Source: Flavobacterium limnosediminis JC2902
GTDB taxonomy: Bacteria > Bacteroidota > Bacteroidia > Flavobacteriales > Flavobacteriaceae
DNA: 64,000 bases
Assembly (NCBI RefSeq): GCF_000498535.1
Contig: NZ_AVGG01000007.1
Span: forward strand, 310,001-374,000
Reading direction: 5' to 3'
Translations under genes and position numbers: made by a program
Shown: positions 1-64,000 of the stretch, in pieces
Layout: each line of letters starts with the position of its first letter
Position numbering within the stretch: position 1 is the stretch's first letter
The notes under the pieces: model-generated
Told to the model about the DNA's origin: nothing
The model's database searches: none
Seen by the model: only the letters and a program-made list of their open reading frames with translations

Positions 1-2251
1 CGCAGAAAATATCAGTTTCTTTACCGTCTATTGTTGCAATCCATCCTTTCGGATAATAGATTTCCGAGAAAACAGCCAATCCAGCATTTGTATTGTTTGA
101 CGTATATTTTAAATAATTCGGCTTGTAAACGTTTAACTGAATGGTTGCCAAACTGTCTTTTGCGAACAAAGTCGTTTTCACTGCCCCTGCAAAATCTTTC
201 TGGTTCACAATTGCAGTTTTCTTTGTATCCAGTTTATCCAGTGCTTTCATTTCCTCATCGGCTGAATTCACCAACTTGACTTCATTCACAAACCAAGCAT
301 TGCCGTTGGCATTCGGATTAACCATCGGTACGTCTTGTCTTTGCTCGTCTTTCTGAATGATGTATTTCACATTCAGCATGTTCAGTACATTGATATTATT
401 CTTTTCTATCTGATAATCATACAACTGCTCAATACGTCTTGGTCTTACTGCACTGTAACCTGATAATGATTTATGGAAATAGGATGTTCTGGCCTGCAGT
501 CTGCCTTCTATTTCATAAACACGAAAGTGTGCCGTATCCTGTAAAATATGTTGATCTGCCGGAGTCGGTTCGAACGGAATATCCGCTTGACGGGCAGAAA
601 TGAAACTATCATTGTTGACATAATTTTTATCTACGAAGAACAAATCACCCACCATTAAAACACCAACGATGATTATGGCTGTAAGTTCCGATACCTTATT
701 TTTGATGAAGAACCAAAGCGTTCCTGCAGCCAACAGAATCAATATTCCCGAACGCATTAAATCGGACGTGTACATTGCCTGACGCTGTTCTTTTAACGCT
801 TGTACGAACGGACCTCCCATTTCGCCATAGGCCTGCAGATACATACTGTCGCTTCCACCACTGAAACTGAACATTCCTTTACAAATGAAAAGCAACACAA
901 AAACACCCAATGCCGTTGCTGCCGACATCCATAAACCTCTAAATCGTTCTTTTTCCTCCGCTTTAAAAAAGGCCTGCAGCCCTAAAATAGCCATCACTGG
1001 CATACATAATTCCAATACTACCTGAATAGAGGAAACAGCACGGAATTTATCGTACATAGGTACATAATCAATGAAGAAATCGGTCAGCATCGGGAAATTT
1101 TTACCCCAGGAAAGCAGTAGCGATAAAATGGCACCACCTAAAAAGGCATACTTAATTTTTCGTTTGTCGATGAACATGCCAAGTACAAACAAGAAGAAAA
1201 CAATGGCTCCGATATAAGCGGGAGCTGCAACTATAGGCTGATCTCCCCAATAGGTTGGCACCGATGAAGCGAATTCTTTTGCTTCTGTTGGAGAAGCGCC
1301 TTGTCCTGATACAAATTCATACATTGGTGAATCTTCCCCAACATTTTCATTATTCGAACCACCAAATAAACGTGGTGAAATTAAATTTAAACTTTCTGCT
1401 ATTCCGTAACTGTATTCCGTGATATAATAATATGGCATTGATGACGTTGTCTGATTCTTAGAGCCATCCGGATTGAAAGTCAGCTCGCTTTTGCCTCTCA
1501 TACTGAAATCGGCATATTCGGTCGTTGCCATTAAGTTCGTTGCATTGGCCCCTATAGCCAAAACAGCGGCTAAAGCAAATATCCCCGAGGTGATTCCGAT
1601 ACTTTTGAAATCTTTGTTTCTGATGTACTGGATAATGAAAAATGCTGCAATCATCAATAATAAAAACAACAAGTAGTATGTCATCTGGAAATGATTTGCA
1701 TTTATTTCAAAAGCAACAGCTATCATTGTTAGCAATCCACCAGCAATATATCGTTTCTGATACACCATGATTACACCCGCCACTACCATCGGCATATAGG
1801 CAATCGCATGGGCTTTGGCGTTGTGTCCAACGCCCAGAATAATTATCATATAAGTGGAAAAACCGAAAGCAAGTGCCCCAAAAAAGGCCTTGAGATTGTC
1901 TACTTTTAAAGACTTCAGCAAAATGAAAAATCCAATAAAATAAAGGAACAGATAATCCGCAGGACGCGGTAAAAAACGAATAAAATTATCAAGTTGTTTG
2001 ATATAATTATGCGGATAATTCGCTCCCAACTGATAGGTAGGCATTCCACCAAAAGCACTGTTGGTCCAATAAGGTTCTTCTCCGGTTTCTTTTCTGAAAT
2101 CGTTTTGCTCCTTTGCCATTCCGGTGTATTGGGCAATATCACTCTGATATACTTTTTTACCCTGCATTACCGGATAAAAATAGAGTATGGAAATTACTGC
2201 AAAGCCGATTACGACTAACAAATAAGGGTAAATCTTGTTCAGGTTTTTCAT
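1..2251 (-). CDS. YfhO family membrane protein (partial, C-terminus beyond window)
   Basis: About 750 codons are open on the minus strand from the ATG at 2251 to the window edge, so the C-terminus is missing. The protein is a large polytopic membrane protein: a short basic N-terminus (MKNLNKIYP), a first membrane segment at about residues 8-28, then many more hydrophobic segments, and a soluble, beta-rich tail that is still open at the edge. The composition, order of segments and the conserved loop with GQGASPTEAKEF resemble the YfhO family, which is linked to lipid-linked sugar transfer in the envelope of Gram-positive bacteria; the role in Bacteroidota is not established. Family call from recognition, function only inferred. 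Confidence 0.82.
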   Translation of the reverse strand, partial: MKNLNKIYPYLLVVIGFAVISILYFYPVMQGKKVYQSDIAQYTGMAKEQNDFRKETGEEPYWTNSAFGGMPTYQLGANYPHNYIKQLDNFIRFLPRPADYLFLYFIGFFILLKSLKVDNLKAFFGALAFGFSTYMIIILGVGHNAKAHAIAYMPMVVAGVIMVYQKRYIAGGLLTMIAVAFEINANHFQMTYYLLFLLLMIAAFFIIQYIRNKDFKSIGITSGIFALAAVLAIGANATNLMATTEYADFSMRGKSELTFNPDGSKNQTTSSMPYYYITEYSYGIAESLNLISPRLFGGSNNENVGEDSPMYEFVSGQGASPTEAKEFASSVPTYWGDQPIVAAPAYIGAIVFFLFVLGMFIDKRKIKYAFLGGAILSLLLSWGKNFPMLTDFFIDYVPMYDKFRAVSSIQVVLELCMPVMAILGLQAFFKAEEKERFRGLWMSAATALGVFVLLFICKGMFSFSGGSDSMYLQAYGEMGGPFVQALKEQRQAMYTSDLMRSGILILLAAGTLWFFIKNKVSELTAIIIVGVLMVGDLFFVDKNYVNNDSFISARQADIPFEPTPADQHILQDTAHFRVYEIEGRLQARTSYFHKSLSGYSAVRPRRIEQLYDYQIEKNNINVLNMLNVKYIIQKDEQRQDVPMVNPNANGNAWFVNEVKLVNSADEEMKALDKLDTKKTAIVNQKDFAGAVKTTLFAKDSLATIQLNVYKPNYLKYTSNNTNAGLAVFSEIYYPKGWIATIDGKETDIFC

Positions 2252-2353
2252 ATTATTCTGCTTCTGTTCGCTTAAAAATCAGGCTAAAATAACAATAAAA
2301 ACCCTTTAAAAAAAGAAAACGAATAACTCGGCCGTTATTCGTTTTAATTTAAA

Positions 2354-2617
2354 CTATTCAATTTCTTCAAAATCAATATACTCGCCAACTTTCTTCTTTT
2401 CTTTCGGCATTTCGGCGTGAGAAGATGATTGCGTATTTGATTGCGACTGCTGCTGCTGGTAATTTTGCTGTTGCTGCTTAAAATTCTCTTCGGCTTTCTT
2501 AACCACTTGTTGTAAAAAGTAAGGTGCTAACAATCGCATTACGAATTTTAACGCATAGTATATAAAGAGTATCCAGAATAAGGCTTTTATCAAACCTGTA
2601 AGTGATGCTGTTTCCAT
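2354..2617 (-). CDS. DUF4834 family small membrane protein
   Basis: The protein has one N-terminal membrane segment (about residues 9-30, rich in L, F, I), an amphipathic stretch, a glutamine-rich linker (several QQQ runs, residues 50-65) and a conserved acidic end, KVGEYIDFEEIE. This layout matches the short DUF4834 proteins of Flavobacteriia; the function is unknown. The start at 2617 (METASLTG) is preferred to one seven codons upstream because the hydrophobic segment follows directly. It lies about 100 bases downstream of the YfhO gene start, both on the minus strand, so it may be read in the same transcript. Confidence 0.75.
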   Translation of the reverse strand: METASLTGLIKALFWILFIYYALKFVMRLLAPYFLQQVVKKAEENFKQQQQNYQQQQSQSNTQSSSHAEMPKEKKKVGEYIDFEEIE

Positions 2618-2697
2618 CCTAAATCTAAATTTTGTCAAATTTAAGCAAAGCTACATTTAAAAATAAAATCTGTTTCTTAAAATAATAATAAATTAAC

Positions 2698-2705
2698 TAT
2701 TTTTG
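2698..2705 (+). promoter_or_regulatory. Candidate -7 element (TATTTTTG) for the 2747 gene
   Basis: TATTTTTG fits the Bacteroidota -7 consensus TAnnTTTG and lies 41 bases before the ATG of the outer membrane protein gene. No clear -33 TTTG is seen at the expected distance, so this is a motif match only. Confidence 0.4.
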
Positions 2706-2746
2706 GTCAACTGTTACCTATCGTAATTTAAACAAAATACGCAATC

Positions 2747-3697
2747 ATGCTCCAATTTAAAACGAAACTTCTTGGTTTATTGCTCTTTACCTCAGGAATT
2801 ACATTTGCTCAATATACCGATGAAATTAATTCCAACCGCCCCGGAGAATCTTTTGGTGCCTTTTCAATAGGCAAAAAAGTAATTCAGGCAGAATCTGGCA
2901 TCTATTACATTAAAGAAAAGCACAACCTACAGGAATGGGAAGCAAAAGGTTTCGGATTGGATTTAGCCTTGCGTTACGGTGCTTTTTTTGAGCAGTTGGA
3001 GCTTATTGCCGAAATGCAGTACCAAACCGACAATTATACTTCTCCAGTTATAGACGAAAACCGAAACGGATTCAAACAACTTACTGTTGGAGCAAAATAC
3101 TTATTTTATGATCCTTGGAAAAATTATAAAGAAAAAGTGAACATCTACAGCTGGAAAGCCAATAAAAAATTTAAATGGAGAACCTTATTACCCGCTATTG
3201 GTGGGTATGTCGGTGCCAATTTTAATGTAGGTGATAATCCTTATACCTTTCCTACTGATCCTAAATTCAGTCCGAAAGTAATGCTGTTATTACAAAATCA
3301 CTTTGGAAGCCGAACCGTGTTAACCACAAATATTATCGCCGACAAGTTCACCACTGATTATCCGAGCTACGGTTATATTTTAACATTGAGTCGTGGTATA
3401 AATCAAAATTGGTCTGTTTTCTTTGAAAATCAAGGATACAAAAGTGATTGGTATGCCGATTGTATTTTTCGCGGAGGCGCGGCCTATCTGATAAAGAAAA
3501 ACATGCAGATTGACGCTTCCCTGGGAACCAGTATTAAAAACACACCTTCCATTTTCACCGGAGCTATAGGATTCTCATGGCGTTTTGACAAAGGTTACAA
3601 ACCGATTGAAATTAAAGACGGAAAAGAAGTTAAGGGAGATTCGAAAGCCAAAAAAGTAGAAGAAGAAAAGAAAAAACGTTCCGACGAAGTTAAATAA
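2747..3697 (+). CDS. Outer membrane beta-barrel protein, transporter-like
   Basis: The 316-residue protein begins with a signal peptide (MLQFKTKLLGLLLFTSGITFAQ, cleavage expected after FAQ) and continues with alternating beta strands rich in aromatic residues, as in outer membrane barrels. The motif EINSNRPGES after the signal and the overall pattern recall the MetA/phenol-degradation type transporter family (PF13557-like). The C-terminal 25 residues are a lysine/glutamate-rich tail outside the barrel. The stop is two bases before the next start, so it forms a two-gene operon with the GNAT gene. No substrate can be deduced. Confidence 0.7.
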   Translation: MLQFKTKLLGLLLFTSGITFAQYTDEINSNRPGESFGAFSIGKKVIQAESGIYYIKEKHNLQEWEAKGFGLDLALRYGAFFEQLELIAEMQYQTDNYTSPVIDENRNGFKQLTVGAKYLFYDPWKNYKEKVNIYSWKANKKFKWRTLLPAIGGYVGANFNVGDNPYTFPTDPKFSPKVMLLLQNHFGSRTVLTTNIIADKFTTDYPSYGYILTLSRGINQNWSVFFENQGYKSDWYADCIFRGGAAYLIKKNMQIDASLGTSIKNTPSIFTGAIGFSWRFDKGYKPIEIKDGKEVKGDSKAKKVEEEKKKRSDEVK

Positions 3698-3699
3698 CC

Positions 3700-4818
3700 A
3701 TGATTACAATTAAAGAAGTCAGTTCCCAAAAAGAACTAAAGGAGTTTGTATTATTTTCCTTTGAAATTTTTAAAAACAATCCTTATTGGATTCCGCCAAT
3801 AATTGCCGATGAACTGGAAGGTTTTGACCGCACCAAAAATCCGGCGTTTAAAAATGCGGAAGTTCATTTTTATCTGGCTTACAAAGACAATAAAATTGCC
3901 GGCAAAATTGCCACAATCATCAACTGGGACGAAGTAAATCTGTTAGGCAAAAAGAAAGTACGCTTCGGATGGTTTGATGTTATAGACGACATCGAAGTAA
4001 CCAAAGCCCTATTGGGAAAAGCACAGGAACTTGGCCATAAACACAACATGGATCATATTGAAGGTCCGATGGGTTTTTCAAATCTGGACAAAGTGGGTGT
4101 TTTAACCGAAGGTTTTGACGAATTGGGAACTATGATTTCCTGGTACAGCATGCCTTATTATAAGGAACATTTTGAAAAACTGGGAATGGTCACCGAAAAA
4201 GAATTCTACGAAAGCTGGTTCACCATGGATGCCATCAACCCGGCACCTTTTCAGCGTGCCAGTAAAATGATCAAAGAGCGTTACGGACTAAAAACACTTC
4301 ATTTCAAAAAAAACGCAGACATCTTTCCTTATGTGGATCAGATGTTCGACTTATTCAATGAAGCCTACGCCAGTTTACAATCTTTCGTTGCCATAAATGA
4401 TGAAACCAAGGAATACTTCAAGAAAAAATATGTAAGCTTTATTAATCCGGAATACATAAAATTCATTGTCGACAGCAACAATAAAATGGTTGCTTTTACC
4501 ATTGTAATGCCATCCTATGAAACAGCCTTACAAAAAGCAAAAGGCAAATTGTTCCCATTTGGGTTTCTACATTTATTAAATGCGAAAAAGAATTCCAGAG
4601 AAGTGGTTTTCTATTTAATCGGCGTACACCCAGAGTATCAAAACAAAGGAGTAACCGCTATCATTTTTGATGATTTTTATAAAGTCTTCAAAGAGAAAAA
4701 AATCAAAAAGTTTATCCGAACTCCTGAATTACTGGAAAATAACGCCATGCATAATCTTTGGAAAAATTTCGACCCGAAAATTCATAAACGTCGAAAAACC
4801 TACAGAATGGATATTTAG
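3700..4818 (+). CDS. GNAT-fold acyltransferase family protein
   Basis: A 372-residue cytoplasmic protein without signal peptide. The C-terminal part contains the pattern VVFYLIGVHPEYQNKGV, which is the acetyl-CoA binding motif A of GNAT enzymes (hydrophobic strand, then Q-x-x-G-x-G/A type loop), and a second GNAT-like half precedes it, so the protein may be a double GNAT fold. The substrate is unknown. It is translated directly after the outer membrane protein gene (gap of two bases). Long GNAT proteins of this size with the N-terminal EFVLFSFEIFKNNPYWIPP motif are common in Bacteroidota and are annotated only as hypothetical or GNAT. Confidence 0.7.
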   Translation: MITIKEVSSQKELKEFVLFSFEIFKNNPYWIPPIIADELEGFDRTKNPAFKNAEVHFYLAYKDNKIAGKIATIINWDEVNLLGKKKVRFGWFDVIDDIEVTKALLGKAQELGHKHNMDHIEGPMGFSNLDKVGVLTEGFDELGTMISWYSMPYYKEHFEKLGMVTEKEFYESWFTMDAINPAPFQRASKMIKERYGLKTLHFKKNADIFPYVDQMFDLFNEAYASLQSFVAINDETKEYFKKKYVSFINPEYIKFIVDSNNKMVAFTIVMPSYETALQKAKGKLFPFGFLHLLNAKKNSREVVFYLIGVHPEYQNKGVTAIIFDDFYKVFKEKKIKKFIRTPELLENNAMHNLWKNFDPKIHKRRKTYRMDI

Positions 4819-4852
4819 CTGCCTGTTCAGCGAAAGCGGTAATTAGGGAAGG

Positions 4853-4951
4853 CTATAAAAATGAAATCAGCACCAACACAATCAGAATTGCGTACACTAT
4901 AAGTAACATGGTTTCGGTGCGATCATTTTTAAACAGGGTCTTCATCATCAT
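4853..4951 (-). CDS. Candidate 32-residue single-span membrane microprotein
   Basis: A short open frame starts at a triple ATG (4951, 4948, 4945) and encodes MMMKTLFKNDRTETM followed by one strongly hydrophobic segment (LLIVYAILIVLVLISFL) ending directly at the stop. The pattern of a short charged head with one membrane helix at the C-terminus is unlikely by chance in an otherwise empty 310-base gap. It could be a small membrane regulator; no family is recognised. Support is composition only, so it could also be fortuitous. Confidence 0.5.
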   Translation of the reverse strand: MMMKTLFKNDRTETMLLIVYAILIVLVLISFL

Positions 4952-5073
4952 TAATTTTGTTCAAATATAGACCGAAAACATCGTTACTGTTCCGCCAAAC
5001 TTCCGAACACTCCCTTTTGGTTTATGAAACCTCTCAATCAGTTTACGAAAAAAATCACTCAATGTTATAAAAT

Positions 5074-5107
5074 AAAAAAACCATCCGAAAAAACGGATGG
5101 TTTTTTT
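5074..5107 (-). terminator. Bidirectional rho-independent terminator
   Basis: Seven-base perfect stem CCATCCG/CGGATGG with an A6 loop, flanked by A7 on the left and T7 on the right, placed 22 bases after the stop of the synthase gene on the minus strand. The flanks would let it work in both directions. Confidence 0.85.
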
Positions 5108-5128
5108 AATCATTGAAATATCAGATAA

Positions 5129-6388
5129 TTACGAAACGTCTACCGTAGTTTGTTCCGCAATTTGTTTATAAGTTCCGTTTACCAATTTCTCACGAATAGC
5201 CTCGAAAGCAGCAAGCGTTTCTTCGATATCCTCTAACGTATGAGATGCTGTAGGGATCATACGCAATAAGATAATGCCTTTCGGAATTACAGGATATACT
5301 ACAATCGAAAGGAAAATACCGTAATTTTCACGAAGGTCATTCACCATCACCATTGCTTCCGGAATAGATCCTTCAAGATAAACCGGAGTGATACACGTAT
5401 TGGTATCTCCGATATTGAATCCTCTTTCTTTCAATCCGTTTTGCAACGCATTTACGTTTACCCAAAGTTTGTCTTTAATTTCAGAAGAGTTACGCAACAA
5501 CTCCAAACGCTTCAAAGAACCGATGGTCTGAATCATTGGCAGTGCTTTTGCGAACATTTGCGAACGTAAATTGTATTTCAAATAATCGATGATATCCTGA
5601 TCTGCAGCTACGAAAGCCCCAATGTTTGCCATTGATTTTGCGAATGTTGAGAAGTAAACATCAATTCCGTCCTGACAACCCTGCTCCTCACCTGCTCCGG
5701 CACCTGTTTTACCAAGCGTTCCGAAACCATGCGCATCGTCTACCAACAAACGGAAGTTGTATTTTTCTTTCATGGCAACGATTTCTTTCAGCTTACCTTG
5801 CTGACCGCGCATTCCGAAAACACCTTCTGTAATGAATAAGATTCCGCCTCCGGTTTCTGTAGCCATTTTGGTAGCACGCTGAAGATTTTTCTCCATGCTT
5901 TCCAAATCGTTGTGTTTATAAGTAAAACGCTTACCCATGTGCAAACGAACACCATCGATAATACAAGCGTGAGAATCCACATCGTAAACAATGATGTCAT
6001 TTTTAGTTACCAAAGCATCAATAATAGACACCATTCCCTGATAACCGAAATTCAATAAATAAGCCGCTTCTTTCATCACGAAAGCTGCCAATTCATTTTC
6101 AAGTTGCTCATGGTATTTTGTGTGACCGGACATCATACGCGCACCCATCGGATAAGCCGCACCGAATTGCATTGCTGCATCTGTATCTGCTTTACGCACC
6201 TCAGGATGGTTTGCCAAACCTAAATAGTCATTAATTGACCAGTTTAGAATTTCTTTTCCGTGGAAATTCATTCTTGGTCCTAATTCACCTTCCAATTTAG
6301 GAAACACATAGTAACCTTCTGCCTGTGAAGCCCATTTACCTAACGGACCTTTATTGTTTTGTATTCTTTCAAATAAATCCTTAACCAT
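5129..6388 (-). CDS. Alpha-oxoamine synthase (PLP aminotransferase class II; SPT/KBL/BioF-like)
   Basis: The 419-residue protein has the full fold-type I PLP layout of the alpha-oxoamine synthases, which condense an amino acid with an acyl-CoA and release CO2: the cofactor-stacking histidine in DVDSHACIIDG (about H140), the Asp and His of LLVDDAHGFG (D217/D218, H220), and the Schiff-base lysine in STFAKSMANIG (K251). Length and motifs fit glycine C-acetyltransferase, BioF, serine palmitoyltransferase or the cysteate acyltransferase of sulfonolipid synthesis. In Flavobacteriia the last is attractive, but the amino acid cannot be told from sequence alone. Monocistronic, closed by the terminator at 5074. 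Confidence 0.85.
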   Translation of the reverse strand: MVKDLFERIQNNKGPLGKWASQAEGYYVFPKLEGELGPRMNFHGKEILNWSINDYLGLANHPEVRKADTDAAMQFGAAYPMGARMMSGHTKYHEQLENELAAFVMKEAAYLLNFGYQGMVSIIDALVTKNDIIVYDVDSHACIIDGVRLHMGKRFTYKHNDLESMEKNLQRATKMATETGGGILFITEGVFGMRGQQGKLKEIVAMKEKYNFRLLVDDAHGFGTLGKTGAGAGEEQGCQDGIDVYFSTFAKSMANIGAFVAADQDIIDYLKYNLRSQMFAKALPMIQTIGSLKRLELLRNSSEIKDKLWVNVNALQNGLKERGFNIGDTNTCITPVYLEGSIPEAMVMVNDLRENYGIFLSIVVYPVIPKGIILLRMIPTASHTLEDIEETLAAFEAIREKLVNGTYKQIAEQTTVDVS

Positions 6389-6532
6389 AATTCAAAAGTG
6401 TATAATTCTGATTTTTAATCGCACCAAAAGTAACTATTTCTACTTTCCTATCATAATAAATTTAAAAATAGATGCCATCAGATTATATTTCGAATTTTTA
6501 ATAAAAATAGTAGGATATCCAAAAGATTGTCT

Positions 6533-6610
6533 TACTTTTGTACCCGAACGCACAGAAATGTGGTTACACGTTCAACTTAAAAGTCGGGGGCTCCACCTCG
6601 GCTTTTTGCT
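6533..6610 (+). ncRNA. Candidate small RNA with own promoter and terminator
   Basis: TACTTTTG at 6533-6540 fits the Bacteroidota -7 element. About 40 bases downstream a ten-pair stem (AAAAGTCGGG with CTCGGCTTTT, one G-T and one T-G pair) spans 6579-6606 and is followed by a T-rich run, as in an intrinsic terminator on the + strand. Together they would give an RNA of about 65 bases with no open frame. The same hairpin could instead be only the terminator of the OsmC gene read leftward. Confidence 0.35.
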
Positions 6611-6641
6611 TTTATATAGTTTTGGGTTTGATTTCCCCCTG

Positions 6642-7058
6642 TTAAAACAAGCCTGCAGTCAGACTAATCTCAGCCCTCAGCGATTTAGATATCGGACAGG
6701 TTTCCTTGGCTTCGGAAGCAATTTTCTGAAACACCTCATCACTGATACCCGGTACTTTTGCTTTCAAATCCAGATGGCTGTGCGTAATCACTCCGTCTTC
6801 AAAAGTAACTTTGGCATCAACACTTAAATCTTCCGGCACGAAACCCGCATCACCCAGCAAAAAACTTAATTTCATGGCAAAACAACCGCAATGTGCCGCT
6901 GCCACAAGTTCTTCGGGGTTTGTTCCAACACCTTCCTCAAATCTGGATTTAAACGAGTATTGGGTATTGTTTAAAGTAGTACTCTGCGTGGTAAGGGTAC
7001 CTTTACCTTCCATGCCACTGCCTTTCCAGTTGGCGCTCGCTCTTCTGTTGAATTTCAT
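6642..7058 (-). CDS. OsmC family peroxiredoxin
   Basis: 138 residues, the usual OsmC length. The two redox cysteines are in place: AHCGCFAM (C57, C59) and ETCPISKS (C121), with the early arginines and the EEGVGTNPEELVAAAH motif that shapes the active site. OsmC proteins reduce organic hydroperoxides in the cytoplasm. The gene stands alone, with the next minus-strand gene upstream (cbpM) ending 226 bases away across a tandem repeat. Start chosen at MKFNRRASANW, the usual OsmC beginning. Confidence 0.92.
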   Translation of the reverse strand: MKFNRRASANWKGSGMEGKGTLTTQSTTLNNTQYSFKSRFEEGVGTNPEELVAAAHCGCFAMKLSFLLGDAGFVPEDLSVDAKVTFEDGVITHSHLDLKAKVPGISDEVFQKIASEAKETCPISKSLRAEISLTAGLF

Positions 7059-7118
7059 AATTTATAAATGATTGGTTAAACTTTATAAGCTGTACGCCAT
7101 AAGCTATAGGCAATAAGC

Positions 7119-7284
7119 TCTATTCTCTATTCTCTTGTCTCTTGTCTCTTGTCTCTTGTCTCTTGTCTCTTCTCTCTTGCCTCTATTCTCTCGCCTCTAT
7201 TCTCTCGCCTCTATTCTCTCGCCTCTTGCCTCTCGCCTCTTGCCTCTCGCCTCTTGCCTCTCGCCTCTCGCCTCTCGCCTCTCC
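7119..7284. repeat. Heptanucleotide tandem repeat (about 24 units)
   Basis: The + strand carries about 24 head-to-tail 7-base units of the form TCTnnYC: two TCTATTC, five TCTTGTC, then alternating TCTATTC, TCTCGCC and TCTTGCC units, ending just before the stop codon of cbpM. On the transcribed minus strand this is AGAG plus three variable bases. Units of the same kind recur at 20424-20460. All three + frames are open across it, which is a product of the repeat and not evidence for a gene. Confidence 0.9.
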
Positions 7285-7572
7285 TCACTCCCCAAACTTC
7301 CGCTTCAAAATATTCAACTCCGTCTGCATCTCCTCCATTTGAGCCAGTAAACGGGTGATAACTTCCAGTCCTTCGAGATTAATTCCCAGTTCATAATGCA
7401 TGCGAATGTACCTTTCCAGAGCATCGATCTGTTGGTTCATAAGGTATAATTCTTCCTCCTCTTTCTGTAATTCCAAAAGGCCGCTTTCCTGTAATGCATA
7501 TACAAAATCGGGTTCTATCTGATGATATTCACAAAAAGTAATAACGGATATTTTTATAATTTGTTCACTCAT
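7285..7572 (-). CDS. cbpM: Chaperone modulator CbpM
   Basis: 95 residues with the MerR-like helical layout of CbpM: an N-terminal [23 protein letters not shown] region, then a long helix with the [19 protein letters not shown] motif and a coiled end ([17 protein letters not shown]). CbpM binds the J-domain of CbpA and lowers its co-chaperone activity. The gene overlaps the end of cbpA by four bases (ATGA), which indicates translational coupling. The stop lies directly at the border of the heptamer repeat. Confidence 0.88.
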
Positions 7573-8471
7573 GACTCTTGTTTTCTTATGTTACGTAATT
7601 GCTCGAAGAGTTCTTTTTCTTTGTCGGATAAATGCTTGGGAAGCACTACTGAATAAGTAACATACAAATCCCCGAATTCCCCTTCTTTCCTATAAACCGG
7701 CAGCCCTTTTCCCCGCAGTTTTACCTTTTTGTTGTTCTCTGTTTCGGGAGCAATGGGTACTTTCACTTTTCCGCTAAGGGTTTCTACAATTACATCCCCA
7801 CCCAAAAGAGCATCGTAAAGACTGATCGAAACAGAAGTATACAAGTCGTTGCCTTTCACTTCAAAAGAAGTGTTGTTTACAATGTCAAACGTAATGTACA
7901 AATCGCCATTAGGTCCGTTATTATACCCTTTACCGCCGTGGCCTGAAATCTTTATCGTTTGTCCGTTAGCCACACCAGCAGGAATGGTAATGCGTATCTT
8001 TTTATCGTTTACCTCCAGCACCTGTTTCTGAGTGATAAGAATGTCCGTTAACTTTAAATGCAGCGTTGCCGAAACATCCTGCCCTTTAAACCCTTTAGTC
8101 TTCGTCCTTCCCTGTTTACCGAACATGGAACCGAAAAAATCCGAAAAGGCTTCATAATCATCAAAACCTTCCGCACCCTGATGGTACTGATATCCTCCGC
8201 CACCAGCGCCTTGTTGCTGTCGTCGGGCTTCCTCATACTGTTCGGCGTGTTCCCAATGTTCACCGTATTGGTCGAATTTTTTTCGTTTTTCGGGATCACT
8301 TAACACCTCATTGGCTTCATTAACTTCCTTGAATTTATGGGCCGCTTCTTCTTTGTTAGGGTTCACATCGGGATGATACGTCCTGGCGAGTTTGCGATAA
8401 GCCTTTTTTATTTCTTCGGCAGTAGCGGTTTTCGGAACACCTAAAACGGCATAATAGTCAATATAAGCCAT
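7569..8471 (-). CDS. cbpA: DnaJ-family co-chaperone CbpA
   Basis: 300 residues. The J-domain is at residues 1-70 with the HPD tripeptide (H33-P34-D35) in [13 protein letters not shown]; a Gly-rich segment follows (GAGGGGYQY, about 90-100), then the two C-terminal substrate-binding domains ([14 protein letters not shown] to the end). The DnaJ cysteine zinc repeats are absent, which makes it CbpA-type and not DnaJ. It stimulates DnaK and binds curved DNA. It is the first gene of the cbpA-cbpM operon. Confidence 0.92.
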
Positions 8472-8688
8472 ATACCTAATTGTTTATCTGACTTATAAAT
8501 TTACAACTTTACATATTCTAAATCAAAGTGTTACGATAAACGACACGGTTTTAAAGTTATACGGTTTTTCCGTACGATATGCAATTAGTTTTTTAAATAG
8601 TATGAACTGAAAATCACTGGTTTGTACAATTTTTAGTATTTTTATAATACCAACAGATTTTGATTAACAACAAAACCAGCCAAAAACC

Positions 8689-9024
8689 ATGAAAAAAATC
8701 ATTCTTACCTTATCTGCAGCTTTAATAATAACAAGCTGTGCTGTAAAATTGGTGACTCCAACTCAGCCTGATGTCGACAGAATGCAGTCAAAATATCCTG
8801 ATTACACCCTGGAAGAGCTGAATCAGGGCAAAGCAATGTATGAACAACACTGTGTCGAATGCCACAAACTGAAAAACCCAACTAAATTTACCGAAACGCA
8901 ATGGCAAAAAATCGTTCCGGGGATGGTGAAAAAAGTAAACAAAAAACACCCTAATGCCATCGATGAAAAAAATCAGGAATTAATCCTCAAATATGTTATT
9001 ACTATGAATGGTCATAAGAAATAA
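8689..9024 (+). CDS. Mono-heme cytochrome c lipoprotein
   Basis: 111 residues with a lipoprotein signal (lipobox ITSC, lipidated C17) and one heme c site CVECH (C55, C58, H59). The C-terminal MVKKVNKKHP and VITMNGHKK supply candidate axial methionines. The size and the single motif suggest a small periplasmic or outer membrane-attached electron carrier. It is monocistronic, followed by a strong terminator at 9051. Confidence 0.85.
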   Translation: MKKIILTLSAALIITSCAVKLVTPTQPDVDRMQSKYPDYTLEELNQGKAMYEQHCVECHKLKNPTKFTETQWQKIVPGMVKKVNKKHPNAIDEKNQELILKYVITMNGHKK

Positions 9025-9050
9025 TGAATAGATATGAGATTATCTTAAAT

Positions 9051-9081
9051 CCGTTACCCGCAAAGTGACGGTTTTTTTTTT
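9051..9081 (+). terminator. Rho-independent terminator of the cytochrome gene
   Basis: Stem CCGTTAC/GTGACGG (seven pairs, one T-G) around CCGCAAA, followed by ten T residues. It lies 27 bases after the stop codon. Confidence 0.85.
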
Positions 9082-9091
9082 GAGGGCGTTC

Positions 9092-9240
9092 CCTCGTTGC
9101 AGAATGTCTTTCTGTTTTTACAAGAAGTTCTGTTGAGCAACGAGGTCGGGCTTTCGGCTCTATCTTTTACTCCGTTACACTCCGCAAAAGGATGCTGCCT
9201 CTATCCCTAACGCAAAAAGGCTATACGAAGAAATAACGTT
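9092..9240. repeat. Intergenic repeat-like element with inverted ends
   Basis: The 387-base gap between the cytochrome gene and the next start holds a perfect nine-base inverted repeat (CCTCGTTGC at 9092-9100, GCAACGAGG at 9137-9145), followed by a GC-richer block (GGGCTTTCGGCTC, then TACTCCGTTACACTCCGC) of the kind seen repeatedly between genes in flavobacterial genomes. No open frame is convincing. That it is a dispersed repeat is recollection, not shown here. Confidence 0.4.
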
Positions 9241-9399
9241 CTTATATTGAACTCGTTTTCAGCATCTTCTTCTTTTTATATGACATCCTGACACAAGTTC
9301 CGGATGAAGCTGTGAAAAACGGAACCCGTTTCAGTACTTCCCGTTTTAAATCCCACCTTACACACAGTCTTTTTGTCAAAATTATTCTGTAATTCCTTT

Positions 9400-9407
9400 T
9401 ACCTTTG
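9400..9407 (+). promoter_or_regulatory. Candidate -7 element (TACCTTTG) giving a near-leaderless transcript
   Basis: TACCTTTG ends only four bases before the ATG at 9412. A TTTTG at 9371-9375 could be the -33 element, with 24 bases between, slightly long. If used, transcription would begin at or next to the start codon. Confidence 0.5.
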
Positions 9408-9411
9408 TACC

Positions 9412-10407
9412 ATGGATTCACTCACCCAAATAGTATTAGGTATTGCCGTAGCCGAAGTATGTGCCGGAAAAAAACTTCAAAACCGTGGATTTGTTTATGG
9501 CGCCATATTGGGCACTATCCCCGATTTGGATGTGGTCGTGGGTAAATTCCTCAATCCCTTAGACGCCATGATGATTCACCGTGGAATGAGTCACTCCTTA
9601 CTGTTTATTTTGTTTCTTTCCCCAATATTGGGATGGCTGATCGCTCGGATCGAAAAGCGACGGATATCCTTTAAAACAGCTTCCCGGATGGCCTTTTGGT
9701 GCCTGATCACGCACCCATTACTGGATATGTGCACCACCTGGGGCACCCAAATACTGTGGCCGCTGCCCTACCGCTATTCCCTGAACAGCATCTTTGTAAT
9801 TGACCCGCTCTATACTATACCGTTCATGGTTTTTTTAATCATGGTTTGGCGTACCAAAAACAATGAACTTCGAACTAAATATACTCGCAGATGCTTGTTT
9901 CTCAGCACGGGATATTTGTTGCTGGCATTCGGCATCAAATTGTATGCGCTTCACAAATTCGAAAAGGCTTTGGCAACGCAAAACATTACTTATAATGAAA
10001 TTATGGTGAAACCATCGGCTTTTAACCTTATCCTTTGGAACGCCAATGTAGCCACCAAAGAAGGATATCTTTTGGGTGATTATTCACTTTTCGACACACA
10101 ACCTGTAGCATTTACCAACTATCCTAAAAACACCGCTTTGGAGGTTTCCTTAAAAGATAATGCCGACTTTAAAAAGCTACAGGTCATCAGCGAAGGCTGG
10201 TACCTTGTGACTCAAAACAAAGAAAAGGTATACTTTAACGACCTTCGTTTCGGACTTTTGAACGACAATCCGGACGATTTACAGTTTGCCTTCAGTTATC
10301 AGTTTGTCGATTCTCCGCAAGGACTGAAAGCCGTTGAAGTTCCGAAATCCAAAATGGATGGTAAGGCATTGCTGAAAAGAATATTTATCAGGCTACAGGG
10401 AAATTAG
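9412..10407 (+). CDS. Membrane-bound metal-dependent hydrolase, YdjM/DUF457 family
   Basis: 332 residues from MDSLTQIVLG. The family hallmarks are present: the N-terminal DSLTQ motif, GTIPDLDVV, HRGMSHSL with the metal-binding His and Asp residues, and THPLLDMCTTWGT. Four to five membrane segments follow in the first 190 residues; the C-terminal 140 residues are soluble and beta-rich. The start at 9412 is preferred over an upstream ATG at 9373 because the DSLTQ motif begins the family and because the -7 element overlaps the upstream extension. The biochemical reaction of the family is unclear. Confidence 0.85.
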   Translation: MDSLTQIVLGIAVAEVCAGKKLQNRGFVYGAILGTIPDLDVVVGKFLNPLDAMMIHRGMSHSLLFILFLSPILGWLIARIEKRRISFKTASRMAFWCLITHPLLDMCTTWGTQILWPLPYRYSLNSIFVIDPLYTIPFMVFLIMVWRTKNNELRTKYTRRCLFLSTGYLLLAFGIKLYALHKFEKALATQNITYNEIMVKPSAFNLILWNANVATKEGYLLGDYSLFDTQPVAFTNYPKNTALEVSLKDNADFKKLQVISEGWYLVTQNKEKVYFNDLRFGLLNDNPDDLQFAFSYQFVDSPQGLKAVEVPKSKMDGKALLKRIFIRLQGN

Positions 10408-10587
10408 CCTTTCCATTACGCAAATCGTTTTAAGTCATTATTCAAAGACACAGTTCTCAACGAATTCCAAAAAGAACAAAACTTGTAAGATTTTTTTATT
10501 ATTGTTCAGGTTTCCTTATCCGAATCACTTCCTCAAACGATTCAATTCAGACTGAGTTGAAATAACTCTCAGCAGTTAATTCAACCA

Positions 10588-10616
10588 TTGTGCTCTGAAA
10601 AAAACATTTATTTTTG
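10588..10616 (+). promoter_or_regulatory. Promoter of the PAS histidine kinase gene
   Basis: TTG at 10588-10590 and TATTTTTG at 10609-10616 are separated by 18 bases, a good fit to the Bacteroidota promoter. The leader to the ATG would be about 25 bases. Confidence 0.65.
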
Positions 10617-10645
10617 TAAGGACCTAACCCAAACCACAAACACTA

Positions 10646-12127
10646 ATGTCTGACGAATCCCGCAATCATAATCGTCCAACACGTGACACTCTGGAAATAT
10701 TCTTCAACACCAGTCCGGATCTTTTCTGTGTGGCATCCGTCGACGGTATCATTGAAGAACTAAACCCGGCCTGGGAAACCACATTAGGATATCCACAAAA
10801 GGATTTAATTGGAAAAAAATTCATCGATTTTGTTCATCCTGACGATATTGAAACCACACTCATTCAATTTAAAAAACAATTAAAAAGTAAAGAAATAATT
10901 AATTTCGTTTATCGCTATAAAACAATTGACGGTGATTATAAATGGCTGGAATGGAAAGGAAAAATCAATCCGACAGATAACCGAATTTACGCCATAGCGA
11001 GAGACATTACCATTGAAAAACAACTGGAATCAGAATTATACCAAAGCGAAGAAAACTATAGAACGCTGACAGAAAGTTCTAATGATTTAATCATGCGTTT
11101 TGACAGGAAATACAGGCACTTATACGCAAATCATGCAACTATTCCATATTTTGGAATGCCGCCGGAAACCTTCATTGGAAAAACACATGAGGATCTCGGA
11201 TTTCCTGAAGCCGAATACGCCTATTGGGACGCAAAGATAGAAGAGGTCTTCGCTAGCGGTAAAGAACTTAAAGAAGTTGTGGCAATTAAAGGAGGTGAAA
11301 CCCATGTTGACTGGAGTCTGATTCCCGAATTTGACAACGAAGGAAAGGTAATCTCCGTTTTAAGTTACTCCCGCGACATCACTGAAATTATCAGGGTTCA
11401 ACAGGCATTGAAGGAAAATGAAAATAATCTGAAACTGATCAATGCCGAAAAAGATAAGTTCTTTTCCATCATTGCCCACGATTTACGCAGTCCGTTTAAT
11501 GGTTTTCTTGGATTAACCGACTTGCTTCTGACCGACATGCAGTCAATGAGTATTGAGGAAATTAAACATTTTATCTCCCTGATGAATACATCAGCACGAA
11601 ATCTCTTCTCATTGCTTGAAAACCTTTTAGAATGGGCCCAAATGCAAAATGGCGCGGTAAAATTCCATCCTGCAAAGATCAATCTCAATGAGCAAATTTC
11701 ATTCATCCTCGATACTATGGAAGAATCATTTAAGGCAAAAAACCTCAATGTAAGTACAAATCTTTCTGATATAAAGGAGATTATGGCCGACAAACACATG
11801 CTGAATGCTATTTTCAGAAATCTGATTTCAAATGCATATAAATTCACTCCCCGTGGCGGAAGCATTGAAATTACATCAGAGATTGGTCCGGAAAAAACCA
11901 TTCAAATAACCGTAAAGGACAGTGGGATCGGTATGAATGAAAAAATGTTGCAAAACCTGTTCTCGCTGTCTGAGAAAACAAACAGAAAGGGAACGGAATC
12001 GGAATACAGTTCCGGTCTCGGATTGTTACTGGTAAACGAATACGTTGACAAACACAACGGAAAGATAAGTGTATCGAGTCAGGAAGGGCAAGGAAGCACA
12101 TTTACGATTTCTCTTCCCTTACATTAG
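10646..12127 (+). CDS. PAS-domain sensor histidine kinase
   Basis: 493 residues without membrane segments, hence a cytoplasmic sensor. Two PAS domains (about 14-125 and 135-250, each ending in an ARDITIE/SRDITE PAC motif) are followed by a HisKA domain with the phosphoacceptor in SIIAHDLRSP (H278) and an HATPase_c domain with the N box (FRNLISNAYKF), G1 (DSGIGM) and G2 (SGLGLLLVNEYV). No receiver or regulator gene is next to it, so it is an orphan kinase. The ligand of the PAS domains is unknown. Confidence 0.9.
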   Translation: MSDESRNHNRPTRDTLEIFFNTSPDLFCVASVDGIIEELNPAWETTLGYPQKDLIGKKFIDFVHPDDIETTLIQFKKQLKSKEIINFVYRYKTIDGDYKWLEWKGKINPTDNRIYAIARDITIEKQLESELYQSEENYRTLTESSNDLIMRFDRKYRHLYANHATIPYFGMPPETFIGKTHEDLGFPEAEYAYWDAKIEEVFASGKELKEVVAIKGGETHVDWSLIPEFDNEGKVISVLSYSRDITEIIRVQQALKENENNLKLINAEKDKFFSIIAHDLRSPFNGFLGLTDLLLTDMQSMSIEEIKHFISLMNTSARNLFSLLENLLEWAQMQNGAVKFHPAKINLNEQISFILDTMEESFKAKNLNVSTNLSDIKEIMADKHMLNAIFRNLISNAYKFTPRGGSIEITSEIGPEKTIQITVKDSGIGMNEKMLQNLFSLSEKTNRKGTESEYSSGLGLLLVNEYVDKHNGKISVSSQEGQGSTFTISLPLH

Positions 12128-12298
12128 AACTTCATGTAAAAAATAGGATAAACTGATTATCCTCATTTCATTTTACAAAGAAAGTGATACCAATATTATC
12201 GAAACTGTAAACATTGGCAAACAACAATACTTACATAATCGTTTTGAAGGAAAAATTGTTATCTTTAGTTCGGCTAATCATACCAGAAACAGTAACAC

Positions 12299-13435
12299 AT
12301 GAAAAAACACCACACGATTATCATTGCAGGAGCCGGTGGCATTGCCGAAGCGGTAGGTTTATTATTGATGGAATGGAGTGAGGTTCATCCCACCATTTTC
12401 ATCGGAGACCGCATACAGGGCAAAGCCGAAAAAGTAGCCCAATGGATTACCGAAGGTGCCACAAAACCATGTTCTGTGCAGGGTTTTTACCTACCTGAAA
12501 ATGGCATTACCGATGAAATGAAAGCCCTGTTTGATGAAGGTGATATTATCCTGGACTGCCTACCCGGTAGTCAGAGCCTCAGAATAGCACAGTTTGCCAA
12601 AGATTTCCATATGCATTATGCCAATTTAACAGAATATGTGGCAGAAACCGAAGCGATTATGGAACTGGCAAAAGATGCCAAAACAGGTTTTGTACTTCAA
12701 ACCGGTCTGGCTCCCGGCTACATTGATTTACTTGCACATGGGATGTTCCAACAATTTTGCAATGACTTCCGTGTAGAAAAAGCCGACAAACTTGAATTTA
12801 AAGTCGGGGCCCTTACCAATCATGCTGTCGCTCCTCATTTTTACGGCTTTACGTGGAGTCCCGTGGGTGTGGCTACCGAGTACCTGAAAGATGCCATTGC
12901 GCTTCGGGATTACAAAAAAGCGACTCTTCCTTCCTTATCGGAAAGAGCCACCATTATCATTGACGGAATCACTTATGAAGAAGACCTGACTTCAGGAGGT
13001 GCTGCCGATTTACCCGATGCCTTATCCGGAAAAGTGCGTTCGCTTGACTACAAAACCCTGCGTCATCCGGGACATTATGCTTGGGTAGAAGAACAATTGA
13101 AATCTTTAAACAATTCAGAGGATGCCATTAAAGGTTTACAGGAAAAAATGGAAACCATAATTCCGCACATCGAAGACGATCAGATTGTTTTGTATGCTGC
13201 AGTAGAAGGCAAAGATGCCTCAGGAATCTTACGCCGAAGGGAAATTTCGAAGCGAATCTTTCCCCAAAAAGTCGGAAATCATCAGCTAAGAGCCATTCAA
13301 ACTACCACAGCAGCACCTTTAGCACAGGCCGCTCAACTTTTGTTGGAGAATTCCCTCAGTGGAGCAATCCTGCAAAGCCAGATTGATCCTGCAGCATTTC
13401 TGAATGGAAATTATATTGTTCGCGTTTACGCGTAG
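12299..13435 (+). CDS. Saccharopine dehydrogenase-like NAD(P)-dependent enzyme
   Basis: 378 residues. The Rossmann dinucleotide motif GAGGIAEAVG is at residues 11-20, and the later GLAPGYIDLLAHGM and FTWSPVGVATEYL segments match the C-terminal domain of saccharopine dehydrogenase or reductase proteins. Such enzymes act on lysine-linked amino acids or, in related families, on carboxynorspermidine; the substrate cannot be fixed here. The gene stands alone with an A-rich leader containing TATCTTTA near 12260. Confidence 0.82.
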   Translation: MKKHHTIIIAGAGGIAEAVGLLLMEWSEVHPTIFIGDRIQGKAEKVAQWITEGATKPCSVQGFYLPENGITDEMKALFDEGDIILDCLPGSQSLRIAQFAKDFHMHYANLTEYVAETEAIMELAKDAKTGFVLQTGLAPGYIDLLAHGMFQQFCNDFRVEKADKLEFKVGALTNHAVAPHFYGFTWSPVGVATEYLKDAIALRDYKKATLPSLSERATIIIDGITYEEDLTSGGAADLPDALSGKVRSLDYKTLRHPGHYAWVEEQLKSLNNSEDAIKGLQEKMETIIPHIEDDQIVLYAAVEGKDASGILRRREISKRIFPQKVGNHQLRAIQTTTAAPLAQAAQLLLENSLSGAILQSQIDPAAFLNGNYIVRVYA

Positions 13436-13456
13436 AGACGGGTTTGAAACCCGTCT
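13436..13456. terminator. Perfect hairpin after the saccharopine dehydrogenase gene
   Basis: A 21-base palindrome (AGACGGGTTT, G, AAACCCGTCT) begins directly after the stop, and its right half recurs once more (AAACCCGTCT at 13464-13473). There is no T run, so it may be a folded 3' end between convergent genes and not a classic terminator. Confidence 0.5.
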
Positions 13457-13498
13457 GTAGCAAACCCGTCTGTATAATTTGCAGCAATCAAAATCAGA

Positions 13499-15319
13499 TC
13501 AGGCATCCACGAAATACATTTTCATCATGCCTTTATTTTTCACCTCGATTTCGCCTCGAAAAGTGCAGTGAAAATGCTCTTTAATGAGCTGATAGGTGTT
13601 TTCCGAAATGTTGATGCGGCCCGGCTCGGAATTCGATTCCATACGAGAGGCAATGTTTACGGTGTCCCCCCAAATGTCGTAGGCAAATTTTTTGGTACCC
13701 ACTACCCCAGCCACGACTGGTCCCGAGTGGATACCTATTCGTATTTGATAAGGTGTATGCAAAAACAGTTCGGTAGTCTGGGCTTTTTTTACAAAAGCGG
13801 CTATTTCCTGAGCGGCTAAAAGCATCTTATTGGCATGATCTGACGTGGGAAACGGAAGCCCTGCAGCACACATGTAGCTGTCACCAACCGTTTTGATTTT
13901 TTCCAGGTTGTATTTTTCAATGATTTCATCAAACTTGGAGAAATAGTAATCGACACTTTCCACGAGTTTTTCGGGGGTTAAATTCTCGGCATATTGCGTA
14001 AAGTCTTTAAAATCGGTAAACAATACCGAAACCGAATCGAATTTCTTAGCCTGTACTTTACCGTTTTGTTTTAATTCATGAGCCGTTTCTTCCGGAAGAA
14101 TGTTGAGCAATAAAGTATCCGAACGTTGCTTCTCGGCTTCAATAATCAAATTGGTTTTTTTAATAAACCGGTAGCGTCTGTACAAACCGATAGCCAATAA
14201 TACAATTAAAAAGGTGGCCAGGGTTGTTGAACCGGCAATTAGCTGCTGATTCCTTTTTTGCTCGTGAAGCAAATCTACTTCGGTTTGTTTTTGGGAGATT
14301 TCATAATTGGTTCTCAAATCGGCCATTTGCTGTACCGTTTTAAGGTTGGTTACACTGTCCCTATAGAGAATGTAGTTTTTGTAGTGATGATAGGATGCCG
14401 ACAACTTCCCTGATTTCTCAAAGAGTTCCGAAAGTTTTAAATTGGAATTACTGATTTGATCTTTAAGTTGATGTTTTTGAGCCAACTCCAGACTTCTTTT
14501 TGCAAATTCCAGTGCTTTGGGTATTTCATTTTTTTTCAGATAAATATCCGACATATAGGTCAGATAGTCCGAAATAGCATAATAATCTTCCTGTTCCTCC
14601 AGCATTGCAATGGATTGCTTAATATACTCCAGCGCCAGATTATCTTTTCCTTGTTTGGCAAAAATCATTCCCATATTCCCTAAGGTATAGGCTTCTCCGG
14701 AAGCGTATTTTGCTTTTTTAAAGAGGATACCGGCTTCTTTGAATCGCTCTAAAGCCGCTTTAAATTTGTTGTTTTTGGTGTACTCCTCACCGGCATTCAA
14801 CAAGGTAGTTGCTAATGAGATGGTATCGTCGGTTTTACGTAAAATTTGGGCCGCTTGATTATAGTAGGATTCCGCATTAGCGGAGTTTCCCATAACCGAG
14901 TAGACATCGGCAATGGCCGAAATCGAAAGTCCTTCGAGAATGGGATGTTGGGCTTTTTGTGCGGCTTCCCTACTTTTGAAAAAAGCGGCAAGTGCCTGTT
15001 TCAGATTTCCGGCTACCCTGTTTTTATTCCCTTTTTGATAATAACCCCTGCTCAGATACAGGTAATTCTTTTCAGATTTAGCCAGTGCGATAAGCTCATC
15101 CGCATATTTCAGAGACTGCTCCAGATTAGTCACTTCGTTGAAAGACAGGTTCCGGAGCAGTTCTAATTTTTCGGGAGTGGACAGGTTGTTCCTCTTGTAA
15201 ATTAGTAAAAGACTATCGGCTACTTTTTGATTTTGAGAGAACAAACTGAAAATCGGGCACACCAAAAAAAAGAAGAATAAAAAGCCTCTACTGCAATATT
15301 TCAAGGCGTTTGCATTCAT
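13499..15319 (-). CDS. TPR-repeat membrane adenylate cyclase (class III)
   Basis: 606 residues: a signal-like hydrophobic N-terminus (about 8-28), a row of tetratricopeptide repeats (about 60-330), one membrane segment (about 347-367, STTLATFLIVLLAIGLY) and a class III cyclase domain to the end. Metal aspartates sit in SVLFTDFKDFT and KTVGDSYM. The substrate-selecting residues are the lysine in EKIKTVGD and the aspartate in AYDIWGDTVN, the adenylate-type pair, and the transition-state RMESNSEPGR region is present. It should make cAMP in response to something sensed by the TPR part. Its start overlaps the stop of the upstream gene by one base (TAATG). Confidence 0.88.
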   Translation of the reverse strand: MNANALKYCSRGFLFFFFLVCPIFSLFSQNQKVADSLLLIYKRNNLSTPEKLELLRNLSFNEVTNLEQSLKYADELIALAKSEKNYLYLSRGYYQKGNKNRVAGNLKQALAAFFKSREAAQKAQHPILEGLSISAIADVYSVMGNSANAESYYNQAAQILRKTDDTISLATTLLNAGEEYTKNNKFKAALERFKEAGILFKKAKYASGEAYTLGNMGMIFAKQGKDNLALEYIKQSIAMLEEQEDYYAISDYLTYMSDIYLKKNEIPKALEFAKRSLELAQKHQLKDQISNSNLKLSELFEKSGKLSASYHHYKNYILYRDSVTNLKTVQQMADLRTNYEISQKQTEVDLLHEQKRNQQLIAGSTTLATFLIVLLAIGLYRRYRFIKKTNLIIEAEKQRSDTLLLNILPEETAHELKQNGKVQAKKFDSVSVLFTDFKDFTQYAENLTPEKLVESVDYYFSKFDEIIEKYNLEKIKTVGDSYMCAAGLPFPTSDHANKMLLAAQEIAAFVKKAQTTELFLHTPYQIRIGIHSGPVVAGVVGTKKFAYDIWGDTVNIASRMESNSEPGRINISENTYQLIKEHFHCTFRGEIEVKNKGMMKMYFVDA

Positions 15320-15771
15320 TACGGATTGGCGGCTAATTTAGGATCGATATGGAACGGTTTTGAATCCCCTTGCTGATTGTATACACTGAAGTTGATGGTG
15401 TACTCGTCTATTTTTCCGTTCAGTAGGCTGTCGTTTTTAACCTTAGCTGTTGCGTTTCCCGATCTTCCCCCCGAACCATTTATGGTTGTAACGGTAAAAA
15501 AATCAACATCGTTAGGATCTGAAGACTCCGGTTCGTAAACAATACTGTCTATGGCAACCGAATAACCGTTGTCACTTGTATAACCTTTCCATTTCACATC
15601 GTTGTCGAGGTAAACCTGTGAGGTAAAATCTTCAATTTTTCCGGTAGGAGAATTTCCGCTGTTGTCGTCGGAAATTGAACATTCTGCATCTACCTGATCC
15701 TGACTTGGATTACTCAATCCAAATAACGTTGCAGCATCTACTGTTAACGTAATTTCTACTTTTTTGCCCAT
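15319..15771 (-). CDS. Uncharacterised small beta-rich protein coupled to the cyclase
   Basis: 150 residues, acidic, no signal peptide or membrane segment. Predicted to be mostly beta strand with many N, S, D and G turns; it begins MGKKVEITLTVDAATLFGL and ends FHIDPKLAANP. The shape slightly recalls AidA/PixA-type inclusion body proteins, but I do not recognise a family with confidence. The overlapping TAATG with the adenylate cyclase gene strongly indicates that both are translated from one mRNA, so a functional link to the cyclase is inferred. Confidence 0.7.
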   Translation of the reverse strand: MGKKVEITLTVDAATLFGLSNPSQDQVDAECSISDDNSGNSPTGKIEDFTSQVYLDNDVKWKGYTSDNGYSVAIDSIVYEPESSDPNDVDFFTVTTINGSGGRSGNATAKVKNDSLLNGKIDEYTINFSVYNQQGDSKPFHIDPKLAANP

Positions 15772-16056
15772 TGCTTTGTGATTTTAAATTACTAAAAGTT
15801 GTATGAAATTCACCAAAAAGCACAATAGGTTGTAATTAAGGGACTTAAATCAAAAGAATATCAAATATAAGCCTTTTTTTAATACTACTAAACGTATTAA
15901 ATAGAATCTCGTTTAAAGTAAGAATTCTAAGGACAGGCGTGTAAAACAATGCAATTAACAGACAAATAAAGCACTTATATCGTTATTTAACAGATAATTA
16001 ATTCTTACAACTTAATAATCAGTAAATTTAAAATCAGCAAACCAAAAATACTGTTT

Positions 16057-16944
16057 ATGAATGCTTATCACAATACCATTAACTGGAAAGAAATACTGCA
16101 TTTTAAAAACATTTTTTTAAACCTTATGGGGGTGGCTTTTATAACCTTGGCGTTAAAAGGGTTCATGATACCCAACAAGTTTTTGGATGGCGGTATCATC
16201 GGTGTTTCCATCCTAATCCATAAAATTACGTATTTCCCTTTTGGTGTATTGGTGGTGCTTTTAAACATCCCTTTTATATTTTTAGGTCGTCGAATGCTAG
16301 GTAAAACCTTTGCTGTACAAAGTTTTTTAACCGTACTATTAATAGCCATCAGTATTAATTTTGTTCATATTGAAGCCGTTACTTCCGATAAATTATTGAT
16401 TGCCTTATTTGGTGGCTGTTTGATTGGCATCGGGATGGGGCTTTGCATACGAAGTGGTTCCACAGCTGATGGCATCGAAATTCTTGCCTTGCTCACCACC
16501 CGTAAAATCGGACTTAACGTTTCGGAAGTCATTTTTGGCCTGAACACCCTTATATTTCTGGCGGCCGCCATAGCCTTTGGCATTTCCACGGCTTTGTATT
16601 CGATTGTAACTTATTTCGCGGCAATTAAATCGCTGGATTACATTGTACATGGCTTGGAACAATATACTTCCCTGCACATCATTTCTTCTGAAAGCGATAA
16701 AATAAAATCATTGATTGTAAAAAAGTTTGGAAAAGGAATTACCATCATCAAAGGCGAGCGTGGTTATTTGCCGGATACTTTCGAAGTAAGGCATAATTGT
16801 GATATCGTCGTAACGGTAGTCACACGACTCGAACTCCTTCGAATTAAAAACGAAATCGGCGAAGTTGATCCCAATGCCTTTATGTACATTCAATACATTA
16901 AAGAAGCCAGCGGAGGCATCTTACGGAACAAGACAAAACATTAA
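16057..16944 (+). CDS. YitT family membrane protein
   Basis: 295 residues: five to six membrane segments in the first 190 residues with the family motifs KFLDGGIIGVSIL, GIGMGLCIRSGSTADGIEI and SLDYIVHGLEQY, and a C-terminal soluble DUF2179 domain (about 200-290, with GERGYLPDTFEVRHNCDIV). The function of YitT proteins is unknown; a transporter role is often suggested. The preceding 285 bases (15772-16056) contain no gene that I can support. Confidence 0.9.
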   Translation: MNAYHNTINWKEILHFKNIFLNLMGVAFITLALKGFMIPNKFLDGGIIGVSILIHKITYFPFGVLVVLLNIPFIFLGRRMLGKTFAVQSFLTVLLIAISINFVHIEAVTSDKLLIALFGGCLIGIGMGLCIRSGSTADGIEILALLTTRKIGLNVSEVIFGLNTLIFLAAAIAFGISTALYSIVTYFAAIKSLDYIVHGLEQYTSLHIISSESDKIKSLIVKKFGKGITIIKGERGYLPDTFEVRHNCDIVVTVVTRLELLRIKNEIGEVDPNAFMYIQYIKEASGGILRNKTKH

Positions 16945-16963
16945 CCAAGGGAAAATAAGAAAA

Positions 16964-18568
16964 TCATCCCTTCAACAAATTAATACTAACCGTTGCGTAC
17001 TCCGTATTCGGGAATTTCCTGAAGTATTGAGGATCGGGTTTTAAGCCGGATTCACCAGCTATTTTATGAAGAACATCTATTTCAACAATATACTGATCTG
17101 AGAAACCATGAGTAGCATCATAGGCAGTAGCAGCAGTTTTACCGAGATTGGCAGCCGTAAGCTCTGGCGCAATGGTATGCAATTCGATAATGAGCAAGCC
17201 AAACTTGTGCACATAAGGAGCCCATTTGTTAAAATGATCCAGTAGATTATCTTCCACATCATTATTACTGATACGTTTACCCCGATGTGCAAAGGCTCCA
17301 GTAGAAGTGCTGACTCTGTTTTCAGTCTTGGTTGTTGGTTCTTCCCAAATGCGGTTATGATCTAAAAATGTTCTGACATTCAGCAAGTCTTTCAAATCGA
17401 TGTTATAGTTTTCCTGTAAATCCTGCGCCAGTAAATCGGGTCTTCCGATATCGCCCCAAATGACTTTTGCCCAGATATCGGCTTTAATTAAATTCGCTCT
17501 CGTAACTTTTAAAGCGGCTTGGTTATAATCGGCTCCTACCAAAAATAAGGGATGTTCATCGAGCATTTTACCGCGCAGTGTCTGGCGTTCAATCACATCA
17601 AATATATGCTCCAGAAAAGCGCCGTTGCCACATCCCATGTCTAAGATACCTTTAGGTTGTTCCTGTATGGGTTTATTGAAGATTTCGATGATAATTTCAT
17701 CAACTATTTTAAAGTAAGTCGTATGCGCTCCCCCACTGCCCCAAACGTTCATTTCCCGGTTCACATGAAGTTCGTCTTCGTTTACGGCTATATTTCGCAA
17801 CACAGACGGGTTACCAAACAGCAATTCGTCCATCACTTTAAACATCGGCAAATAGGAAACAGTTACCCCGTAGGCAGTAGCCCGTTTGGCGAAAAAAAGT
17901 CCGGTTTCAGTAAACTGATAGTTGCCGTTCTTAAGGGTAAACCAATTTAAGTGAGTAAAGAAATCGAGGATGATTTTAAAAACTTCGGGTTCTTTGTGGA
18001 ATTCTTCAGGACGGAAAGACGTTTCCATGAAGTATTTATGAAACATTCCGGTCATCCCCAAACTGACGATAATCGGTCCGACCAAATAACCTTCAATATG
18101 ATTCAGTACCTGTTCCTGTAATGCTTTTTCTTTCGGATTATCTGAAAAAGTAATTCCGAAGCGTTGCTCGTATTTCGAAAAAACAGTCTGCAATTGCGGA
18201 ATCGAGGCCGTAGCAATATGAACACTCGTAAACAAATTGGAGTTTTGAAGTAACGCAACAACGTCTTTGTACAAAGGAAAAAGTGAAAAAGCATATTCGC
18301 TTCTGTCATTGATACTAACAGTTATTTCACCAGTAGCATTGTTAACCGAATAATCCAGAAACCCTTGAGAAGCAAGTGTTCGCAGCGCAACATTAAGATA
18401 GCCTTCGTTTGCTTTGAACTGTTCCGTCAGATCTTTTAAACTGATGGTTTTGGTTGTCAGCAAAGTATCGAGCACGTTATTTTGGTATAATGAGTAGGCA
18501 ACCGGTACGGTTACAAGACCGTCTAAATGGCTGAATATGGTACTGCGTTGTTCTGGTTTTACGGTCAT
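16964..18568 (-). CDS. Class I SAM-dependent methyltransferase with N-terminal winged-helix region
   Basis: 534 residues from MTVKPEQRST; a start seven codons upstream is possible. The N-terminal 100 residues (SHLDGLVTVPVAYSLYQ, then a helix-turn-helix-like segment) resemble the dimerisation domain of O-methyltransferases, a second such segment follows at about 170-260, and the Rossmann SAM motif GILDMGCGNGAFLEH lies near residue 310. The protein is larger than usual because the N-terminal module is doubled. The methyl acceptor is unknown. Convergent with YitT, 19 bases between the stops. Confidence 0.78.
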   Translation of the reverse strand: MTVKPEQRSTIFSHLDGLVTVPVAYSLYQNNVLDTLLTTKTISLKDLTEQFKANEGYLNVALRTLASQGFLDYSVNNATGEITVSINDRSEYAFSLFPLYKDVVALLQNSNLFTSVHIATASIPQLQTVFSKYEQRFGITFSDNPKEKALQEQVLNHIEGYLVGPIIVSLGMTGMFHKYFMETSFRPEEFHKEPEVFKIILDFFTHLNWFTLKNGNYQFTETGLFFAKRATAYGVTVSYLPMFKVMDELLFGNPSVLRNIAVNEDELHVNREMNVWGSGGAHTTYFKIVDEIIIEIFNKPIQEQPKGILDMGCGNGAFLEHIFDVIERQTLRGKMLDEHPLFLVGADYNQAALKVTRANLIKADIWAKVIWGDIGRPDLLAQDLQENYNIDLKDLLNVRTFLDHNRIWEEPTTKTENRVSTSTGAFAHRGKRISNNDVEDNLLDHFNKWAPYVHKFGLLIIELHTIAPELTAANLGKTAATAYDATHGFSDQYIVEIDVLHKIAGESGLKPDPQYFRKFPNTEYATVSINLLKG

Positions 18569-18652
18569 AGTGCGTAGTGCTTTTCTCAAATTTAAGAAAA
18601 ATTAGTTAATGTGGTGTTTTTTAATTTTTTGGAATTTATACGATATGAATTT

Positions 18653-18718
18653 GCAACGCAGATGACGCGGATTTTACGGATAGCCACAGATTTCTAAATC
18701 CGTTTAAATCTGCGTTGC
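18653..18718. repeat. Palindromic intergenic element
   Basis: In the 314-base gap between two divergent starts, GCAACGCAGAT (18653-18663) pairs perfectly with ATCTGCGTTGC (18708-18718), and inside it CGGATTT pairs with AAATCCG. The motif ATCTGCGTT recurs in degraded form nearby. It looks like a dispersed palindromic repeat of Bacteroidota; no gene is seen in the gap. Confidence 0.55.
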
Positions 18719-18856
18719 TGGCATCCTTGTCATTTGCGTTCCACTTCCAAAAAAATCAACTCATAGTAATATTAATAATCTGCGACCATATGCAAAATCT
18801 GCGTTTCAATACCATGTAACAAAGGTTTTGATACCACTACATTACCAACTAATTAC

Positions 18857-18864
18857 TACTTTTG
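18857..18864 (+). promoter_or_regulatory. Candidate -7 element (TACTTTTG) for the 2H phosphoesterase gene
   Basis: TACTTTTG lies 18 bases before the ATG at 18883 and overlaps an alternative upstream start at 18862, which argues that the downstream ATG is the true one. A TTTTG at 18826-18830 is the only nearby -33 candidate, with long spacing. Confidence 0.5.
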
Positions 18865-18882
18865 ATACAGATACAAACAACT

Positions 18883-19440
18883 ATGGAAGGACATTATTCG
18901 GTTGCCATATATCCGTCGGAAGAAATAAACGCTTTGGTTAAGACGATGAAGGAAGACCTTGCTGCTAAAGTGGGGTGGTTTCACAGTAAGAATTCGGAGG
19001 GACACATTACCGTTTGCGAGTTCAAAGCTTCGGAGGCGGGGATTGCCAAAGTCAAACAACAATTAATCAGACTGTGTGATGGTTTTGATCCGGTTGAAGT
19101 ACACCTGACGGGTTTTGGATCCTACCCAAACGGTGCCTTTTTCATAGCTCCGGATGAAGTTTCCAAAAACCGGATGAAACCGATTATGAAAAGGATTAAC
19201 GATTCGCTTATCATCAAAAATCTGCATAAAAGCGACGATCCACACTTGTCCATAGCCCGACAATTATCTCCCGAAAAACTTGGCATAGCCAAAAGCGTTT
19301 TCACATCCATAAATGTAAATTTCTTGTGTGACAGTGTGGTAATCAGAACGTTCGACGAAAGCATAAAACAGTATAGAGTCACCGATATTTTTCCGTTTCA
19401 CGGTAATCCGCAGGAAGGAATTCAGGGATCACTTTTTTAA
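18883..19440 (+). CDS. 2H phosphoesterase / 2'-5' RNA ligase superfamily protein
   Basis: 185 residues from MEGHYSVAIYP. The two catalytic H-x-T/S motifs of the 2H superfamily are present: HITV (H41, T43) and HLSI (H121, S123), 80 residues apart as usual. Members act on 2'-5' or 2',3'-cyclic phosphate bonds in RNA or small nucleotides; the substrate is open. The start was moved 21 bases downstream of the first ATG because that one lies inside the promoter -7 element. Convergent with the small-gene cluster that follows. Confidence 0.83.
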   Translation: MEGHYSVAIYPSEEINALVKTMKEDLAAKVGWFHSKNSEGHITVCEFKASEAGIAKVKQQLIRLCDGFDPVEVHLTGFGSYPNGAFFIAPDEVSKNRMKPIMKRINDSLIIKNLHKSDDPHLSIARQLSPEKLGIAKSVFTSINVNFLCDSVVIRTFDESIKQYRVTDIFPFHGNPQEGIQGSLF

Positions 19441-19452
19441 CTTCGAGAACAA

Positions 19453-20001
19453 TTATAGCATCTCCCTTTTTATCGTTTCGAGAGGTTTATCGGTATTGAT
19501 TAGTTCGGTCACAATCCTTTTTCGAAGCACTTCAATATCCTGATTGTAATGCTTTGCCCATTGGGTCAGAGTCAGAATGTTGCGGATGTTTTTTAAGCGT
19601 TTCCGGGTTTCGGCGGTAGTACGCAAAAGTGTCGTTCCGTTATAATCCGGACCGTTTTTGTGATAATAGTTCGCGGTATGATTTTCAAAATCGGCTTCGA
19701 TATAATATAGTTTTTCCGAAGCATTATCGGGATAGAAATCCTCCCATTTTGCAAAGCCCAATTTGATTTTAGATTCTGTAGCGGGATTCATGAGTAATAA
19801 CCGCCACTTACTGTTTGCAAGACGTCCCCAATGATTGGAAAGACGATACATCCCCTCTTCTGTATAAAAATAAGCACTCCCCGATTCGCTTTTAAACTGT
19901 TGTTCAAGGTTTTCTGTTTCCGACAGCGGCACTTCCTTAAAAATACAAAACGTATTCTTAAAAGAATTTATCTTAGGCCGAAAAGAAACAGCTGATGCCA
20001 T
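19453..20001 (-). CDS. Conserved hypothetical protein, paralogue of the 20859 gene
   Basis: 182 residues, cytoplasmic. It aligns over its full length with the 187-residue protein at 20859-21422: both share NTFCIFKEVPL/HTFCIYREVPL, the SNHWGR motif, the WRLL motif, the DFYP-N motif and PDY-G before a helical C-terminus. The family is not one I can name. It is the last gene of a minus-strand cluster; its ATG overlaps the stop of ychJ by one base (TAATG). Confidence 0.75.
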   Translation of the reverse strand: MASAVSFRPKINSFKNTFCIFKEVPLSETENLEQQFKSESGSAYFYTEEGMYRLSNHWGRLANSKWRLLLMNPATESKIKLGFAKWEDFYPDNASEKLYYIEADFENHTANYYHKNGPDYNGTTLLRTTAETRKRLKNIRNILTLTQWAKHYNQDIEVLRKRIVTELINTDKPLETIKREML

Positions 20002-20387
20002 TATCGGATTGCCTCATTGAAAACACCATCCACATAAAACCAACTGTCACCTTCTTTCCTGAAAGTGGATTTCTCGTGATGGATATGGTTTTTCAAACGG
20101 TTATCCATAAAATAAGCCTTAAACTCAACCGTATTTTCAGTTGCTGCAATGATTTCCAGCTTAATCCAACTGTTTTCCTTAGACCAAGCCAAAATGTCTT
20201 TCTTATTGTGATAGCGACGTGTGGATTGGTGCGTGGTAGCCACAAGATAATCTGCCTGTTGCGTACAATACGCCGAATAACGCGAACGCATCAGTGCTTC
20301 GGCAGTAGGTGCTTTTTCTTTACCTGAGATATATAGTTCACAACAATTGGCGAATGGTTTTCCGGAACCACAGTAACAGTTTTGCAT
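20001..20387 (-). CDS. YchJ family protein with SEC-C zinc motif
   Basis: 128 residues from MQNCYCGSGKPFANCC, whose CxCGSGxxFxxCC pattern is the zinc-binding SEC-C motif. The rest (EALMRSRYSAYCTQQADYLVATTH and EFKAYFMDN) is the YchJ NTF2-like domain. The role is unknown. The start at 20387 puts the zinc motif at the N-terminus as in the family; a longer frame upstream runs through a tandem repeat and is rejected. It overlaps the 182-residue gene downstream by one base. Confidence 0.88.
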   Translation of the reverse strand: MQNCYCGSGKPFANCCELYISGKEKAPTAEALMRSRYSAYCTQQADYLVATTHQSTRRYHNKKDILAWSKENSWIKLEIIAATENTVEFKAYFMDNRLKNHIHHEKSTFRKEGDSWFYVDGVFNEAIR

Positions 20388-20423
20388 GGATAAAGGGATA
20401 ATAGATGGGAGAAAATAGATAAT

Positions 20424-20460
20424 AGAGTCAAGAGCCAAGAGTCTAGAGTCAAGAGTCAAG
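20424..20460. repeat. Short AGAGnnn heptamer tandem repeat
   Basis: Five and a fraction 7-base units (AGAGTCA, AGAGCCA, AGAGTCT, AGAGTCA, AGAGTCA) lie in the leader of ychJ. Next to them CTGATGGTTAACA occurs twice (about 20466-20492). The unit is related to the long array at 7119-7284, read on the other strand. Confidence 0.75.
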
Positions 20461-20511
20461 AAAACGCTGATGGTTAACACTGATGGTTAACAATTATAAC
20501 TCATAACTTAA

Positions 20512-20724
20512 CTACTCATTAATCTTCTGATGCAATTGATTAAGCAATACCTGATAACGACTGATTTCGATAATGTCTTCATCCGATTTGGCATGATCTA
20601 TCAACTCGGTAATAATTTCGTCTGCAGCAGTTAATTTAACCTGTGCTTTCTTGTTTTTCTTGGCTACAATTAAATCTATTGCTTGTTGAATGGTGCTTCT
20701 TATTGGGGTGTAATTGATTTGCAT
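20512..20724 (-). CDS. Small hypothetical helical protein
   Basis: 70 residues, predicted to be all helix: IRSTIQQAIDLIVAKKNKKAQVKL, then EIITELIDHAKSDEDIIEISRYQVLLNQLHQKINE. No family recognised. It begins 10 bases after the stop of the 46-residue gene at 20735 and lies in the same minus-strand row, which supports it as a real gene. Confidence 0.6.
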   Translation of the reverse strand: MQINYTPIRSTIQQAIDLIVAKKNKKAQVKLTAADEIITELIDHAKSDEDIIEISRYQVLLNQLHQKINE

Positions 20725-20734
20725 TGTATTGGCA

Positions 20735-20875
20735 TTAACTGTTTTTTTCTTTAAACTGCTGCGCTATGGCTTTGAGTTTTTCTTTTCGAAGCTGCGCCGC
20801 TTCTTGTTCTCTGGTTTTCTTTTGGTCCACTTTCTTTTTGTGTGCCAAACGATTGGTTTCATTGCGTCGTCCCAT
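20735..20875 (-). CDS. 46-residue basic helical protein
   Basis: A short frame from the ATG at 20875 encodes a protein starting MGRRNETNRLAHKKKVDQKK and ending LKAIAQQFKEKNS: 46 residues, very rich in K, R, Q and E, one long helix. The first 17 bases overlap the end of the upstream gene (stop at 20859), and the next gene starts 10 bases after its stop, so it sits neatly in the operon. The composition suggests a nucleic-acid-binding or ribosome-associated role, but this is only a guess. I recall similar short proteins in flavobacteria. Confidence 0.65.
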   Translation of the reverse strand: MGRRNETNRLAHKKKVDQKKTREQEAAQLRKEKLKAIAQQFKEKNS

Positions 20876-21422
20876 ACCGCTCTCCTATTTTTCGCTTTAT
20901 ATCAAGAAATGACTCATTGGAGGTTATCAACTGTTGTATCACTTCTTTTCGCAACGTAATTATACTATCAAATTTAAGATATTTTGCCCAATTTTCGGTG
21001 GTAATTACCTCGTTAATTTGCCGGATTACCTTAGCGGTTTCAGCAGCATTTCGAAGTTGGGCATTCCCTTTGTAATCCGGATTTGCCTGATGCTGAAAAC
21101 TAACTTCAGTTTTCTCCCAATTTACTTCGATATAAAACAGTTTTTCATGATCGTTGTTGGGATAAAAGTCCGTCCAATCAGCATAACCGACTTTCGTTCT
21201 CGATGAAGTTCCCTCGGCTAAAGGCAATAATCGCCAACGACAATTAGCTGCACGACCCCAATGGTTGGAAACTCTGAACAGCCCTTTTTCCGTGAAATAA
21301 TAACTGCTCCCCGATTTGCTGGTGTAACCGAGTTTTAAACCATCGATTTCTGCTAGAGGAACTTCCCTGTAAATGCAGAAGGTGTGTTTGTGGAAATTGG
21401 TTTTGTTGTAGGTTTTTTGCAT
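20859..21422 (-). CDS. Conserved hypothetical protein, paralogue of the 19453 gene
   Basis: 187 residues, first gene of a five-gene minus-strand cluster. It shares the HTFCIYREVPL, SNHWGRAANCRWRLLPL, DWTDFYPNNDHEKLFYIE and NPDYKGNAQLR segments with the protein at 19453-20001, so both derive from one duplication, with three small genes now between them. Aromatic and charged residues are conserved in the shared blocks, which fits a soluble enzyme or binding domain, but I do not recognise the family. Confidence 0.75.
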   Translation of the reverse strand: MQKTYNKTNFHKHTFCIYREVPLAEIDGLKLGYTSKSGSSYYFTEKGLFRVSNHWGRAANCRWRLLPLAEGTSSRTKVGYADWTDFYPNNDHEKLFYIEVNWEKTEVSFQHQANPDYKGNAQLRNAAETAKVIRQINEVITTENWAKYLKFDSIITLRKEVIQQLITSNESFLDIKRKIGERYGTTQ

Positions 21423-21490
21423 GGCGACAAAGATAAAGTTTTAGAATTTAACTATAAATGCTTCTATACAGTAAAAATGCCAGATTTATT

Positions 21491-21498
21491 TATCTTTG
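21491..21498 (+). promoter_or_regulatory. Candidate -7 element (TATCTTTG) for the DUF423 gene
   Basis: TATCTTTG lies 14 bases before the ATG at 21513 and fits TAnnTTTG. It supports the short start over an upstream one at 21384. Confidence 0.5.
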
Positions 21499-21512
21499 AA
21501 AAAACTATACTT

Positions 21513-21887
21513 ATGAAAGAAACCGTTTTGGCTTTTGGCGCTTTATATGCAGGATTAGCTGTTATTTTCGGTGCTTTTGGCGCACATGCCCTAAAGAAAC
21601 GAATGAGTGATGATTTACTCAAAAGCTTTGAAACCGGAGTGAAATACCAAATGTATCACGCAATAGTATTACTGATTCTTCCTCAATTGCTGACTTTTGA
21701 AACGGCTTTGGAGCAAAGTATCGGCTGGTGTTTTATCATAGGAATACTATTGTTCTCTTTCAGCATCTACGGATTATGCCTTACTGCTATGAATGGTAAC
21801 AAATGGCGTTTCCTTGGTCCGGTTACTCCGCTTGGCGGATTATTGCTTGTTATCGGATGGATGACTTTGTTGTTTAGTGTTATTTAA
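21513..21887 (+). CDS. DUF423 family membrane protein
   Basis: 124 residues with four membrane segments. The N-terminal AGLAVIFGAFGAHALKKRM and the YQMYHAIVLL motif are the signature of DUF423 (YgdD-like) proteins of the inner membrane; the function is unknown. Start chosen at MKETVLAFGAL, since an upstream in-frame extension of 43 residues overlaps the divergent gene start and the -7 element. Confidence 0.88.
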   Translation: MKETVLAFGALYAGLAVIFGAFGAHALKKRMSDDLLKSFETGVKYQMYHAIVLLILPQLLTFETALEQSIGWCFIIGILLFSFSIYGLCLTAMNGNKWRFLGPVTPLGGLLLVIGWMTLLFSVI

Positions 21888-21955
21888 AATCTAACCGCAA
21901 AGAGCGCTAGGTTTTTCGCAAGGAACGCAAAGAAAAATTCAACTTATCGGAAATA

Positions 21956-21996
21956 AAAAAACCATCTCGTTACGGGTAACAAGATGGTTTTTTTTA
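21956..21996. terminator. Bidirectional terminator between DUF423 and gdhA
   Basis: ACCATCTCGTTAC pairs with GTAACAAGATGGT with one mismatch, with A6 on the left and T8 on the right. It serves both convergent genes. Confidence 0.88.
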
Positions 21997-22013
21997 TCAG
22001 ATAAGAGTATCAA

Positions 22014-23288
22014 TTATGGGAAGATACCTCTTTGTTTGTATGCCATTTCAATACGCACTAACGCCTGAATGTAAGCCGCTGTTCTCCAGTCAGTTTTGTA
22101 TTGTCCTGCAGTAATAACAACTCGGTTGAAAGCGTCTTCCATTTTCTTTCTTAATTTGATGATCACATCATCCATAGTCCAGATTTCTCCGTTACGGTTT
22201 TGCAACCACTCAAAGTAAGAACCGATTACACCTCCTGAGTTACATAGGATGTCCGGAATAATTTCAACTCCTTTTGCTAATAAAATAGCTTCTCCTTCTG
22301 TATCTGTAGGTCCGTTTGCACCTTCAGCGATTACTTTAGCTTTTACCGAATCGGCATTTGCTTCTGTAATCTGATTACCCAAAGCAGCAGGAATGATTAC
22401 GTCACAGTCAATTCCGAAGAATTCAGATGATGTATAATCCTGAGTGTTTTTGAAACCTGAAATAGTTCCGTTATCCGCCTGGAAACGTAATAACGCCTCA
22501 GGATCAATTCCTTCCGGATTGTAGATAGTTCCTGTAGCATCCTGAACACCAACTAGGATTGCTCCGTTTTTGTTCATAAAGTGTGCTGCCCAGTATCCTA
22601 CGTTACCAAATCCCTGAACGATATATCTTTTTCCTTCCAAAGAAGTGTTTCTTAATTTTGCCCATGATTCCAAAGTAACCACTACTCCGAATCCTGTTGC
22701 ACGGTCACGACCTTCCAAACCTCCTGAACCTACAGGTTTTCCTGTAACTACGTGTTGGTTTTTAGAACGCTCAGCCGGAGATTTTGTAGACATGTAAGTA
22801 TCTGCAATCCAAGCCATCATTTGTGCGTTTGTATTCACGTCCGGCGCAGGAATATCGTGCTCAGGACCGATGTTATCACCTAATGCATAAGTAAAACGAC
22901 GCGTAATACGCTCTAATTCTCCCTGAGAATATTTTTTAGGATCTAATTGAATCCCTCCTTTTCCACCTCCGTAAGGAAGTCCGGCTAAAGATGTTTTCCA
23001 TGTCATCCAGGTTGCCAATGCTCTTGCTGCATCAATATCAACAGTCGGGTGGTAACGCAATCCTCCTTTGTAAGGACCTAATACATTGTTATGTTGAACA
23101 CGGTATCCTGTAAACACTTCTACAGTTCCGTTATCCATTTTCACAGGAAAGTTAACTATAATTTCATTATTTGTAGACGAAAGGATTTTTTTTACCGTTT
23201 CATCCAATCCCATAACGTTAGCAGCTTTGTCAAACTGAATCTTAACGTTTTCATACATGCTCGGCTGGGGCTTAGCTGTTGTTGCCAT
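22014..23288 (-). CDS. gdhA: Glutamate dehydrogenase (Glu/Leu/Phe/Val family)
   Basis: 424 residues, the length of the hexameric NAD- or NADP-linked enzymes. The substrate site is in GGLRYHPTVDIDAARALATWMTWKTSLAGLPYGGGKGG (split here for reading: lysines after WMTW and in GGGKGG), and the nucleotide fold in VQGFGNVGYWAA. It interconverts glutamate with 2-oxoglutarate and ammonia in the cytoplasm. The cofactor is not clear from the loop. Monocistronic, with the terminator at 21956. Confidence 0.93.
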   Translation of the reverse strand: MATTAKPQPSMYENVKIQFDKAANVMGLDETVKKILSSTNNEIIVNFPVKMDNGTVEVFTGYRVQHNNVLGPYKGGLRYHPTVDIDAARALATWMTWKTSLAGLPYGGGKGGIQLDPKKYSQGELERITRRFTYALGDNIGPEHDIPAPDVNTNAQMMAWIADTYMSTKSPAERSKNQHVVTGKPVGSGGLEGRDRATGFGVVVTLESWAKLRNTSLEGKRYIVQGFGNVGYWAAHFMNKNGAILVGVQDATGTIYNPEGIDPEALLRFQADNGTISGFKNTQDYTSSEFFGIDCDVIIPAALGNQITEANADSVKAKVIAEGANGPTDTEGEAILLAKGVEIIPDILCNSGGVIGSYFEWLQNRNGEIWTMDDVIIKLRKKMEDAFNRVVITAGQYKTDWRTAAYIQALVRIEMAYKQRGIFP

Positions 23289-23462
23289 AATTTTAATGAT
23301 TTACAACTTATTCTTTTTTATTTGTTTTATTTCTTGCTCTGAAAAAAGCAAGCAAATATATGGTTTTTAAATAAACCTAAAATCATTTTTGGCAATAAAA
23401 TGCAATACAAATTAACAAATTGGTAATACCTGATAAGCAATTCATAAAGTAATCGCAACATT

Positions 23463-23507
23463 AGTAACAAAAGTTACTTAACAAGGCTTTTCAAAATCTT
23501 ATATTTG
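23463..23507 (+). promoter_or_regulatory. FNR-like dyad and -7 element upstream of the Crp/Fnr gene
   Basis: AGTAACAAAAGTTACT (23463-23478) is a perfect six-four-six dyad of the Crp/Fnr kind. TATATTTG at 23500-23507 is a good -7 element. The dyad centre is about 29.5 bases before the -7 start, which places it near -41 from the expected transcript start, the class II activator position. The same core occurs before the 25005 gene. Confidence 0.65.
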
Positions 23508-23521
23508 TAAAAAAACATGAT

Positions 23522-24154
23522 ATGTATCAGTTATTAAAAGAATCGTACTCCTATTTATTCGAAGATGAATTGCTAAAGGAAATCGCTTCTGTGGGTATTC
23601 ACCGTAAATTTCGTCAGGATGAAATTCTGATTGAGATTGGCGAACAGATAAAATTTATGCCGATACTCTTAAACGGAGCCATAAAAATTCTGCGCGAAGA
23701 TGAAAACGGCGATGAATTGCTCCTGTACTTTTTGGAACGCGGGGATACTTGTGCCATGACTTTAACCTGTTGCCTCGGAAAAAACAAGAGCAAAATAATG
23801 GCAATTTCCGAAACCGACGGCGATTTAATCATGATTCCAATTGAAAAAATGGAAGAATGGCTGGTAAAATACAAATCGTGGCGTAATTTTGTCTTCGAAA
23901 GTTACAATGTACGCCTGCTTGAAATGCTGGAGGCTATTGATACTTTGGCTTTCATGAAGATGGATGAGCGCCTGTACAAATACCTTACCGACAAGGCAAA
24001 GGTTTTAGGCACTTCGGAAATTGCCAACACGCATCAGGAAATTGCAACAGACATGCACACTTCCCGCGTAGTAATTTCCCGTTTGTTAAAAAGCCTGGAA
24101 CTGGAAGGAAAAATAAAACTGAACCGCAATAAAATAGAAATACTGCAATTTTAA
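23522..24154 (+). CDS. Crp/Fnr family transcriptional regulator
   Basis: 210 residues: an N-terminal cyclic-nucleotide-type beta barrel (about 15-120) and a C-terminal winged helix with the recognition region HQEIATDMHTSRVVISRLLKSLE. There is no FNR-type four-cysteine cluster at the N-terminus, but GDTCAMTLTCCLG has three close cysteines (C77, C83, C84) in the barrel, a possible thiol or persulfide sensor. Its stop overlaps the start of the TSUP gene (TAATG), and a CstB-like gene follows, so it most likely controls sulfide handling. A dyad lies in its own promoter, which suggests autoregulation. Confidence 0.88.
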   Translation: MYQLLKESYSYLFEDELLKEIASVGIHRKFRQDEILIEIGEQIKFMPILLNGAIKILREDENGDELLLYFLERGDTCAMTLTCCLGKNKSKIMAISETDGDLIMIPIEKMEEWLVKYKSWRNFVFESYNVRLLEMLEAIDTLAFMKMDERLYKYLTDKAKVLGTSEIANTHQEIATDMHTSRVVISRLLKSLELEGKIKLNRNKIEILQF

Positions 24155-24945
24155 TGGAAATAATAGGTTACATCGGTGCTTTACTGATAGGACTAATACT
24201 CGGACTCACCGGTGGAGGCGGCTCCATACTCACGGTTCCGATTTTGGTTTACATTTTAAGCTACAGCCCGATTACAGCAACAGCTTATTCATTGTTTATC
24301 GTAGGAACAACCTCGGCGTTTGGTGCCACACAAAATTTTTTTAAGGGTTTTGTGGATATCAAAAAAGGATTCCTTTTTGCCATCCCATCCTTTACAGCAG
24401 TTTACTTAACCCGACGCTTTCTGGTTCCGCAACTGCCCGATACCATTTTCTCTTTTTCAGATTTCAGCTTAAGCAAAGAAGCCTTTTTAATGCTGTTTTT
24501 TGCCGTCATCATGTTTTTTGCATCCTTATCCATGCTGAGAAAAAAGAAATTAAATGACTTTGAAAACACTAAAGAAGAATCAAAATTGCTTTTTATCGCA
24601 CAAACGTTCAGCGTTGGAATTTTAATCGGACTGGTAGGGGCTGGTGGTGGCTTCCTAATCATTCCTTCATTGGTGTTTTTCGGAAAACTACCCATGCGAA
24701 ATGCGGTTGCCACTTCCCTGTTCATTATTGCCCTGAATTCCCTGATCGGATTTATCGGAGACATACAGACACTGGAAATTGACTGGCGCTTTCTGATCAG
24801 TTTCACTTCATTATCCGTTATCGGTATTTTTATCGGAATATATCTTAATAAGTTCTTAAATGAAGCGCAACTTAAAAAAGGGTTTGGTTACTTTGTATTA
24901 CTGATGGCACTCTTTATCTTATCTAAAGAATTTCTCAAACTGTAA
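24154..24945 (+). CDS. TSUP (TauE/SafE) family membrane transporter
   Basis: 263 residues with about eight membrane segments in two similar halves, each with the glycine-rich family motif: GLTGGGGSILTVPIL (near 20) and GLVGAGGGFLIIPSLV (near 165). TSUP carriers move sulfite, thiosulfate or sulfur-containing organic anions across the inner membrane. Overlap with the regulator gene by one base and the neighbouring persulfide dioxygenase point to export of sulfite or a related sulfur anion. Confidence 0.88.
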   Translation: MEIIGYIGALLIGLILGLTGGGGSILTVPILVYILSYSPITATAYSLFIVGTTSAFGATQNFFKGFVDIKKGFLFAIPSFTAVYLTRRFLVPQLPDTIFSFSDFSLSKEAFLMLFFAVIMFFASLSMLRKKKLNDFENTKEESKLLFIAQTFSVGILIGLVGAGGGFLIIPSLVFFGKLPMRNAVATSLFIIALNSLIGFIGDIQTLEIDWRFLISFTSLSVIGIFIGIYLNKFLNEAQLKKGFGYFVLLMALFILSKEFLKL

Positions 24946-24984
24946 CCAATGTTACTCTTATTTTTAAATATTGAATTACCTTTA
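24942..24984 (+). promoter_or_regulatory. Second FNR-like dyad before the CstB-like gene
   Basis: GTAACCAATGTTAC (24942-24955) repeats the GTAAC-N4-GTTAC core of the site at 23463. TACCTTTA at 24977-24984 is a near-match to the -7 element, starting about 28 bases after the dyad centre, the same geometry as at the regulator promoter. The dyad overlaps the end of the TSUP gene. Confidence 0.6.
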
Positions 24985-25004
24985 CACAAAATTAGAATAC
25001 TGAT

Positions 25005-26420
25005 ATGAAAATAGAACAAATTTATACCGGATGTATTGCTCATGCAGCGTATTATATTGAAAATAATGGTGAAGCCGCTATTTTTGATCCGCTTCGTGAA
25101 GTACAATCATATATCGATAAAGCGGCAAAAGACAATGCAAAAATCAAATACATTTTTGAAACGCATTTCCACGCCGATTTCGTCTCTGGTCATTTAGATT
25201 TAGCAAATAAAACAGGTGCTCAGATTGTATACGGTCCGACCGCAAAACCAAGTTTCGAAGCCATCATAGCCGAAGACAACCAGGAATTTAAAATCGGAAA
25301 TTACACGATCAAAGCCCTTCATACACCGGGTCATACACTGGAAAGCACCACATACCTTTTAATTGACGAAAACGATATCCAACGCGGAATCATCACCGGA
25401 GACACTTTATTTATAGGTGATGTGGGAAGACCTGATTTGGCTCAGAAACTCGTAACCGATTTAACTCAGGAAAAACTGGCCGGAATGTTATTCGATTCGC
25501 TTCGCAACAAAATCATGCCGTTGTCGGACGATCTTATCGTGTATCCAAATCACGGTGCCGGTAGTGCCTGCGGAAAAAACATGAGTAAAGAAACCACAGA
25601 TACTTTAGGAAACCAGAAAAAAGTAAACTATGCTTTGCGTGCCGACATGACCAAAGAAGAGTTTACCAAGGAATTACTGGAAGGCCTTAGTGCACCTCCA
25701 GCCTATTTCCCTCAAAACGTTTTAATGAATATTCAGGGATATGACAGCTTAGAAACCATCATGACCAAAGCCAATACCGCTTTAGAGCCCGCTGCATTTG
25801 AAACAGTAGCAAATCAATCGGAGGCTTTAATTCTGGATGTGCGCCACGAAAATGATTTCGTTAAAGAACACGTTCCTAATTCCATATTTATTGGGTTACA
25901 CGGAAACTTTGCCCCATGGGTTGGCGCTTTGATTATGGACGTTAAACAACCTATTTTATTAATTGCACCGGAAGGGAAAGAAGAAGAAGCTATTACCCGT
26001 TTAGCACGTGTAGGCTTCGATAATTGTCTTGGATACCTGAAAGGTGGACTGGAATCATGGAAAGCAGCAGGTTTTGAAACTGATAGCATTGCTTCGATTT
26101 CTCCCGAACAATTCGCTACGGAAAAAGATCAAACAAAACATCCGATTATCGATTCAAGAAAACCGGGAGAATACATGGCTGAACACGTTGAGAATGCAGT
26201 AAATATTCCATTGGATTTTGTAAACAGTCATCTTTCCGAAGTACCTAAAACAGAAGAATTCTATCTGCACTGTGCCGGTGGATACCGTTCTGTAATTATG
26301 GCTTCCATCCTGAAATCACGTGGTTTTCACAATATGATTAATGTGGAAAAAGGAATCAGCGGAATTCGTAATGCCGGAGTACCGTTAACGCAATTTGTAT
26401 GTCCTTCCACCCTGAAATAA
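25005..26420 (+). CDS. CstB-like persulfide dioxygenase-rhodanese fusion
   Basis: 471 residues: a metallo-beta-lactamase domain (1-240) with the ETHFHADFVSGH metal motif, HTPGHT, and the NHGAGS region; a first rhodanese domain (about 255-355) that lacks the active cysteine (LIAPEGKEEE in its place); and a second rhodanese domain with the active loop HCAGGYRS (C423). This order of dioxygenase, inactive rhodanese and active rhodanese is that of staphylococcal CstB, which converts persulfides to thiosulfate. The gene has its own promoter dyad but also follows the TSUP gene closely. Confidence 0.88.
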   Translation: MKIEQIYTGCIAHAAYYIENNGEAAIFDPLREVQSYIDKAAKDNAKIKYIFETHFHADFVSGHLDLANKTGAQIVYGPTAKPSFEAIIAEDNQEFKIGNYTIKALHTPGHTLESTTYLLIDENDIQRGIITGDTLFIGDVGRPDLAQKLVTDLTQEKLAGMLFDSLRNKIMPLSDDLIVYPNHGAGSACGKNMSKETTDTLGNQKKVNYALRADMTKEEFTKELLEGLSAPPAYFPQNVLMNIQGYDSLETIMTKANTALEPAAFETVANQSEALILDVRHENDFVKEHVPNSIFIGLHGNFAPWVGALIMDVKQPILLIAPEGKEEEAITRLARVGFDNCLGYLKGGLESWKAAGFETDSIASISPEQFATEKDQTKHPIIDSRKPGEYMAEHVENAVNIPLDFVNSHLSEVPKTEEFYLHCAGGYRSVIMASILKSRGFHNMINVEKGISGIRNAGVPLTQFVCPSTLK

Positions 26421-26457
26421 AAGATCATCGGGTTTGAAATATAAATTATCACAAAGT

Positions 26458-26483
26458 AAAAATCAGACACTTGTCTGATTTTT
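26458..26483 (+). terminator. Rho-independent terminator of the sulfide cluster
   Basis: AAAATCAGACA and TGTCTGATTTT form an eleven-pair stem with a CT-type small loop, with T5 after it. It is about 40 bases after the stop of the CstB-like gene. Confidence 0.88.
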
Positions 26484-26543
26484 ATTATTTAAATACTAAC
26501 AAAAAATTAGCAGTGCAGATTATTAACAGGTGAAAAAAATAAA

Positions 26544-26551
26544 TACTTTTG
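26544..26551 (+). promoter_or_regulatory. Candidate -7 element (TACTTTTG) for the TlpA-like gene
   Basis: TACTTTTG lies 61 bases before the ATG at 26612. No clear -33 element is seen. Confidence 0.45.
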
Positions 26552-26611
26552 CACCGCTAACAAATAAATGCAAAATGAATCTGCGGATTCCTAAATAAAA
26601 AACAACTGATT

Positions 26612-27739
26612 ATGACCAAAAAACTTCTTTTATTAGCCGGATTATCCATCTTAGCCTCATGCAATAAAATTGGAGACAACGAATACCTGATTACCGGTAA
26701 AGCTGAAGGTATCGAAAACGGAAAAATGGCAATATTACAGGTTCAGAATGAAATGGGTCCTGTTTCAAAAGACACTGTAAAAATTGAAAACGGAAAATTC
26801 GAATTCAAAGGTGAATTTACCGAAGGACCTGAAATCGGCTTCATCATGGTTGAAAGCATAAACAACGGCATGGTACCTTTCATCCTTGAAAACGGGGAAA
26901 TAAACATCACTGTAGATAAAGATACTATCCAGAAATCCAAAATCAGCGGCACCAACAACAACGATAAATTCCAGGAATACAACGACGGTTCAAGCGTTAT
27001 CTACAAAAAAATGATTGCTTTCCAAAAAAGTAACCAACAAAAATTTATTGACGCAAGAAAAGCAAATGACACTGCGGTAATGAATTCACTTACCAAACAA
27101 AACATGGTTTTTCAGAAAGACATGGATAAGTTTTCCGAAACTTTTGCTGAAAAAAACCCAACAATATTCCTTTCTTCACTTTTATTGGAAAACTTTATCG
27201 GAAGACAAACTTTAGAGGCTGATAAAATTGTAAAATTATACAATGCTTTATCATCAGATATCAAAAAAACAAAAAGCGGTATTCGCGTAAGTGAGTTTGT
27301 AAACAGCCAGAAAGCAGTGAATACAGGTAATACTGCTCCAAACTTTTCAGCGCCGAATCCGGAAGGAAAAATGGTTTCGTTAAAAGAATCATTAGGAAAA
27401 GTAACCATTATTGATTTTTGGGCTTCATGGTGCGGACCTTGTCGTGCTGAAAACCCGAATGTAGTTGCATTATACAATGAGTTTCATGCAAAAGGATTAA
27501 ACATCATTGGCGTTTCATTAGATAAAGATGCCGATAAATGGAAAGATGCTATCGCAAAAGACAAATTAGCCTGGACACAGGTTTCCAATTTGAAATTTTG
27601 GGAAGATCCGATCGCGAAGCAGTACAACGTAAAATCAATTCCGGCAACTTTTATTCTTGATGCTTCGGGTAAAATCGTTGGAAAAGACTTAAAAGGTGCT
27701 GAATTAAAAGCAAAAATCGCAGAGTTATTAGCTAAATAA
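26612..27739 (+). CDS. DUF4369-TlpA-like thioredoxin lipoprotein
   Basis: 375 residues. A lipoprotein signal (lipobox LASC, C16 or near) is followed by a DUF4369 domain (about 25-125, LITGKAEGIENGKMAILQV), a helical linker, and a thioredoxin-like AhpC/TSA domain (about 240-375) with the redox motif ASWCGPCRAENP. Such proteins act as thiol-disulfide reductases in the periplasm of Bacteroidota. It has its own promoter and a terminator at 27764, so it is separate from the sulfide operon. Confidence 0.87.
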   Translation: MTKKLLLLAGLSILASCNKIGDNEYLITGKAEGIENGKMAILQVQNEMGPVSKDTVKIENGKFEFKGEFTEGPEIGFIMVESINNGMVPFILENGEINITVDKDTIQKSKISGTNNNDKFQEYNDGSSVIYKKMIAFQKSNQQKFIDARKANDTAVMNSLTKQNMVFQKDMDKFSETFAEKNPTIFLSSLLLENFIGRQTLEADKIVKLYNALSSDIKKTKSGIRVSEFVNSQKAVNTGNTAPNFSAPNPEGKMVSLKESLGKVTIIDFWASWCGPCRAENPNVVALYNEFHAKGLNIIGVSLDKDADKWKDAIAKDKLAWTQVSNLKFWEDPIAKQYNVKSIPATFILDASGKIVGKDLKGAELKAKIAELLAK

Positions 27740-27763
27740 ACCGCTCTTCAACCAAAATATTTA

Positions 27764-27789
27764 AAAAATCTCCTCAGGGAGATTTTTTT
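27764..27789 (+). terminator. Rho-independent terminator
   Basis: AAAAATCTCC, loop TCA, GGGAGATTTTTTT; eight to nine pairs and a T7 run, 25 bases after the stop of the TlpA-like gene. Confidence 0.88.
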
Positions 27790-27844
27790 ATTTTATTCAC
27801 TCCCAATACATTAAAAAAAAGTTATAAATTATCTTTGAAATATG

Positions 27845-27875
27845 TTTGGATACTGAGAAAACAGTTCTATATTTG
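27845..27875 (+). promoter_or_regulatory. Promoter of tRNA-Tyr
   Basis: TTTG at 27845-27848, then exactly 19 bases, then TATATTTG at 27868-27875: a textbook Bacteroidota housekeeping promoter, about 40 bases before the mature tRNA. Confidence 0.85.
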
Positions 27876-27914
27876 CAACCGAAACAAACAAGCACAAACA
27901 CTTGTTAAGGCCAT

Positions 27915-27996
27915 GGGGAGATACTCAAGCGGCCAACGAGGGCGGACTGTAAATCCGCTGATTACATCTTCGCAGGTTCGAATCCTGCTCTCCCCA
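27915..27996 (+). tRNA. tRNA-Tyr (anticodon GUA)
   Basis: The acceptor stem GGGGAGA pairs with TCTCCCC, the anticodon stem GCGGA/TCCGC encloses the GTA anticodon (27949-27951), a long variable arm marks a class II tRNA, and the T arm carries GGTTCGAATCC. CCA is not encoded (ACA follows). A tyrosine integrase lies 270 bases downstream in the same direction, so the 3' end of this gene is the likely attachment site of the mobile element. Confidence 0.95.
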
Positions 27997-28020
27997 CAAA
28001 TAAAAAAACAAACGGTATCA

Positions 28021-28055
28021 AAACCCAGTAAATCTTATGATTTTACTGGGTTTTT
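28021..28055 (+). terminator. Terminator after tRNA-Tyr
   Basis: AAACCCAGTAAA pairs with TTTTACTGGGTTT around a short loop, followed by T5. It would end the tRNA transcript; depending on the exact crossover point it belongs to the element. Confidence 0.85.
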
Positions 28056-28110
28056 GCTTTTTAGGTACTTTCAAAATATTCATTCAATCTTAAATCTTAA
28101 GGGGAAAAAT

Positions 28111-28145
28111 CGAGACCCTTAAAAATTCTCAGATTTAGGGTCTCG
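28111..28145. repeat. Nine-base inverted repeat between tRNA and integrase
   Basis: CGAGACCCT (28111-28119) and AGGGTCTCG (28137-28145) are perfectly inverted around 17 bases. It lies in the 274-base gap before the integrase, where arm-type binding sites of an integrase or a regulatory site would be expected. No gene is seen in this gap. Confidence 0.55.
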
Positions 28146-28270
28146 CTAAATTCACTTAAGCCTTACAAACACTGTACTATCAGCCTGTTCACTATTCGGT
28201 TCAAATGATGTACATCTTGTTTGTTATTACTCAGAAATTTAAATTGAATAATAATTAAAAGGTTACCATT

Positions 28271-29509
28271 ATGAAAACAAAAATCACTCTTCATTTTTAT
28301 GCTAAAAGCACAAAAGTGAATGCTAACGGCAAATTACCAATTTATGTTCGACTAACTGTAAATGGCCAACGACTGGAATTTAGTTCTAAAAAATTCATAG
28401 AAAAAACGAAATGGTCATCTGAACTAGCTAAAATGAAAGGTAATACAGAAGAAGCTCGTTCAATCAATAGTTACCTTGATATGATGAGATCTAAGGTTTT
28501 GAGTGCAGAAATGGAATTACTACATAAAGAAGAGGAATTATCCATCGAAAATTTTCAATCGATACTACTTGAGAAAAATAAGAATCATAGAATGTTGATA
28601 CCGGTCTTTCAAGATCATAATAATAAAATGAAAGAGCTTTTAGGTAAGAAATATGCTCCAGGAACATTACAGCGCTTTGAGGTTACTTTAAATCATATTC
28701 AGAACTTTCTTCAATGGAAATTCAATGCCACGGATATTAGAATTGATAAAATAGACCATTGCTTCATTACTGAACTTGAATTCTATTTAAGAAGCGTAAA
28801 AAACTGCAGTAATAATACATCCGTGAAGTATGTTCGTAATTTCAGAAAAATTATAAAAATCTGTTTAAATAATGATTGGTTAGAAAAGAATCCTTTTAGC
28901 AGATATGAAGGAAAAGTTATTGAAGTTGATAAAGAGTTTCTGACCGAAGAAGAGATACAAAAAATCTACACTAAAAAGTTCCCTAATACTCGTCTGGAAT
29001 TAGTAAAGGATATATTTATTTTCTGTTGTTTTACCGGCTTGGCATATATCGATGTGCAACAATTACGAAAAGACCATTTGGGAATTGGCATCGATGGAAA
29101 TAAATGGATATTCAAAAACAGACAAAAAACAGATACTCGCTCTAAAATACCCTTACTCCCTATTGCGGAAGAATTGATAGAGAAGTATTCCGACCACCCG
29201 AAATGCATAAATGAGGACAGAATTCTGCCAGTATTGAGCAATCAGAAAATGAATAGCTATCTAAAAGAAATTGGAGACGTCTGCGGCATTCCAAAAGAAA
29301 TAACCTTCCATATGGCTAGACACTCTTTTGCAACCTCTGTAACACTTACTAATGGCGTGCCAATTGAAAGTGTAAGTAAAATGCTTGGTCATAAAAGTCT
29401 TAGAACTACTCAGCACTATGCTAAGATTGTAGACAAGAGAGTGAGCGATGATATGGCTATACTAAAGCAAAAATTATCAATACAAAATCTTCAAACCAAA
29501 CAAGCATAA
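28271..29509 (+). CDS. Tyrosine recombinase/integrase of the ICE
   Basis: 412 residues: an N-terminal Arm-type DNA-binding domain (1-90), a SAM-like core-binding domain (100-205) and the catalytic domain (220-400). Active residues are HMAR (H347, R350), GH (H374) and the nucleophile Y383, with the beta-strand lysine near K286. The first catalytic arginine is missing: TGLAYIDV has alanine (A258) where TGLR is usual, as in the IntDOT group of Bacteroides elements. It integrates and excises the element at tRNA-Tyr. Confidence 0.93.
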   Translation: MKTKITLHFYAKSTKVNANGKLPIYVRLTVNGQRLEFSSKKFIEKTKWSSELAKMKGNTEEARSINSYLDMMRSKVLSAEMELLHKEEELSIENFQSILLEKNKNHRMLIPVFQDHNNKMKELLGKKYAPGTLQRFEVTLNHIQNFLQWKFNATDIRIDKIDHCFITELEFYLRSVKNCSNNTSVKYVRNFRKIIKICLNNDWLEKNPFSRYEGKVIEVDKEFLTEEEIQKIYTKKFPNTRLELVKDIFIFCCFTGLAYIDVQQLRKDHLGIGIDGNKWIFKNRQKTDTRSKIPLLPIAEELIEKYSDHPKCINEDRILPVLSNQKMNSYLKEIGDVCGIPKEITFHMARHSFATSVTLTNGVPIESVSKMLGHKSLRTTQHYAKIVDKRVSDDMAILKQKLSIQNLQTKQA

Positions 29510-29569
29510 TTAATATTCTAGGCGATTTACTAAAAATTTATCGCCTAGAATATTTCTTTAATATACCTT

Positions 29570-29773
29570 TTAGCCAATAATATGCTGTTCAATATCTTCA
29601 TACTTTAAGCCTGCATATTGACAGAACTCTTCAATACTTACAAAGTTGTCTTTGGACTTATTTAAACCCTCCTTTATCTTCTGGAGAAGTCTTGTACTTT
29701 GACGGTAACTTTTCCCTGTAATACGTTGTATGTCCTTTGGGTAAATACATACTCTTTTAGGCTCTGATTTCAT
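29570..29773 (-). CDS. Small integrase-associated helix-turn-helix-like protein
   Basis: 67 residues, basic. The start MKSEPKRVCIYPKDIQRITG is followed by SYRQSTRLLQKIKEGL and a VSIEEFCQYAGL segment, a layout that I recall in short flavobacterial proteins next to integrases. It may bind DNA in excision or control of integration, but no function is established. It is convergent with the integrase, 60 bases apart. Confidence 0.65.
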   Translation of the reverse strand: MKSEPKRVCIYPKDIQRITGKSYRQSTRLLQKIKEGLNKSKDNFVSIEEFCQYAGLKYEDIEQHIIG

Positions 29774-30039
29774 ACTTTATCTATGCTTTTGATATGGCTT
29801 TGCTATACTCTATTTGTTGTCTTGAAGAGCTAAAATAGATAATTATTAGAATCGTTTTCGATGGTCATTTATGTTTTGTTTGGACATTTATATCATTTGA
29901 TGTCATTTGGTTTAATATGATTAATTAAAGTGTTTTATTAATTATAATATTTGTTCTCAAATCCTTCAGGAATTGTTGCAACAAGATGAAGATTTATGAA
30001 TTTGAACACGAATTATTAATCTAATCTATTTAAAATATT

Positions 30040-30795
30040 ATGGCTAGACAGAAAGGCATAATTAAACTAAAAGGTACTATCGGGGATATTACTTTTTATA
30101 AAACACAAGACGGGCATTTGGCTCGAGAAAAAGGCGGAATTGATGCGAGCAGAATTGCGAGTGATCCAGCTTTTCAGAGAACAAGAGAAAACGGTTCTGA
30201 GTTTGGAAGAGCCGGAAAAGCCGGTAAGGTTTTGAGAACATCATTAAGAGGTTTGCTTTTAAATTCTGCCGATGGTAGAATGGTAAGCCGATTGACGCAG
30301 CGAATGGTAAAAGTTATTCAGGCTGACACAACCAGCGAGCGTGGTTTAAGAAATGTTATCGATGGTGAGGCTGAATTGCTGGCAGGTTTTGAATTCAACA
30401 TTAGAGGAAAGTTGGGAACCAGTTTATTTGCTCCTTTTGTAGCAACCATTGATAGAGTAACTGGGGAAATCAAAGTTGATTTGGCTTCATTTATACCATC
30501 GAATATGATTGCTGCACCAACTGGAACAACGCACTTTAAAATTATTTCTGCGGGTACTGAAATCGATTTTGAAGCAGAAACTTTTGTTGAAGCTCATTCC
30601 GAAACGGCTATTTTGCCTTGGGATACTACAGCAACTGCCGCTATCAGTCAAACGAATTTGGTAACTGCGAATAGTACACATCCTTTATTTTTAGCATTAG
30701 GGATTGAGTTCTATCAACAGGTAAATGGTCAAATGTATCCTTTGAAAAATGGGGCTTTTAACCCATTGGCTTTGGTTTCTGTAAGTGGATTGTAA
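30040..30795 (+). CDS. Conserved hypothetical protein of an unknown three-gene module
   Basis: 251 residues, no signal peptide. The N-terminus MARQKGIIKLKGTIGDITFY with KTQDGHLAREKGG is followed by a helical region rich in arginine (SEFGRAGKAGKVLRTSLRGLLL, split by reading) and then a beta-rich C-terminal half. The beginning recalls the repeated G-x-x-G-x-V strand pattern of DUF6266 proteins. I remember close relatives in other flavobacteria, always near the same two small membrane proteins, but no function. A structural or self-assembling role is a guess. Confidence 0.7.
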   Translation: MARQKGIIKLKGTIGDITFYKTQDGHLAREKGGIDASRIASDPAFQRTRENGSEFGRAGKAGKVLRTSLRGLLLNSADGRMVSRLTQRMVKVIQADTTSERGLRNVIDGEAELLAGFEFNIRGKLGTSLFAPFVATIDRVTGEIKVDLASFIPSNMIAAPTGTTHFKIISAGTEIDFEAETFVEAHSETAILPWDTTATAAISQTNLVTANSTHPLFLALGIEFYQQVNGQMYPLKNGAFNPLALVSVSGL

Positions 30796-30823
30796 TAGTG
30801 TCTAATCTTAAAATAGAGAATTT

Positions 30824-31102
30824 ATGAACATTGTAGAGAGAGCTAAGGCTCCAACACCAAAGTTTTTCAGAGTTTTGAGAACCGTAGGTTTAGCATTATT
30901 GGCGGTAAGTGGTAGCATTGTTGCTGCTCCAGTAGCTTTGCCTGCGATTGTAGTTACAGTAGCTGGTTATGCTGCAGTTGCTGGTACTGTATTATCTGCT
31001 GTAAGTCAGGTTACGGTTGATGATGATGCAAAGCGTGAGCAGGAAATTGTAAAACGACTGCAGGAAGAAAACAAATATTTACCTCGTGATGGAATCAAAT
31101 AA
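30824..31102 (+). CDS. Small membrane protein of the three-gene module
   Basis: 92 residues: a basic start (ERAKAPTPKFFRVLRTV), two hydrophobic stretches rich in A, V and G (about 19-40 and 43-62), and a charged tail (DDDAKREQEIVKRLQEENKYL). The pattern of two membrane spans with charged ends is holin-like. It lies 28 bases after the 251-residue gene, and its last 14 bases overlap the next gene. Confidence 0.7.
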   Translation: MNIVERAKAPTPKFFRVLRTVGLALLAVSGSIVAAPVALPAIVVTVAGYAAVAGTVLSAVSQVTVDDDAKREQEIVKRLQEENKYLPRDGIK

Positions 31103-31265
31103 TTCAATCCATGCGGGAACTGCAGCCGGAACCGTTTTAAGTATAGTGCCTAATATCAGTTCCGAAGATATTTTAAAAACGATTGTTTTGGCAATTGTCG
31201 GAGCAATTGTAAGTTTTACAGTCTCGTTACTATTAAAGAGGCTGACAAAATTCAAAAATAAATAG
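31089..31265 (+). CDS. 58-residue single-span membrane protein of the three-gene module
   Basis: A frame from the ATG at 31089 encodes MESNNSIHAGTAAGTV, one membrane helix (IVLAIVGAIVSFTVSLLL, about 32-49) and a basic end (KRLTKFKNK). It overlaps the upstream gene by 14 bases, a usual sign of an operon. The function is unknown; holin-like or small structural membrane protein are possibilities. Confidence 0.62.
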   Translation: MESNNSIHAGTAAGTVLSIVPNISSEDILKTIVLAIVGAIVSFTVSLLLKRLTKFKNK

Positions 31266-31324
31266 TGCTTCGATGTACTCAGCAACCATCCGGTTTTGAT
31301 TGGTAACCTTTTCCGGATAATTAG

Positions 31325-31353
31325 AAAGCCTGGTCACGTGATCAGGCTTTTTT
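31325..31353. terminator. Bidirectional terminator between two small-gene operons
   Basis: AAAGCCTGGTCAC and GTGATCAGGCTTT form a stem of up to 13 pairs (one G-T), followed by T6 on the right. It is placed between the three-gene module and the convergent DUF6943 pair. Confidence 0.85.
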
Positions 31354-31358
31354 GTATG

Positions 31359-31538
31359 CTATCCTTCCTGAAATTGATTTAACGTTACTTCTTCAATTAC
31401 TACCTCAGCATCTGAAGTATACAATCCGTTATACTTTGCAATATCGACGGCTTTAATTCTGCTGTCGAATATTCCAAAATAAATTCTCGATGATTTGGTT
31501 TTCCAAACATCTGTTTGGTACAAAATAAATAGTGTCAT
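31359..31538 (-). CDS. 59-residue partner of DUF6943 protein
   Basis: A short frame from the ATG at 31538 encodes MTLFILYQTDVWKTKSSRI, followed by YFGIFDSRIKAVDIAKYNGL and an acidic end; 59 residues, globular in composition. It starts 27 bases after the stop of the DUF6943 gene and ends at the bidirectional terminator, so both form an operon. I recall this kind of short protein beside DUF6943 in other Bacteroidota elements. Confidence 0.6.
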   Translation of the reverse strand: MTLFILYQTDVWKTKSSRIYFGIFDSRIKAVDIAKYNGLYTSDAEVVIEEVTLNQFQEG

Positions 31539-31565
31539 AGGCTGGTTATGTTATTGGCTTTTACT

Positions 31566-31988
31566 TTATCGCTTACAGTACCTGTACAGGATAGTTCTAC
31601 GCAAATCATTAATAAGATTGATATTTTCGTGAAATTGCTTTTCCTTTAATTCCAAAAGGCGTAATGCCTGAATGTTTTTTTTGTGCTGTTCGTAATCTTC
31701 ATAAATTTCTGTTACTCTTGGAAATAACTCTTTTTTAAATTCCTGCAATCGAATAAAAGGAATAACAGAACCTATTAAAAATTGATGCCAAAATTTTGAT
31801 TTCCATAAACTGAAAGTTACCCAGTAGATATTTTCGCAATCTTCTTCGTTTTGGAAAATGAGTACAAAGCTATTTGTAAATGGTTCCTTCTGCGGTTTAC
31901 CGCTGTTAAGTCCTTTGTTAAGGATAAATAAATGAGGTTTGCTGTAAATAGTGTCCTTTCTGTGGGTTTTAACGATGTAATTTATCAT
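31566..31988 (-). CDS. DUF6943 family protein
   Basis: 140 residues, cytoplasmic, basic. It contains the family pattern HLFILNKGLNSGKP, IYWVTFSLWKSKFW and GSVIPFIRLQEF, then a helical tail (EYEQHKKNIQALRLLELKEKQ). DUF6943 proteins are found on Bacteroidota mobile elements, and the function is unknown. Its start is 52 bases from the beginning of the structured region at 32040, with which it is divergent. Confidence 0.72.
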   Translation of the reverse strand: MINYIVKTHRKDTIYSKPHLFILNKGLNSGKPQKEPFTNSFVLIFQNEEDCENIYWVTFSLWKSKFWHQFLIGSVIPFIRLQEFKKELFPRVTEIYEDYEQHKKNIQALRLLELKEKQFHENINLINDLRRTILYRYCKR

Positions 31989-32039
31989 GGCTTCGGATTT
32001 TAGTTTAATGCTCAGTCCCTTCCTTACACAACATTTTTT

Positions 32040-33179
32040 TCAAAAGAAAAAAGAGTAAAAAAGAAAGCCTACTACCCCTGTGGAGGGGTTCAGAAAAGCA
32101 AGTTTTTCTGGAAAAATACTACCCGGATGGGTGGAGATTTTTACAGAAACCCGTAGGGTTTGAACTTGCTTTTTTGAAGACCGGAACTAATCTTTGCCTT
32201 CTTTTTTTCTCTTTTTTGTTTTGATTACGAATTGTTTCTTCTGAAATCCTGATCTTCATGAATTGAGAGCTAATCGTCTTGAAAGGGTTAGAAATTTTTG
32301 GGCATTTTGAATAAAAGAAACTTGTCAGTAAAACCAGAGTGCGTTTCAAAATGCCCAAAAATTTGTAACTCTTTCTTAGGACTTGATTTTTGGGGATGCC
32401 AAAAGCAGTGTTCAGTGAACAGTTAGCAGTATGCAGTGAGGTTTTTGTTCTGAAAATGGAAGGCATCTCCAAAAAATAACTATAAACCACTCCTAGTGCG
32501 GTGGCAGTAGCGGAAGCATGGGTATTGTTTCTTTATTTGTCAACTAAAGGTCTTCTGATTGGTTTTATGCCGGCTTGATGCCTTTATAGGTGTACAATAT
32601 TCCGAACTTCGTTTACAAGAAATTGTGATTATGGAATTGTAAGGCATTGAGCTGGCGTGAAACCAATTATGGCAATGCTACTGGCAAATAAAGAAACAAT
32701 ACTTATGCGGGCAAAATTTGGCTTTGTGGGTGCTGTTTGGTTTCTGCGGTGGGATTAACTTGAATTAAAGAGAAAAGTTGCTTAGGAATTGTTACAGCGC
32801 TTACAAAGGCAATGCAAACACTACCGCTTTAAACACAAAGAAGCTAAAAACAGGAAACGGAAACTTCTTCTGGAATGAATTTAGCCTAAAAATTTCTGTT
32901 GAAAAACTGCGCTTGTTAAAGGTAGTGGCGAAGGGCGGTGTTTTTGGTAGCTGGTTGGTGCGATGGAAGCTGCCAAAAATGTTGCCCTGGAGCCACTACC
33001 CTGCGCGGCTGTTTTACATAATGACATCTTATAGTGCTTGGCTTTCCAAAAATACAATAACTAGGTCTGGCATGAACTATAAGACTGCATTATGTAACAC
33101 AGCTTGGGGAAAAAAATTACTGGCACAAGTTGCGAAGCATATGTGTTTTTGTACTAAAAACTGTGACAGTATTTTTTTT
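32040..33179 (+). ncRNA. Candidate large structured RNA (about 1.1 kb of long stem-loops)
   Basis: This gene-free stretch is almost completely tiled by inverted repeats. Main stems: outer stem 32040-32066 with 32197-32223, enclosing hairpins at 32074-32089, 32111-32143 and 32147-32161 and the stem 32092-32104/32163-32175; 32281-32311/32345-32375 (31 positions); 32387-32400/32462-32475; 32517-32539/32685-32708 with the inner stem 32558-32584/32641-32667 (27 pairs, five of them G-U, none mismatched); a weaker fold at 32715-32900; 32921-32952/32968-33000; 33008-33035/33076-33103. Most imperfections in the stems are G-U if read as + strand RNA, but A-C on the other strand, which points to selection on a + strand RNA. 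CTAAAAACTG/CAGTATTTTTTTTAG at 33154-33180 looks like a terminator. No known RNA class is recognised. Confidence 0.6.
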
Positions 33180-33344
33180 AGAGCGTTGGCAAATAATTCT
33201 ACTGAGCTACTCACATAATAAATGAAACGATTAATAATTACACTTAAGGAAATTAGCGAAATGAAGCAAACAAAGAACTTGCTTTAGGAATACTTGGACT
33301 AAAGACAGTTTTTGTGTAGCTGAATGAGATAATGACTATTATGC

Positions 33345-33383
33345 AAAAAAAAAGATGCTTACTTATTACAGCAAACATCTCTT
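33345..33383 (-). terminator. Terminator of the zinc/cadmium operon
   Basis: Read on the minus strand, AGATGTTTGCT pairs with AGTAAGCATCT (two G-U pairs), followed by T9. It lies 30 bases after the stop of the P-type ATPase gene. Confidence 0.85.
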
Positions 33384-33407
33384 TCATTTGAATAATATAA
33401 CTAACAC

Positions 33408-35399
33408 TTAAAATTTCATTTTTTGAATCCGAACCGCATTAAGGATTGCCAATAAAGCCACACCTACATCGGCAAAAACGGCTTCCCACATCGTGGCTAA
33501 ACCTCCTGCACCGAGTATAAGCACAATCGCTTTTACGGTAAATGCTAATCCAATATTTTGCCACACAATTTTTTTAGTTTGTTTCCCAATATTGATTGCC
33601 ATTGCAATTTTACTTGGTTTATCGTCTTGTATCACTACATCAGCCGTTTCTATGGTGGCATCGCTTCCTAATCCTCCCATAGCAATACCTACATCACTTA
33701 AAGCTACTACCGGAGCATCGTTTACACCATCACCAACAAAAGCGACGGTTTCCTTTTTAGACTTAATTTCTTTTACCTTGTTTACCTTGTCTTCGGGAAG
33801 TAAATCGCCAAAGGCATTGACAATTCCGAGTTTTTGAGCTACAAATTGTACCACTGTATTTTTATCGCCACTTAACATTGTTGTTTTGACACCTAACGAT
33901 TTGAGCATTTCAATGGTAATTTGAGCATCTTCTTTGATACTATCGGCAATGGTAATGTATCCCGCAAATTTAGAATCGTATGCAATAGCGATTAAAGTAT
34001 AAACAATACTTGTTGGATCAATATCATACGAAATAGAAAATTTGTCCATCAGTTTGAAATTACCAACCAATAATTCTTTGCCGTTTACAGTGGCTTTTAA
34101 TCCGTGACCTGATATCTCTTCTGTATTTTGCAAAACTATTGATGTATCAATTGTTCCAACAAATTGATGAATAGCTGTAGCAACAGGATGGGTACTTTGT
34201 CCTTCAAGTGCATTGACCATTCGTAAAATTTCATTTTTATCGAATTCTGGCTTAATGACAACCTCCTGAACATTAAAAACGCCTTCGGTCATTGTTCCGG
34301 TTTTGTCCATTACTACGTTCTGAATAGTTGCCATTACATCAAGAAAATTGCTTCCTTTGAAAAGGATTCCGTTTTTACTGGCTGCACCAATTCCTCCAAA
34401 ATATCCTAACGGAATACTGATTACTAAAGCGCAAGGGCACGAAATAACCAAGAATACTAGAGCTCTGTATAGCCATTCACTAAAAACATAATTATCAACA
34501 AACAGCATTGGCAAAACACAAATAGCAACAGCTAAAAACACTACAATAGGCGTATAAATTTTGGCAAACTTCCTTATGAATAGTTCTGTATGTGCTTTTT
34601 GTGCGGTGGCATTTTGTACTAATTCTAAAATTTTACTTAGCTTACTGTCTGTATATGCCGTGGTTACTTTTACTTGCGAAACAGTATTCAGATTTATCAT
34701 TCCCGCTAAAACTGTTTCGCCTTTACTTTTTGTATCGGGTTTACTTTCTCCTGTTAAAGCCGCTGTGTTGAAGGATGCCGTTTCAGAAAGCAGTTCACCA
34801 TCTAAACCCAATTTCTCCCCTGCTTTAAGCTGAATAATATCTCCAATTTTAGCTTCCGAAGCTTTTATGATTTTAGCCATCTTATTTTCAAGAATGGTTA
34901 CTTCATCCGGTCGCTGGTCAAGTAACGATTTAATATTGGATTTTGCTCTTGTAACGGCTAATGTTTGGAATATTTCTCCAATGGCATAAAATAGCATTAC
35001 CGCAACACCTTCGGGGTATTCACCAATAGCAAATGCTCCAATAGTTGCAATACTCATTAATAGAAACTCTGAAAATATTTCGCCTTTGCGCATACTTCCT
35101 ACGGCTTCTTTTACTACCGGTAAACCGACAGGAATATAAGCTAAAATATACCACCCAATTCGCACCCAACCCTTAAACCACGTTTGAGTAAAATAATTAT
35201 CAAAACCTATTGCCACAAGTAACAATGTAAAGCTTATAATCGCCGGGACAAACATTTTAAAAGTACTTGTACTTTCGTGCGAATGTTCGTGATTATGACC
35301 ATCGTCATCAGAATGCTTCTCGCTTTCGTGATTTATTTTATCCTCAAGTGTGCAGCATAGCTGCTTACCTGTTGCATCGTATTTATGCTGATGTTCCAT
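33408..35399 (-). CDS. Zn/Cd/Pb-exporting P-type ATPase
   Basis: 663 residues. The N-terminal 50 residues are rich in His, with CCTLEDK, and likely bind metal. The P1B-type core has the metal-site CPC in ISCPCALVIS, the phosphorylation motif DKTGTMTEG and GDGVNDAPVV. The lysine in FTVKAIV and aspartate in FADVGVALLAIL of the last two membrane segments fit the P1B-2 group that exports Zn2+, Cd2+ and Pb2+ from the cytoplasm. It is the last gene of the minus-strand operon beginning at 41392 or upstream and is closed by the terminator at 33345. Confidence 0.9.
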   Translation of the reverse strand: MEHQHKYDATGKQLCCTLEDKINHESEKHSDDDGHNHEHSHESTSTFKMFVPAIISFTLLLVAIGFDNYFTQTWFKGWVRIGWYILAYIPVGLPVVKEAVGSMRKGEIFSEFLLMSIATIGAFAIGEYPEGVAVMLFYAIGEIFQTLAVTRAKSNIKSLLDQRPDEVTILENKMAKIIKASEAKIGDIIQLKAGEKLGLDGELLSETASFNTAALTGESKPDTKSKGETVLAGMINLNTVSQVKVTTAYTDSKLSKILELVQNATAQKAHTELFIRKFAKIYTPIVVFLAVAICVLPMLFVDNYVFSEWLYRALVFLVISCPCALVISIPLGYFGGIGAASKNGILFKGSNFLDVMATIQNVVMDKTGTMTEGVFNVQEVVIKPEFDKNEILRMVNALEGQSTHPVATAIHQFVGTIDTSIVLQNTEEISGHGLKATVNGKELLVGNFKLMDKFSISYDIDPTSIVYTLIAIAYDSKFAGYITIADSIKEDAQITIEMLKSLGVKTTMLSGDKNTVVQFVAQKLGIVNAFGDLLPEDKVNKVKEIKSKKETVAFVGDGVNDAPVVALSDVGIAMGGLGSDATIETADVVIQDDKPSKIAMAINIGKQTKKIVWQNIGLAFTVKAIVLILGAGGLATMWEAVFADVGVALLAILNAVRIQKMKF

Positions 35400-35410
35400 A
35401 TTGGATTATT

Positions 35411-35776
35411 TTAAGAATTAGCATTGATAATTTCCTGAATGTCTTTTGGTATTTCCATCGATTTTAATGGTGGCACATTTGAACCACCTGTATTACCCAC
35501 CGGAATATGACCTACAAATGACTTAACGCCTCCAATGAGTAATCTTGGTATTTGTCCGATTACCTCTCTGGTACTTTTTATTTTAAAGCCAAATTGCAAC
35601 ATTTTCCAATGCACATAGGAATGCTCATAAGGATACTTTTGCCCTATAATGTGCGCCCGCTCTAAGTGATACCAAGCCATATTTAGGTTATCTATCTGTA
35701 AATTGTCCTTGAATGCTTCTAACTCTTTTTTATAAAAAGGAATTAGAATACTTGGCATTATTGTGTTAATTTTCAT
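35411..35776 (-). CDS. DUF3703 family protein
   Basis: 121 residues, cytoplasmic. The motif AWYHLERAHIIGQ and the HSYVHWKMLQFGF segment are those of DUF3703, a family found beside metal efflux genes in Proteobacteria and Bacteroidota; the function is unknown. It is 11 bases upstream of the P-type ATPase gene and 16 bases after the CzcB-like gene, in the same operon. Confidence 0.82.
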   Translation of the reverse strand: MKINTIMPSILIPFYKKELEAFKDNLQIDNLNMAWYHLERAHIIGQKYPYEHSYVHWKMLQFGFKIKSTREVIGQIPRLLIGGVKSFVGHIPVGNTGGSNVPPLKSMEIPKDIQEIINANS

Positions 35777-35792
35777 AACATTAAAGTATTAG

Positions 35793-37061
35793 TTAGTGTT
35801 CGTGTTCTCCACCTCCTTTAGAAGTTGCTAATAGATAGAACGCCCCTTTGATTACTATTTTTGCATCCGCAGGAATTTCCCCAACCAATTTGACTTCGGT
35901 ATAACCTAAATCTGTAGTGCCAGGAACTACTTCAATGGCTTTAAAGTGAATTTCATTGTGTCCTTCTTCTTCGCCTTCTGCGTGTTCCGAATGGGCTTCG
36001 CCTTCTTTGTGTATATGCTCTTCTACTTTAGCTTTTGGTGCTTCTTCGCTGTGTTCTTCTTGAATGTAAATAAAATATTTATCTCCGTTTCTAACAATGG
36101 CATCTTTTGGCAATGCCTGAACCGTTTGATTGGTAATATTGATATTAGCAGCTACATACATTCCTGAAATTAAATCTTTAGCATCGCTTGGATTAATTTT
36201 TGCGTGTACGGCTACCGACTTACTTTCATTAGAAAAGGATTTATTAATACCGAATATTTTCCCTTTGATGGATTTGTTGGATTGATTGGTTAAAACAAAA
36301 TCGACTTCCTGACCTACTGAAATTTTGCCTAAATCTTTTTCAAATACATTCAAATCCAAATGCATTTGGCTATTGTCAACCACTTCAAAAAGTGTCACTC
36401 CTGTTTCTGCAAAAGCGCCTTTGGTTATGCTTATTTTACCTACGTAACCACTAATTGGAGAAACAATAGGAATAAGTGAAGTACTTCCGCTTAAACTTAC
36501 GTGTAATGCTTGTAGTTTATTTTTAGCGGCTTGTGCTCTTGCTCTTTCAACTGCTAATTTTGACTTTACTTCCTGAAATGTTTTGCGAGGATTTACATTT
36601 TCATCGCTCAATGTTTTTTGACGGTTGTATTCCAATTGCAGGTATTCAATGTTAGCAATGGCAGAATTATAATCTTCCTGCATTTCTGTAACTTCAAGAT
36701 TTTGAATGGTTGCCAATGTTTTGCCTTTTGCAACAAATGTACCTTCTAACACATAAATATCTTTAACAACGCCTCCTATTAAAGTTGAAATATTAGCCAT
36801 ATTTTGTGGCGGAACTGCTGTATATCCGTTAGCTTTAATTACGGTATTAAGATTTTTCATTTCAATACTACCCGTTACAATACCAATGGTTTTGAATTGC
36901 GCTTCGGTCAACGCTACTTCGGTTTCTGACTTTTCTTCCTCGTGGGCTTCTTCGGTTTTCTTCTCGCCACAAGAATTTAGAAAAAAGAGAAAAGAAAATA
37001 GAACAAAGAGATTGAAGAACGAACCCAGATTATAATTTATTTTTAAAAATATATTTTTCAT
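35793..37061 (-). CDS. RND efflux periplasmic adaptor (CzcB-like) lipoprotein
   Basis: 422 residues. The lipoprotein signal ends in LNSC (C31), the adaptor core has the barrel-sandwich hybrid and the alpha-hairpin (about 110-230), and a His/Glu-rich segment (about 335-385, with EEHIHKEGEAHSEH) is probably a metal-binding loop. It links the inner membrane RND pump to the outer membrane part. Its end lies 16 bases from DUF3703, and its start is 11 bases from the CzcA-TolC fusion. Substrate Zn, Cd or Co is inferred from the neighbours. Confidence 0.88.
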   Translation of the reverse strand: MKNIFLKINYNLGSFFNLFVLFSFLFFLNSCGEKKTEEAHEEEKSETEVALTEAQFKTIGIVTGSIEMKNLNTVIKANGYTAVPPQNMANISTLIGGVVKDIYVLEGTFVAKGKTLATIQNLEVTEMQEDYNSAIANIEYLQLEYNRQKTLSDENVNPRKTFQEVKSKLAVERARAQAAKNKLQALHVSLSGSTSLIPIVSPISGYVGKISITKGAFAETGVTLFEVVDNSQMHLDLNVFEKDLGKISVGQEVDFVLTNQSNKSIKGKIFGINKSFSNESKSVAVHAKINPSDAKDLISGMYVAANINITNQTVQALPKDAIVRNGDKYFIYIQEEHSEEAPKAKVEEHIHKEGEAHSEHAEGEEEGHNEIHFKAIEVVPGTTDLGYTEVKLVGEIPADAKIVIKGAFYLLATSKGGGEHEH

Positions 37062-37072
37062 TTTGTTGAGTA

Positions 37073-40000
37073 TTAATTATTGCTAAAAGATGGGAATTGC
37101 AATTGAATAGCGCTTTGATTATAAGCATTTACCGCTTCGGCATTTTGCTTTTTTATATCGATTGCCTGATTTAAAAAACTGATGTACGACCAGTAACTCA
37201 TATCGCCATTGGCATAACTTTTTTGTGCCGTTGTTATGATTTGGTCTGCGTATTGCAATCCTTCATTTTGATAATACAGCATTGCTTTGTTCTGTTTATC
37301 GAACTCGCTTTTCAATTCTTCTTTTTGCAGTTTTAAAGCTAATTTACTTTTATCTAATTCCAGTTGTGCCTGTACCACACTTATTTCTGAAGCCTTGGCA
37401 CGAGCCGAATTTACACCTCCAAAAAGTGGAATTTGTAGCCCCGCCGTAAATCCTTGGAAATAAGATTTTGTATCGATGGTCTGTCCAAAATAACCTAATC
37501 CTAATTTTGGTGTTCTCATTGCCTTGAAAATATTGGCTTCTTTTTGATAAACTGAAATTTGTTGGGTGTAATAATCGTTTACCAATCCTTGCACTTTATC
37601 CTCGGCAATTGAAACATTCTTTTCATACTTTAACGGAGTTGCGGCATCAGGAACAATATTTTCATCGGTTTGGATAAAATACTGTAACTGCTTTTGATAC
37701 ACCGCCAAATCGTATTCCAACTGTAATTTTTGGGTTTCAATTTCTTTTACCTTGGCTTTGGCACTTATGACTTCTATATTACCACTTTCACCTGTTTGAA
37801 AACGAAGTTCAGCATTTTTTAAAAACTTGATATAAATGTCACTCAATTCGTTGTTTAACTTTTGAATGGAAACACCATACAAATATTGATAGTAAGCTAA
37901 TGTTACCGCTTTTTCAATTTCGTATTCTGATAAGGCTTTTCTTTTCTCAGCTAATTTTGCCAATTCTTCCTGTAATTGTCTGTTTGCCTTAGTGATTTTA
38001 CCAATTGGGAAATATTGCTGAACAGAAACATTATGGTCATAATCAACACTATTAAACTGTCCGCCTTGGTATTGGACTTGCAAAGGATCTACTTGAAATG
38101 CCGCTTTTTTAAGCGTCGTTTGTTTTTCAATTTCTTTATCGGCAATTTTTAAATCGATATTGCTTTTCTTGGCTAAGGTAATTGCTTGGTCTAAAGTTAC
38201 CGTTTGCTTGTTTTGTGATAATGCTACACAGCTAATCAATAGAAACCAAAGGGTTACAAATGGTTGTCTTTTTTTAAATTTTCTTATTTTCATTCCGTTT
38301 TCAAATAATAAATAAAGTATTGGTAATACTATTAATGTCAGTAATGTTGCCGAGAACAAACCGCCTATAACTACTGTTGCCAATGGTTTTTGTACTTCGG
38401 CACCGCCACTGGTTGATAATGCCATAGGCATAAATCCTAAAGAAGCCACTGCCGCTGTCATTAACACAGGTCTAAGTCTTGTTTTTGTCCCCATTAATAC
38501 ACGTTGCAACGGATCGGTTATACCTTCTGATTTTAGTTGATTGAAATAGGAAATCAATACAATTCCGTTTAAAACGGCAATACCAAACAAAGCAATAAAT
38601 CCAATTCCTGCTGAAATACTAAAAGGCATTCCTCTAAGCCATAACGCAAAAACACCACCTATCGCTGATAAAGGAATCGCGGTGAAGATTAACAAGGACT
38701 GTTTCACACTGTTGAATGTAAAAAACAGTAAAACCATGATAAGTCCTAATGCAATGGGCAACGCTATTGAAAGACGCTTATTGGCTTCAACCAAATTTTC
38801 AAATTGTCCGCCATAAGTAATATAGTAACCCGCAGGAAGCTTGAAATTGGTTTCCAGTTTTTGCTGAATTTCTTCTACCACACTTTTTATATCACGACCA
38901 CGAACATTTAACCCAACTGTTATTCTACGCTTTCCATTTTCACGAGAAACTTGTACAGGACCTTGCTCATAACTAATGGCAGCCACTTGGGATAGTGGTA
39001 CTTGCTGACCATTTGGCAATGGAATAAACAAATTGCTTACGTCTGTAATATCGCTTCTGTTGGCTGCATCCATTCTAACCACAACATCAAAACGCTTACT
39101 CTCTTCATAGATTTTTCCTGCGCTTTCCCCTGCAAACGAGGAACGAATAATTTTATTGACATCAGTAATATTTAAACCATACAATGCAATTTTATTGTAA
39201 TCGTATTTTACAGTTATTTGTGGGAGTCCGGTTACTTTATCAGCCTTTAAATCGCCAATACCTTCTATTTTATTTATTTTAGAAATCAATTCTTTGGCTT
39301 TTGTATCTAAAACTTCTAAATCGTCACCAAAAATTTTAATGGCTATATCGCTTCGGCTACCCGTCATTAATTCGTTAAAACGCATTTGAATAGGCTGTGA
39401 AATTTCGATATTCGCCCCAGGAATAGCTTCCATTTCTTCTTTCATCAAATTGGCTAAATCTTCCCAATTATCGGCAGATGTCCACTCAGATTTGTCTTTC
39501 AAAACAATAATCAAATCGCCACTTTCAATTGGCATTGGGTCGGTTGGGATTTCTCCACTTCCAATTTTGGTAACGATGGTTTTAATTTCTGGGAATTTTG
39601 CTTTTAGAATTTTCTCATATTTGGTTGTTGTTTCTACCATTTGGGTTAATGAACTACCTGTCATAATGGTAGCATTAATGGCTAAATCGCCTTCTTCAAT
39701 GGTTGGAATAAATTCGCCACCCATATTTTGAAAAGTTATTACAGCCAAAGCAAATAATCCTAATGCGATTACTAAAACCGATTTTTTAATTTGCAATGCT
39801 TTTTCTAAAAAAGGGGTATATATCTTCTCGAACCACGCCATCATTCTATCGCTAAAATTCGATTTATGCTCAGTATTTTTCGATAAGAACATAGCACTCA
39901 TCATTGGCACATAAGTCAATGATAAAATAAATGCTCCAATAACTGCAAAACCTACTGTCATTGCCATTGGTTTGAACATTTTACCTTCTGTTCCTACTAA

Positions 40001-41392
40001 GGCTAATATTGGCAGATATACGATAAGAATTATTATTTCCCCAAATGCTGCACTATTTCTGATTTTTGAAGCAGATTTATATACCTCGCTATCCATTTCG
40101 GATTGGGTTAAATCCTTTTGCCTTTTGAGTTTTTGTAAATGGTGCATTGTGGCTTCGACAATAATAACTGCCCCATCGACAATGATACCAAAATCGATTG
40201 CACCTAAACTCATTAAGTTTCCACTCACACCAAAGTAATTCATCAGGATTACTGCAAAAAGCATTGACAAAGGAATTACGGAAGCTACGATTAATCCGGC
40301 ACGAAGATTTCCTAAAAATAATATCAGTACAAAAATTACGATTAAAGCTCCTTCCAATAGATTTTTTGTAACCGTTCCTATGGCGTTGTCTACTAATTTA
40401 CCTCTGTCAATAAAGGCTTCGGCAACTACTCCTTCAGGTAACGTTTTATTGATTTGAACCATTTTTTCTTTCACTCTTTCCACTACAGCACTGGAATTTT
40501 CGCCTTTTAACATTAATGCTAAACCGCAAACAATTTCTCCTTTACCGTCTTTTGTAGAGGCACCATATCGCAATGCAATACCTTCACGTACTGTTGCAAC
40601 GTCACGCACTAAAACAGGAGCACCATTTCGGTTTTTGACTACTACATTTTCTAAATCCTTGATGCCCGTTGCCATACCCACACCACGAATGAAATAAGCG
40701 TATTGGTCTTTTTCAATATAGGCACCACCAGTATTTTGATTATTTTTTTCTAACGCATCAAAAATCTCAGTGATAGTAACGCCTAAACTATTGAGTGTGT
40801 TTGGATTAACTGCAACTTCATATTGTTTTAATTTTCCACCCCAAGTGCTCACTTCAGCAACGCCTTCAATACCTTGTAATTGTGGTATAATTATCCAATC
40901 TTGAATGGTTCTTAATTTGATGGCATCGTACTTATCTTCATACCCTTTTTTAGCATATACATCATACTGATAAATTTCTCCAAGACCTGTTGAAATTGGT
41001 GCCAATTCAGGCGAACCAGCATAGTCAGGTATATTTTCTTCGGCTTGCTTTAATCGTTGAAAAATTTGTTCCCTTGCCCAATATATATCTACATCGTCTT
41101 TGAAAACAACCGTAACTACCGAAAGCCCGAAACGAGAAATACTTCGTAACTCAATTACTTTGGGGATGGTTTTAACGGATTGCTCTAACGGATAGGTAAT
41201 TAATTGCTCCACTTCCTGACTGGCAAGAGTGGGCGCAGTAGTAATAATTTGTACCTGATTATTGGTTACATCAGGCAAAGCATCAAGCGGTAATTGTTTA
41301 ATAGAATAGCTACCCCACGCTATAAGGACTAAGGTTAGCAATAGTATAATGAATTTATTCTTTATACTGAATTGTATTATTTTGTCTAACAT
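37073..41392 (-). CDS. CzcA/CusA-type heavy-metal RND pump fused to a TolC-like outer membrane domain
   Basis: 1439 residues. Residues 1 to about 1030 are a full heavy-metal RND pump with 12 membrane segments (GAIDFGIIVDGAVIIVEA holds the proton-relay acids). After about 1045, a hydrophobic segment with ALSQ (signal-like) leads into a TolC-type efflux domain to the end, made of long helices (KKSNIDLKIADKEIEK). Fusion of pump and outer membrane channel is a recurrent Bacteroidota arrangement. With the CzcB gene it exports divalent metals; Zn/Cd/Co is likelier than Cu here because a zinc-type ATPase follows. Confidence 0.9.
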   Translation of the reverse strand: MLDKIIQFSIKNKFIILLLTLVLIAWGSYSIKQLPLDALPDVTNNQVQIITTAPTLASQEVEQLITYPLEQSVKTIPKVIELRSISRFGLSVVTVVFKDDVDIYWAREQIFQRLKQAEENIPDYAGSPELAPISTGLGEIYQYDVYAKKGYEDKYDAIKLRTIQDWIIIPQLQGIEGVAEVSTWGGKLKQYEVAVNPNTLNSLGVTITEIFDALEKNNQNTGGAYIEKDQYAYFIRGVGMATGIKDLENVVVKNRNGAPVLVRDVATVREGIALRYGASTKDGKGEIVCGLALMLKGENSSAVVERVKEKMVQINKTLPEGVVAEAFIDRGKLVDNAIGTVTKNLLEGALIVIFVLILFLGNLRAGLIVASVIPLSMLFAVILMNYFGVSGNLMSLGAIDFGIIVDGAVIIVEATMHHLQKLKRQKDLTQSEMDSEVYKSASKIRNSAAFGEIIILIVYLPILALVGTEGKMFKPMAMTVGFAVIGAFILSLTYVPMMSAMFLSKNTEHKSNFSDRMMAWFEKIYTPFLEKALQIKKSVLVIALGLFALAVITFQNMGGEFIPTIEEGDLAINATIMTGSSLTQMVETTTKYEKILKAKFPEIKTIVTKIGSGEIPTDPMPIESGDLIIVLKDKSEWTSADNWEDLANLMKEEMEAIPGANIEISQPIQMRFNELMTGSRSDIAIKIFGDDLEVLDTKAKELISKINKIEGIGDLKADKVTGLPQITVKYDYNKIALYGLNITDVNKIIRSSFAGESAGKIYEESKRFDVVVRMDAANRSDITDVSNLFIPLPNGQQVPLSQVAAISYEQGPVQVSRENGKRRITVGLNVRGRDIKSVVEEIQQKLETNFKLPAGYYITYGGQFENLVEANKRLSIALPIALGLIMVLLFFTFNSVKQSLLIFTAIPLSAIGGVFALWLRGMPFSISAGIGFIALFGIAVLNGIVLISYFNQLKSEGITDPLQRVLMGTKTRLRPVLMTAAVASLGFMPMALSTSGGAEVQKPLATVVIGGLFSATLLTLIVLPILYLLFENGMKIRKFKKRQPFVTLWFLLISCVALSQNKQTVTLDQAITLAKKSNIDLKIADKEIEKQTTLKKAAFQVDPLQVQYQGGQFNSVDYDHNVSVQQYFPIGKITKANRQLQEELAKLAEKRKALSEYEIEKAVTLAYYQYLYGVSIQKLNNELSDIYIKFLKNAELRFQTGESGNIEVISAKAKVKEIETQKLQLEYDLAVYQKQLQYFIQTDENIVPDAATPLKYEKNVSIAEDKVQGLVNDYYTQQISVYQKEANIFKAMRTPKLGLGYFGQTIDTKSYFQGFTAGLQIPLFGGVNSARAKASEISVVQAQLELDKSKLALKLQKEELKSEFDKQNKAMLYYQNEGLQYADQIITTAQKSYANGDMSYWSYISFLNQAIDIKKQNAEAVNAYNQSAIQLQFPSFSNN

Positions 41393-41490
41393 TGAAAATA
41401 TTGTAATGAATTAGAAATTAGCAAATTAAAGTACTTGCCATTATATGTGATTAAAACACACTTTTCTAACCCGAAATTACTCGGGCATCA

Positions 41491-41817
41491 TTATACTATT
41501 TGAGGAGGTTGCCAAATACTTCCAAAGAAATAGGAAGCAAAAACTGGCTTATAAAATGGCTCTTTGGTCTTTATAACTGTAGAAATTACAGGAAAATCAT
41601 AACTGATGGAAGGAAAGTAACTCAAAACCTGCGCTCCACAGCAATTGCAAATGCAAAAAGGCGAACACAAATCTTTACTCTTGTCGTGTGAATGGTTGTC
41701 ATGGTCAGCCCGATGCGCTTCCAAAGAATGCCCAGCACTATTTACTTCCATATCAGCACAAGGCATAGATGCCAAGACTATTAAATAAATTGATAATATG
41801 ATATTTAACCATTTCAC
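41491..41817 (-). CDS. DUF6660 family small exported protein
   Basis: 108 residues with an N-terminal hydrophobic segment (LNIILSIYLIVLASMPCADM), a His/Asp-rich region (HSLEAHRADHDNHSHDKS) and a cysteine cluster (CSPFCICNCCGAQ), then an aromatic end. The metal-binding composition fits its position at the head of the zinc operon, 98 bases upstream of the pump gene. Recognised as DUF6660-like; the role is not known, perhaps a metal sensor or scavenger. Confidence 0.75.
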   Translation of the reverse strand: MKWLNIILSIYLIVLASMPCADMEVNSAGHSLEAHRADHDNHSHDKSKDLCSPFCICNCCGAQVLSYFPSISYDFPVISTVIKTKEPFYKPVFASYFFGSIWQPPQIV

Positions 41818-41939
41818 GAGTGTAAAAATAGCAATAAAATTTATATGAACTAATCACATTTTATTTTTTTAATGCAATTTGATGCGATTCGAAATATTTT
41901 TTTAGCTTTGCCTAAAAATAATATTAAGCATATATAAAA

Positions 41940-43142
41940 ATGAAAAACAAGGCATATCTAATTTTAATTGTTATGACTTTAGGGATAAGCACCCTAACCT
42001 CTTGTGAAGATATATTAACAGATGCTCCTGCCGATGAAGAAATTTTAGACGGGCCCGTTGAAGGATTGACTTCTTCGGAAATGTTAGAATTCTTAGAAGG
42101 TGATGTTGCTTTCAATGAAGAAGTATTTACAACCGAAACAGGTTTGGGACCATTATTTGTTTCTACCAGTTGTGTGTCCTGTCATGCGGGGGACGGAAAA
42201 GGACATCCTTTTACTACTTTAACCCGATTTGGACAAACAGATGCCACAGGTAATCAATTCATGCATTTGGGTGCGCCACAGTTGCAAAACAGAGCCTTAC
42301 CGGGGTATTTACCAGAGCAAATTCCTGCGGGAGCTACTTCAGCTAAGTTTATGCCTCCTGCAAATACAGGTTTAGGTTTTTTAGCCGCTTTAACCGATGC
42401 ACAAATTTTAGCAAATGCAGACCCCAATGATAATAATGGAGATGGAATTTCAGGTGTACCAAACTATATTACACCTCCAGCTTTCTTTTTGCCAAAATGG
42501 TTTCATCAGGAAATTAACGGAAAATACATTGGTCGCTACGGAAAAAAAGCGGCAGCTATCGATTTGTTGCATCAAACCGTTAATGCCTATAATCAGGACA
42601 TGGGAATTACCTCTTCTTTTTCTCCAATCGACACCTATTCGGGATTAGAAATTGACCCTGAAGTTTCAAACAAAACAGTAAACAGTGTAGTGTTTTACTT
42701 GAGAACCTTAAAAGCACCCAAACGAAGAAATCAAAATGATGCTGAAGTTCAAGCAGGTGAAGCTTTATTCTCAAATTTAAAATGTGCAGAATGCCATAAA
42801 CCGCAATGGACAACACCAAACAGTGATATTGCCAGTTTATCCAACAAAACTTTTTACCCATATACCGATTTACTGTTACACGATATGGGAAGTGGCTTAA
42901 ACGACGGTTATACAGAAGGAACTGCATTAACAAGCGAATGGAGAACTCCGCCTTTATGGGGAATTGGGCTGGCTAAAAAATCGCAAGGTGGACAATATTT
43001 TTTACTGCATGACGGTAGAGCCAGAAGTATTGAAGAAGCAATTTTAATGCACGGCGGTGAAGCTAACAGCAGTAAAAATGCGTACCAGCAATTAACATCG
43101 GGTGAAAAACAAAAACTGATAAAATTCATTGAAAGTTTATAG
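41940..43142 (+). CDS. Di-heme oxidoreductase-like lipoprotein (DUF1111 family)
   Basis: 400 residues. A lipoprotein signal (LTSC, C22) and two heme c motifs: SCVSCH (C78, C81, H82) and KCAECH in the C-terminal half (about 281). The pattern FVSTSCVSCHAGDGKG, split over two lines, and LPEQIPAGATSAKFMPP match the DUF1111 di-heme family related to MauG and cytochrome c peroxidases. It is periplasmic and membrane-attached and should pass electrons. First gene of a + strand operon; the next ATG follows one base after the stop codon. Confidence 0.86.
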   Translation: MKNKAYLILIVMTLGISTLTSCEDILTDAPADEEILDGPVEGLTSSEMLEFLEGDVAFNEEVFTTETGLGPLFVSTSCVSCHAGDGKGHPFTTLTRFGQTDATGNQFMHLGAPQLQNRALPGYLPEQIPAGATSAKFMPPANTGLGFLAALTDAQILANADPNDNNGDGISGVPNYITPPAFFLPKWFHQEINGKYIGRYGKKAAAIDLLHQTVNAYNQDMGITSSFSPIDTYSGLEIDPEVSNKTVNSVVFYLRTLKAPKRRNQNDAEVQAGEALFSNLKCAECHKPQWTTPNSDIASLSNKTFYPYTDLLLHDMGSGLNDGYTEGTALTSEWRTPPLWGIGLAKKSQGGQYFLLHDGRARSIEEAILMHGGEANSSKNAYQQLTSGEKQKLIKFIESL

Positions 43143-43143
43143 T

Positions 43144-43584
43144 ATGGACAGAAAAGAATTTTTAAAGATTTGTGGCTTTTCCTGTTTAGGAGTTTTTGGA
43201 TTGTCTGGGATGATGCAAAGTTGTGGAACAACTCATTATGCTTCTACAAATGTTCAAGGCAATCGATTGATTGTGTCTAAAAAAGAATTTGAAATAATCA
43301 AAAACGACACCATTCGTTACAGAAATCATGTTGTTAGCAAAATAGAAGGTATCAACTATCCGATTATCATATACAAAAACCTAAATGATACTTATTCAGC
43401 ATTTTTGTTAAGATGCTCTCATCAAGGAGCCGAACTTACCGTTAATGGTGATGTATTAACCTGTTCAGCTCATGGAAGCGAATTTGGTAAAAACGGTGAG
43501 GTTATTCAAGGACCCGCAGAACAACAATTAACCGCATTTAAAGTGCAAACCGATGCACAAAACATTTACATTCAATTATCCTAA
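43144..43584 (+). CDS. Exported Rieske [2Fe-2S] protein
   Basis: 146 residues from MDRKEFLKICGF. A hydrophobic start and a lipobox (MQSC, C27) indicate a lipoprotein. The cluster ligands are in CSHQG (C91, H93) and CSAHG (C107, H110), with the classic 14-residue spacing. No catalytic domain is attached, so it is an electron carrier. Start chosen at the ATG directly after the di-heme gene stop (one base between); the upstream alternative would overlap that gene. The stop is one base before the porin start. Confidence 0.88.
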   Translation: MDRKEFLKICGFSCLGVFGLSGMMQSCGTTHYASTNVQGNRLIVSKKEFEIIKNDTIRYRNHVVSKIEGINYPIIIYKNLNDTYSAFLLRCSHQGAELTVNGDVLTCSAHGSEFGKNGEVIQGPAEQQLTAFKVQTDAQNIYIQLS

Positions 43585-43585
43585 A

Positions 43586-44812
43586 ATGAAATCACTATAT
43601 ATAACTGTATTAATCTTATTTTTTAATTTTTCAGTACTGGCACAGGTTGATTCAACAAAAGTCGTAACGACACAAAAAGACACTACAAAATTAGCTTTGA
43701 ATATGGATGCAGTTTATGCACGTCCGTTTTTGAAATTAGGGAAACTTCCCATTTCCATAGGTGGTTATGTTGAAGCCAATACGAGTTATTTTGCTACTGA
43801 TGGAGTCACAGAAGGTATGTCTTTTCAGATGCCGAGAATGACATTATTTGTTTCATCCACCATCAGAAACCGAATTAAATTTTTATCGGAAATTGAGTTT
43901 GAAGAAGGCGGAAAAGAAATAAATATTGAATTTGCTTCGCTTGATGTGGAGTTACATCCACTATTCAATTTGCGTGGTGGTATTATTATGAACCCTATTG
44001 GCTCTTTCAACCAAAATCACGACGGTCCAAAATGGGAATTCATTGACCGTCCAATATCTTCAACAACCATAATCCCATCTACATGGAGTAATGTTGGTTT
44101 TGGTTTTTTCGGAAAGTATGCCAAAAATAATTTGGTTTGGGCGTATGAAGGTTATTTCTCCAATGGTTTTGATGATACGATTATATCGAATACCGAAAAC
44201 AGAACATGGCTTCCTGCTTCAAAAGAAAATAAAGAACGCTTTGAGGAAAGTTTTAACGGAGTACCATTGATTACCGCCAAGACTGCATTAAAACACAGAA
44301 AAATAGGTGAATTTGGTATTTCTTGGATGGGTGGTGTGTACAACAAATTTCAGGAAGACGGTATTCAAATTGACAAAAAACGTAGAGTGGACTTATTCGC
44401 ATTGGATTTTAACACAGTGCTCCCGAAACTAAAAACATACATCAATACGGAATGGGTTTGGGCTTATATAGATGTTCCTGACACCTATACTCAACAATTT
44501 GGCTCAAAACAAAAAGGGGGCTTTATCGATATTGTGCAACCCATTTTAAAGCGCGATGTATTGGGTTGGCAAAACAGCACACTTAATTTGGCTTTTAGAA
44601 TGGAATACACAGATTATAATGTTGGAACGTTTAAAGAAACTAACGAGAATATCCACGATGATGTAATGGCTATAACTCCGGGAATCAGTTTCAGACCCTC
44701 TTCACAAACGGTTTTCAGAATGAATTACCGCTATATTTGGGAAACAGATATTTTTGGTAATGATCCTTCGAAGACAGCTGGGATTCAATTTGGGTTTTCC
44801 ACTTATTTTTAG
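43586..44812 (+). CDS. Porin-like outer membrane beta-barrel protein
   Basis: 408 residues from MKSLYITVLILFFNFSVLAQ, a signal peptide with cleavage after LAQ. The remainder is a beta barrel with alternating aromatic strands (GGYVEANTSYF, RGGIIMNPIGSFN) and ends in an aromatic C-terminus (GFSTYF), as required by the BAM machinery. It resembles phosphate-selective porin O/P type proteins. It is co-transcribed with the di-heme and Rieske genes, so it may admit or release the substrate of that redox pair. Confidence 0.8.
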   Translation: MKSLYITVLILFFNFSVLAQVDSTKVVTTQKDTTKLALNMDAVYARPFLKLGKLPISIGGYVEANTSYFATDGVTEGMSFQMPRMTLFVSSTIRNRIKFLSEIEFEEGGKEINIEFASLDVELHPLFNLRGGIIMNPIGSFNQNHDGPKWEFIDRPISSTTIIPSTWSNVGFGFFGKYAKNNLVWAYEGYFSNGFDDTIISNTENRTWLPASKENKERFEESFNGVPLITAKTALKHRKIGEFGISWMGGVYNKFQEDGIQIDKKRRVDLFALDFNTVLPKLKTYINTEWVWAYIDVPDTYTQQFGSKQKGGFIDIVQPILKRDVLGWQNSTLNLAFRMEYTDYNVGTFKETNENIHDDVMAITPGISFRPSSQTVFRMNYRYIWETDIFGNDPSKTAGIQFGFSTYF

Positions 44813-44817
44813 TCTGA

Positions 44818-44861
44818 TTTGCATGAAAATCACCCAAGATCAGAAAAGTTTTTCATGCAAA
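44818..44861. terminator. Inverted repeat after the redox operon
   Basis: TTTGCATGAAAA (44818-44829) and TTTTCATGCAAA (44850-44861) are perfectly inverted around 20 bases, seven bases after the porin stop. There is no long T run, so it may be a rho-independent terminator of weak type or a folded 3' end shared with the convergent MerC-like gene. Confidence 0.55.
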
Positions 44862-44895
44862 TTAACTATGTTTTTCCCATGACTAATAAATTTTG

Positions 44896-45504
44896 CTAGC
44901 AACAATCTCCGTCTGCTTGTATGGGTGGACATTTTACAGTTCCGTAACTGCAATAAACGCAACAATCACCCTGTTTCGGTTTTAATACTGTTTTGCATTT
45001 TTCACATTCGTAAAAATACTGACATGCATCAGTAGGCATCATTTCTTCCTTTTTATGCCCGCAATTGGGACAAGTAATCGTAGATTTTAATTCAACCTCT
45101 TTTCCTCCATACGAAATACAGGTATTACAATTACCCTGAACTTTATTTTGATAATAATTTGCTATTGTAGCAATAAAAAGCCCAAGCATACCAGAATAAA
45201 TTAAATAGACTGCATTTTCCGATTTACTAAAATAATATGCGAAGAATATTAATATTCCACTTGGTATTGCTATTAATAAAGGATACACGCAACGATGTTT
45301 ACGGTAAGAAATGATTAAGCCAACAATTGAAATTAAAACCATTGCTTGAAAAATCCACATCGTCCATCCACCAAATAATTCAAAGCTGCCGAGTCCAAGA
45401 GCTGAAGCACCAAATGCAAATAGCGGAAAACAGCAAGGCGAAAATAGTGCTGTGAAGAAAAGTCCAATCGTACCTAATTTATCAATGTTATTAATTATTT
45501 TCAT
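44896..45504 (-). CDS. MerC-like membrane protein with C-terminal cysteine-rich domain
   Basis: 202 residues: four membrane segments in the first 125 residues with the MerC-type SPCCFPLFAFGASALGLG motif, whose cysteines bind metal, then a soluble tail with zinc-ribbon-like CPNCGHKK, CEKCK and the motif GDCCVYCSYG, and a CC end. It could bring metal such as mercury or copper through the inner membrane or deliver it to the CopA protein encoded 15 bases upstream. Last gene of the copper operon. Confidence 0.82.
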   Translation of the reverse strand: MKIINNIDKLGTIGLFFTALFSPCCFPLFAFGASALGLGSFELFGGWTMWIFQAMVLISIVGLIISYRKHRCVYPLLIAIPSGILIFFAYYFSKSENAVYLIYSGMLGLFIATIANYYQNKVQGNCNTCISYGGKEVELKSTITCPNCGHKKEEMMPTDACQYFYECEKCKTVLKPKQGDCCVYCSYGTVKCPPIQADGDCC

Positions 45505-45518
45505 TTTTGTTTTTGTTT

Positions 45519-48053
45519 TTAAATTTTTAAATTTCGTAATCTCAGGGCATTTGCAATTACTGATACAGAACTAAAAGACATTGCTAATGCGGCAATCATG
45601 GGTGATAATAAAATTCCGAATGTCGGATATAAAACGCCTGCTGCAATAGGTACTCCCAATACATTGTATATAAAAGCAAAGAATAAATTTTGCTTGATGT
45701 TTTTCATCACGGAATGGCTTAGATTTTTAGCCTTTACGATTCCCTGCAAATCACCTTTTACTAATGTAATTTTAGCACTCTCTATGGCTACATCGGTTCC
45801 GGTTCCCATTGCAATTCCTATATCGGATTGCGCTAAGGCTGGTGCGTCGTTTATTCCGTCGCCTGCCATTGCAACAATTTTGCCTTCGGATTGTAATCGC
45901 TTAATTTCTTTAAGTTTATCTTCTGGTAAACAACCGGCTTTGAAAGAACTTAAATGCAGTATATCGGCTACAGCTTTAGCAGTATTAGCATTATCGCCTG
46001 TAAGCATAATTACCTCGACTCCTTGGCGCATTAGTTCTTTAATCGCTGCTGCACTAGATGATTTAATAGCATCGGTAATCGATACAAAACCGACTGCTAT
46101 ATTATCCACTGCTATATAGGATACTGTTTTTCCTAGTTTTTGTTCGGTTATAATTCGATTTTCTATGTCATCCGAAACAACTACATTCACTTGCTCCATT
46201 AGCTTTTTATTTCCTAATGCTACTATTTTACTGTTTACTGTACCAACAACTCCTTTTCCAGTAACATTTTCAAAATCTTTAACCTCGATCAAAGAAGTGT
46301 TTTTTGTTTTAGCGTAATTTACAACGGCCTGTGCCAATGGATGTTCGCTATATTGATTTAAAGAAGCAATATTTTGCAATAAACTATTTTCGTCACTATT
46401 AGATGCATAAATTTTTTCTACTGATGGTTTTCCTTCAGTAATAGTCCCAGTTTTATCGGTTATTAAAACATCAACTTTGTTCATGTTTTCTAACGCTTCT
46501 GCATTTTTTATCAAAACACCTGATTGTGCTCCCTTACCTACCCCAACCATTACTGACATTGGCGTTGCTAGTCCTAAAGCACAAGGACACGCAATAATTA
46601 AGACTGCAACCGCATTGATGAAACCGTAAACTAATGCCGGATCAGGTCCGAATTTTGCCCAAACGAAAAATGTTAGTACTGCAATAATTACCACAATGGG
46701 GACAAAGTATTTTGAAATACTATCGGCTAATTTTTGGATTGGTGCTCTTGAGCGACTCGCATCATTAACCATTTTAATAATTTGCGACAATAGTGTTTCT
46801 GAACCAACTTTCTCGGCAACCATTACAAAAGATCTATTTCCGTTTATAGTACCGGAAGTTACCTCGTCTCCAGTTTTTTTATCTACCGGTATGGGCTCTC
46901 CGGTAATCATAGATTCATCAATAGTACTTGTGCCCTCCATGATTTTCCCATCAACAGGAATTTTGTCTCCGGGTTTTACACGTAATAAATCCCCTTTCTT
47001 AATATCATGAATGGAAATGACTTTATCCTTTCCGTTTTCCACTAAAGTTGCTTCTGTGGGCGCCAGTTTCAATAACTCTTTTATCGCACCGCTGGTTTGG
47101 CTGTGCGCTCTAGCTTCTAATAGTTGTCCCAACAAGACCAACGTGATAATTACTGTTGCTGCTTCGAAATAAAGATGAATAGTTCCGTGTTCGGTTTTAA
47201 ATTCTTCCGGGAAAACATTCGGAAACAACATCCCTACAATACTAAACACAAAAGCTACTCCGGTTCCTATTCCAATCAGCGTGAACATATTCAAATTCCA
47301 TGTGATTATTGATTTCCATGCACGGGTAAAAAACATCCAACCTGCATAGAATACAACCGGAATCGAAAGCAGAAATTGCACCCAGTTCCACTTGCTGCTG
47401 TCCATTATCTGAAACAACGGGTTGTTATGCAGCATTTCCATCATGGCGATAATGAAAATCGGAACCGTACAAAGCGTGGCAATCTTCATTTTTTTCAGCA
47501 AATCCAGATAGGTTCTGTTTTCTTCAGTATCCGTTGGTTCCATCGGAACCAAATCCATTCCGCAAATAGGACAAGAACCTGGCCCCTCTTTAATAACTTC
47601 GGGATGCATCGGACAGGTATACATTTTTGGGATGGTATCCAATTCAACCAATTTTTCCAGATTCATTCCACAAACCGGACAATTACCTGGTTTGTCATAA
47701 GTTTTATCTCCTTCGCAATGCATCGGACAATAATATTTCCCTTTGGTATTTCCGGAAACTGCCATTGTCATTTTGGAATGATGAGTATGGTGTTCAACAG
47801 ATGCTTTTTCTCTCGCGGCTTCGGATGTTTGATGGTTATGAGCTAAATTGCTCATAGTTATGGTGTAGTTACCGGCAATTGCAAGCGCTTGCTGAAGCTG
47901 TTCCGTCGGTATGTGCTTTTCCATAGTTATAGTGGCTATCGGTGGGTTTAAGGAAACTGTAGCTTCAACCCCATCAATAGTATTTAATGCATTTTCTACT
48001 TTTGACTTGCAGTTATCACATGTCATACCAGCTATATTATACGTATGTGTCAT
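45519..48053 (-). CDS. copA: Copper-exporting P-type ATPase CopA
   Basis: 844 residues. An HMA domain with GMTCDNC (C12, C15) is followed by a His-rich linker and two heavy-metal-binding domains (YCPMHCEGD...CPVCGM and YTCPMHPEV...CPICGM), then the P1B-1 core with CPC in [26 protein letters not shown] and GDGINDAP. It exports Cu+ or Ag+ from the cytoplasm. Two YHS-like metal-binding domains are more than the usual one. It lies in the copper operon between the P-loop NTPase gene and the MerC-like gene. Confidence 0.93.
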
Positions 48054-48126
48054 CAGTTTAATTGTTTAAAATAATGGGATTTATAAATTATTGGATAGCT
48101 TTAGTAATGTTTATTTTTTTTCATCA

Positions 48127-48681
48127 TTAAAGATTTTTCAAAATAAAATCTACCCTTTCTTCAGCCGATAGAACCGGAACATGAACTACCGGAAAGGGTA
48201 AGGATTCGTAAACTTCGGTAATTAACTTATGAATTTTTTTTTGTGCCTGTTCATCTTCACTTCGGGCATAATCATTTTTTAATGGAAGGGAATCCAGAAT
48301 AAAAATCTTTTTATAAGAAACCATTTGTAGTGCTTTAGCTAACTTTTCATCTACCGATAGGTTTAAAAAACGATAGTAGGCAAGAGCGTCCGGAATTGCT
48401 CTATCAAGAAATACCTGAACGTTTGGTGCAATTTCATTTTCTTGTTCAATCTGCATATCCAAAACTCCCAATTGGAATTCTCTTTGGTTTTTTCTTGCTT
48501 CTTCAACTGTTCTTCCCTTTAGTCGTTGCGTGTCTAAATAATGTCTCGCATGCTCAAAAGTTGTTATGTACCCTCTTTCTTTCAGTAAATTGACAGTGGT
48601 GGTTTTACCCGAACTTGGACCTCCTGTAATGACATACCAGTTTGTTTGAATATTGGGCTTATCTATACTATCTGTATTCAT
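48127..48681 (-). CDS. P-loop NTPase (AAA_28/NadR-like)
   Basis: 184 residues, cytoplasmic. Walker A is GGPSSGKTT (G20-T28), followed by a LDRAIPDALAYY motif of nucleoside kinase-like P-loop proteins (AAA_28, related to the kinase domain of NadR). Such proteins may phosphorylate a small molecule or act as a nucleotide-dependent switch. It sits between CusB and CopA genes, so a link to metal handling is possible but not shown. Confidence 0.78.
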   Translation of the reverse strand: MNTDSIDKPNIQTNWYVITGGPSSGKTTTVNLLKERGYITTFEHARHYLDTQRLKGRTVEEARKNQREFQLGVLDMQIEQENEIAPNVQVFLDRAIPDALAYYRFLNLSVDEKLAKALQMVSYKKIFILDSLPLKNDYARSEDEQAQKKIHKLITEVYESLPFPVVHVPVLSAEERVDFILKNL

Positions 48682-48730
48682 TGTTCAAAATTAAGTTTGT
48701 TCATGTAATCCCTAAGAACCATTTTGATTG

Positions 48731-49951
48731 CTACATCTTCATTCCTTCCATTGGATCAGTACCTTTCCTAAATATATATTCACTGTTAATGGCATACGCT
48801 CCAGTAATTACAACCTTCTTAGAGGAATCAAGCTCTGATTTAATCTCTATCAATCCATTGCTTTCTATCCCTGTCTCCACCATAAGGTTTTCGAATATCC
48901 CCGGACTTTTTTCAATCCAAATGTAAGAGGCATTTTCTTCTCGGATAACCGCATCTACCGGAATAAAAATCCCTTTTTTAATTGATTGGTTTAACTTAAC
49001 CATTGCCTGCATTCCGGGTTTCAATTCCAAATTTTTATTTGGCACTTGCAATCGGATTAAAAGCAGTCGGGTATCCGGATTGATTTCGGGATTGATGAAA
49101 GAAACTTTCGCGTTCATTGTTTTATCGGGGAAATCGGTAAAAGAAACTTTGGCATTTTGTCCAAGACTAACATTTTTTGAATAGTTCACGTTTACTTGTG
49201 CTTCGAGCCAAAGATTACTTAAATCAGCCAATTTTATTATAGGGGAACCTTCCATCATATAAGTTCCTTCTGTGGCTATTATTTCTGAAATATAACCACT
49301 TGTTGTGCTGTAAAAAGTTGTATACGGTGAAATTACCTTGCTGTTTCTTATGTTCTCGATTTGTGCATTCGACAATCCGAAGAACAAAAGTTTTTGTTTG
49401 GCCGCATTTAGCATATTTTGAGCATTTTTTCCAAAATCACCCGGCATGGAAAGCTGTTTGTAAGCCGTAAAATAATCCTGTTTGGCTATGGCGATATCTT
49501 CACTGTATAAAGAATACAAAGCATCATTTTTACGCACATATACCCCAATCGTTTTAAAATAAAGCTTTTCAATTCGTCCCATTGCTCTTGCTGAAATGGT
49601 ATTGATTTTTTCTTGGTTCATTGTTAAAACTCCCGTATAGCTTTGTTCTAAGCTGTTTTGCGTTGCTGCAATTGTTTGGGTGGTAATGTTTCCCAGTTGC
49701 ATTTGCTGTTTGCTCAAACTTATTTCGTTTGCCTTAGTATCGTTGTTTTTTATTGGAGTTAGCGGCATGTGACAAATAGGACATTTTCCCGGTTTGTCTT
49801 CTTTTATTTGTGGATCCATGGAACACGTGTAGAAAGTAGTTTCTTTCCCCATATCATGTCCTGAATGGTCTTCTTTGTTTTTAGTAGTACATGCAATTAC
49901 CATCATGAATACTAATAGTACTGTAATACTGCGGTTTATCATCTTTTTCAT
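48731..49951 (-). CDS. CusB-like periplasmic adaptor with metal-binding domain (second copy)
   Basis: 406 residues. A lipoprotein signal (VIAC, C21), then a heavy-metal-binding domain (YTCSMDPQI with CPICHMPL), then the adaptor core with hairpin and lipoyl-like parts. Note that the last ligand motif reads CHM in place of CGM. It lies two bases downstream of the first CusB-like gene; the two adaptors are only distantly alike, and RND complexes may use two different adaptors. Function: connect CusA to the CusC channel and hand over Cu+ or Ag+. Confidence 0.88.
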   Translation of the reverse strand: MKKMINRSITVLLVFMMVIACTTKNKEDHSGHDMGKETTFYTCSMDPQIKEDKPGKCPICHMPLTPIKNNDTKANEISLSKQQMQLGNITTQTIAATQNSLEQSYTGVLTMNQEKINTISARAMGRIEKLYFKTIGVYVRKNDALYSLYSEDIAIAKQDYFTAYKQLSMPGDFGKNAQNMLNAAKQKLLFFGLSNAQIENIRNSKVISPYTTFYSTTSGYISEIIATEGTYMMEGSPIIKLADLSNLWLEAQVNVNYSKNVSLGQNAKVSFTDFPDKTMNAKVSFINPEINPDTRLLLIRLQVPNKNLELKPGMQAMVKLNQSIKKGIFIPVDAVIREENASYIWIEKSPGIFENLMVETGIESNGLIEIKSELDSSKKVVITGAYAINSEYIFRKGTDPMEGMKM

Positions 49952-49953
49952 TC

Positions 49954-51198
49954 TTACTCGGTTTTAATGAAGCTTTCACTGTCTATTAAATACTGTGCAT
50001 TTTTAGCTATAGTATCTTTAATGGAAATTCCGTTGATGACTTGAATATAATCTCCCATTTCAATTCCCGTTTTTATTTCTTTTGCCTTAAAGCCGTTATT
50101 CATTTTTATAAAAACTATTTTCTTGTTACCAATGCTGACGAATGCCTGTTTTTGTAACCAAGTCGCTTTAATCGGGTTAGTTTTTACGCTACCCTGCAAA
50201 CGTAAACCAATAGGTAGTTTTAATTTAGCATTATTTAAATACACCCGAATCCTATTGGATTTATCAGATGCGTTAAACTGCGTTTCTATGAAATTTATAT
50301 TTGCATTGATGCTGTTATTTTCATCTAATTCTGTAGTAATGGTAATGGGTTGATTCATTTTTAGTAATCCGTTATATCCTTGTAAAACATTAAAAACACC
50401 CCATACTTTATCGGTATTCACTAATTTAAAAACAGTTTCGCCCTTTTTTATATAGTTTCCTTCCTTCACATTTAGTATTTCGGAAGTAGCACTTGCGTTT
50501 GACATTGTATTACTATTGACCTCCATTGTTTCCGTCGCGTCAATTATGCCATAAGCAGGGCTATAAATTGAAATTACGGGATTTGCTCGTTTTGTTGCCA
50601 TTAAGGAATTAATATGATTACCGCTCATTCCGTAGAGCATTAATTTTTGTTTTGAAGCTTCAACAATGGAAGTATTAGCAGCATCATTTGAAATTAAATA
50701 AATGAAATTTTGCTGTTCCGTAAGTAATTCGGGGCTGTATAAATCAAACAGTTTTTGACCTTTAGTGACCTTTTGGTATTTGTAATTCACATACATTTTT
50801 TCAATTCTTCCACTTATTCTTGCCGCGATGTTTACGGAGGAATTTGGATCGTATGCCACAAGCCCAGGTAAATTAATTACATTGCTTATCGTTGTATCTT
50901 TTGCCATTGTGGTTTGATAATTTCCAACAATAAAATTATCCGTTGGCTTTAAAACATTTTCGATTGAATTGTTTTCTTCTGTATGATTGTTTGTAATCTT
51001 TTTTACTAAAGTCATACCGCAAATAGGACAATTTCCCGGTTTATCCCGAATAATTTCCGGATGCATCGAACAGGTATAAACCACTGCTTGTTGTTCGTGA
51101 CTGGAATGGTTATCCGATTTGGTTGCAAAATAATAGACTGCAAACCCAATCGTTACAATCGCAATGGTTATTAAGCTGTATTTTAAATATCTGTTCAT
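49954..51198 (-). CDS. CusB-like periplasmic adaptor with metal-binding domain (first copy)
   Basis: 414 residues. An N-terminal membrane anchor (about 8-26), a heavy-metal-binding domain (YTCSMHPEI, CPICGMTL, residues 41-66), then the adaptor core to the end (SESFIKTE). Gaps to its neighbours are two bases on both sides, so it is tightly placed between CusC and the second adaptor. Metal delivery to the RND pump is expected. Confidence 0.88.
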   Translation of the reverse strand: MNRYLKYSLITIAIVTIGFAVYYFATKSDNHSSHEQQAVVYTCSMHPEIIRDKPGNCPICGMTLVKKITNNHTEENNSIENVLKPTDNFIVGNYQTTMAKDTTISNVINLPGLVAYDPNSSVNIAARISGRIEKMYVNYKYQKVTKGQKLFDLYSPELLTEQQNFIYLISNDAANTSIVEASKQKLMLYGMSGNHINSLMATKRANPVISIYSPAYGIIDATETMEVNSNTMSNASATSEILNVKEGNYIKKGETVFKLVNTDKVWGVFNVLQGYNGLLKMNQPITITTELDENNSINANINFIETQFNASDKSNRIRVYLNNAKLKLPIGLRLQGSVKTNPIKATWLQKQAFVSIGNKKIVFIKMNNGFKAKEIKTGIEMGDYIQVINGISIKDTIAKNAQYLIDSESFIKTE

Positions 51199-51200
51199 AA

Positions 51201-52454
51201 TTATTTCGTTTCCAGTTGTTTTTCAATTTCAACCTGTGTTGCCAAAATAGCTTGTAATTTATCTAACGAATCCATCTGTGCCATATTTAACGCTTCCCAG
51301 GCATCGAGTACAACAAACAAATCTCCCGTATTATTTTGCCAGGCAATAATGGCAGTATCGTAGTTTTTACGCAAGGCCGGAATAATATTTTTTTCAGCTA
51401 TATCATATTGTTTTTTAAGATTTGTCAGTTCCGTTTGCATTCCTGAAATCATTCCCGACGCTTCATTCAGTATCATTTGTTTTTGCCAATTAAGACTTTC
51501 ATTTTTAATTTGAAAACTACTAATGTTGGCTTTGTTCATTTTGGTTGACCAAGGCATTGGAATGGTAACCATTCCCATTAAAGAGAATTGCTGGGGTTGC
51601 TGTCCAAAAGCAAACATATGGTCGTATTTAACTCCAAACTCCGGCAAAAACTTTGTCTTTTCGGCTTCTATTTTCAGTTGATTTAACGCCATTGTTTTTT
51701 CAATAGCTTTAATGTCACTTCTGTTTTGGGAAAGCAGCGTTGTATCGGTCTTTATCAGATTAAAATCGGTTAATTTATATGCCGAATCAATATCAAATGG
51801 GGTATTTTTATCCCTTGCCATCAGCATATTAAGCATAATTCGTTTTTGTGCTATGTCATTTTGCAGCATGACAATCATACTTTGTAATACACTGTATTGA
51901 GATTTTGCTTTGTAATATGTTGGTAGTTTGTCCATGTTATATTGATAGCGTATCTCCATACTTTTAATCATGTAGTCCAAAAGCAATAAATTATCATTGG
52001 CAATTTTTATTTTCTTATTCAGTACAATCCATTGGTAGTAATTTGTTTTTGCCAAAGCATTGAGCTGATTAATCGTATAATTTTTGTTTTCCTTTTCCAC
52101 GGAAGACATTGCGTTCATATACTTAAAATCGGCATTCAGCTTTCTGGAATTCGGTATCATTTGCGTGATTCCCAACATATAAGACCCCATTCCGGGTGAC
52201 ATTTCATCAGCCTTCCACATTTTAGAATTGTAAGGTGTCATGAAAAAACCTGTTTCGACCTGTGGTGGCATCCAGCTTTTAGCACCTTTTGCAGCTGTAT
52301 CCATACTTTGGATATCAGCGTCATACATTTTTAATTGCGGATTGTCAGTTTCTATTTTCTTCAAAACTTCATCCAACGAAAGTGTTTGAGCCCTACTTGA
52401 AGTGAGGCTTAAAATCAAACAACCTATTACGATATAATACTTATTCTTTAGCAT
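51201..52454 (-). CDS. CusC/TolC family outer membrane efflux protein
   Basis: 417 residues with a signal peptide (IGCLILSLTSSRAQ). It has the two long-helix repeats of the TolC family (ETDNPQLKMYDADIQSMD near the start and KKQYDIAEKNIIPALRKNYDTA later) and forms the channel through the outer membrane. The first 14 bases of its coding region overlap the end of the C-terminal CusA gene. The pump of the zinc module carries its own fused TolC, so this channel belongs to the copper pump. Confidence 0.9.
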   Translation of the reverse strand: MLKNKYYIVIGCLILSLTSSRAQTLSLDEVLKKIETDNPQLKMYDADIQSMDTAAKGAKSWMPPQVETGFFMTPYNSKMWKADEMSPGMGSYMLGITQMIPNSRKLNADFKYMNAMSSVEKENKNYTINQLNALAKTNYYQWIVLNKKIKIANDNLLLLDYMIKSMEIRYQYNMDKLPTYYKAKSQYSVLQSMIVMLQNDIAQKRIMLNMLMARDKNTPFDIDSAYKLTDFNLIKTDTTLLSQNRSDIKAIEKTMALNQLKIEAEKTKFLPEFGVKYDHMFAFGQQPQQFSLMGMVTIPMPWSTKMNKANISSFQIKNESLNWQKQMILNEASGMISGMQTELTNLKKQYDIAEKNIIPALRKNYDTAIIAWQNNTGDLFVVLDAWEALNMAQMDSLDKLQAILATQVEIEKQLETK

Positions 52455-54378
52455 CTAAAATTTCTATTTTACCATTTGCTTTTAGCTCGCGGAGTTTTAC
52501 CATTTCAAAAACAACTGGTGTTACTAATAAAACATAAATAGTGGACGTAATTGTACCGCCAATAAGTGGAACAGTAATAGGAAGCATTACATCGGCTCCG
52601 GTTCCTGTTGCCCAAAGAATAGGAATCAGACCAAATAATGAAACGGAAACCGTCATTAGTTTTGGTCGTAACCTTTTTGCTGATCCATCAATAATATATT
52701 GTCTCAATATTTCTTCGGTGATAACCTCATTGCTATTTCCGTATTTCTCCACCATTTTGTTCATGGATTCATTTAAATAAATGGTCATTAGCATTGCCGT
52801 TTCTATGGCCATTCCAAACAAGGCAATAAACCCGACAGCTACCGCTACAGACAAGTTAATACCATAAAAATAGACCATAAAAATTCCACCAATTAATGCA
52901 AATGGTACGGTTATCATGGTGATTAAGGCTTCTTTCATGGAACGATAGGTAAAGTATAGGATAAGGAAAATAATAACGACCACTATAGGCAATATCAGAC
53001 TTAATGTTTTGTTAGCTCTGATTTGGTTTTCCCATTGTCCGCTCCATTCCACGTAATATCCTTTGGGCATTTTAGTCATCATTGCATTTAATTTTTTCTG
53101 TGCTTCTTTTACCGTACTGCCCAAATCACGTTCACGAACATTAAACAATACACTACCTCGAAGCATTGCGTTTTCACTGTTTATCATTGGTGGTCCATCA
53201 CTTATCTTTACATCAGCAACCGTTTCCAACGGAATTGGACCAAATTGCATCGTTTGTATTTGCAATTTTTTTAAAGCGTCAAGGCTATTTCGATATTCCT
53301 GAGCATATCTTGCATTTACAGAGAATCGTTGTCTTCCTTCAATGGTTGTAGTCAGTTTCATTCCACCGATAGCCGCTTCGACAACATTATTGATATCATC
53401 AATGGAAAGTCCATATCGACCAATAACTTCTCGTTTTGCTTCAATATCTATATATTTACCACCTGTGATAGGTTCTGCATATAAATCTTTTACTCCTGAA
53501 GTACCCTCCAATGTTTTTTTGATTTTTTGAGATAAAACATCGATTGTATCTAAACTTGCACCGTAAATTTTTATTCCAACATCCGTTCGAATACCCGTAG
53601 AAAGCATGTTGATACGATTGATAATAGGCTGTGTAAAACCGTTTGTTACTCCAGGAATTTGCAGTTTATTATTTATTTCAGTGATAATATCATTTTTTGT
53701 TTTGTCCTCTCTCCATTCCGTTTCGGGTTTTAACAAAATAATAGTTTCAATCATACTTATCGGACTGTTATCGGTGGCTGTGTTTGCCCTACCCGCTTTT
53801 CCTAAAACATGATCTACTTCTGGTACTGATTTTATTAGTTTGTCCTGTACTTGCAAAATCCTTTTTGCTTCAGAATTTGATACATCCGGTAATGTTACCG
53901 GCATAAATAAAATAGAGCCTTCATCTAACGGAGGCATGAATTCCGACCCTAAACGGGTAAACATTAACACGCCAATCAGTAATGCCGCAATATTGAAACC
54001 CAATATTGTTTTACGCCATTTTAAACAAAAGGTTAATATTGGCGTATAGATTGCTTCCAGTTTGCTATTGATTGGATTTTTTTCTTCCGGACGAAGTTTT
54101 CCTTTGAGTAAGAAGCTGATTAGCACTGGTGTTAGTGTGATGGCCAAAAAAGCATCGACAATAAGAATAAAGGATTTTGTATACGCTAATGGACTAAATA
54201 ATTTACCTTCCATTCCCGTCAGAAGAAACACCGGTAAAAAAGAGGCAATTACAATGATTGTTGAATAAAAAACCCCTGGCCCCACCAATTTAGATGATGC
54301 TTCAATTATCTTGAGTTTCTCTTCTGAAGATAATGGATCCTGTTCTTTTTTGAATATTTTTAATAGTTTCTCTTTCAT
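52441..54378 (-). CDS. CusA-like RND pump, C-terminal part (split gene)
   Basis: 645 residues, starting MKEKLLKIFKKEQDP and then SEEKLKIIEASSKLVGPGVFYST, which is the region of an RND pump after membrane segment 4, with the remaining periplasmic domain and membrane segments 5-12. Its ATG lies one base after the stop of the N-terminal part in a shifted frame. Together with the upstream gene it gives a full pump of about 1074 residues, the usual CusA length. The break is in the cytoplasmic loop between the two segment groups. Confidence 0.85.
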   Translation of the reverse strand: MKEKLLKIFKKEQDPLSSEEKLKIIEASSKLVGPGVFYSTIIVIASFLPVFLLTGMEGKLFSPLAYTKSFILIVDAFLAITLTPVLISFLLKGKLRPEEKNPINSKLEAIYTPILTFCLKWRKTILGFNIAALLIGVLMFTRLGSEFMPPLDEGSILFMPVTLPDVSNSEAKRILQVQDKLIKSVPEVDHVLGKAGRANTATDNSPISMIETIILLKPETEWREDKTKNDIITEINNKLQIPGVTNGFTQPIINRINMLSTGIRTDVGIKIYGASLDTIDVLSQKIKKTLEGTSGVKDLYAEPITGGKYIDIEAKREVIGRYGLSIDDINNVVEAAIGGMKLTTTIEGRQRFSVNARYAQEYRNSLDALKKLQIQTMQFGPIPLETVADVKISDGPPMINSENAMLRGSVLFNVRERDLGSTVKEAQKKLNAMMTKMPKGYYVEWSGQWENQIRANKTLSLILPIVVVIIFLILYFTYRSMKEALITMITVPFALIGGIFMVYFYGINLSVAVAVGFIALFGMAIETAMLMTIYLNESMNKMVEKYGNSNEVITEEILRQYIIDGSAKRLRPKLMTVSVSLFGLIPILWATGTGADVMLPITVPLIGGTITSTIYVLLVTPVVFEMVKLRELKANGKIEILDAKE

Positions 54379-54379
54379 C

Positions 54380-55669
54380 TTAAACGGATTCTTTATTGTT
54401 AGCCATTTCTTCCTGTTTCTCCGAAATATTTCGATATGAATTTTCCACCATTACAATACCATCGTCGACAACCACTCCGATAGCCAGCGCAATACCCGTT
54501 AATGACATAATATTGGAAGAGATGCCGAAAGCCTCAAGTAAAATAAAGCCAACGGCTACAGATATAGGAAGCTGAATAAGGATAATTAAGGCACTTCTCC
54601 AATGGAAAAGAAAAATGAGTATAACAAGTGATACTGCTATCATTTCTTCAATTAGCGTTCCTTTGACTGATGCAATGGCTTTTTCTATCAGTTCACTCCT
54701 ATCATACGAAGTTTTAAAAGAGACCCCTTCCGGTAACCCTTTTTCGACCTCTTTCATTTTTTCTTTTACCGCTTTTATTACTTTGTCGGCATTTTCTCCG
54801 TAACGCATTACTACAATTCCACCAACAACTTCTCCTTTTCCGTTTTCATCAAAAATTCCCAATCGTAAATCACCTCCCATTTGTATTGAACCAATATCTT
54901 TTACCCGCACAGGAACAGCATTGTAATTTTTTATGGCAATATTCTCTACATCTTTGATATTCTTGATATATCCCAAACCTCTTACGATATACGACATATT
55001 GCTCATTTCAAATTTTCGCCCTCCAACATCATTGTTATTTGATTTTACGGCATTCATAACTTCCATCATGCTGACATTATAATATTGCATTTTGAGCGGA
55101 TCTAAAACCAATTGGTATTGTTTTTCGAATCCACCAAAAGAAGCTACTTCCGCTACACCAGGAACTGTTTGCAATGCAAATTTCACATACCAGTCTTGTA
55201 AAGCTCTTTGTTCTCCCAAGTCCATACCCTTGGCGTCTAAATGATACCAAAAAATATGGCCAACTCCTGTACCATCAGGACCCAATGTTGGAACAACGTC
55301 TTGTGGAAGTAGACGTTGTGCATAATTTAGTCTTTCCAATACTCGGGTTCTTGCCCAATAGGTATCTACATTATCTTCAAAAATGATATATACAAAGCTC
55401 ATCCCAAACATGGAGGCACCACGTATGTTTTTAACTTTTGGTATCCCCTGAAGGTTGGAAACCAAAGGATAGGTCACTTGTGCTTCTATTACCTGCGGAC
55501 TTCTTCCCATCCATTCCGTAAAAACAATAACCTGGTTTTCTGATAAATCAGGGATGGCATCAATAGGATTCTGTTGCACACTGTAAACTCCCCAACCAAA
55601 TAGTCCAGCTGCAACAAGCAGCACTATAAAACGGTTTTTTAAGGAGAATGAAATCAATTTTTCGACCAT
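54380..55669 (-). CDS. CusA-like RND pump, N-terminal part (split gene)
   Basis: 429 residues: the N-terminal membrane segment (RFIVLLVAAGLFGWGVY), the first periplasmic domain, and membrane segments 2-4 with the proton-relay motif ALAIGVVVDDGIVMVENSYRN, then a stop after NNKESV. No further RND sequence follows in this frame. Either two proteins assemble, or the reading frame is joined by slippage over GTT-TAA-G, or there is a mutation or sequencing error. First pump gene of the copper operon, 90 bases from the preceding lipoprotein gene. Confidence 0.85.
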   Translation of the reverse strand: MVEKLISFSLKNRFIVLLVAAGLFGWGVYSVQQNPIDAIPDLSENQVIVFTEWMGRSPQVIEAQVTYPLVSNLQGIPKVKNIRGASMFGMSFVYIIFEDNVDTYWARTRVLERLNYAQRLLPQDVVPTLGPDGTGVGHIFWYHLDAKGMDLGEQRALQDWYVKFALQTVPGVAEVASFGGFEKQYQLVLDPLKMQYYNVSMMEVMNAVKSNNNDVGGRKFEMSNMSYIVRGLGYIKNIKDVENIAIKNYNAVPVRVKDIGSIQMGGDLRLGIFDENGKGEVVGGIVVMRYGENADKVIKAVKEKMKEVEKGLPEGVSFKTSYDRSELIEKAIASVKGTLIEEMIAVSLVILIFLFHWRSALIILIQLPISVAVGFILLEAFGISSNIMSLTGIALAIGVVVDDGIVMVENSYRNISEKQEEMANNKESV

Positions 55670-55759
55670 ACTGTTTATTATTTATTAGTCAGGAAGTTCT
55701 ACAAAATTCCAGAAGATTTGCAGGACATTCTTATCTAACTAATGGTATTAATTTACGAG

Positions 55760-56011
55760 CTATTTTGTGACTTCTTCAGTCAATTCCATACCGCATTTTG
55801 TGCATTTGTCCCCTTTATTTCCAGTAACTTCCGGATGCATTGGACAGGCATACATTTTTGAATCGCTTTCCATAGTTTTAGAATTATGATCCACCATGGT
55901 GGAGTCATGGCTCATCATTTCTGAATTATTAGTTTCAGCTTCTTTGTTTTTTTGGTTACAAGAAGTCATTACGAATGCCATTAGAACGGCAGAAAAGATT
56001 ATTTTTTTCAT
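55760..56011 (-). CDS. Small heavy-metal-binding lipoprotein
   Basis: 83 residues: a lipobox (VMTSC, C18), a Met/His-rich spacer (MMSHDSTMVDHNSKTM), and one heavy-metal-binding domain (YACPMHPEV ... CTKCGMEL). The Met and Cys ligands are typical for Cu+ or Ag+. It probably works as a periplasmic copper carrier for the CusA pump whose gene follows. Confidence 0.85.
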   Translation of the reverse strand: MKKIIFSAVLMAFVMTSCNQKNKEAETNNSEMMSHDSTMVDHNSKTMESDSKMYACPMHPEVTGNKGDKCTKCGMELTEEVTK

Positions 56012-56046
56012 ATTATTAGATTTAGATTATGTATTACTTTTATTAT

Positions 56047-56080
56047 TAAAAGTACGAATAATCATGTACAATTAATTGTA
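56047..56080 (-). promoter_or_regulatory. Candidate copper-operon promoter with palindromic operator
   Basis: The perfect palindrome TACAATTAATTGTA (56067-56080) is followed, on the minus strand, by a TACTTTTA -7-like motif (56047-56054), 36 bases before the ATG of the metal-binding lipoprotein. A regulator bound here would overlap the -33 region. No metalloregulator gene (CueR, CsoR or ArsR type) was noticed nearby. Confidence 0.5.
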
Positions 56081-56116
56081 TAATTAATTATAAATTAAAA
56101 CGTTACAGTTTTAAAA

Positions 56117-56992
56117 CTAATTAATTGTTTCAACAGTTTTACCACAACTTAACATCATTGAACCATAGTATGGATTTTTGACTGCATTCTCTTTACTTAA
56201 CCAATTTGCCCCTTTACCATCATTTGCCATTGGACAAAACTGATAGTACACCGGAGTTTCATTTTTAGAAACTTTGATTAAAGTATAAATGTCTTTTGAT
56301 AAAGTCATAAAGTGTTCCCGTTGGTGTTTTACATCCTTAGTGTCTGCAATATGTTCCGCATCTTCTCTCAATTGGTTTACAACTTTCATCCATACCATAT
56401 GCACATCCATTTCCAGCTTATCCATTTTTACACCGTTAATTGCAGCCAATAATTCTTTGGAAGCTATAGCCGTTGCATTACCATCAGACTTAACCAAAGC
56501 GTCCTTAACAATAAAGTAATTATCAAAAACTATTTTTAAATGATTTTCTTTCTGATTTTCAGATACTGATGCTTCATTATGATTACCGTGAGATGAATGG
56601 TCTTCATTGGATGCCATAGCAGTAGTTGTTTCATTTACAGCAACTTTAGCAACCCTATCATATTGACAACACCCATGAAGGTTATTGTAAACATCATCAG
56701 GTGCAAGGAATTTATCACTATCGTATCCTGCTAATGCTATTTTTTTTAGTATTTCATCTTGTGATATTTTTTTGACATCATAAGTAAATGTGGCTATTTT
56801 CGTATCCTGATCCCAATCTACTTCTGCTACTTTTTTCAAACTACCTGCTTTTTCGATAGTTGCCTCACACATACCACAGTTTCCATATACCTTAACGGTT
56901 TCTGTTTTGGCGTTGCTAATTTGAGCATTAGACACAACCGCTGATAGCAATAGTGTCAATATCACCATTGCTTTTATAAATGATTTGTTCAT
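56117..56992 (-). CDS. Periplasmic HMA-DUF3347 metal-binding protein
   Basis: 291 residues with a signal peptide (ILTLLLSAVVSNAQ). An HMA domain follows with the metal motif GNCGMC (C39, C42) in the periplasm, then a His-rich linker (HSSHGNHNE) and a DUF3347 domain (about 155-290, with KIVFDNYFIVKDALV and FCPMANDGKGANWLSKENAVKNPYYGS, read in pieces). Proteins of this type are found with copper efflux systems of Bacteroidota and presumably buffer or carry Cu+. Confidence 0.85.
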   Translation of the reverse strand: MNKSFIKAMVILTLLLSAVVSNAQISNAKTETVKVYGNCGMCEATIEKAGSLKKVAEVDWDQDTKIATFTYDVKKISQDEILKKIALAGYDSDKFLAPDDVYNNLHGCCQYDRVAKVAVNETTTAMASNEDHSSHGNHNEASVSENQKENHLKIVFDNYFIVKDALVKSDGNATAIASKELLAAINGVKMDKLEMDVHMVWMKVVNQLREDAEHIADTKDVKHQREHFMTLSKDIYTLIKVSKNETPVYYQFCPMANDGKGANWLSKENAVKNPYYGSMMLSCGKTVETIN

Positions 56993-57188
56993 TGAATTAT
57001 GATTTTAGAAACAGTGCTTTAGCAAACAATGTTTCAATTTAAAAATTGATTTAATTAGAGAATACAGCTTGATTAAGTCAAAACAAACGATAAAAGATTG
57101 TTTTAGAACAAAAAAAAAAACTGTAAATGAATTTGGAATAGCAATGCTGCTATAGAATTGACGCACTTGTGGCTATCAAAAAAGAAAT

Positions 57189-57566
57189 TTAGCTTATTTT
57201 AGGGATAAGCCATAAAGAATAAAAGCCAGAAGAAATATTGGCCTCGTTGTGAAAAAAGTTTTGTTTTTTATCACTTATAACATAAAGACGGTTTTTGATT
57301 TCAATGTCGTTGAAAGTAACTACACTAAAATGTACTGTGGAGGTAGATGTACAATTTGAATTACCACATTTACCACCACATCCTTTTTCAGAATTATTTT
57401 TTTTATCGCAGCAAGATTTTTTTTCAGATTTAGTATCTGTTTTCTTTTTATCGCAACAAGATTTTTCTGTTTTTGGATTGTCCTTACTGCACGCAAAAAC
57501 CTCACTAGGCATAAAAAAAATGCCCAACACAAAGATTAAAACTATATGAAACTTTTTCATTTGCAC
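57189..57566 (-). CDS. Exported cysteine-rich protein
   Basis: 125 residues with a signal peptide (MKKFHIVLIFVLGIFFMPSEVFA, read in parts, cleavage near VFA-C). The mature part is Cys- and Lys-rich: three SCCDKK-like units (one as CSKDN), then GCGGKCGNSNC, and a less unusual C-terminal end. It looks like a metallothionein-like metal binder in the periplasm. The start at 57566 or two codons later gives the same signal. It lies 197 bases upstream of the copper operon and is read in the same direction. Confidence 0.68.
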   Translation of the reverse strand: MQMKKFHIVLIFVLGIFFMPSEVFACSKDNPKTEKSCCDKKKTDTKSEKKSCCDKKNNSEKGCGGKCGNSNCTSTSTVHFSVVTFNDIEIKNRLYVISDKKQNFFHNEANISSGFYSLWLIPKIS

Positions 57567-57682
57567 TAAATAACAAAATCAAATTTATGAAATTTAAACC
57601 AATTTGTATTAAATAATTGCAAAAAAACTCATTCTTCTTTATTCTACCTATAATCACTATTATGAATAATTCAACAGTACTT

Positions 57683-58339
57683 TCAACGTTTGTCTTTTGA
57701 ATTTCTGTCAAAAGTTATTAGGTTTACCATACTTCTTAAACGACTTCTAAGCCGGTTTCCGTAAAGATTTTCAATTTCTGAGGCAGAGAGATTTGTAGTT
57801 ATATGCGTTACTGTATTATTCTCGACAAACTGTTCATAACGACTTATGAGTATTTCTGCCATTACATTGCAATCGTTACCGAAGTGCTTGATTTGCTGTT
57901 CAGCTCCTAAATCGTCAAAACAATAACCTGTCAAACGGTTTTGATTAGTCGCTTTTTGAGTATATAAATTTAAAGCCTCATAACCTCGTTTTGCAAATTC
58001 AAAGGAAACTTCCCTAGTCGATTTTATTTTGTAGTCATACTTGGATGGTACGAACGGTTTTATCAGGTGTATGATTGATGTTTTTCCACAACCAACGGGA
58101 CCCGATAGTATGATTCCTTTGTTAAGATCTAAACCTAACTTCAAAGCATTTTCGGTATCTTGGATTGCATATATAAGCAACTTACAAATAACCGGTTTAT
58201 CCTCTTCGTATATTTTGAAGCTTTGTCCATAGGTTTGTTTCCCTTGCTGCTCAAGGTATCTAAAACATTGTTCTAAATTGTACGTTCTAAAATTATTTTT
58301 TACAACGAACGTGCTGGTAAAACTATAGTGGTTCTGCAT
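57683..58339 (-). CDS. DnaC-like helicase loader ATPase
   Basis: 218 residues. Walker A is in GPVGCGKTS (about G80-S88), and Walker B in CFDDLGAEQ, as in the IstB/DnaC helicase-loader group. The N-terminal 75 residues form a separate partner-binding domain. The start overlaps the end of the upstream gene by 17 bases. With that replisome organiser-like protein it forms a replication module, as in phages and some ICEs. Confidence 0.82.
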   Translation of the reverse strand: MQNHYSFTSTFVVKNNFRTYNLEQCFRYLEQQGKQTYGQSFKIYEEDKPVICKLLIYAIQDTENALKLGLDLNKGIILSGPVGCGKTSIIHLIKPFVPSKYDYKIKSTREVSFEFAKRGYEALNLYTQKATNQNRLTGYCFDDLGAEQQIKHFGNDCNVMAEILISRYEQFVENNTVTHITTNLSASEIENLYGNRLRSRLRSMVNLITFDRNSKDKR

Positions 58340-59210
58340 AATTTTTCTGAATTACTGTGTGAAGATGATTTGGTTTAGGTCCTTCGACAAGCTCAGGATG
58401 ACGATTGGTTTTTGAGTTAAATTTTTGGCTGTTCAGCATCCAATTTCTCGCAGCGGCTTTCCAGTTTTTCATTTTTGACTTTCCACTTACCAGCCAGCCA
58501 TTGCTTTGAAAATGGTTGTAGTACTTCTGCGCTTCGATTTCGGAAACATTGCATTCGCTGAAAAACTGTACTACACTTTGCCATTGTGGTGGGATTGTGT
58601 TCTCTGTTGTTTCACCTTTTTTTTCGCGCAACTTTTTTTTTGGTCCTTCGACACTTCGACTTGGCTCAGTACAGGCATGCTCAGGATGACAATTAATATC
58701 ACCTGACTGATTTTTGAACTCGTCTTTTTTTAAGTCATTTTTGCTTTTGGCCAAGTTTAAAATGTTTGTATTGTTTGTACTGTTTATATTGTTTATAGAA
58801 GATACCAGCGCTTGTTCAGTAGCTGTTTCACTACTTGTTTGCTGCTTGTTTACTTCCTGTTCAATAACTTGTTTACTTTTTGAATTGGTTTTATCGCTTC
58901 GCTTTATTGGTTTAAGTTCATGAGATAAATTGACCATTTGAAGCATACTTCCTTTAAATGGATTATAGGAGGGCTCGTAAATAACATAGCCTTTATCATG
59001 TAGTTCTCGCATGCATTTATGATAGGTGGCTTTTGAACATATCTTGCTGATTCGCATGACCTCATCGCGAGTGATGCTTATGGGGTTCTGAAACCGGTTA
59101 AGGTTCCAGAACTGAAAGAGTGCAATGTATAGGCTGATGTGGGTTGGGTTTAGGGAATGGTCGTCTACCACCCTATCGAAATAAGCTGTGAGGTGTTTTA
59201 TGTAATTCAT
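58323..59210 (-). CDS. Replisome organiser-like winged-helix protein carrying two inserted repeats
   Basis: 295 residues: an N-terminal winged helix (about 1-100, with ITRDEVMRISKICSKATYHK), a low-complexity middle, and a C-terminal domain (about 215-270, YYNHFQSNGWLVSGKSKMKNWKAA, read in parts) similar to the DnaD/replisome organiser end that calls in the helicase loader. Two stretches, HPEHACTEPSRSVEGP and RHPELVEGP, are translations of inserted intergenic-type palindromic repeats (58642-58690 and 58379-58403), kept in frame. The gene still appears functional. It is followed at once by the DnaC-like gene. Confidence 0.75.
   Translation of the reverse strand: MNYIKHLTAYFDRVVDDHSLNPTHISLYIALFQFWNLNRFQNPISITRDEVMRISKICSKATYHKCMRELHDKGYVIYEPSYNPFKGSMLQMVNLSHELKPIKRSDKTNSKSKQVIEQEVNKQQTSSETATEQALVSSINNINSTNNTNILNLAKSKNDLKKDEFKNQSGDINCHPEHACTEPSRSVEGPKKKLREKKGETTENTIPPQWQSVVQFFSECNVSEIEAQKYYNHFQSNGWLVSGKSKMKNWKAAARNWMLNSQKFNSKTNRHPELVEGPKPNHLHTVIQKNYAEPL
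58379..58403. repeat. Inserted palindromic repeat (HPELVEGP type), copy 1
   Basis: GGTCCTTCGACAAGCTCAGG followed by ATGAC is the sequence widely scattered between genes in Bacteroidota and translated here as RHPELVEGP on the minus strand. It lies near the C-terminus of the replisome organiser-like protein. Confidence 0.75.
58642..58690. repeat. Inserted palindromic repeat, copy 2 (with internal duplication)
   Basis: The same ends as copy 1 (GGTCCTTCGAC ... GCTCAGGATGAC), but with 24 extra bases, including ACTTCGACTTGGCTCAGTAC, so the element is 49 bases. It is translated as the CHPEHACTEPSRSVEGP piece. Confidence 0.75.
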
Positions 59211-59305
59211 AATTTTTGAGTTGCTGAGTTACTAAGGTTCTGAGTTGCTAAGTTTTTAGCTTGTGATTTTGTCATGCCATATATGCCCTAACATTGGGCT
59301 ATTAG

Positions 59306-59584
59306 CTAGTTAGTTGAATTCGTTTTATTCTGTGAAAGTATCTTTTCGATATCATCGTGCGAATAAAATAAAGTCCCGCCGATTTTGGTATACGAAAGGC
59401 TTCCGTTGATTCTATAATTTTGGAGTGTGCCGGAGGAAATACCGAGTAGTTTTCTAACCTCGCTTGATTTTAACCATTGTTTTGAAGCGGATGTGGACTT
59501 GACATCCAATAACTTTTTAATATCCTCCAATAGTTCTTTCTTGAATTCTCTTAAATCTTCGGTTGTAATAATTGTTGCTGCCAT
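59306..59584 (-). CDS. Excisionase-like helix-turn-helix protein (MerR/HTH_17 type)
   Basis: 92 residues: an N-terminal helix with TEDLREFKKELLEDIKKLL, then a winged helix-turn-helix WLKSSEVRKLLGISSGTLQ with the wing GGTLFYSHDDIEKIL. This is the standard excisionase-type protein of Bacteroidota mobile elements. It may help in excision or regulate the replication module downstream; the next gene starts about 95 bases further. Confidence 0.82.
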   Translation of the reverse strand: MAATIITTEDLREFKKELLEDIKKLLDVKSTSASKQWLKSSEVRKLLGISSGTLQNYRINGSLSYTKIGGTLFYSHDDIEKILSQNKTNSTN

Positions 59585-59798
59585 ATTGCTTTTTAAATGT
59601 TAAACGATTTTGAATGACGTCATTTCTTGTTACTTGTTTTGTTTTGTTCGAACAGGGCAAAATTGTTGTATTTTATTCTTTTCTTTTCCCAATGCTTATC
59701 GTAGTTACGAGAAAATTTAACATCAAAACGCTAAAAAATGCCTGTTTACAAGACAATTGAAATCAAACTTTTTTAATCGTATTGCTTTTACCGACCAA

Positions 59799-59837
59799 CA
59801 AAAAATCCGAATTGGTATTCTTTTACCAATTCGGATT
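59799..59837 (-). terminator. Terminator of the rteC operon
   Basis: AATCCGAATTGGTA and TACCAATTCGGATT (14 perfect pairs) around a six-base loop, followed on the minus strand by T-rich sequence (TTTTTG). It lies 88 bases after the rteC stop. The rest of the 340-base gap 59585-59924 has no gene that I can support; a TGACGTCA palindrome occurs near 59617. Confidence 0.88.
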
Positions 59838-59924
59838 CAGTTTTCGGATTTTAAAAATCGTAATCAATTCATAACCAACAATTAAAAGACGTTAGACTTC
59901 GTAGTTACGATTACCTACGAAACC

Positions 59925-60791
59925 TCAAACACTTTCTTCTTTACTGATTTTATGTTGCAAATTGAGCATTAATTCTTCAAGGAATTTGGTTTTACTACTT
60001 TTTCTTTCTTTTATCTCGTTATAGGTTTTGTACACGTTGTCAAGCTTCACATTGAAAAAATCTTCGAAAGATGAGGTAATGGTATTAATATCTGCTGCGC
60101 CATGATTCAACGCTCCACTTGAATAAAGAGCATAAATAAGCTCAATCAAGGCCGTTTTTGGAGCAGTCCAAACCAAGACCTTATGCCTTTTTTCTTGAAA
60201 AATCTCCGCGTCGTTCACTTTTAGCTTTTTCAGTGCTTCCCTGATGTAGTGGATGAACCGATACATCGCTTTTACTTTAGACCAAAGCATATCCTGAGCA
60301 GTGGAAAATTCAGGAAACTGGTAGTAGTCGGTCATTGGGGTAAATGGGAAATTATCTCTTTGATTCCTTGTGAAAAACTGATGATCCAGGTAACTGTAGC
60401 CCTGTTCCATATAATGCACAAAATCAGCATTTTTACAGAAAAATTTATTGACTTTTTTTAACTCCTTTTGAAGAAATTCAATCTTATATGACGTACCTGC
60501 TTTGGGCATGCGCAGCTCACAAGACCTAACTTCCGTAAAATAAATGAGATAACTCATTGGAATGGGTTTATGATTTTTGAAGAACTCGATTTCGTCCGGT
60601 ACGTTTTCAAAATCATGTTGTTCTACTTTATCTTTTAAAACCGAAAGTGTTCTATTACATAACTGAATACCTTCGTTTGCTTTCTTTAAATGGTTTTCGT
60701 TTGTTTCTAAAATGGCATTGCACTTTTGGTTGAAATCTGTAATTTGTGCTGTAATAGTTTTCATTTGTTGTGTTTGGCTAATAGTGAGCAT
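59925..60791 (-). CDS. rteC: RteC family excision regulator
   Basis: 288 residues, helical. The KEANEGIQLCNRTL region (residues about 36-50), KSLKDVEQHDF-like spacing and the IEFFKNHKPIPMSYLIYFTEVRSCE block, read in pieces, are characteristic of RteC, which in CTnDOT switches on the excision operon. The end has a winged-helix-like KTALIELIYALYSSGAL followed by DINTITSSFEDFFNV. Its start is 10 bases after the stop of the synthase fusion gene, so both are in one operon ended by the terminator at 59799. An alternative start lies nine codons downstream. Confidence 0.87.
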   Translation of the reverse strand: MLTISQTQQMKTITAQITDFNQKCNAILETNENHLKKANEGIQLCNRTLSVLKDKVEQHDFENVPDEIEFFKNHKPIPMSYLIYFTEVRSCELRMPKAGTSYKIEFLQKELKKVNKFFCKNADFVHYMEQGYSYLDHQFFTRNQRDNFPFTPMTDYYQFPEFSTAQDMLWSKVKAMYRFIHYIREALKKLKVNDAEIFQEKRHKVLVWTAPKTALIELIYALYSSGALNHGAADINTITSSFEDFFNVKLDNVYKTYNEIKERKSSKTKFLEELMLNLQHKISKEESV

Positions 60792-60801
60792 TGTTGGTTT
60801 G

Positions 60802-63228
60802 TTACTTTATTTCGTTTTGTAAACTGTTTAATGCCTCGAATGAGTAATTGTCTTTGGCTTGTATGTAGGCAATTTTAGGTGTTATTTCTGCTCCCAGTTT
60901 TCGTTTTTCGAATGTGGCCGAAAAGCCAAAATCTATTTTTGAAATGCCTAAAATATTGGCTCTCTTAATAATCTGAAACAATAACTGACGGTACAAATTC
61001 AATTCCTGAACATAGTTGTAATTCATACCAATTAGCGTTGGAACGTAAGTTCTGTTTAAATTTTTATACCCGAATACCACACCCACCATTTCAGGTTCTA
61101 TGGATTCCTTTCCTTTTAAGTATAGTATTATATATTCCCATGAAGCATATTCGCTCATTTTCCTGAATACACTTAATGGATAAGTGAAAGTATTTATAGC
61201 AAAATTATTCTCTTTTACGTTCGTATATAGCTTGTATGCTTTTTCTAATTCTAAATCTGACAGACTACTTTTAACCTGAATATCAAAGCAGGATTCAAAA
61301 GGATGAACTTCTTTATTAAAATGTTTTCTGGAACGAGGTGACAGCTTCTTAGTAAAATCTTCAATCGTTGACCAAGTGTTGTTGGTTACTGTGCAAGCTT
61401 CCGGCATATCTACTTTTACAAAGCCTTGATTGTGTAGCACACCATTCCAATTATTATTCGTTTCAAAATCCCTAAATACCAGCATATCCGCATTTATATC
61501 ATGGTATAACTCATCAACTTTTGAAAGCAATAATTTGATTGCTTCACTTTTTAAATGATGCTGACTATTACAGTAATAATGCTTTCCTTCAGTAAATAAC
61601 GATCCCATGCTCAGTACTTTTGAAGTATGGTACATCGGATTTGATTTTCGTTTTTCCTCCAACTGTTTTGAAACGGATTCCGGTAACAACATATCATCCT
61701 TCCATAGTGCGCAAGTAAAGAAAGTAACGAGGATTGGTGTACTATCGGTATCTTTTATAATGCAGTAATAAAAGTCCCAGTTGTCCTGTGGATTCGGATT
61801 GTTCTTGAAAGTTTCTTCTAAATAACAGATTCCTTCCCAATCGAAAACACTTTGGCCTCCCAGTGAACTATTCCAAAAATATTTATCTATGTTGTGAATT
61901 GATGTTTCAAACTGAAATTTCAACAAACCGGAATTGGTACTTTCCTTTTTGAGTTTAGGATATGATTTTTCAAGTCGAAAACTTCTTTGGATTTTTTCCA
62001 GACTATTATCGGTTTCTTCCAAAGCTTTTGGAAAATGAAATTGCAATGCATCTGCAAGAGCTTTAATATCTTCTTTCTGATTGTGTCGTGATATCGTTAT
62101 GCGAATACCAGTGTTCTTAACCGGAACGGCTGGATACAATCCCGGATTCACAAAAAAGCCTTCTTTGAAAAGCTTTTGAGTAAGATTATAAGCTGTGGCC
62201 GGCATGCCCGTTCCTATAAAGAAAACAGGGGAATCATTCTTCACGATTAGCGGCACATTTGATTCTTCTAATAATGAATTGAAGTATGTTATTCTTTCTG
62301 TTAATTCATCTTGCAATACTGTGATTTCGGGTGATAAATGAATATCGGCAGAGCTAGAAGCTGCGGCTAGTGAAGCGGGTTCCAATTGTGCGGAAAATGT
62401 TAGTGGTCCTCCAAAGTTTTTGATTTTCTCTCTTAACTTTCCATCTGAGCAAATTAACATTGCTCCGCTTGCTCCGAATGTTTTACTTAAAGTTGAAACA
62501 ATTAAAACATTGTTTGGTAATTGATTAAATGAGTCAAAAACATAGCCTGTCCCATTTTTCCCTTTCCAACTCATGCCGTGAACATCATCAAAATATAAAT
62601 GTAGCTGAGTGTATTTTTGTGTAAGCATTATCAATTCAGGGATTGGTGCAAAATCGCCAAACATTGAATATACACCATCGGCCATATACCATATTTTTCC
62701 GTTTCTGTTGCTTAGCTCTTTTATTTTGTCTTCTAACATATTAAGGTTGTTATGACGAACCATTTCTACGGGAATCCCTCTTAGTTTGAGTTGTTGACAA
62801 GCGTTTTGTACACTCCAATGTACCTGATGGTCTAAGATAACAGCATCTTCGTCACGAACTACTGTTGGGATAACCGCCAAATGTCCTAGTGTACTGTTTT
62901 TAGTAATTACAGGCGTTATACCATACATCCTTTCAATTTTAGCTTCCAATTCGGCATACAATGGATTTGAAATGTATGTTTTGGAAAGCGGGAACTGGGT
63001 ACCGAATTTTCGAATAGCGTTTATTGCCGCCTGCTTAATTCTTTCATCCTGCTCTAAACCGAGGTAACCGGTAGTTCCGAAATGATACATTTGCTTTCCT
63101 TGTATTTGCAATGTTCTACCGTTAAAAAAGGAATCTTCGGCATACAAATGAAGTACTCCTTCATTTTTTGCTCCCGAAATGACACTATTTACGGTGTCGA
63201 TAAAGTTGTTGTGTTTAATTTTAGCCAT
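60802..63228 (-). CDS. Alpha-oxoamine synthase fused to a GNAT/BioF2-like acyltransferase
   Basis: 808 residues. Residues 1 to about 400 are a complete PLP fold-type I alpha-oxoamine synthase with GTTGYLGL, LDHQVHWSV (H137), YFDDVHGMS (D214, H217) and the Schiff-base lysine in STLSKTFGASG (K249). After a linker (410-440), residues about 440-800 form an acyltransferase of the FemAB/BioF2-like GNAT kind (SPRSRKHFNKE, GVVFGYKNLNRTYVPTLIGM, then IDFGFSATFEKRKLGAE). The first domain should join an amino acid and an acyl-CoA; the second could acylate the amine. It resembles signal synthases such as CqsA in its first half. Co-transcribed with rteC. Confidence 0.85.
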   Translation of the reverse strand: MAKIKHNNFIDTVNSVISGAKNEGVLHLYAEDSFFNGRTLQIQGKQMYHFGTTGYLGLEQDERIKQAAINAIRKFGTQFPLSKTYISNPLYAELEAKIERMYGITPVITKNSTLGHLAVIPTVVRDEDAVILDHQVHWSVQNACQQLKLRGIPVEMVRHNNLNMLEDKIKELSNRNGKIWYMADGVYSMFGDFAPIPELIMLTQKYTQLHLYFDDVHGMSWKGKNGTGYVFDSFNQLPNNVLIVSTLSKTFGASGAMLICSDGKLREKIKNFGGPLTFSAQLEPASLAAASSSADIHLSPEITVLQDELTERITYFNSLLEESNVPLIVKNDSPVFFIGTGMPATAYNLTQKLFKEGFFVNPGLYPAVPVKNTGIRITISRHNQKEDIKALADALQFHFPKALEETDNSLEKIQRSFRLEKSYPKLKKESTNSGLLKFQFETSIHNIDKYFWNSSLGGQSVFDWEGICYLEETFKNNPNPQDNWDFYYCIIKDTDSTPILVTFFTCALWKDDMLLPESVSKQLEEKRKSNPMYHTSKVLSMGSLFTEGKHYYCNSQHHLKSEAIKLLLSKVDELYHDINADMLVFRDFETNNNWNGVLHNQGFVKVDMPEACTVTNNTWSTIEDFTKKLSPRSRKHFNKEVHPFESCFDIQVKSSLSDLELEKAYKLYTNVKENNFAINTFTYPLSVFRKMSEYASWEYIILYLKGKESIEPEMVGVVFGYKNLNRTYVPTLIGMNYNYVQELNLYRQLLFQIIKRANILGISKIDFGFSATFEKRKLGAEITPKIAYIQAKDNYSFEALNSLQNEIK

Positions 63229-63328
63229 TTCTGTTTTGATTAGTAGTGGGTTACGTTTGAGTTAATAAGGCGCCAAAATTGTAGATAAATTTTGGTGTGT
63301 TTTACAGCGAATTGTGCTTACTCCTATT

Positions 63329-63426
63329 TTGACAACTCATATTCCCGAATTGACAAACACTAATTGATTTTAGGGACAATTAGTTTGTTTTGTAGGTTTT
63401 TTAATTCAGTATTATTTTTATTTTTG
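63329..63426. promoter_or_regulatory. Divergent control region between synthase fusion and regulator genes
   Basis: In the 227-base gap between the divergent genes, TTGACAA occurs twice (63329-63335, 63350-63356), exactly 21 bases apart. ACAAACACTAATTG (63353-63366) and CAATTAGTTTGT (63377-63388) form an inverted repeat with a two-base bulge. A -7 motif TATTTTTG lies at 63419-63426 for the rightward gene. The layout suggests a shared operator. Confidence 0.5.
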
Positions 63427-63455
63427 CAGCATTGTATCATTTTATTTAATACATC

Positions 63456-63839
63456 ATGAATGCAGCTCATGATTGTTACGAAAATGCGCATGCACGATTT
63501 TGCATAGCGCACGGCATTCTCTATTTTGAATATAAGCCGGAGACCGTTATTTCCTTAACTGTCGCCCGAAAAGTCGTGTCTGACCGAATCCAATTTCAAA
63601 ACAAAACAACTTATCCTGTTTTATGTGATATCAGAGGTGTAAAAGATTCGGACAAAGCCGGTAGGGATTACCTGGCTCAATTTGGTTCGGTACTTACTAA
63701 AGCTGTTGCCATTCTTGGTAATCCGCAAGTTTCTGAAACTATGGGAGATTTTTATCTAAGGATAAACAAACCCACTATTCCCACTTTATTTTTCACTGAT
63801 GAAGAACAAGCGTTAGCTTTCCTGAAATCTTATTTATAA
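63456..63839 (+). CDS. STAS/SpoIIAA-like small regulatory protein
   Basis: 127 residues, cytoplasmic. The order of strands and helices (FCIAHGILYFEYKPE, then TYPVLCDIRGVKDSDKAGRDYL and AVAILGNPQ) fits the STAS/SpoIIAA-like fold seen in short Bacteroidota proteins (DUF7793-like). There is no obvious kinase or catalytic site. It is followed 18 bases later by another + strand gene, which suggests an operon that regulates the element. Confidence 0.65.
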   Translation: MNAAHDCYENAHARFCIAHGILYFEYKPETVISLTVARKVVSDRIQFQNKTTYPVLCDIRGVKDSDKAGRDYLAQFGSVLTKAVAILGNPQVSETMGDFYLRINKPTIPTLFFTDEEQALAFLKSYL

Positions 63840-63857
63840 TTAAATTTTAAAGCGTGT

Positions 63858-64000
63858 ATGCATAGGGAAATCAATCAGAAACGAATGCACAGTATCCGGC
63901 AAATGTTACTTGAAATGGCCAGTGGTAATTTTAGTCAGCGGATAGTGCGAACTGAGGAAGATGATGAGCTGGAATCCTTAGCAGTTCTTATCAATATGGT
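63858..64000 (+). CDS. HAMP-like regulatory protein (partial, N-terminus only)
   Basis: 47 codons are open to the window edge: MHREINQKRMHSIRQM, then LLEMASGNFSQRIVRTEEDD and ELESLAVLINMV. The pattern MASGNFSQRI with an acidic DDELE segment is like a HAMP/linker helix pair that normally joins a sensor to an output domain, but there is no membrane segment. The output domain lies outside. In similar elements I recall a PAS or AraC-type DNA-binding domain, which is not visible here. Confidence 0.5.
   Translation, partial: MHREINQKRMHSIRQMLLEMASGNFSQRIVRTEEDDELESLAVLINM

Follow-up and report, generated by a model that had tools for sequence, protein, structure and literature searches.

Which regulator controls sulfide defense in Flavobacterium limnosediminis JC2902, and to which signal does it respond? 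Three adjacent genes raise this question in the stretch of 64,000 nucleotides analysed here (the window). An earlier note on this DNA proposed that the first gene encodes a Crp/Fnr-type protein that controls a regulon for sulfide detoxification from the operator GTAAC-N4-GTTAC and may itself sense persulfide. The relevant features are as follows.

23464..23477, + strand: operator dyad GTAACAAAAGTTAC, 5' of the regulator-tauE operon; recurs at orthologous clusters
23500..23507, + strand: -7-type promoter element TATATTTG (TAnnTTTG); dyad-to-element gap of 22
23522..24154, + strand: Crp/Fnr-family regulator, 210 aa (Pfam PF00027, PF13545; alignments; AlphaFold model, pLDDT 90)
24154..24945, + strand: predicted TauE/SafE-family sulfite exporter (Pfam PF01925, E 6.4e-43)
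24942..24955, + strand: operator dyad GTAACCAATGTTAC, 5' of the PDO gene; conserved at orthologous clusters
24977..24984, + strand: -7-like element TACCTTTA; dyad-to-element gap of 21
25005..26420, + strand: predicted CstB-like persulfide dioxygenase, PDO (Pfam PF00753, PF00581; PDB 3tp9, 3r2u)

The regulator is a member of the Crp/Fnr superfamily. Its cNMP-binding-like barrel (PF00027) and Crp-type HTH (PF13545) both score above cut-off, and the fold matches as well. The start codon of tauE overlaps the stop codon of the regulator gene. The PDO has a metallo-beta-lactamase domain and a rhodanese region, the layout of an MBL-rhodanese fusion, and matches PDB 3tp9 and 3r2u, the latter of which we take to be CstB, over nearly its full length.

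Both of the perfect dyads with a common core that the earlier note had described are present, and the second contains the tauE stop codon TAA (24943-24945). Element TACCTTTA differs from TAnnTTTG by one letter. The gaps of 22 and 21 bases put the dyad centers 29.5 and 28.5 bases upstream of the -7-like elements, within the 28-30 bases originally claimed. When up to one mismatch to the dyad is allowed, the window holds six matches compared with 1.19 expected, a number that none of 100 shuffles reached, and only these two are perfect. A scan of the whole genome, also called for in the note, divides its answer. There is no enrichment by count alone (nine sites versus ten for the reversed control pattern) and five of the nine sites fall inside ORFs, so the genome-wide count was rejected as proof. 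The other four are placed as in a promoter: 21-22 bases further downstream comes a -7-like element, and a gene follows. The genes behind them are the regulator, the PDO, a small membrane protein with thioredoxin, and a TolC/HlyD/AcrB efflux operon.

The dyad recurs when promoters are compared across orthologous clusters. Near 80 orthologous regulators there are 115 perfect dyads, whereas 59 permuted half-sites average 0.75 occurrences there and none exceeds 5, which strongly supports GTAAC-N4-GTTAC as the operator; half-sites at other spacings occur only 0-3 times near the same orthologues. The genes behind these dyads include those for CstB-like PDOs, TauE, rhodanese, YeeE and the regulator itself. 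No perfect dyad is found at any of 15 control PDO loci, which come from genomes picked for having no regulator match at 1e-40. On the other side, one genome combines a good regulator match at another locus with a PDO that lacks the dyad. The perfect dyad is absent from 22 of the 80 named loci, and 50 of 229 loci have no dyad within the regions scanned.

The distance from the dyad to TAnnTTTG is 22 bases in 56 of 62 occurrences at orthologous loci, which gives strong support to the class II position near -41 first suggested for this operator. By its sequence spacing, this gap would correspond to the class II activator position, near -41.5, where Crp/Fnr proteins are classically activators; that precedent argues against repression. 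A repressor that sits on the -33 region until sulfide frees it, in the manner of CstR or BigR, would likewise keep a fixed distance from the -7 element, and the gap implies an overlap of the dyad with that region. CstR and SqrR/BigR are repressors according to a figure legend in PMC8148161. We nevertheless consider repression quite unlikely, since the 22-base peak extends over many promoters and is common to two operator types (75 of 86 site readings of the Glu type and 123 of 181 of the Val type, as defined below), and a repressor need not hold one position.

These two types differ at base 3 of the half-site. The recognition helix of the regulator HTH carries R182-V183...R187, with Val183 aligned to the position of CRP Glu181. 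Regulators with Val183 pair with GTAAC, whereas relatives with Glu at this position pair with sites in which base 3 is G, in one half-site or in both. A G-bearing site is present for 28/28 Glu proteins and absent for 60 of 66 Val proteins, the other six of which have one. At base 3, Val-type sites are mostly AA (133/168), with AT as an exception in 21/168, and Glu-type sites are mostly AG (67/86), with GG in 17/86. A tree of 94 non-redundant rows has four Val/Glu switches, and the operator follows in 3.9 of the 4, a sample for which the sign test has a floor of p = 0.125. In these alignments, then, residue 183 predicts operator base 3. The Glu-type operators were found by reading promoters directly; scanning 30 Glu-type loci from close relatives for palindromes had returned only chance and shared-coding ones. 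E. coli CRP binds TGTGA, which the GTGA of the Glu-type relatives resembles, and variants of CAP at Glu181 have an altered preference at the corresponding base pair. Contacts of this kind would have Arg182, Val183 and Arg187 read the DNA, with Val183 favoring A at base 3 of each half-site and Glu in its place allowing G in one or both.

That the dyads are the sites of another regulator, or chance palindromes, would agree with a genome-wide count no higher than the control. The density of dyads near the regulator, the fixed gap, the covariation with residue 183 and the 0/15 control PDO loci make this very improbable, and the same four observations strongly support the proposed Crp/Fnr regulon for sulfide and persulfide detoxification.

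The neighboring genes bear on how wide the regulon is. At 74 of the 80 named loci, genes for PDO, TauE, rhodanese, YeeE or SQR-like proteins lie at most 6 kb away. Phylum-wide, 43/70 loci have sulfur-cluster neighbors, a count in which thioredoxin and TolC are included, and 27/70 (with flanks of about 1.5-3 kb) match none of eight sulfur-cluster queries at 1e-10. Two of the four proteobacterial plasmid relatives examined sit in YeeE-PDO clusters, and the neighborhoods in Thiothrix, Azospirillum and Persicobacter contain a DUF2892 gene at most. Other Crp/Fnr proteins sense redox state, oxygen or nitric oxide, and the operator in this genome also precedes two other operons, one with thioredoxin and one for RND efflux, both of them probably further targets. 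The sulfur genes could then be only part of the regulon of a general responder to such signals. We find this doubtful because the neighbors are mainly sulfur genes and the regulator lacks the FNR cluster cysteines. From the sites and their neighbors, the regulator very probably binds the conserved 14-base palindrome and turns on sulfide-detoxifying genes, both here and in many relatives.

Exactly three cysteines occur in the regulator (C77, C83 and C84), all in the barrel as the earlier note had stated, and consequently there are no FNR cluster cysteines outside it. FNR itself holds a 4Fe-4S cluster with four cysteines, and assignment of the regulator as an FNR was rejected. The three do not form a fixed trio: among 229 relatives, C77 is kept in 229, C83 in 198 and C84 in 132. 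A model in which all three are essential was rejected, since many relatives lack C83 and C84. C77 is the sole cysteine in 20/229 relatives, several of which adjoin PDO or thioredoxin genes, and this rules out a universal intramolecular dithiol. It aligns beside the former cyclic-nucleotide phosphate-binding cassette. That the regulator senses reactive sulfur is likely, and persulfide sensing through Cys77 is inferred. A different signal is possible, though we do not favor it: the activator of the sulfur regulon might respond to a small molecule bound inside the pocket of the barrel, with Cys77 as a binding residue rather than a reactive sensor. Candidate ligands are low-molecular-weight thiols and persulfides, nucleotides, and sulfur metabolites, for example sulfite or thiosulfate. 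The location of Cys77 and its sole occurrence in some relatives are consistent with such a pocket, as is the activation of PrfA and Vfr by glutathione described in PMC7315123. Against it, the retention of C83 in most relatives suits thiol chemistry.

Several known systems share parts of this arrangement. NtcA has the Crp/Fnr fold and a recognition helix, STRVTVTR, with Val at the position aligned to Val183. It senses 2-oxoglutarate, controls nitrogen genes, and binds the box GTA-N8-TAC, which lies some 22 bases upstream of -10. The frame of GTAAC-N4-GTTAC is that of the NtcA box, so the operator is not a new type; the regulator is not an NtcA, scoring 49.1 bits against the NtcA model cut-off of 244.95. 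E. coli CRP likewise has the same fold and an R-x4-R recognition helix, but a cAMP-dependent CRP was rejected at 49.6 bits against a cut-off of 266, and in the alignment Met79 and Lys89 stand where the CRP cAMP cassette has Glu72 and Arg82. The best structural and sequence match in the PDB is 3dv8, a Crp/Fnr protein from Eubacterium rectale that has C-x5-C at the equivalent place and, in contrast to the regulator, a Glu-type recognition helix; to our knowledge it has no known function.

The cst operon of S. aureus (CstR, CstB, TauE and SQR) serves the same regulated function as this cluster. FisR, from a different protein class than Crp/Fnr, would activate sulfide-defense genes, as would the regulator here. 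In PMC8148161, CstR is a CsoR-like repressor, in contrast to the Crp/Fnr protein and probable activator here, and FisR activates RNA polymerase through ATP hydrolysis, although elsewhere the paper places it among repressors. The same text adds SqrR to the known sulfide regulators, so the initial list of CsoR/CstR, BigR and FisR was incomplete. We recognized no described Crp/Fnr sulfide regulon in literature on sulfide, persulfide, the operator and CRP Glu181, a search in which the spelling Crp/Fnr matched imperfectly and subscription papers were thinly covered. An Acinetobacter Crp-like protein was found persulfidated, with no effect given (PMC7315123).

A Crp/Fnr activator of sulfur defense is thus well supported at the sequence level by the dyad, its spacing, the neighboring gene content and the residue-base covariation. 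The best explanation as a whole, which we think probable, combines class II activation of sulfide defense with specificity set by residue 183 and a persulfide signal at Cys77. The regulator, having no cAMP cassette, would bind GTAAC-N4-GTTAC as a dimer centered near -41 and act as a class II activator of its own promoter (regulator-tauE) and that of the PDO. It would most likely be switched on when persulfide or polysulfide reacts with the invariant Cys77, and Cys83, if present, could form a Cys-Sn-Cys link with it. The broadest form of this idea strikes us as evenly poised between right and wrong: that a Crp/Fnr subfamily reaching from Bacteroidota to Pseudomonadota is a dedicated reactive-sulfur class II activator, sensing through an invariant cysteine in an abandoned cAMP pocket, and has undergone at least four switches of DNA specificity, through one Glu/Val exchange at the position of CRP residue 181, with operators following.

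If true, Bacteroidota would have a definite system for controlling their response to sulfide and persulfide stress. Apart from the Acinetobacter Crp-like protein (PMC7315123), the Crp/Fnr class is not among the sulfide sensors listed in the literature passages available. The four separate Glu/Val switches found in nature, and the operator changes that match them, would provide a clean case of co-change between a factor and its site, directly testable by single-residue swaps, and the invariant Cys77 would reduce the question of sensing to one residue.

Both of the perfect GTAAC-N4-GTTAC dyads that the earlier note had claimed for the cluster were found, one ahead of the gene for the Crp/Fnr-family regulator and one ahead of the gene for a CstB-like persulfide dioxygenase (PDO).

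23464-23477: dyad 1, GTAACAAAAGTTAC, upstream of the regulator gene
23522-24154 (+): regulator gene
24154-24945 (+): tauE, whose start overlaps the regulator stop
24942-24955: dyad 2, GTAACCAATGTTAC, upstream of the PDO gene and containing the tauE stop
25005-26420 (+): PDO gene

Pfam assigns cNMP-binding and Crp HTH domains to the 210-aa regulator, identifies the adjacent gene as TauE, and finds an MBL domain fused to a rhodanese region in the PDO protein, which matches PDB 3tp9 and 3r2u nearly end to end. A DUF4369/AhpC-TSA thioredoxin-like gene (26612-27739) directly follows the PDO gene, and the window scan found no dyad with one mismatch or fewer ahead of it.

At this tolerance the window holds six matches against 1.19 expected, a number reached by none of 100 shuffles. 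The whole-genome scan proposed in the earlier note shows no excess of perfect dyads (9, versus 10 for the reversed pattern), so the count by itself proves nothing. Four of the nine are followed, 21-22 bases downstream, by a -7-like element (a TAnnTTTG-type promoter motif) and then a gene; the other five lie within ORFs. The genes after these four are the regulator, the PDO, one for a small membrane protein with a thioredoxin gene behind it, and a TolC-HlyD-AcrB operon. The gap is 22 bases from dyad 1 to TATATTTG and 21 bases from dyad 2 to TACCTTTA. At the efflux operon (L170:2-5396, another locus of the same genome), TACATTTG follows the perfect dyad after 22 bases. TolC-like genes also occur close to regulators or dyads in some further genomes.

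Of 60 genomes, 47 contain a match to the regulator at E up to 0.001, although some of these are weak; a Glu-clade query (see below) matches in 124 of 150 genomes of the genus (E up to 1e-40). Our own genome is counted in both sets. Across the phylum, 115 of 296 genomes have a match at E up to 1e-30. Comparison of the orthologous promoters, likewise suggested earlier, strongly favors the dyad: in the best 80 of 585 confirmed loci from the named-genome scan (947,321 bases) it occurs 115 times, versus a mean of 0.75 and a maximum of 5 for the other 59 half-site permutations and 0-3 occurrences for each of the other spacers (0 to 11). At least one perfect dyad is present in 58 of these 80 loci and none in 22. 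None of the 115 dyads was classed as intragenic. The nearest gene is most often PDO (29) or TauE (29), then rhodanese (10), YeeE/YedE (7) and the regulator itself (6); the remaining classes, including SQR-like, peroxiredoxin-like and TolC-like genes (minor names assigned by eye), have at most three dyads each, and 13 dyads have no gene start within 250 bases. One SQR-like representative belongs in Pfam to the general pyridine nucleotide-disulphide oxidoreductase family. At a distance of up to 6 kb, PDO is found at 56 of the 80 loci, TauE at 57 and both at 47, and 74 have at least one of the PDO, TauE, rhodanese, YeeE and SQR-like genes. Of 70 phylum-wide loci with shorter flanks, 43 gave a hit with one or more of eight queries, thioredoxin and TolC being among these, and 27 gave no hit.

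Control PDO loci came from the 26 of 150 genomes of the genus with no regulator match at 1e-40; 15 were taken from among the genomes listed (20 of the 26), and 14 of these have PDO, at 15 places. None of the 15 places carries a perfect dyad, and at two of them a loosely matching site occurs within 300 bases. By comparison, such a site is present at 18 of 28 related loci with regulator and PDO above 50% identity (6 perfect; Fisher p = 0.0017) and at 30 of 52 named loci (26 perfect; p = 0.003). Some control genomes are not clean negatives. A second search of 14 of them showed that the regulator of G063 is broken, that G107 has a good match in another part of its genome, and that G015, G100, G103 and G106 match weakly (1e-10 to 1e-15). 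G107, with a good regulator match and a PDO lacking the site, counts against a simple rule.

The third base of the operator half-site, A (GTAAC) or G (GTGAY), covaries with residue 183 of the regulator. In HMMER alignments Val183 falls opposite the Val of NtcA and Glu181 of CRP. Upstream of PDO and tauE in loci L010-L169, 99 sites were scored for Val-type regulators, and 92 of them have A in both half-sites (40 of 139 regions lack a good site). Of the 62 sites scored for Glu-type regulators, 59 have one G and 2 have two (8 of 70 regions lack a good site). With L172-L241 added and one duplicate excluded, the set comprises 229 regulators (144 Val, 85 Glu), all with Arg182 and Arg187, and 179 of the loci have a site. 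The base-3 pairs are AA 133, AT 21, AG 6, AC 4, GG 3 and TT 1 for the Val type, and AG 67, GG 17, AT 1 and AA 1 for the Glu type. The site search favored neither outcome because it ignored base 3. In a non-redundant set of 94 rows (<82% identity), each of the 28 Glu proteins has at least one site with G, and for 26 of them all sites contain it. G is absent from the sites of 60 of the 66 Val proteins; the other six are L091, L101, L112, L118, L188 and L190. A quick tree that left out the helix columns (of its 91 inner branches, 22 are starred and 44 open) shows four changes between Val and Glu. The operator changes with the residue in 3.9 of 4 independent pairs; with so few pairs, the lowest p a sign test can reach is 0.125. 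Glu-type operators in L033-L038 and L120-L169 are almost always mixed, with one GTGAY and one GTAAC half, and several other Glu-type families have GTGAY in both.

For promoter geometry, 13 dyads were set aside and the other 102 were given an orientation relative to a neighboring gene. TAnnTTTG is present 62 times in the 60 bases that follow these dyads, 56 times at a gap of exactly 22, and TAnnTT is at this gap in 86 of 102. A looser score also peaks at 22, in 123 of 181 readings for Val-type operators, 75 of 86 for Glu-type ones and 18 of 35 for the distant loci L192-L241. At this gap the dyad center lies 29.5 bases before the -7 element, near -41.5, the class II activator position, in line with the placement claimed earlier. 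The regulator is very probably an activator.

The AlphaFold model of the regulator (54 sequences; mean pLDDT 90.1, pTM 0.81) has 3dv8, CAP-DNA 1zrf and NtcA 3la7 as its top Foldseek matches, and 3dv8 shares the C-x5-C spacing of C77-C83. Of the three barrel cysteines named in the earlier note, C77 is constant (229 of 229 regulators), and C83 (198) and C84 (132) are not. Although one of the three peptide patterns in the scan that supplied 80 of these regulators included C77, the residue is also present in all 149 others. Glu-type proteins of L010-L169 have C77 and C83 in 58 of 58 cases and C84 in one. Because C83 is sometimes missing and C77 is the sole cysteine in 20 regulators, the C77-C83 pair is widespread, not universal; the constant is C77 alone. 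This residue aligns directly before the former cAMP cassette, in which Glu72 and Arg82 of CRP are replaced by Met79 and Lys89, and it may, with about even chances, be the chemical sensor.

Fourteen proteobacterial plasmid records matched, and the four inspected all keep C-x5-C and Glu. Ruegeria and Paracoccus plasmids carry Crp-DUF2892-YeeE-DUF6691-MBL clusters with sulP close by; on Thiothrix and Azospirillum plasmids only DUF2892 is next to the regulator. Two Bacteroidota plasmids were inspected: that of Spirosoma has TauE-like, MBL and YeeE genes, and the Persicobacter neighborhood has none of the three. In the region that separates the Crp gene from DUF2892, the Ruegeria and Paracoccus loci (L242 and L246) share a GGGTGACAATATCACTGAAG-like stretch with slightly different first letters, possibly an operator GTGAC-N3-ATCAC, one base shorter than in Bacteroidota.

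Downstream of the cluster, two further features suggest an element integrated at a tRNA; the window contains no exact repeat of at least 16 bases of the tRNA-Tyr 3' end.

27915-27997: tRNA-Tyr gene
28271-29509: ORF resembling, by eye, a tyrosine recombinase, ~270 bases after tRNA-Tyr

According to PMC6195638, persulfide sensing typically operates via repressors. In Acinetobacter, PMC7315123 describes persulfidation of a Crp-like protein, with an effect unknown according to that paper, and it also reports activation of Vfr and PrfA by glutathione. No Crp/Fnr sulfide regulon appears in the available portions of PMC9774590, PMC8510549, PMC12040651, PMC12937710 and PMC8014003, nor was a description of such a system found in a literature that included few subscription papers. 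It is highly probable that the regulator binds the dyads and controls sulfur-defence genes, and the signal to which it responds is likely to be reactive sulfur.
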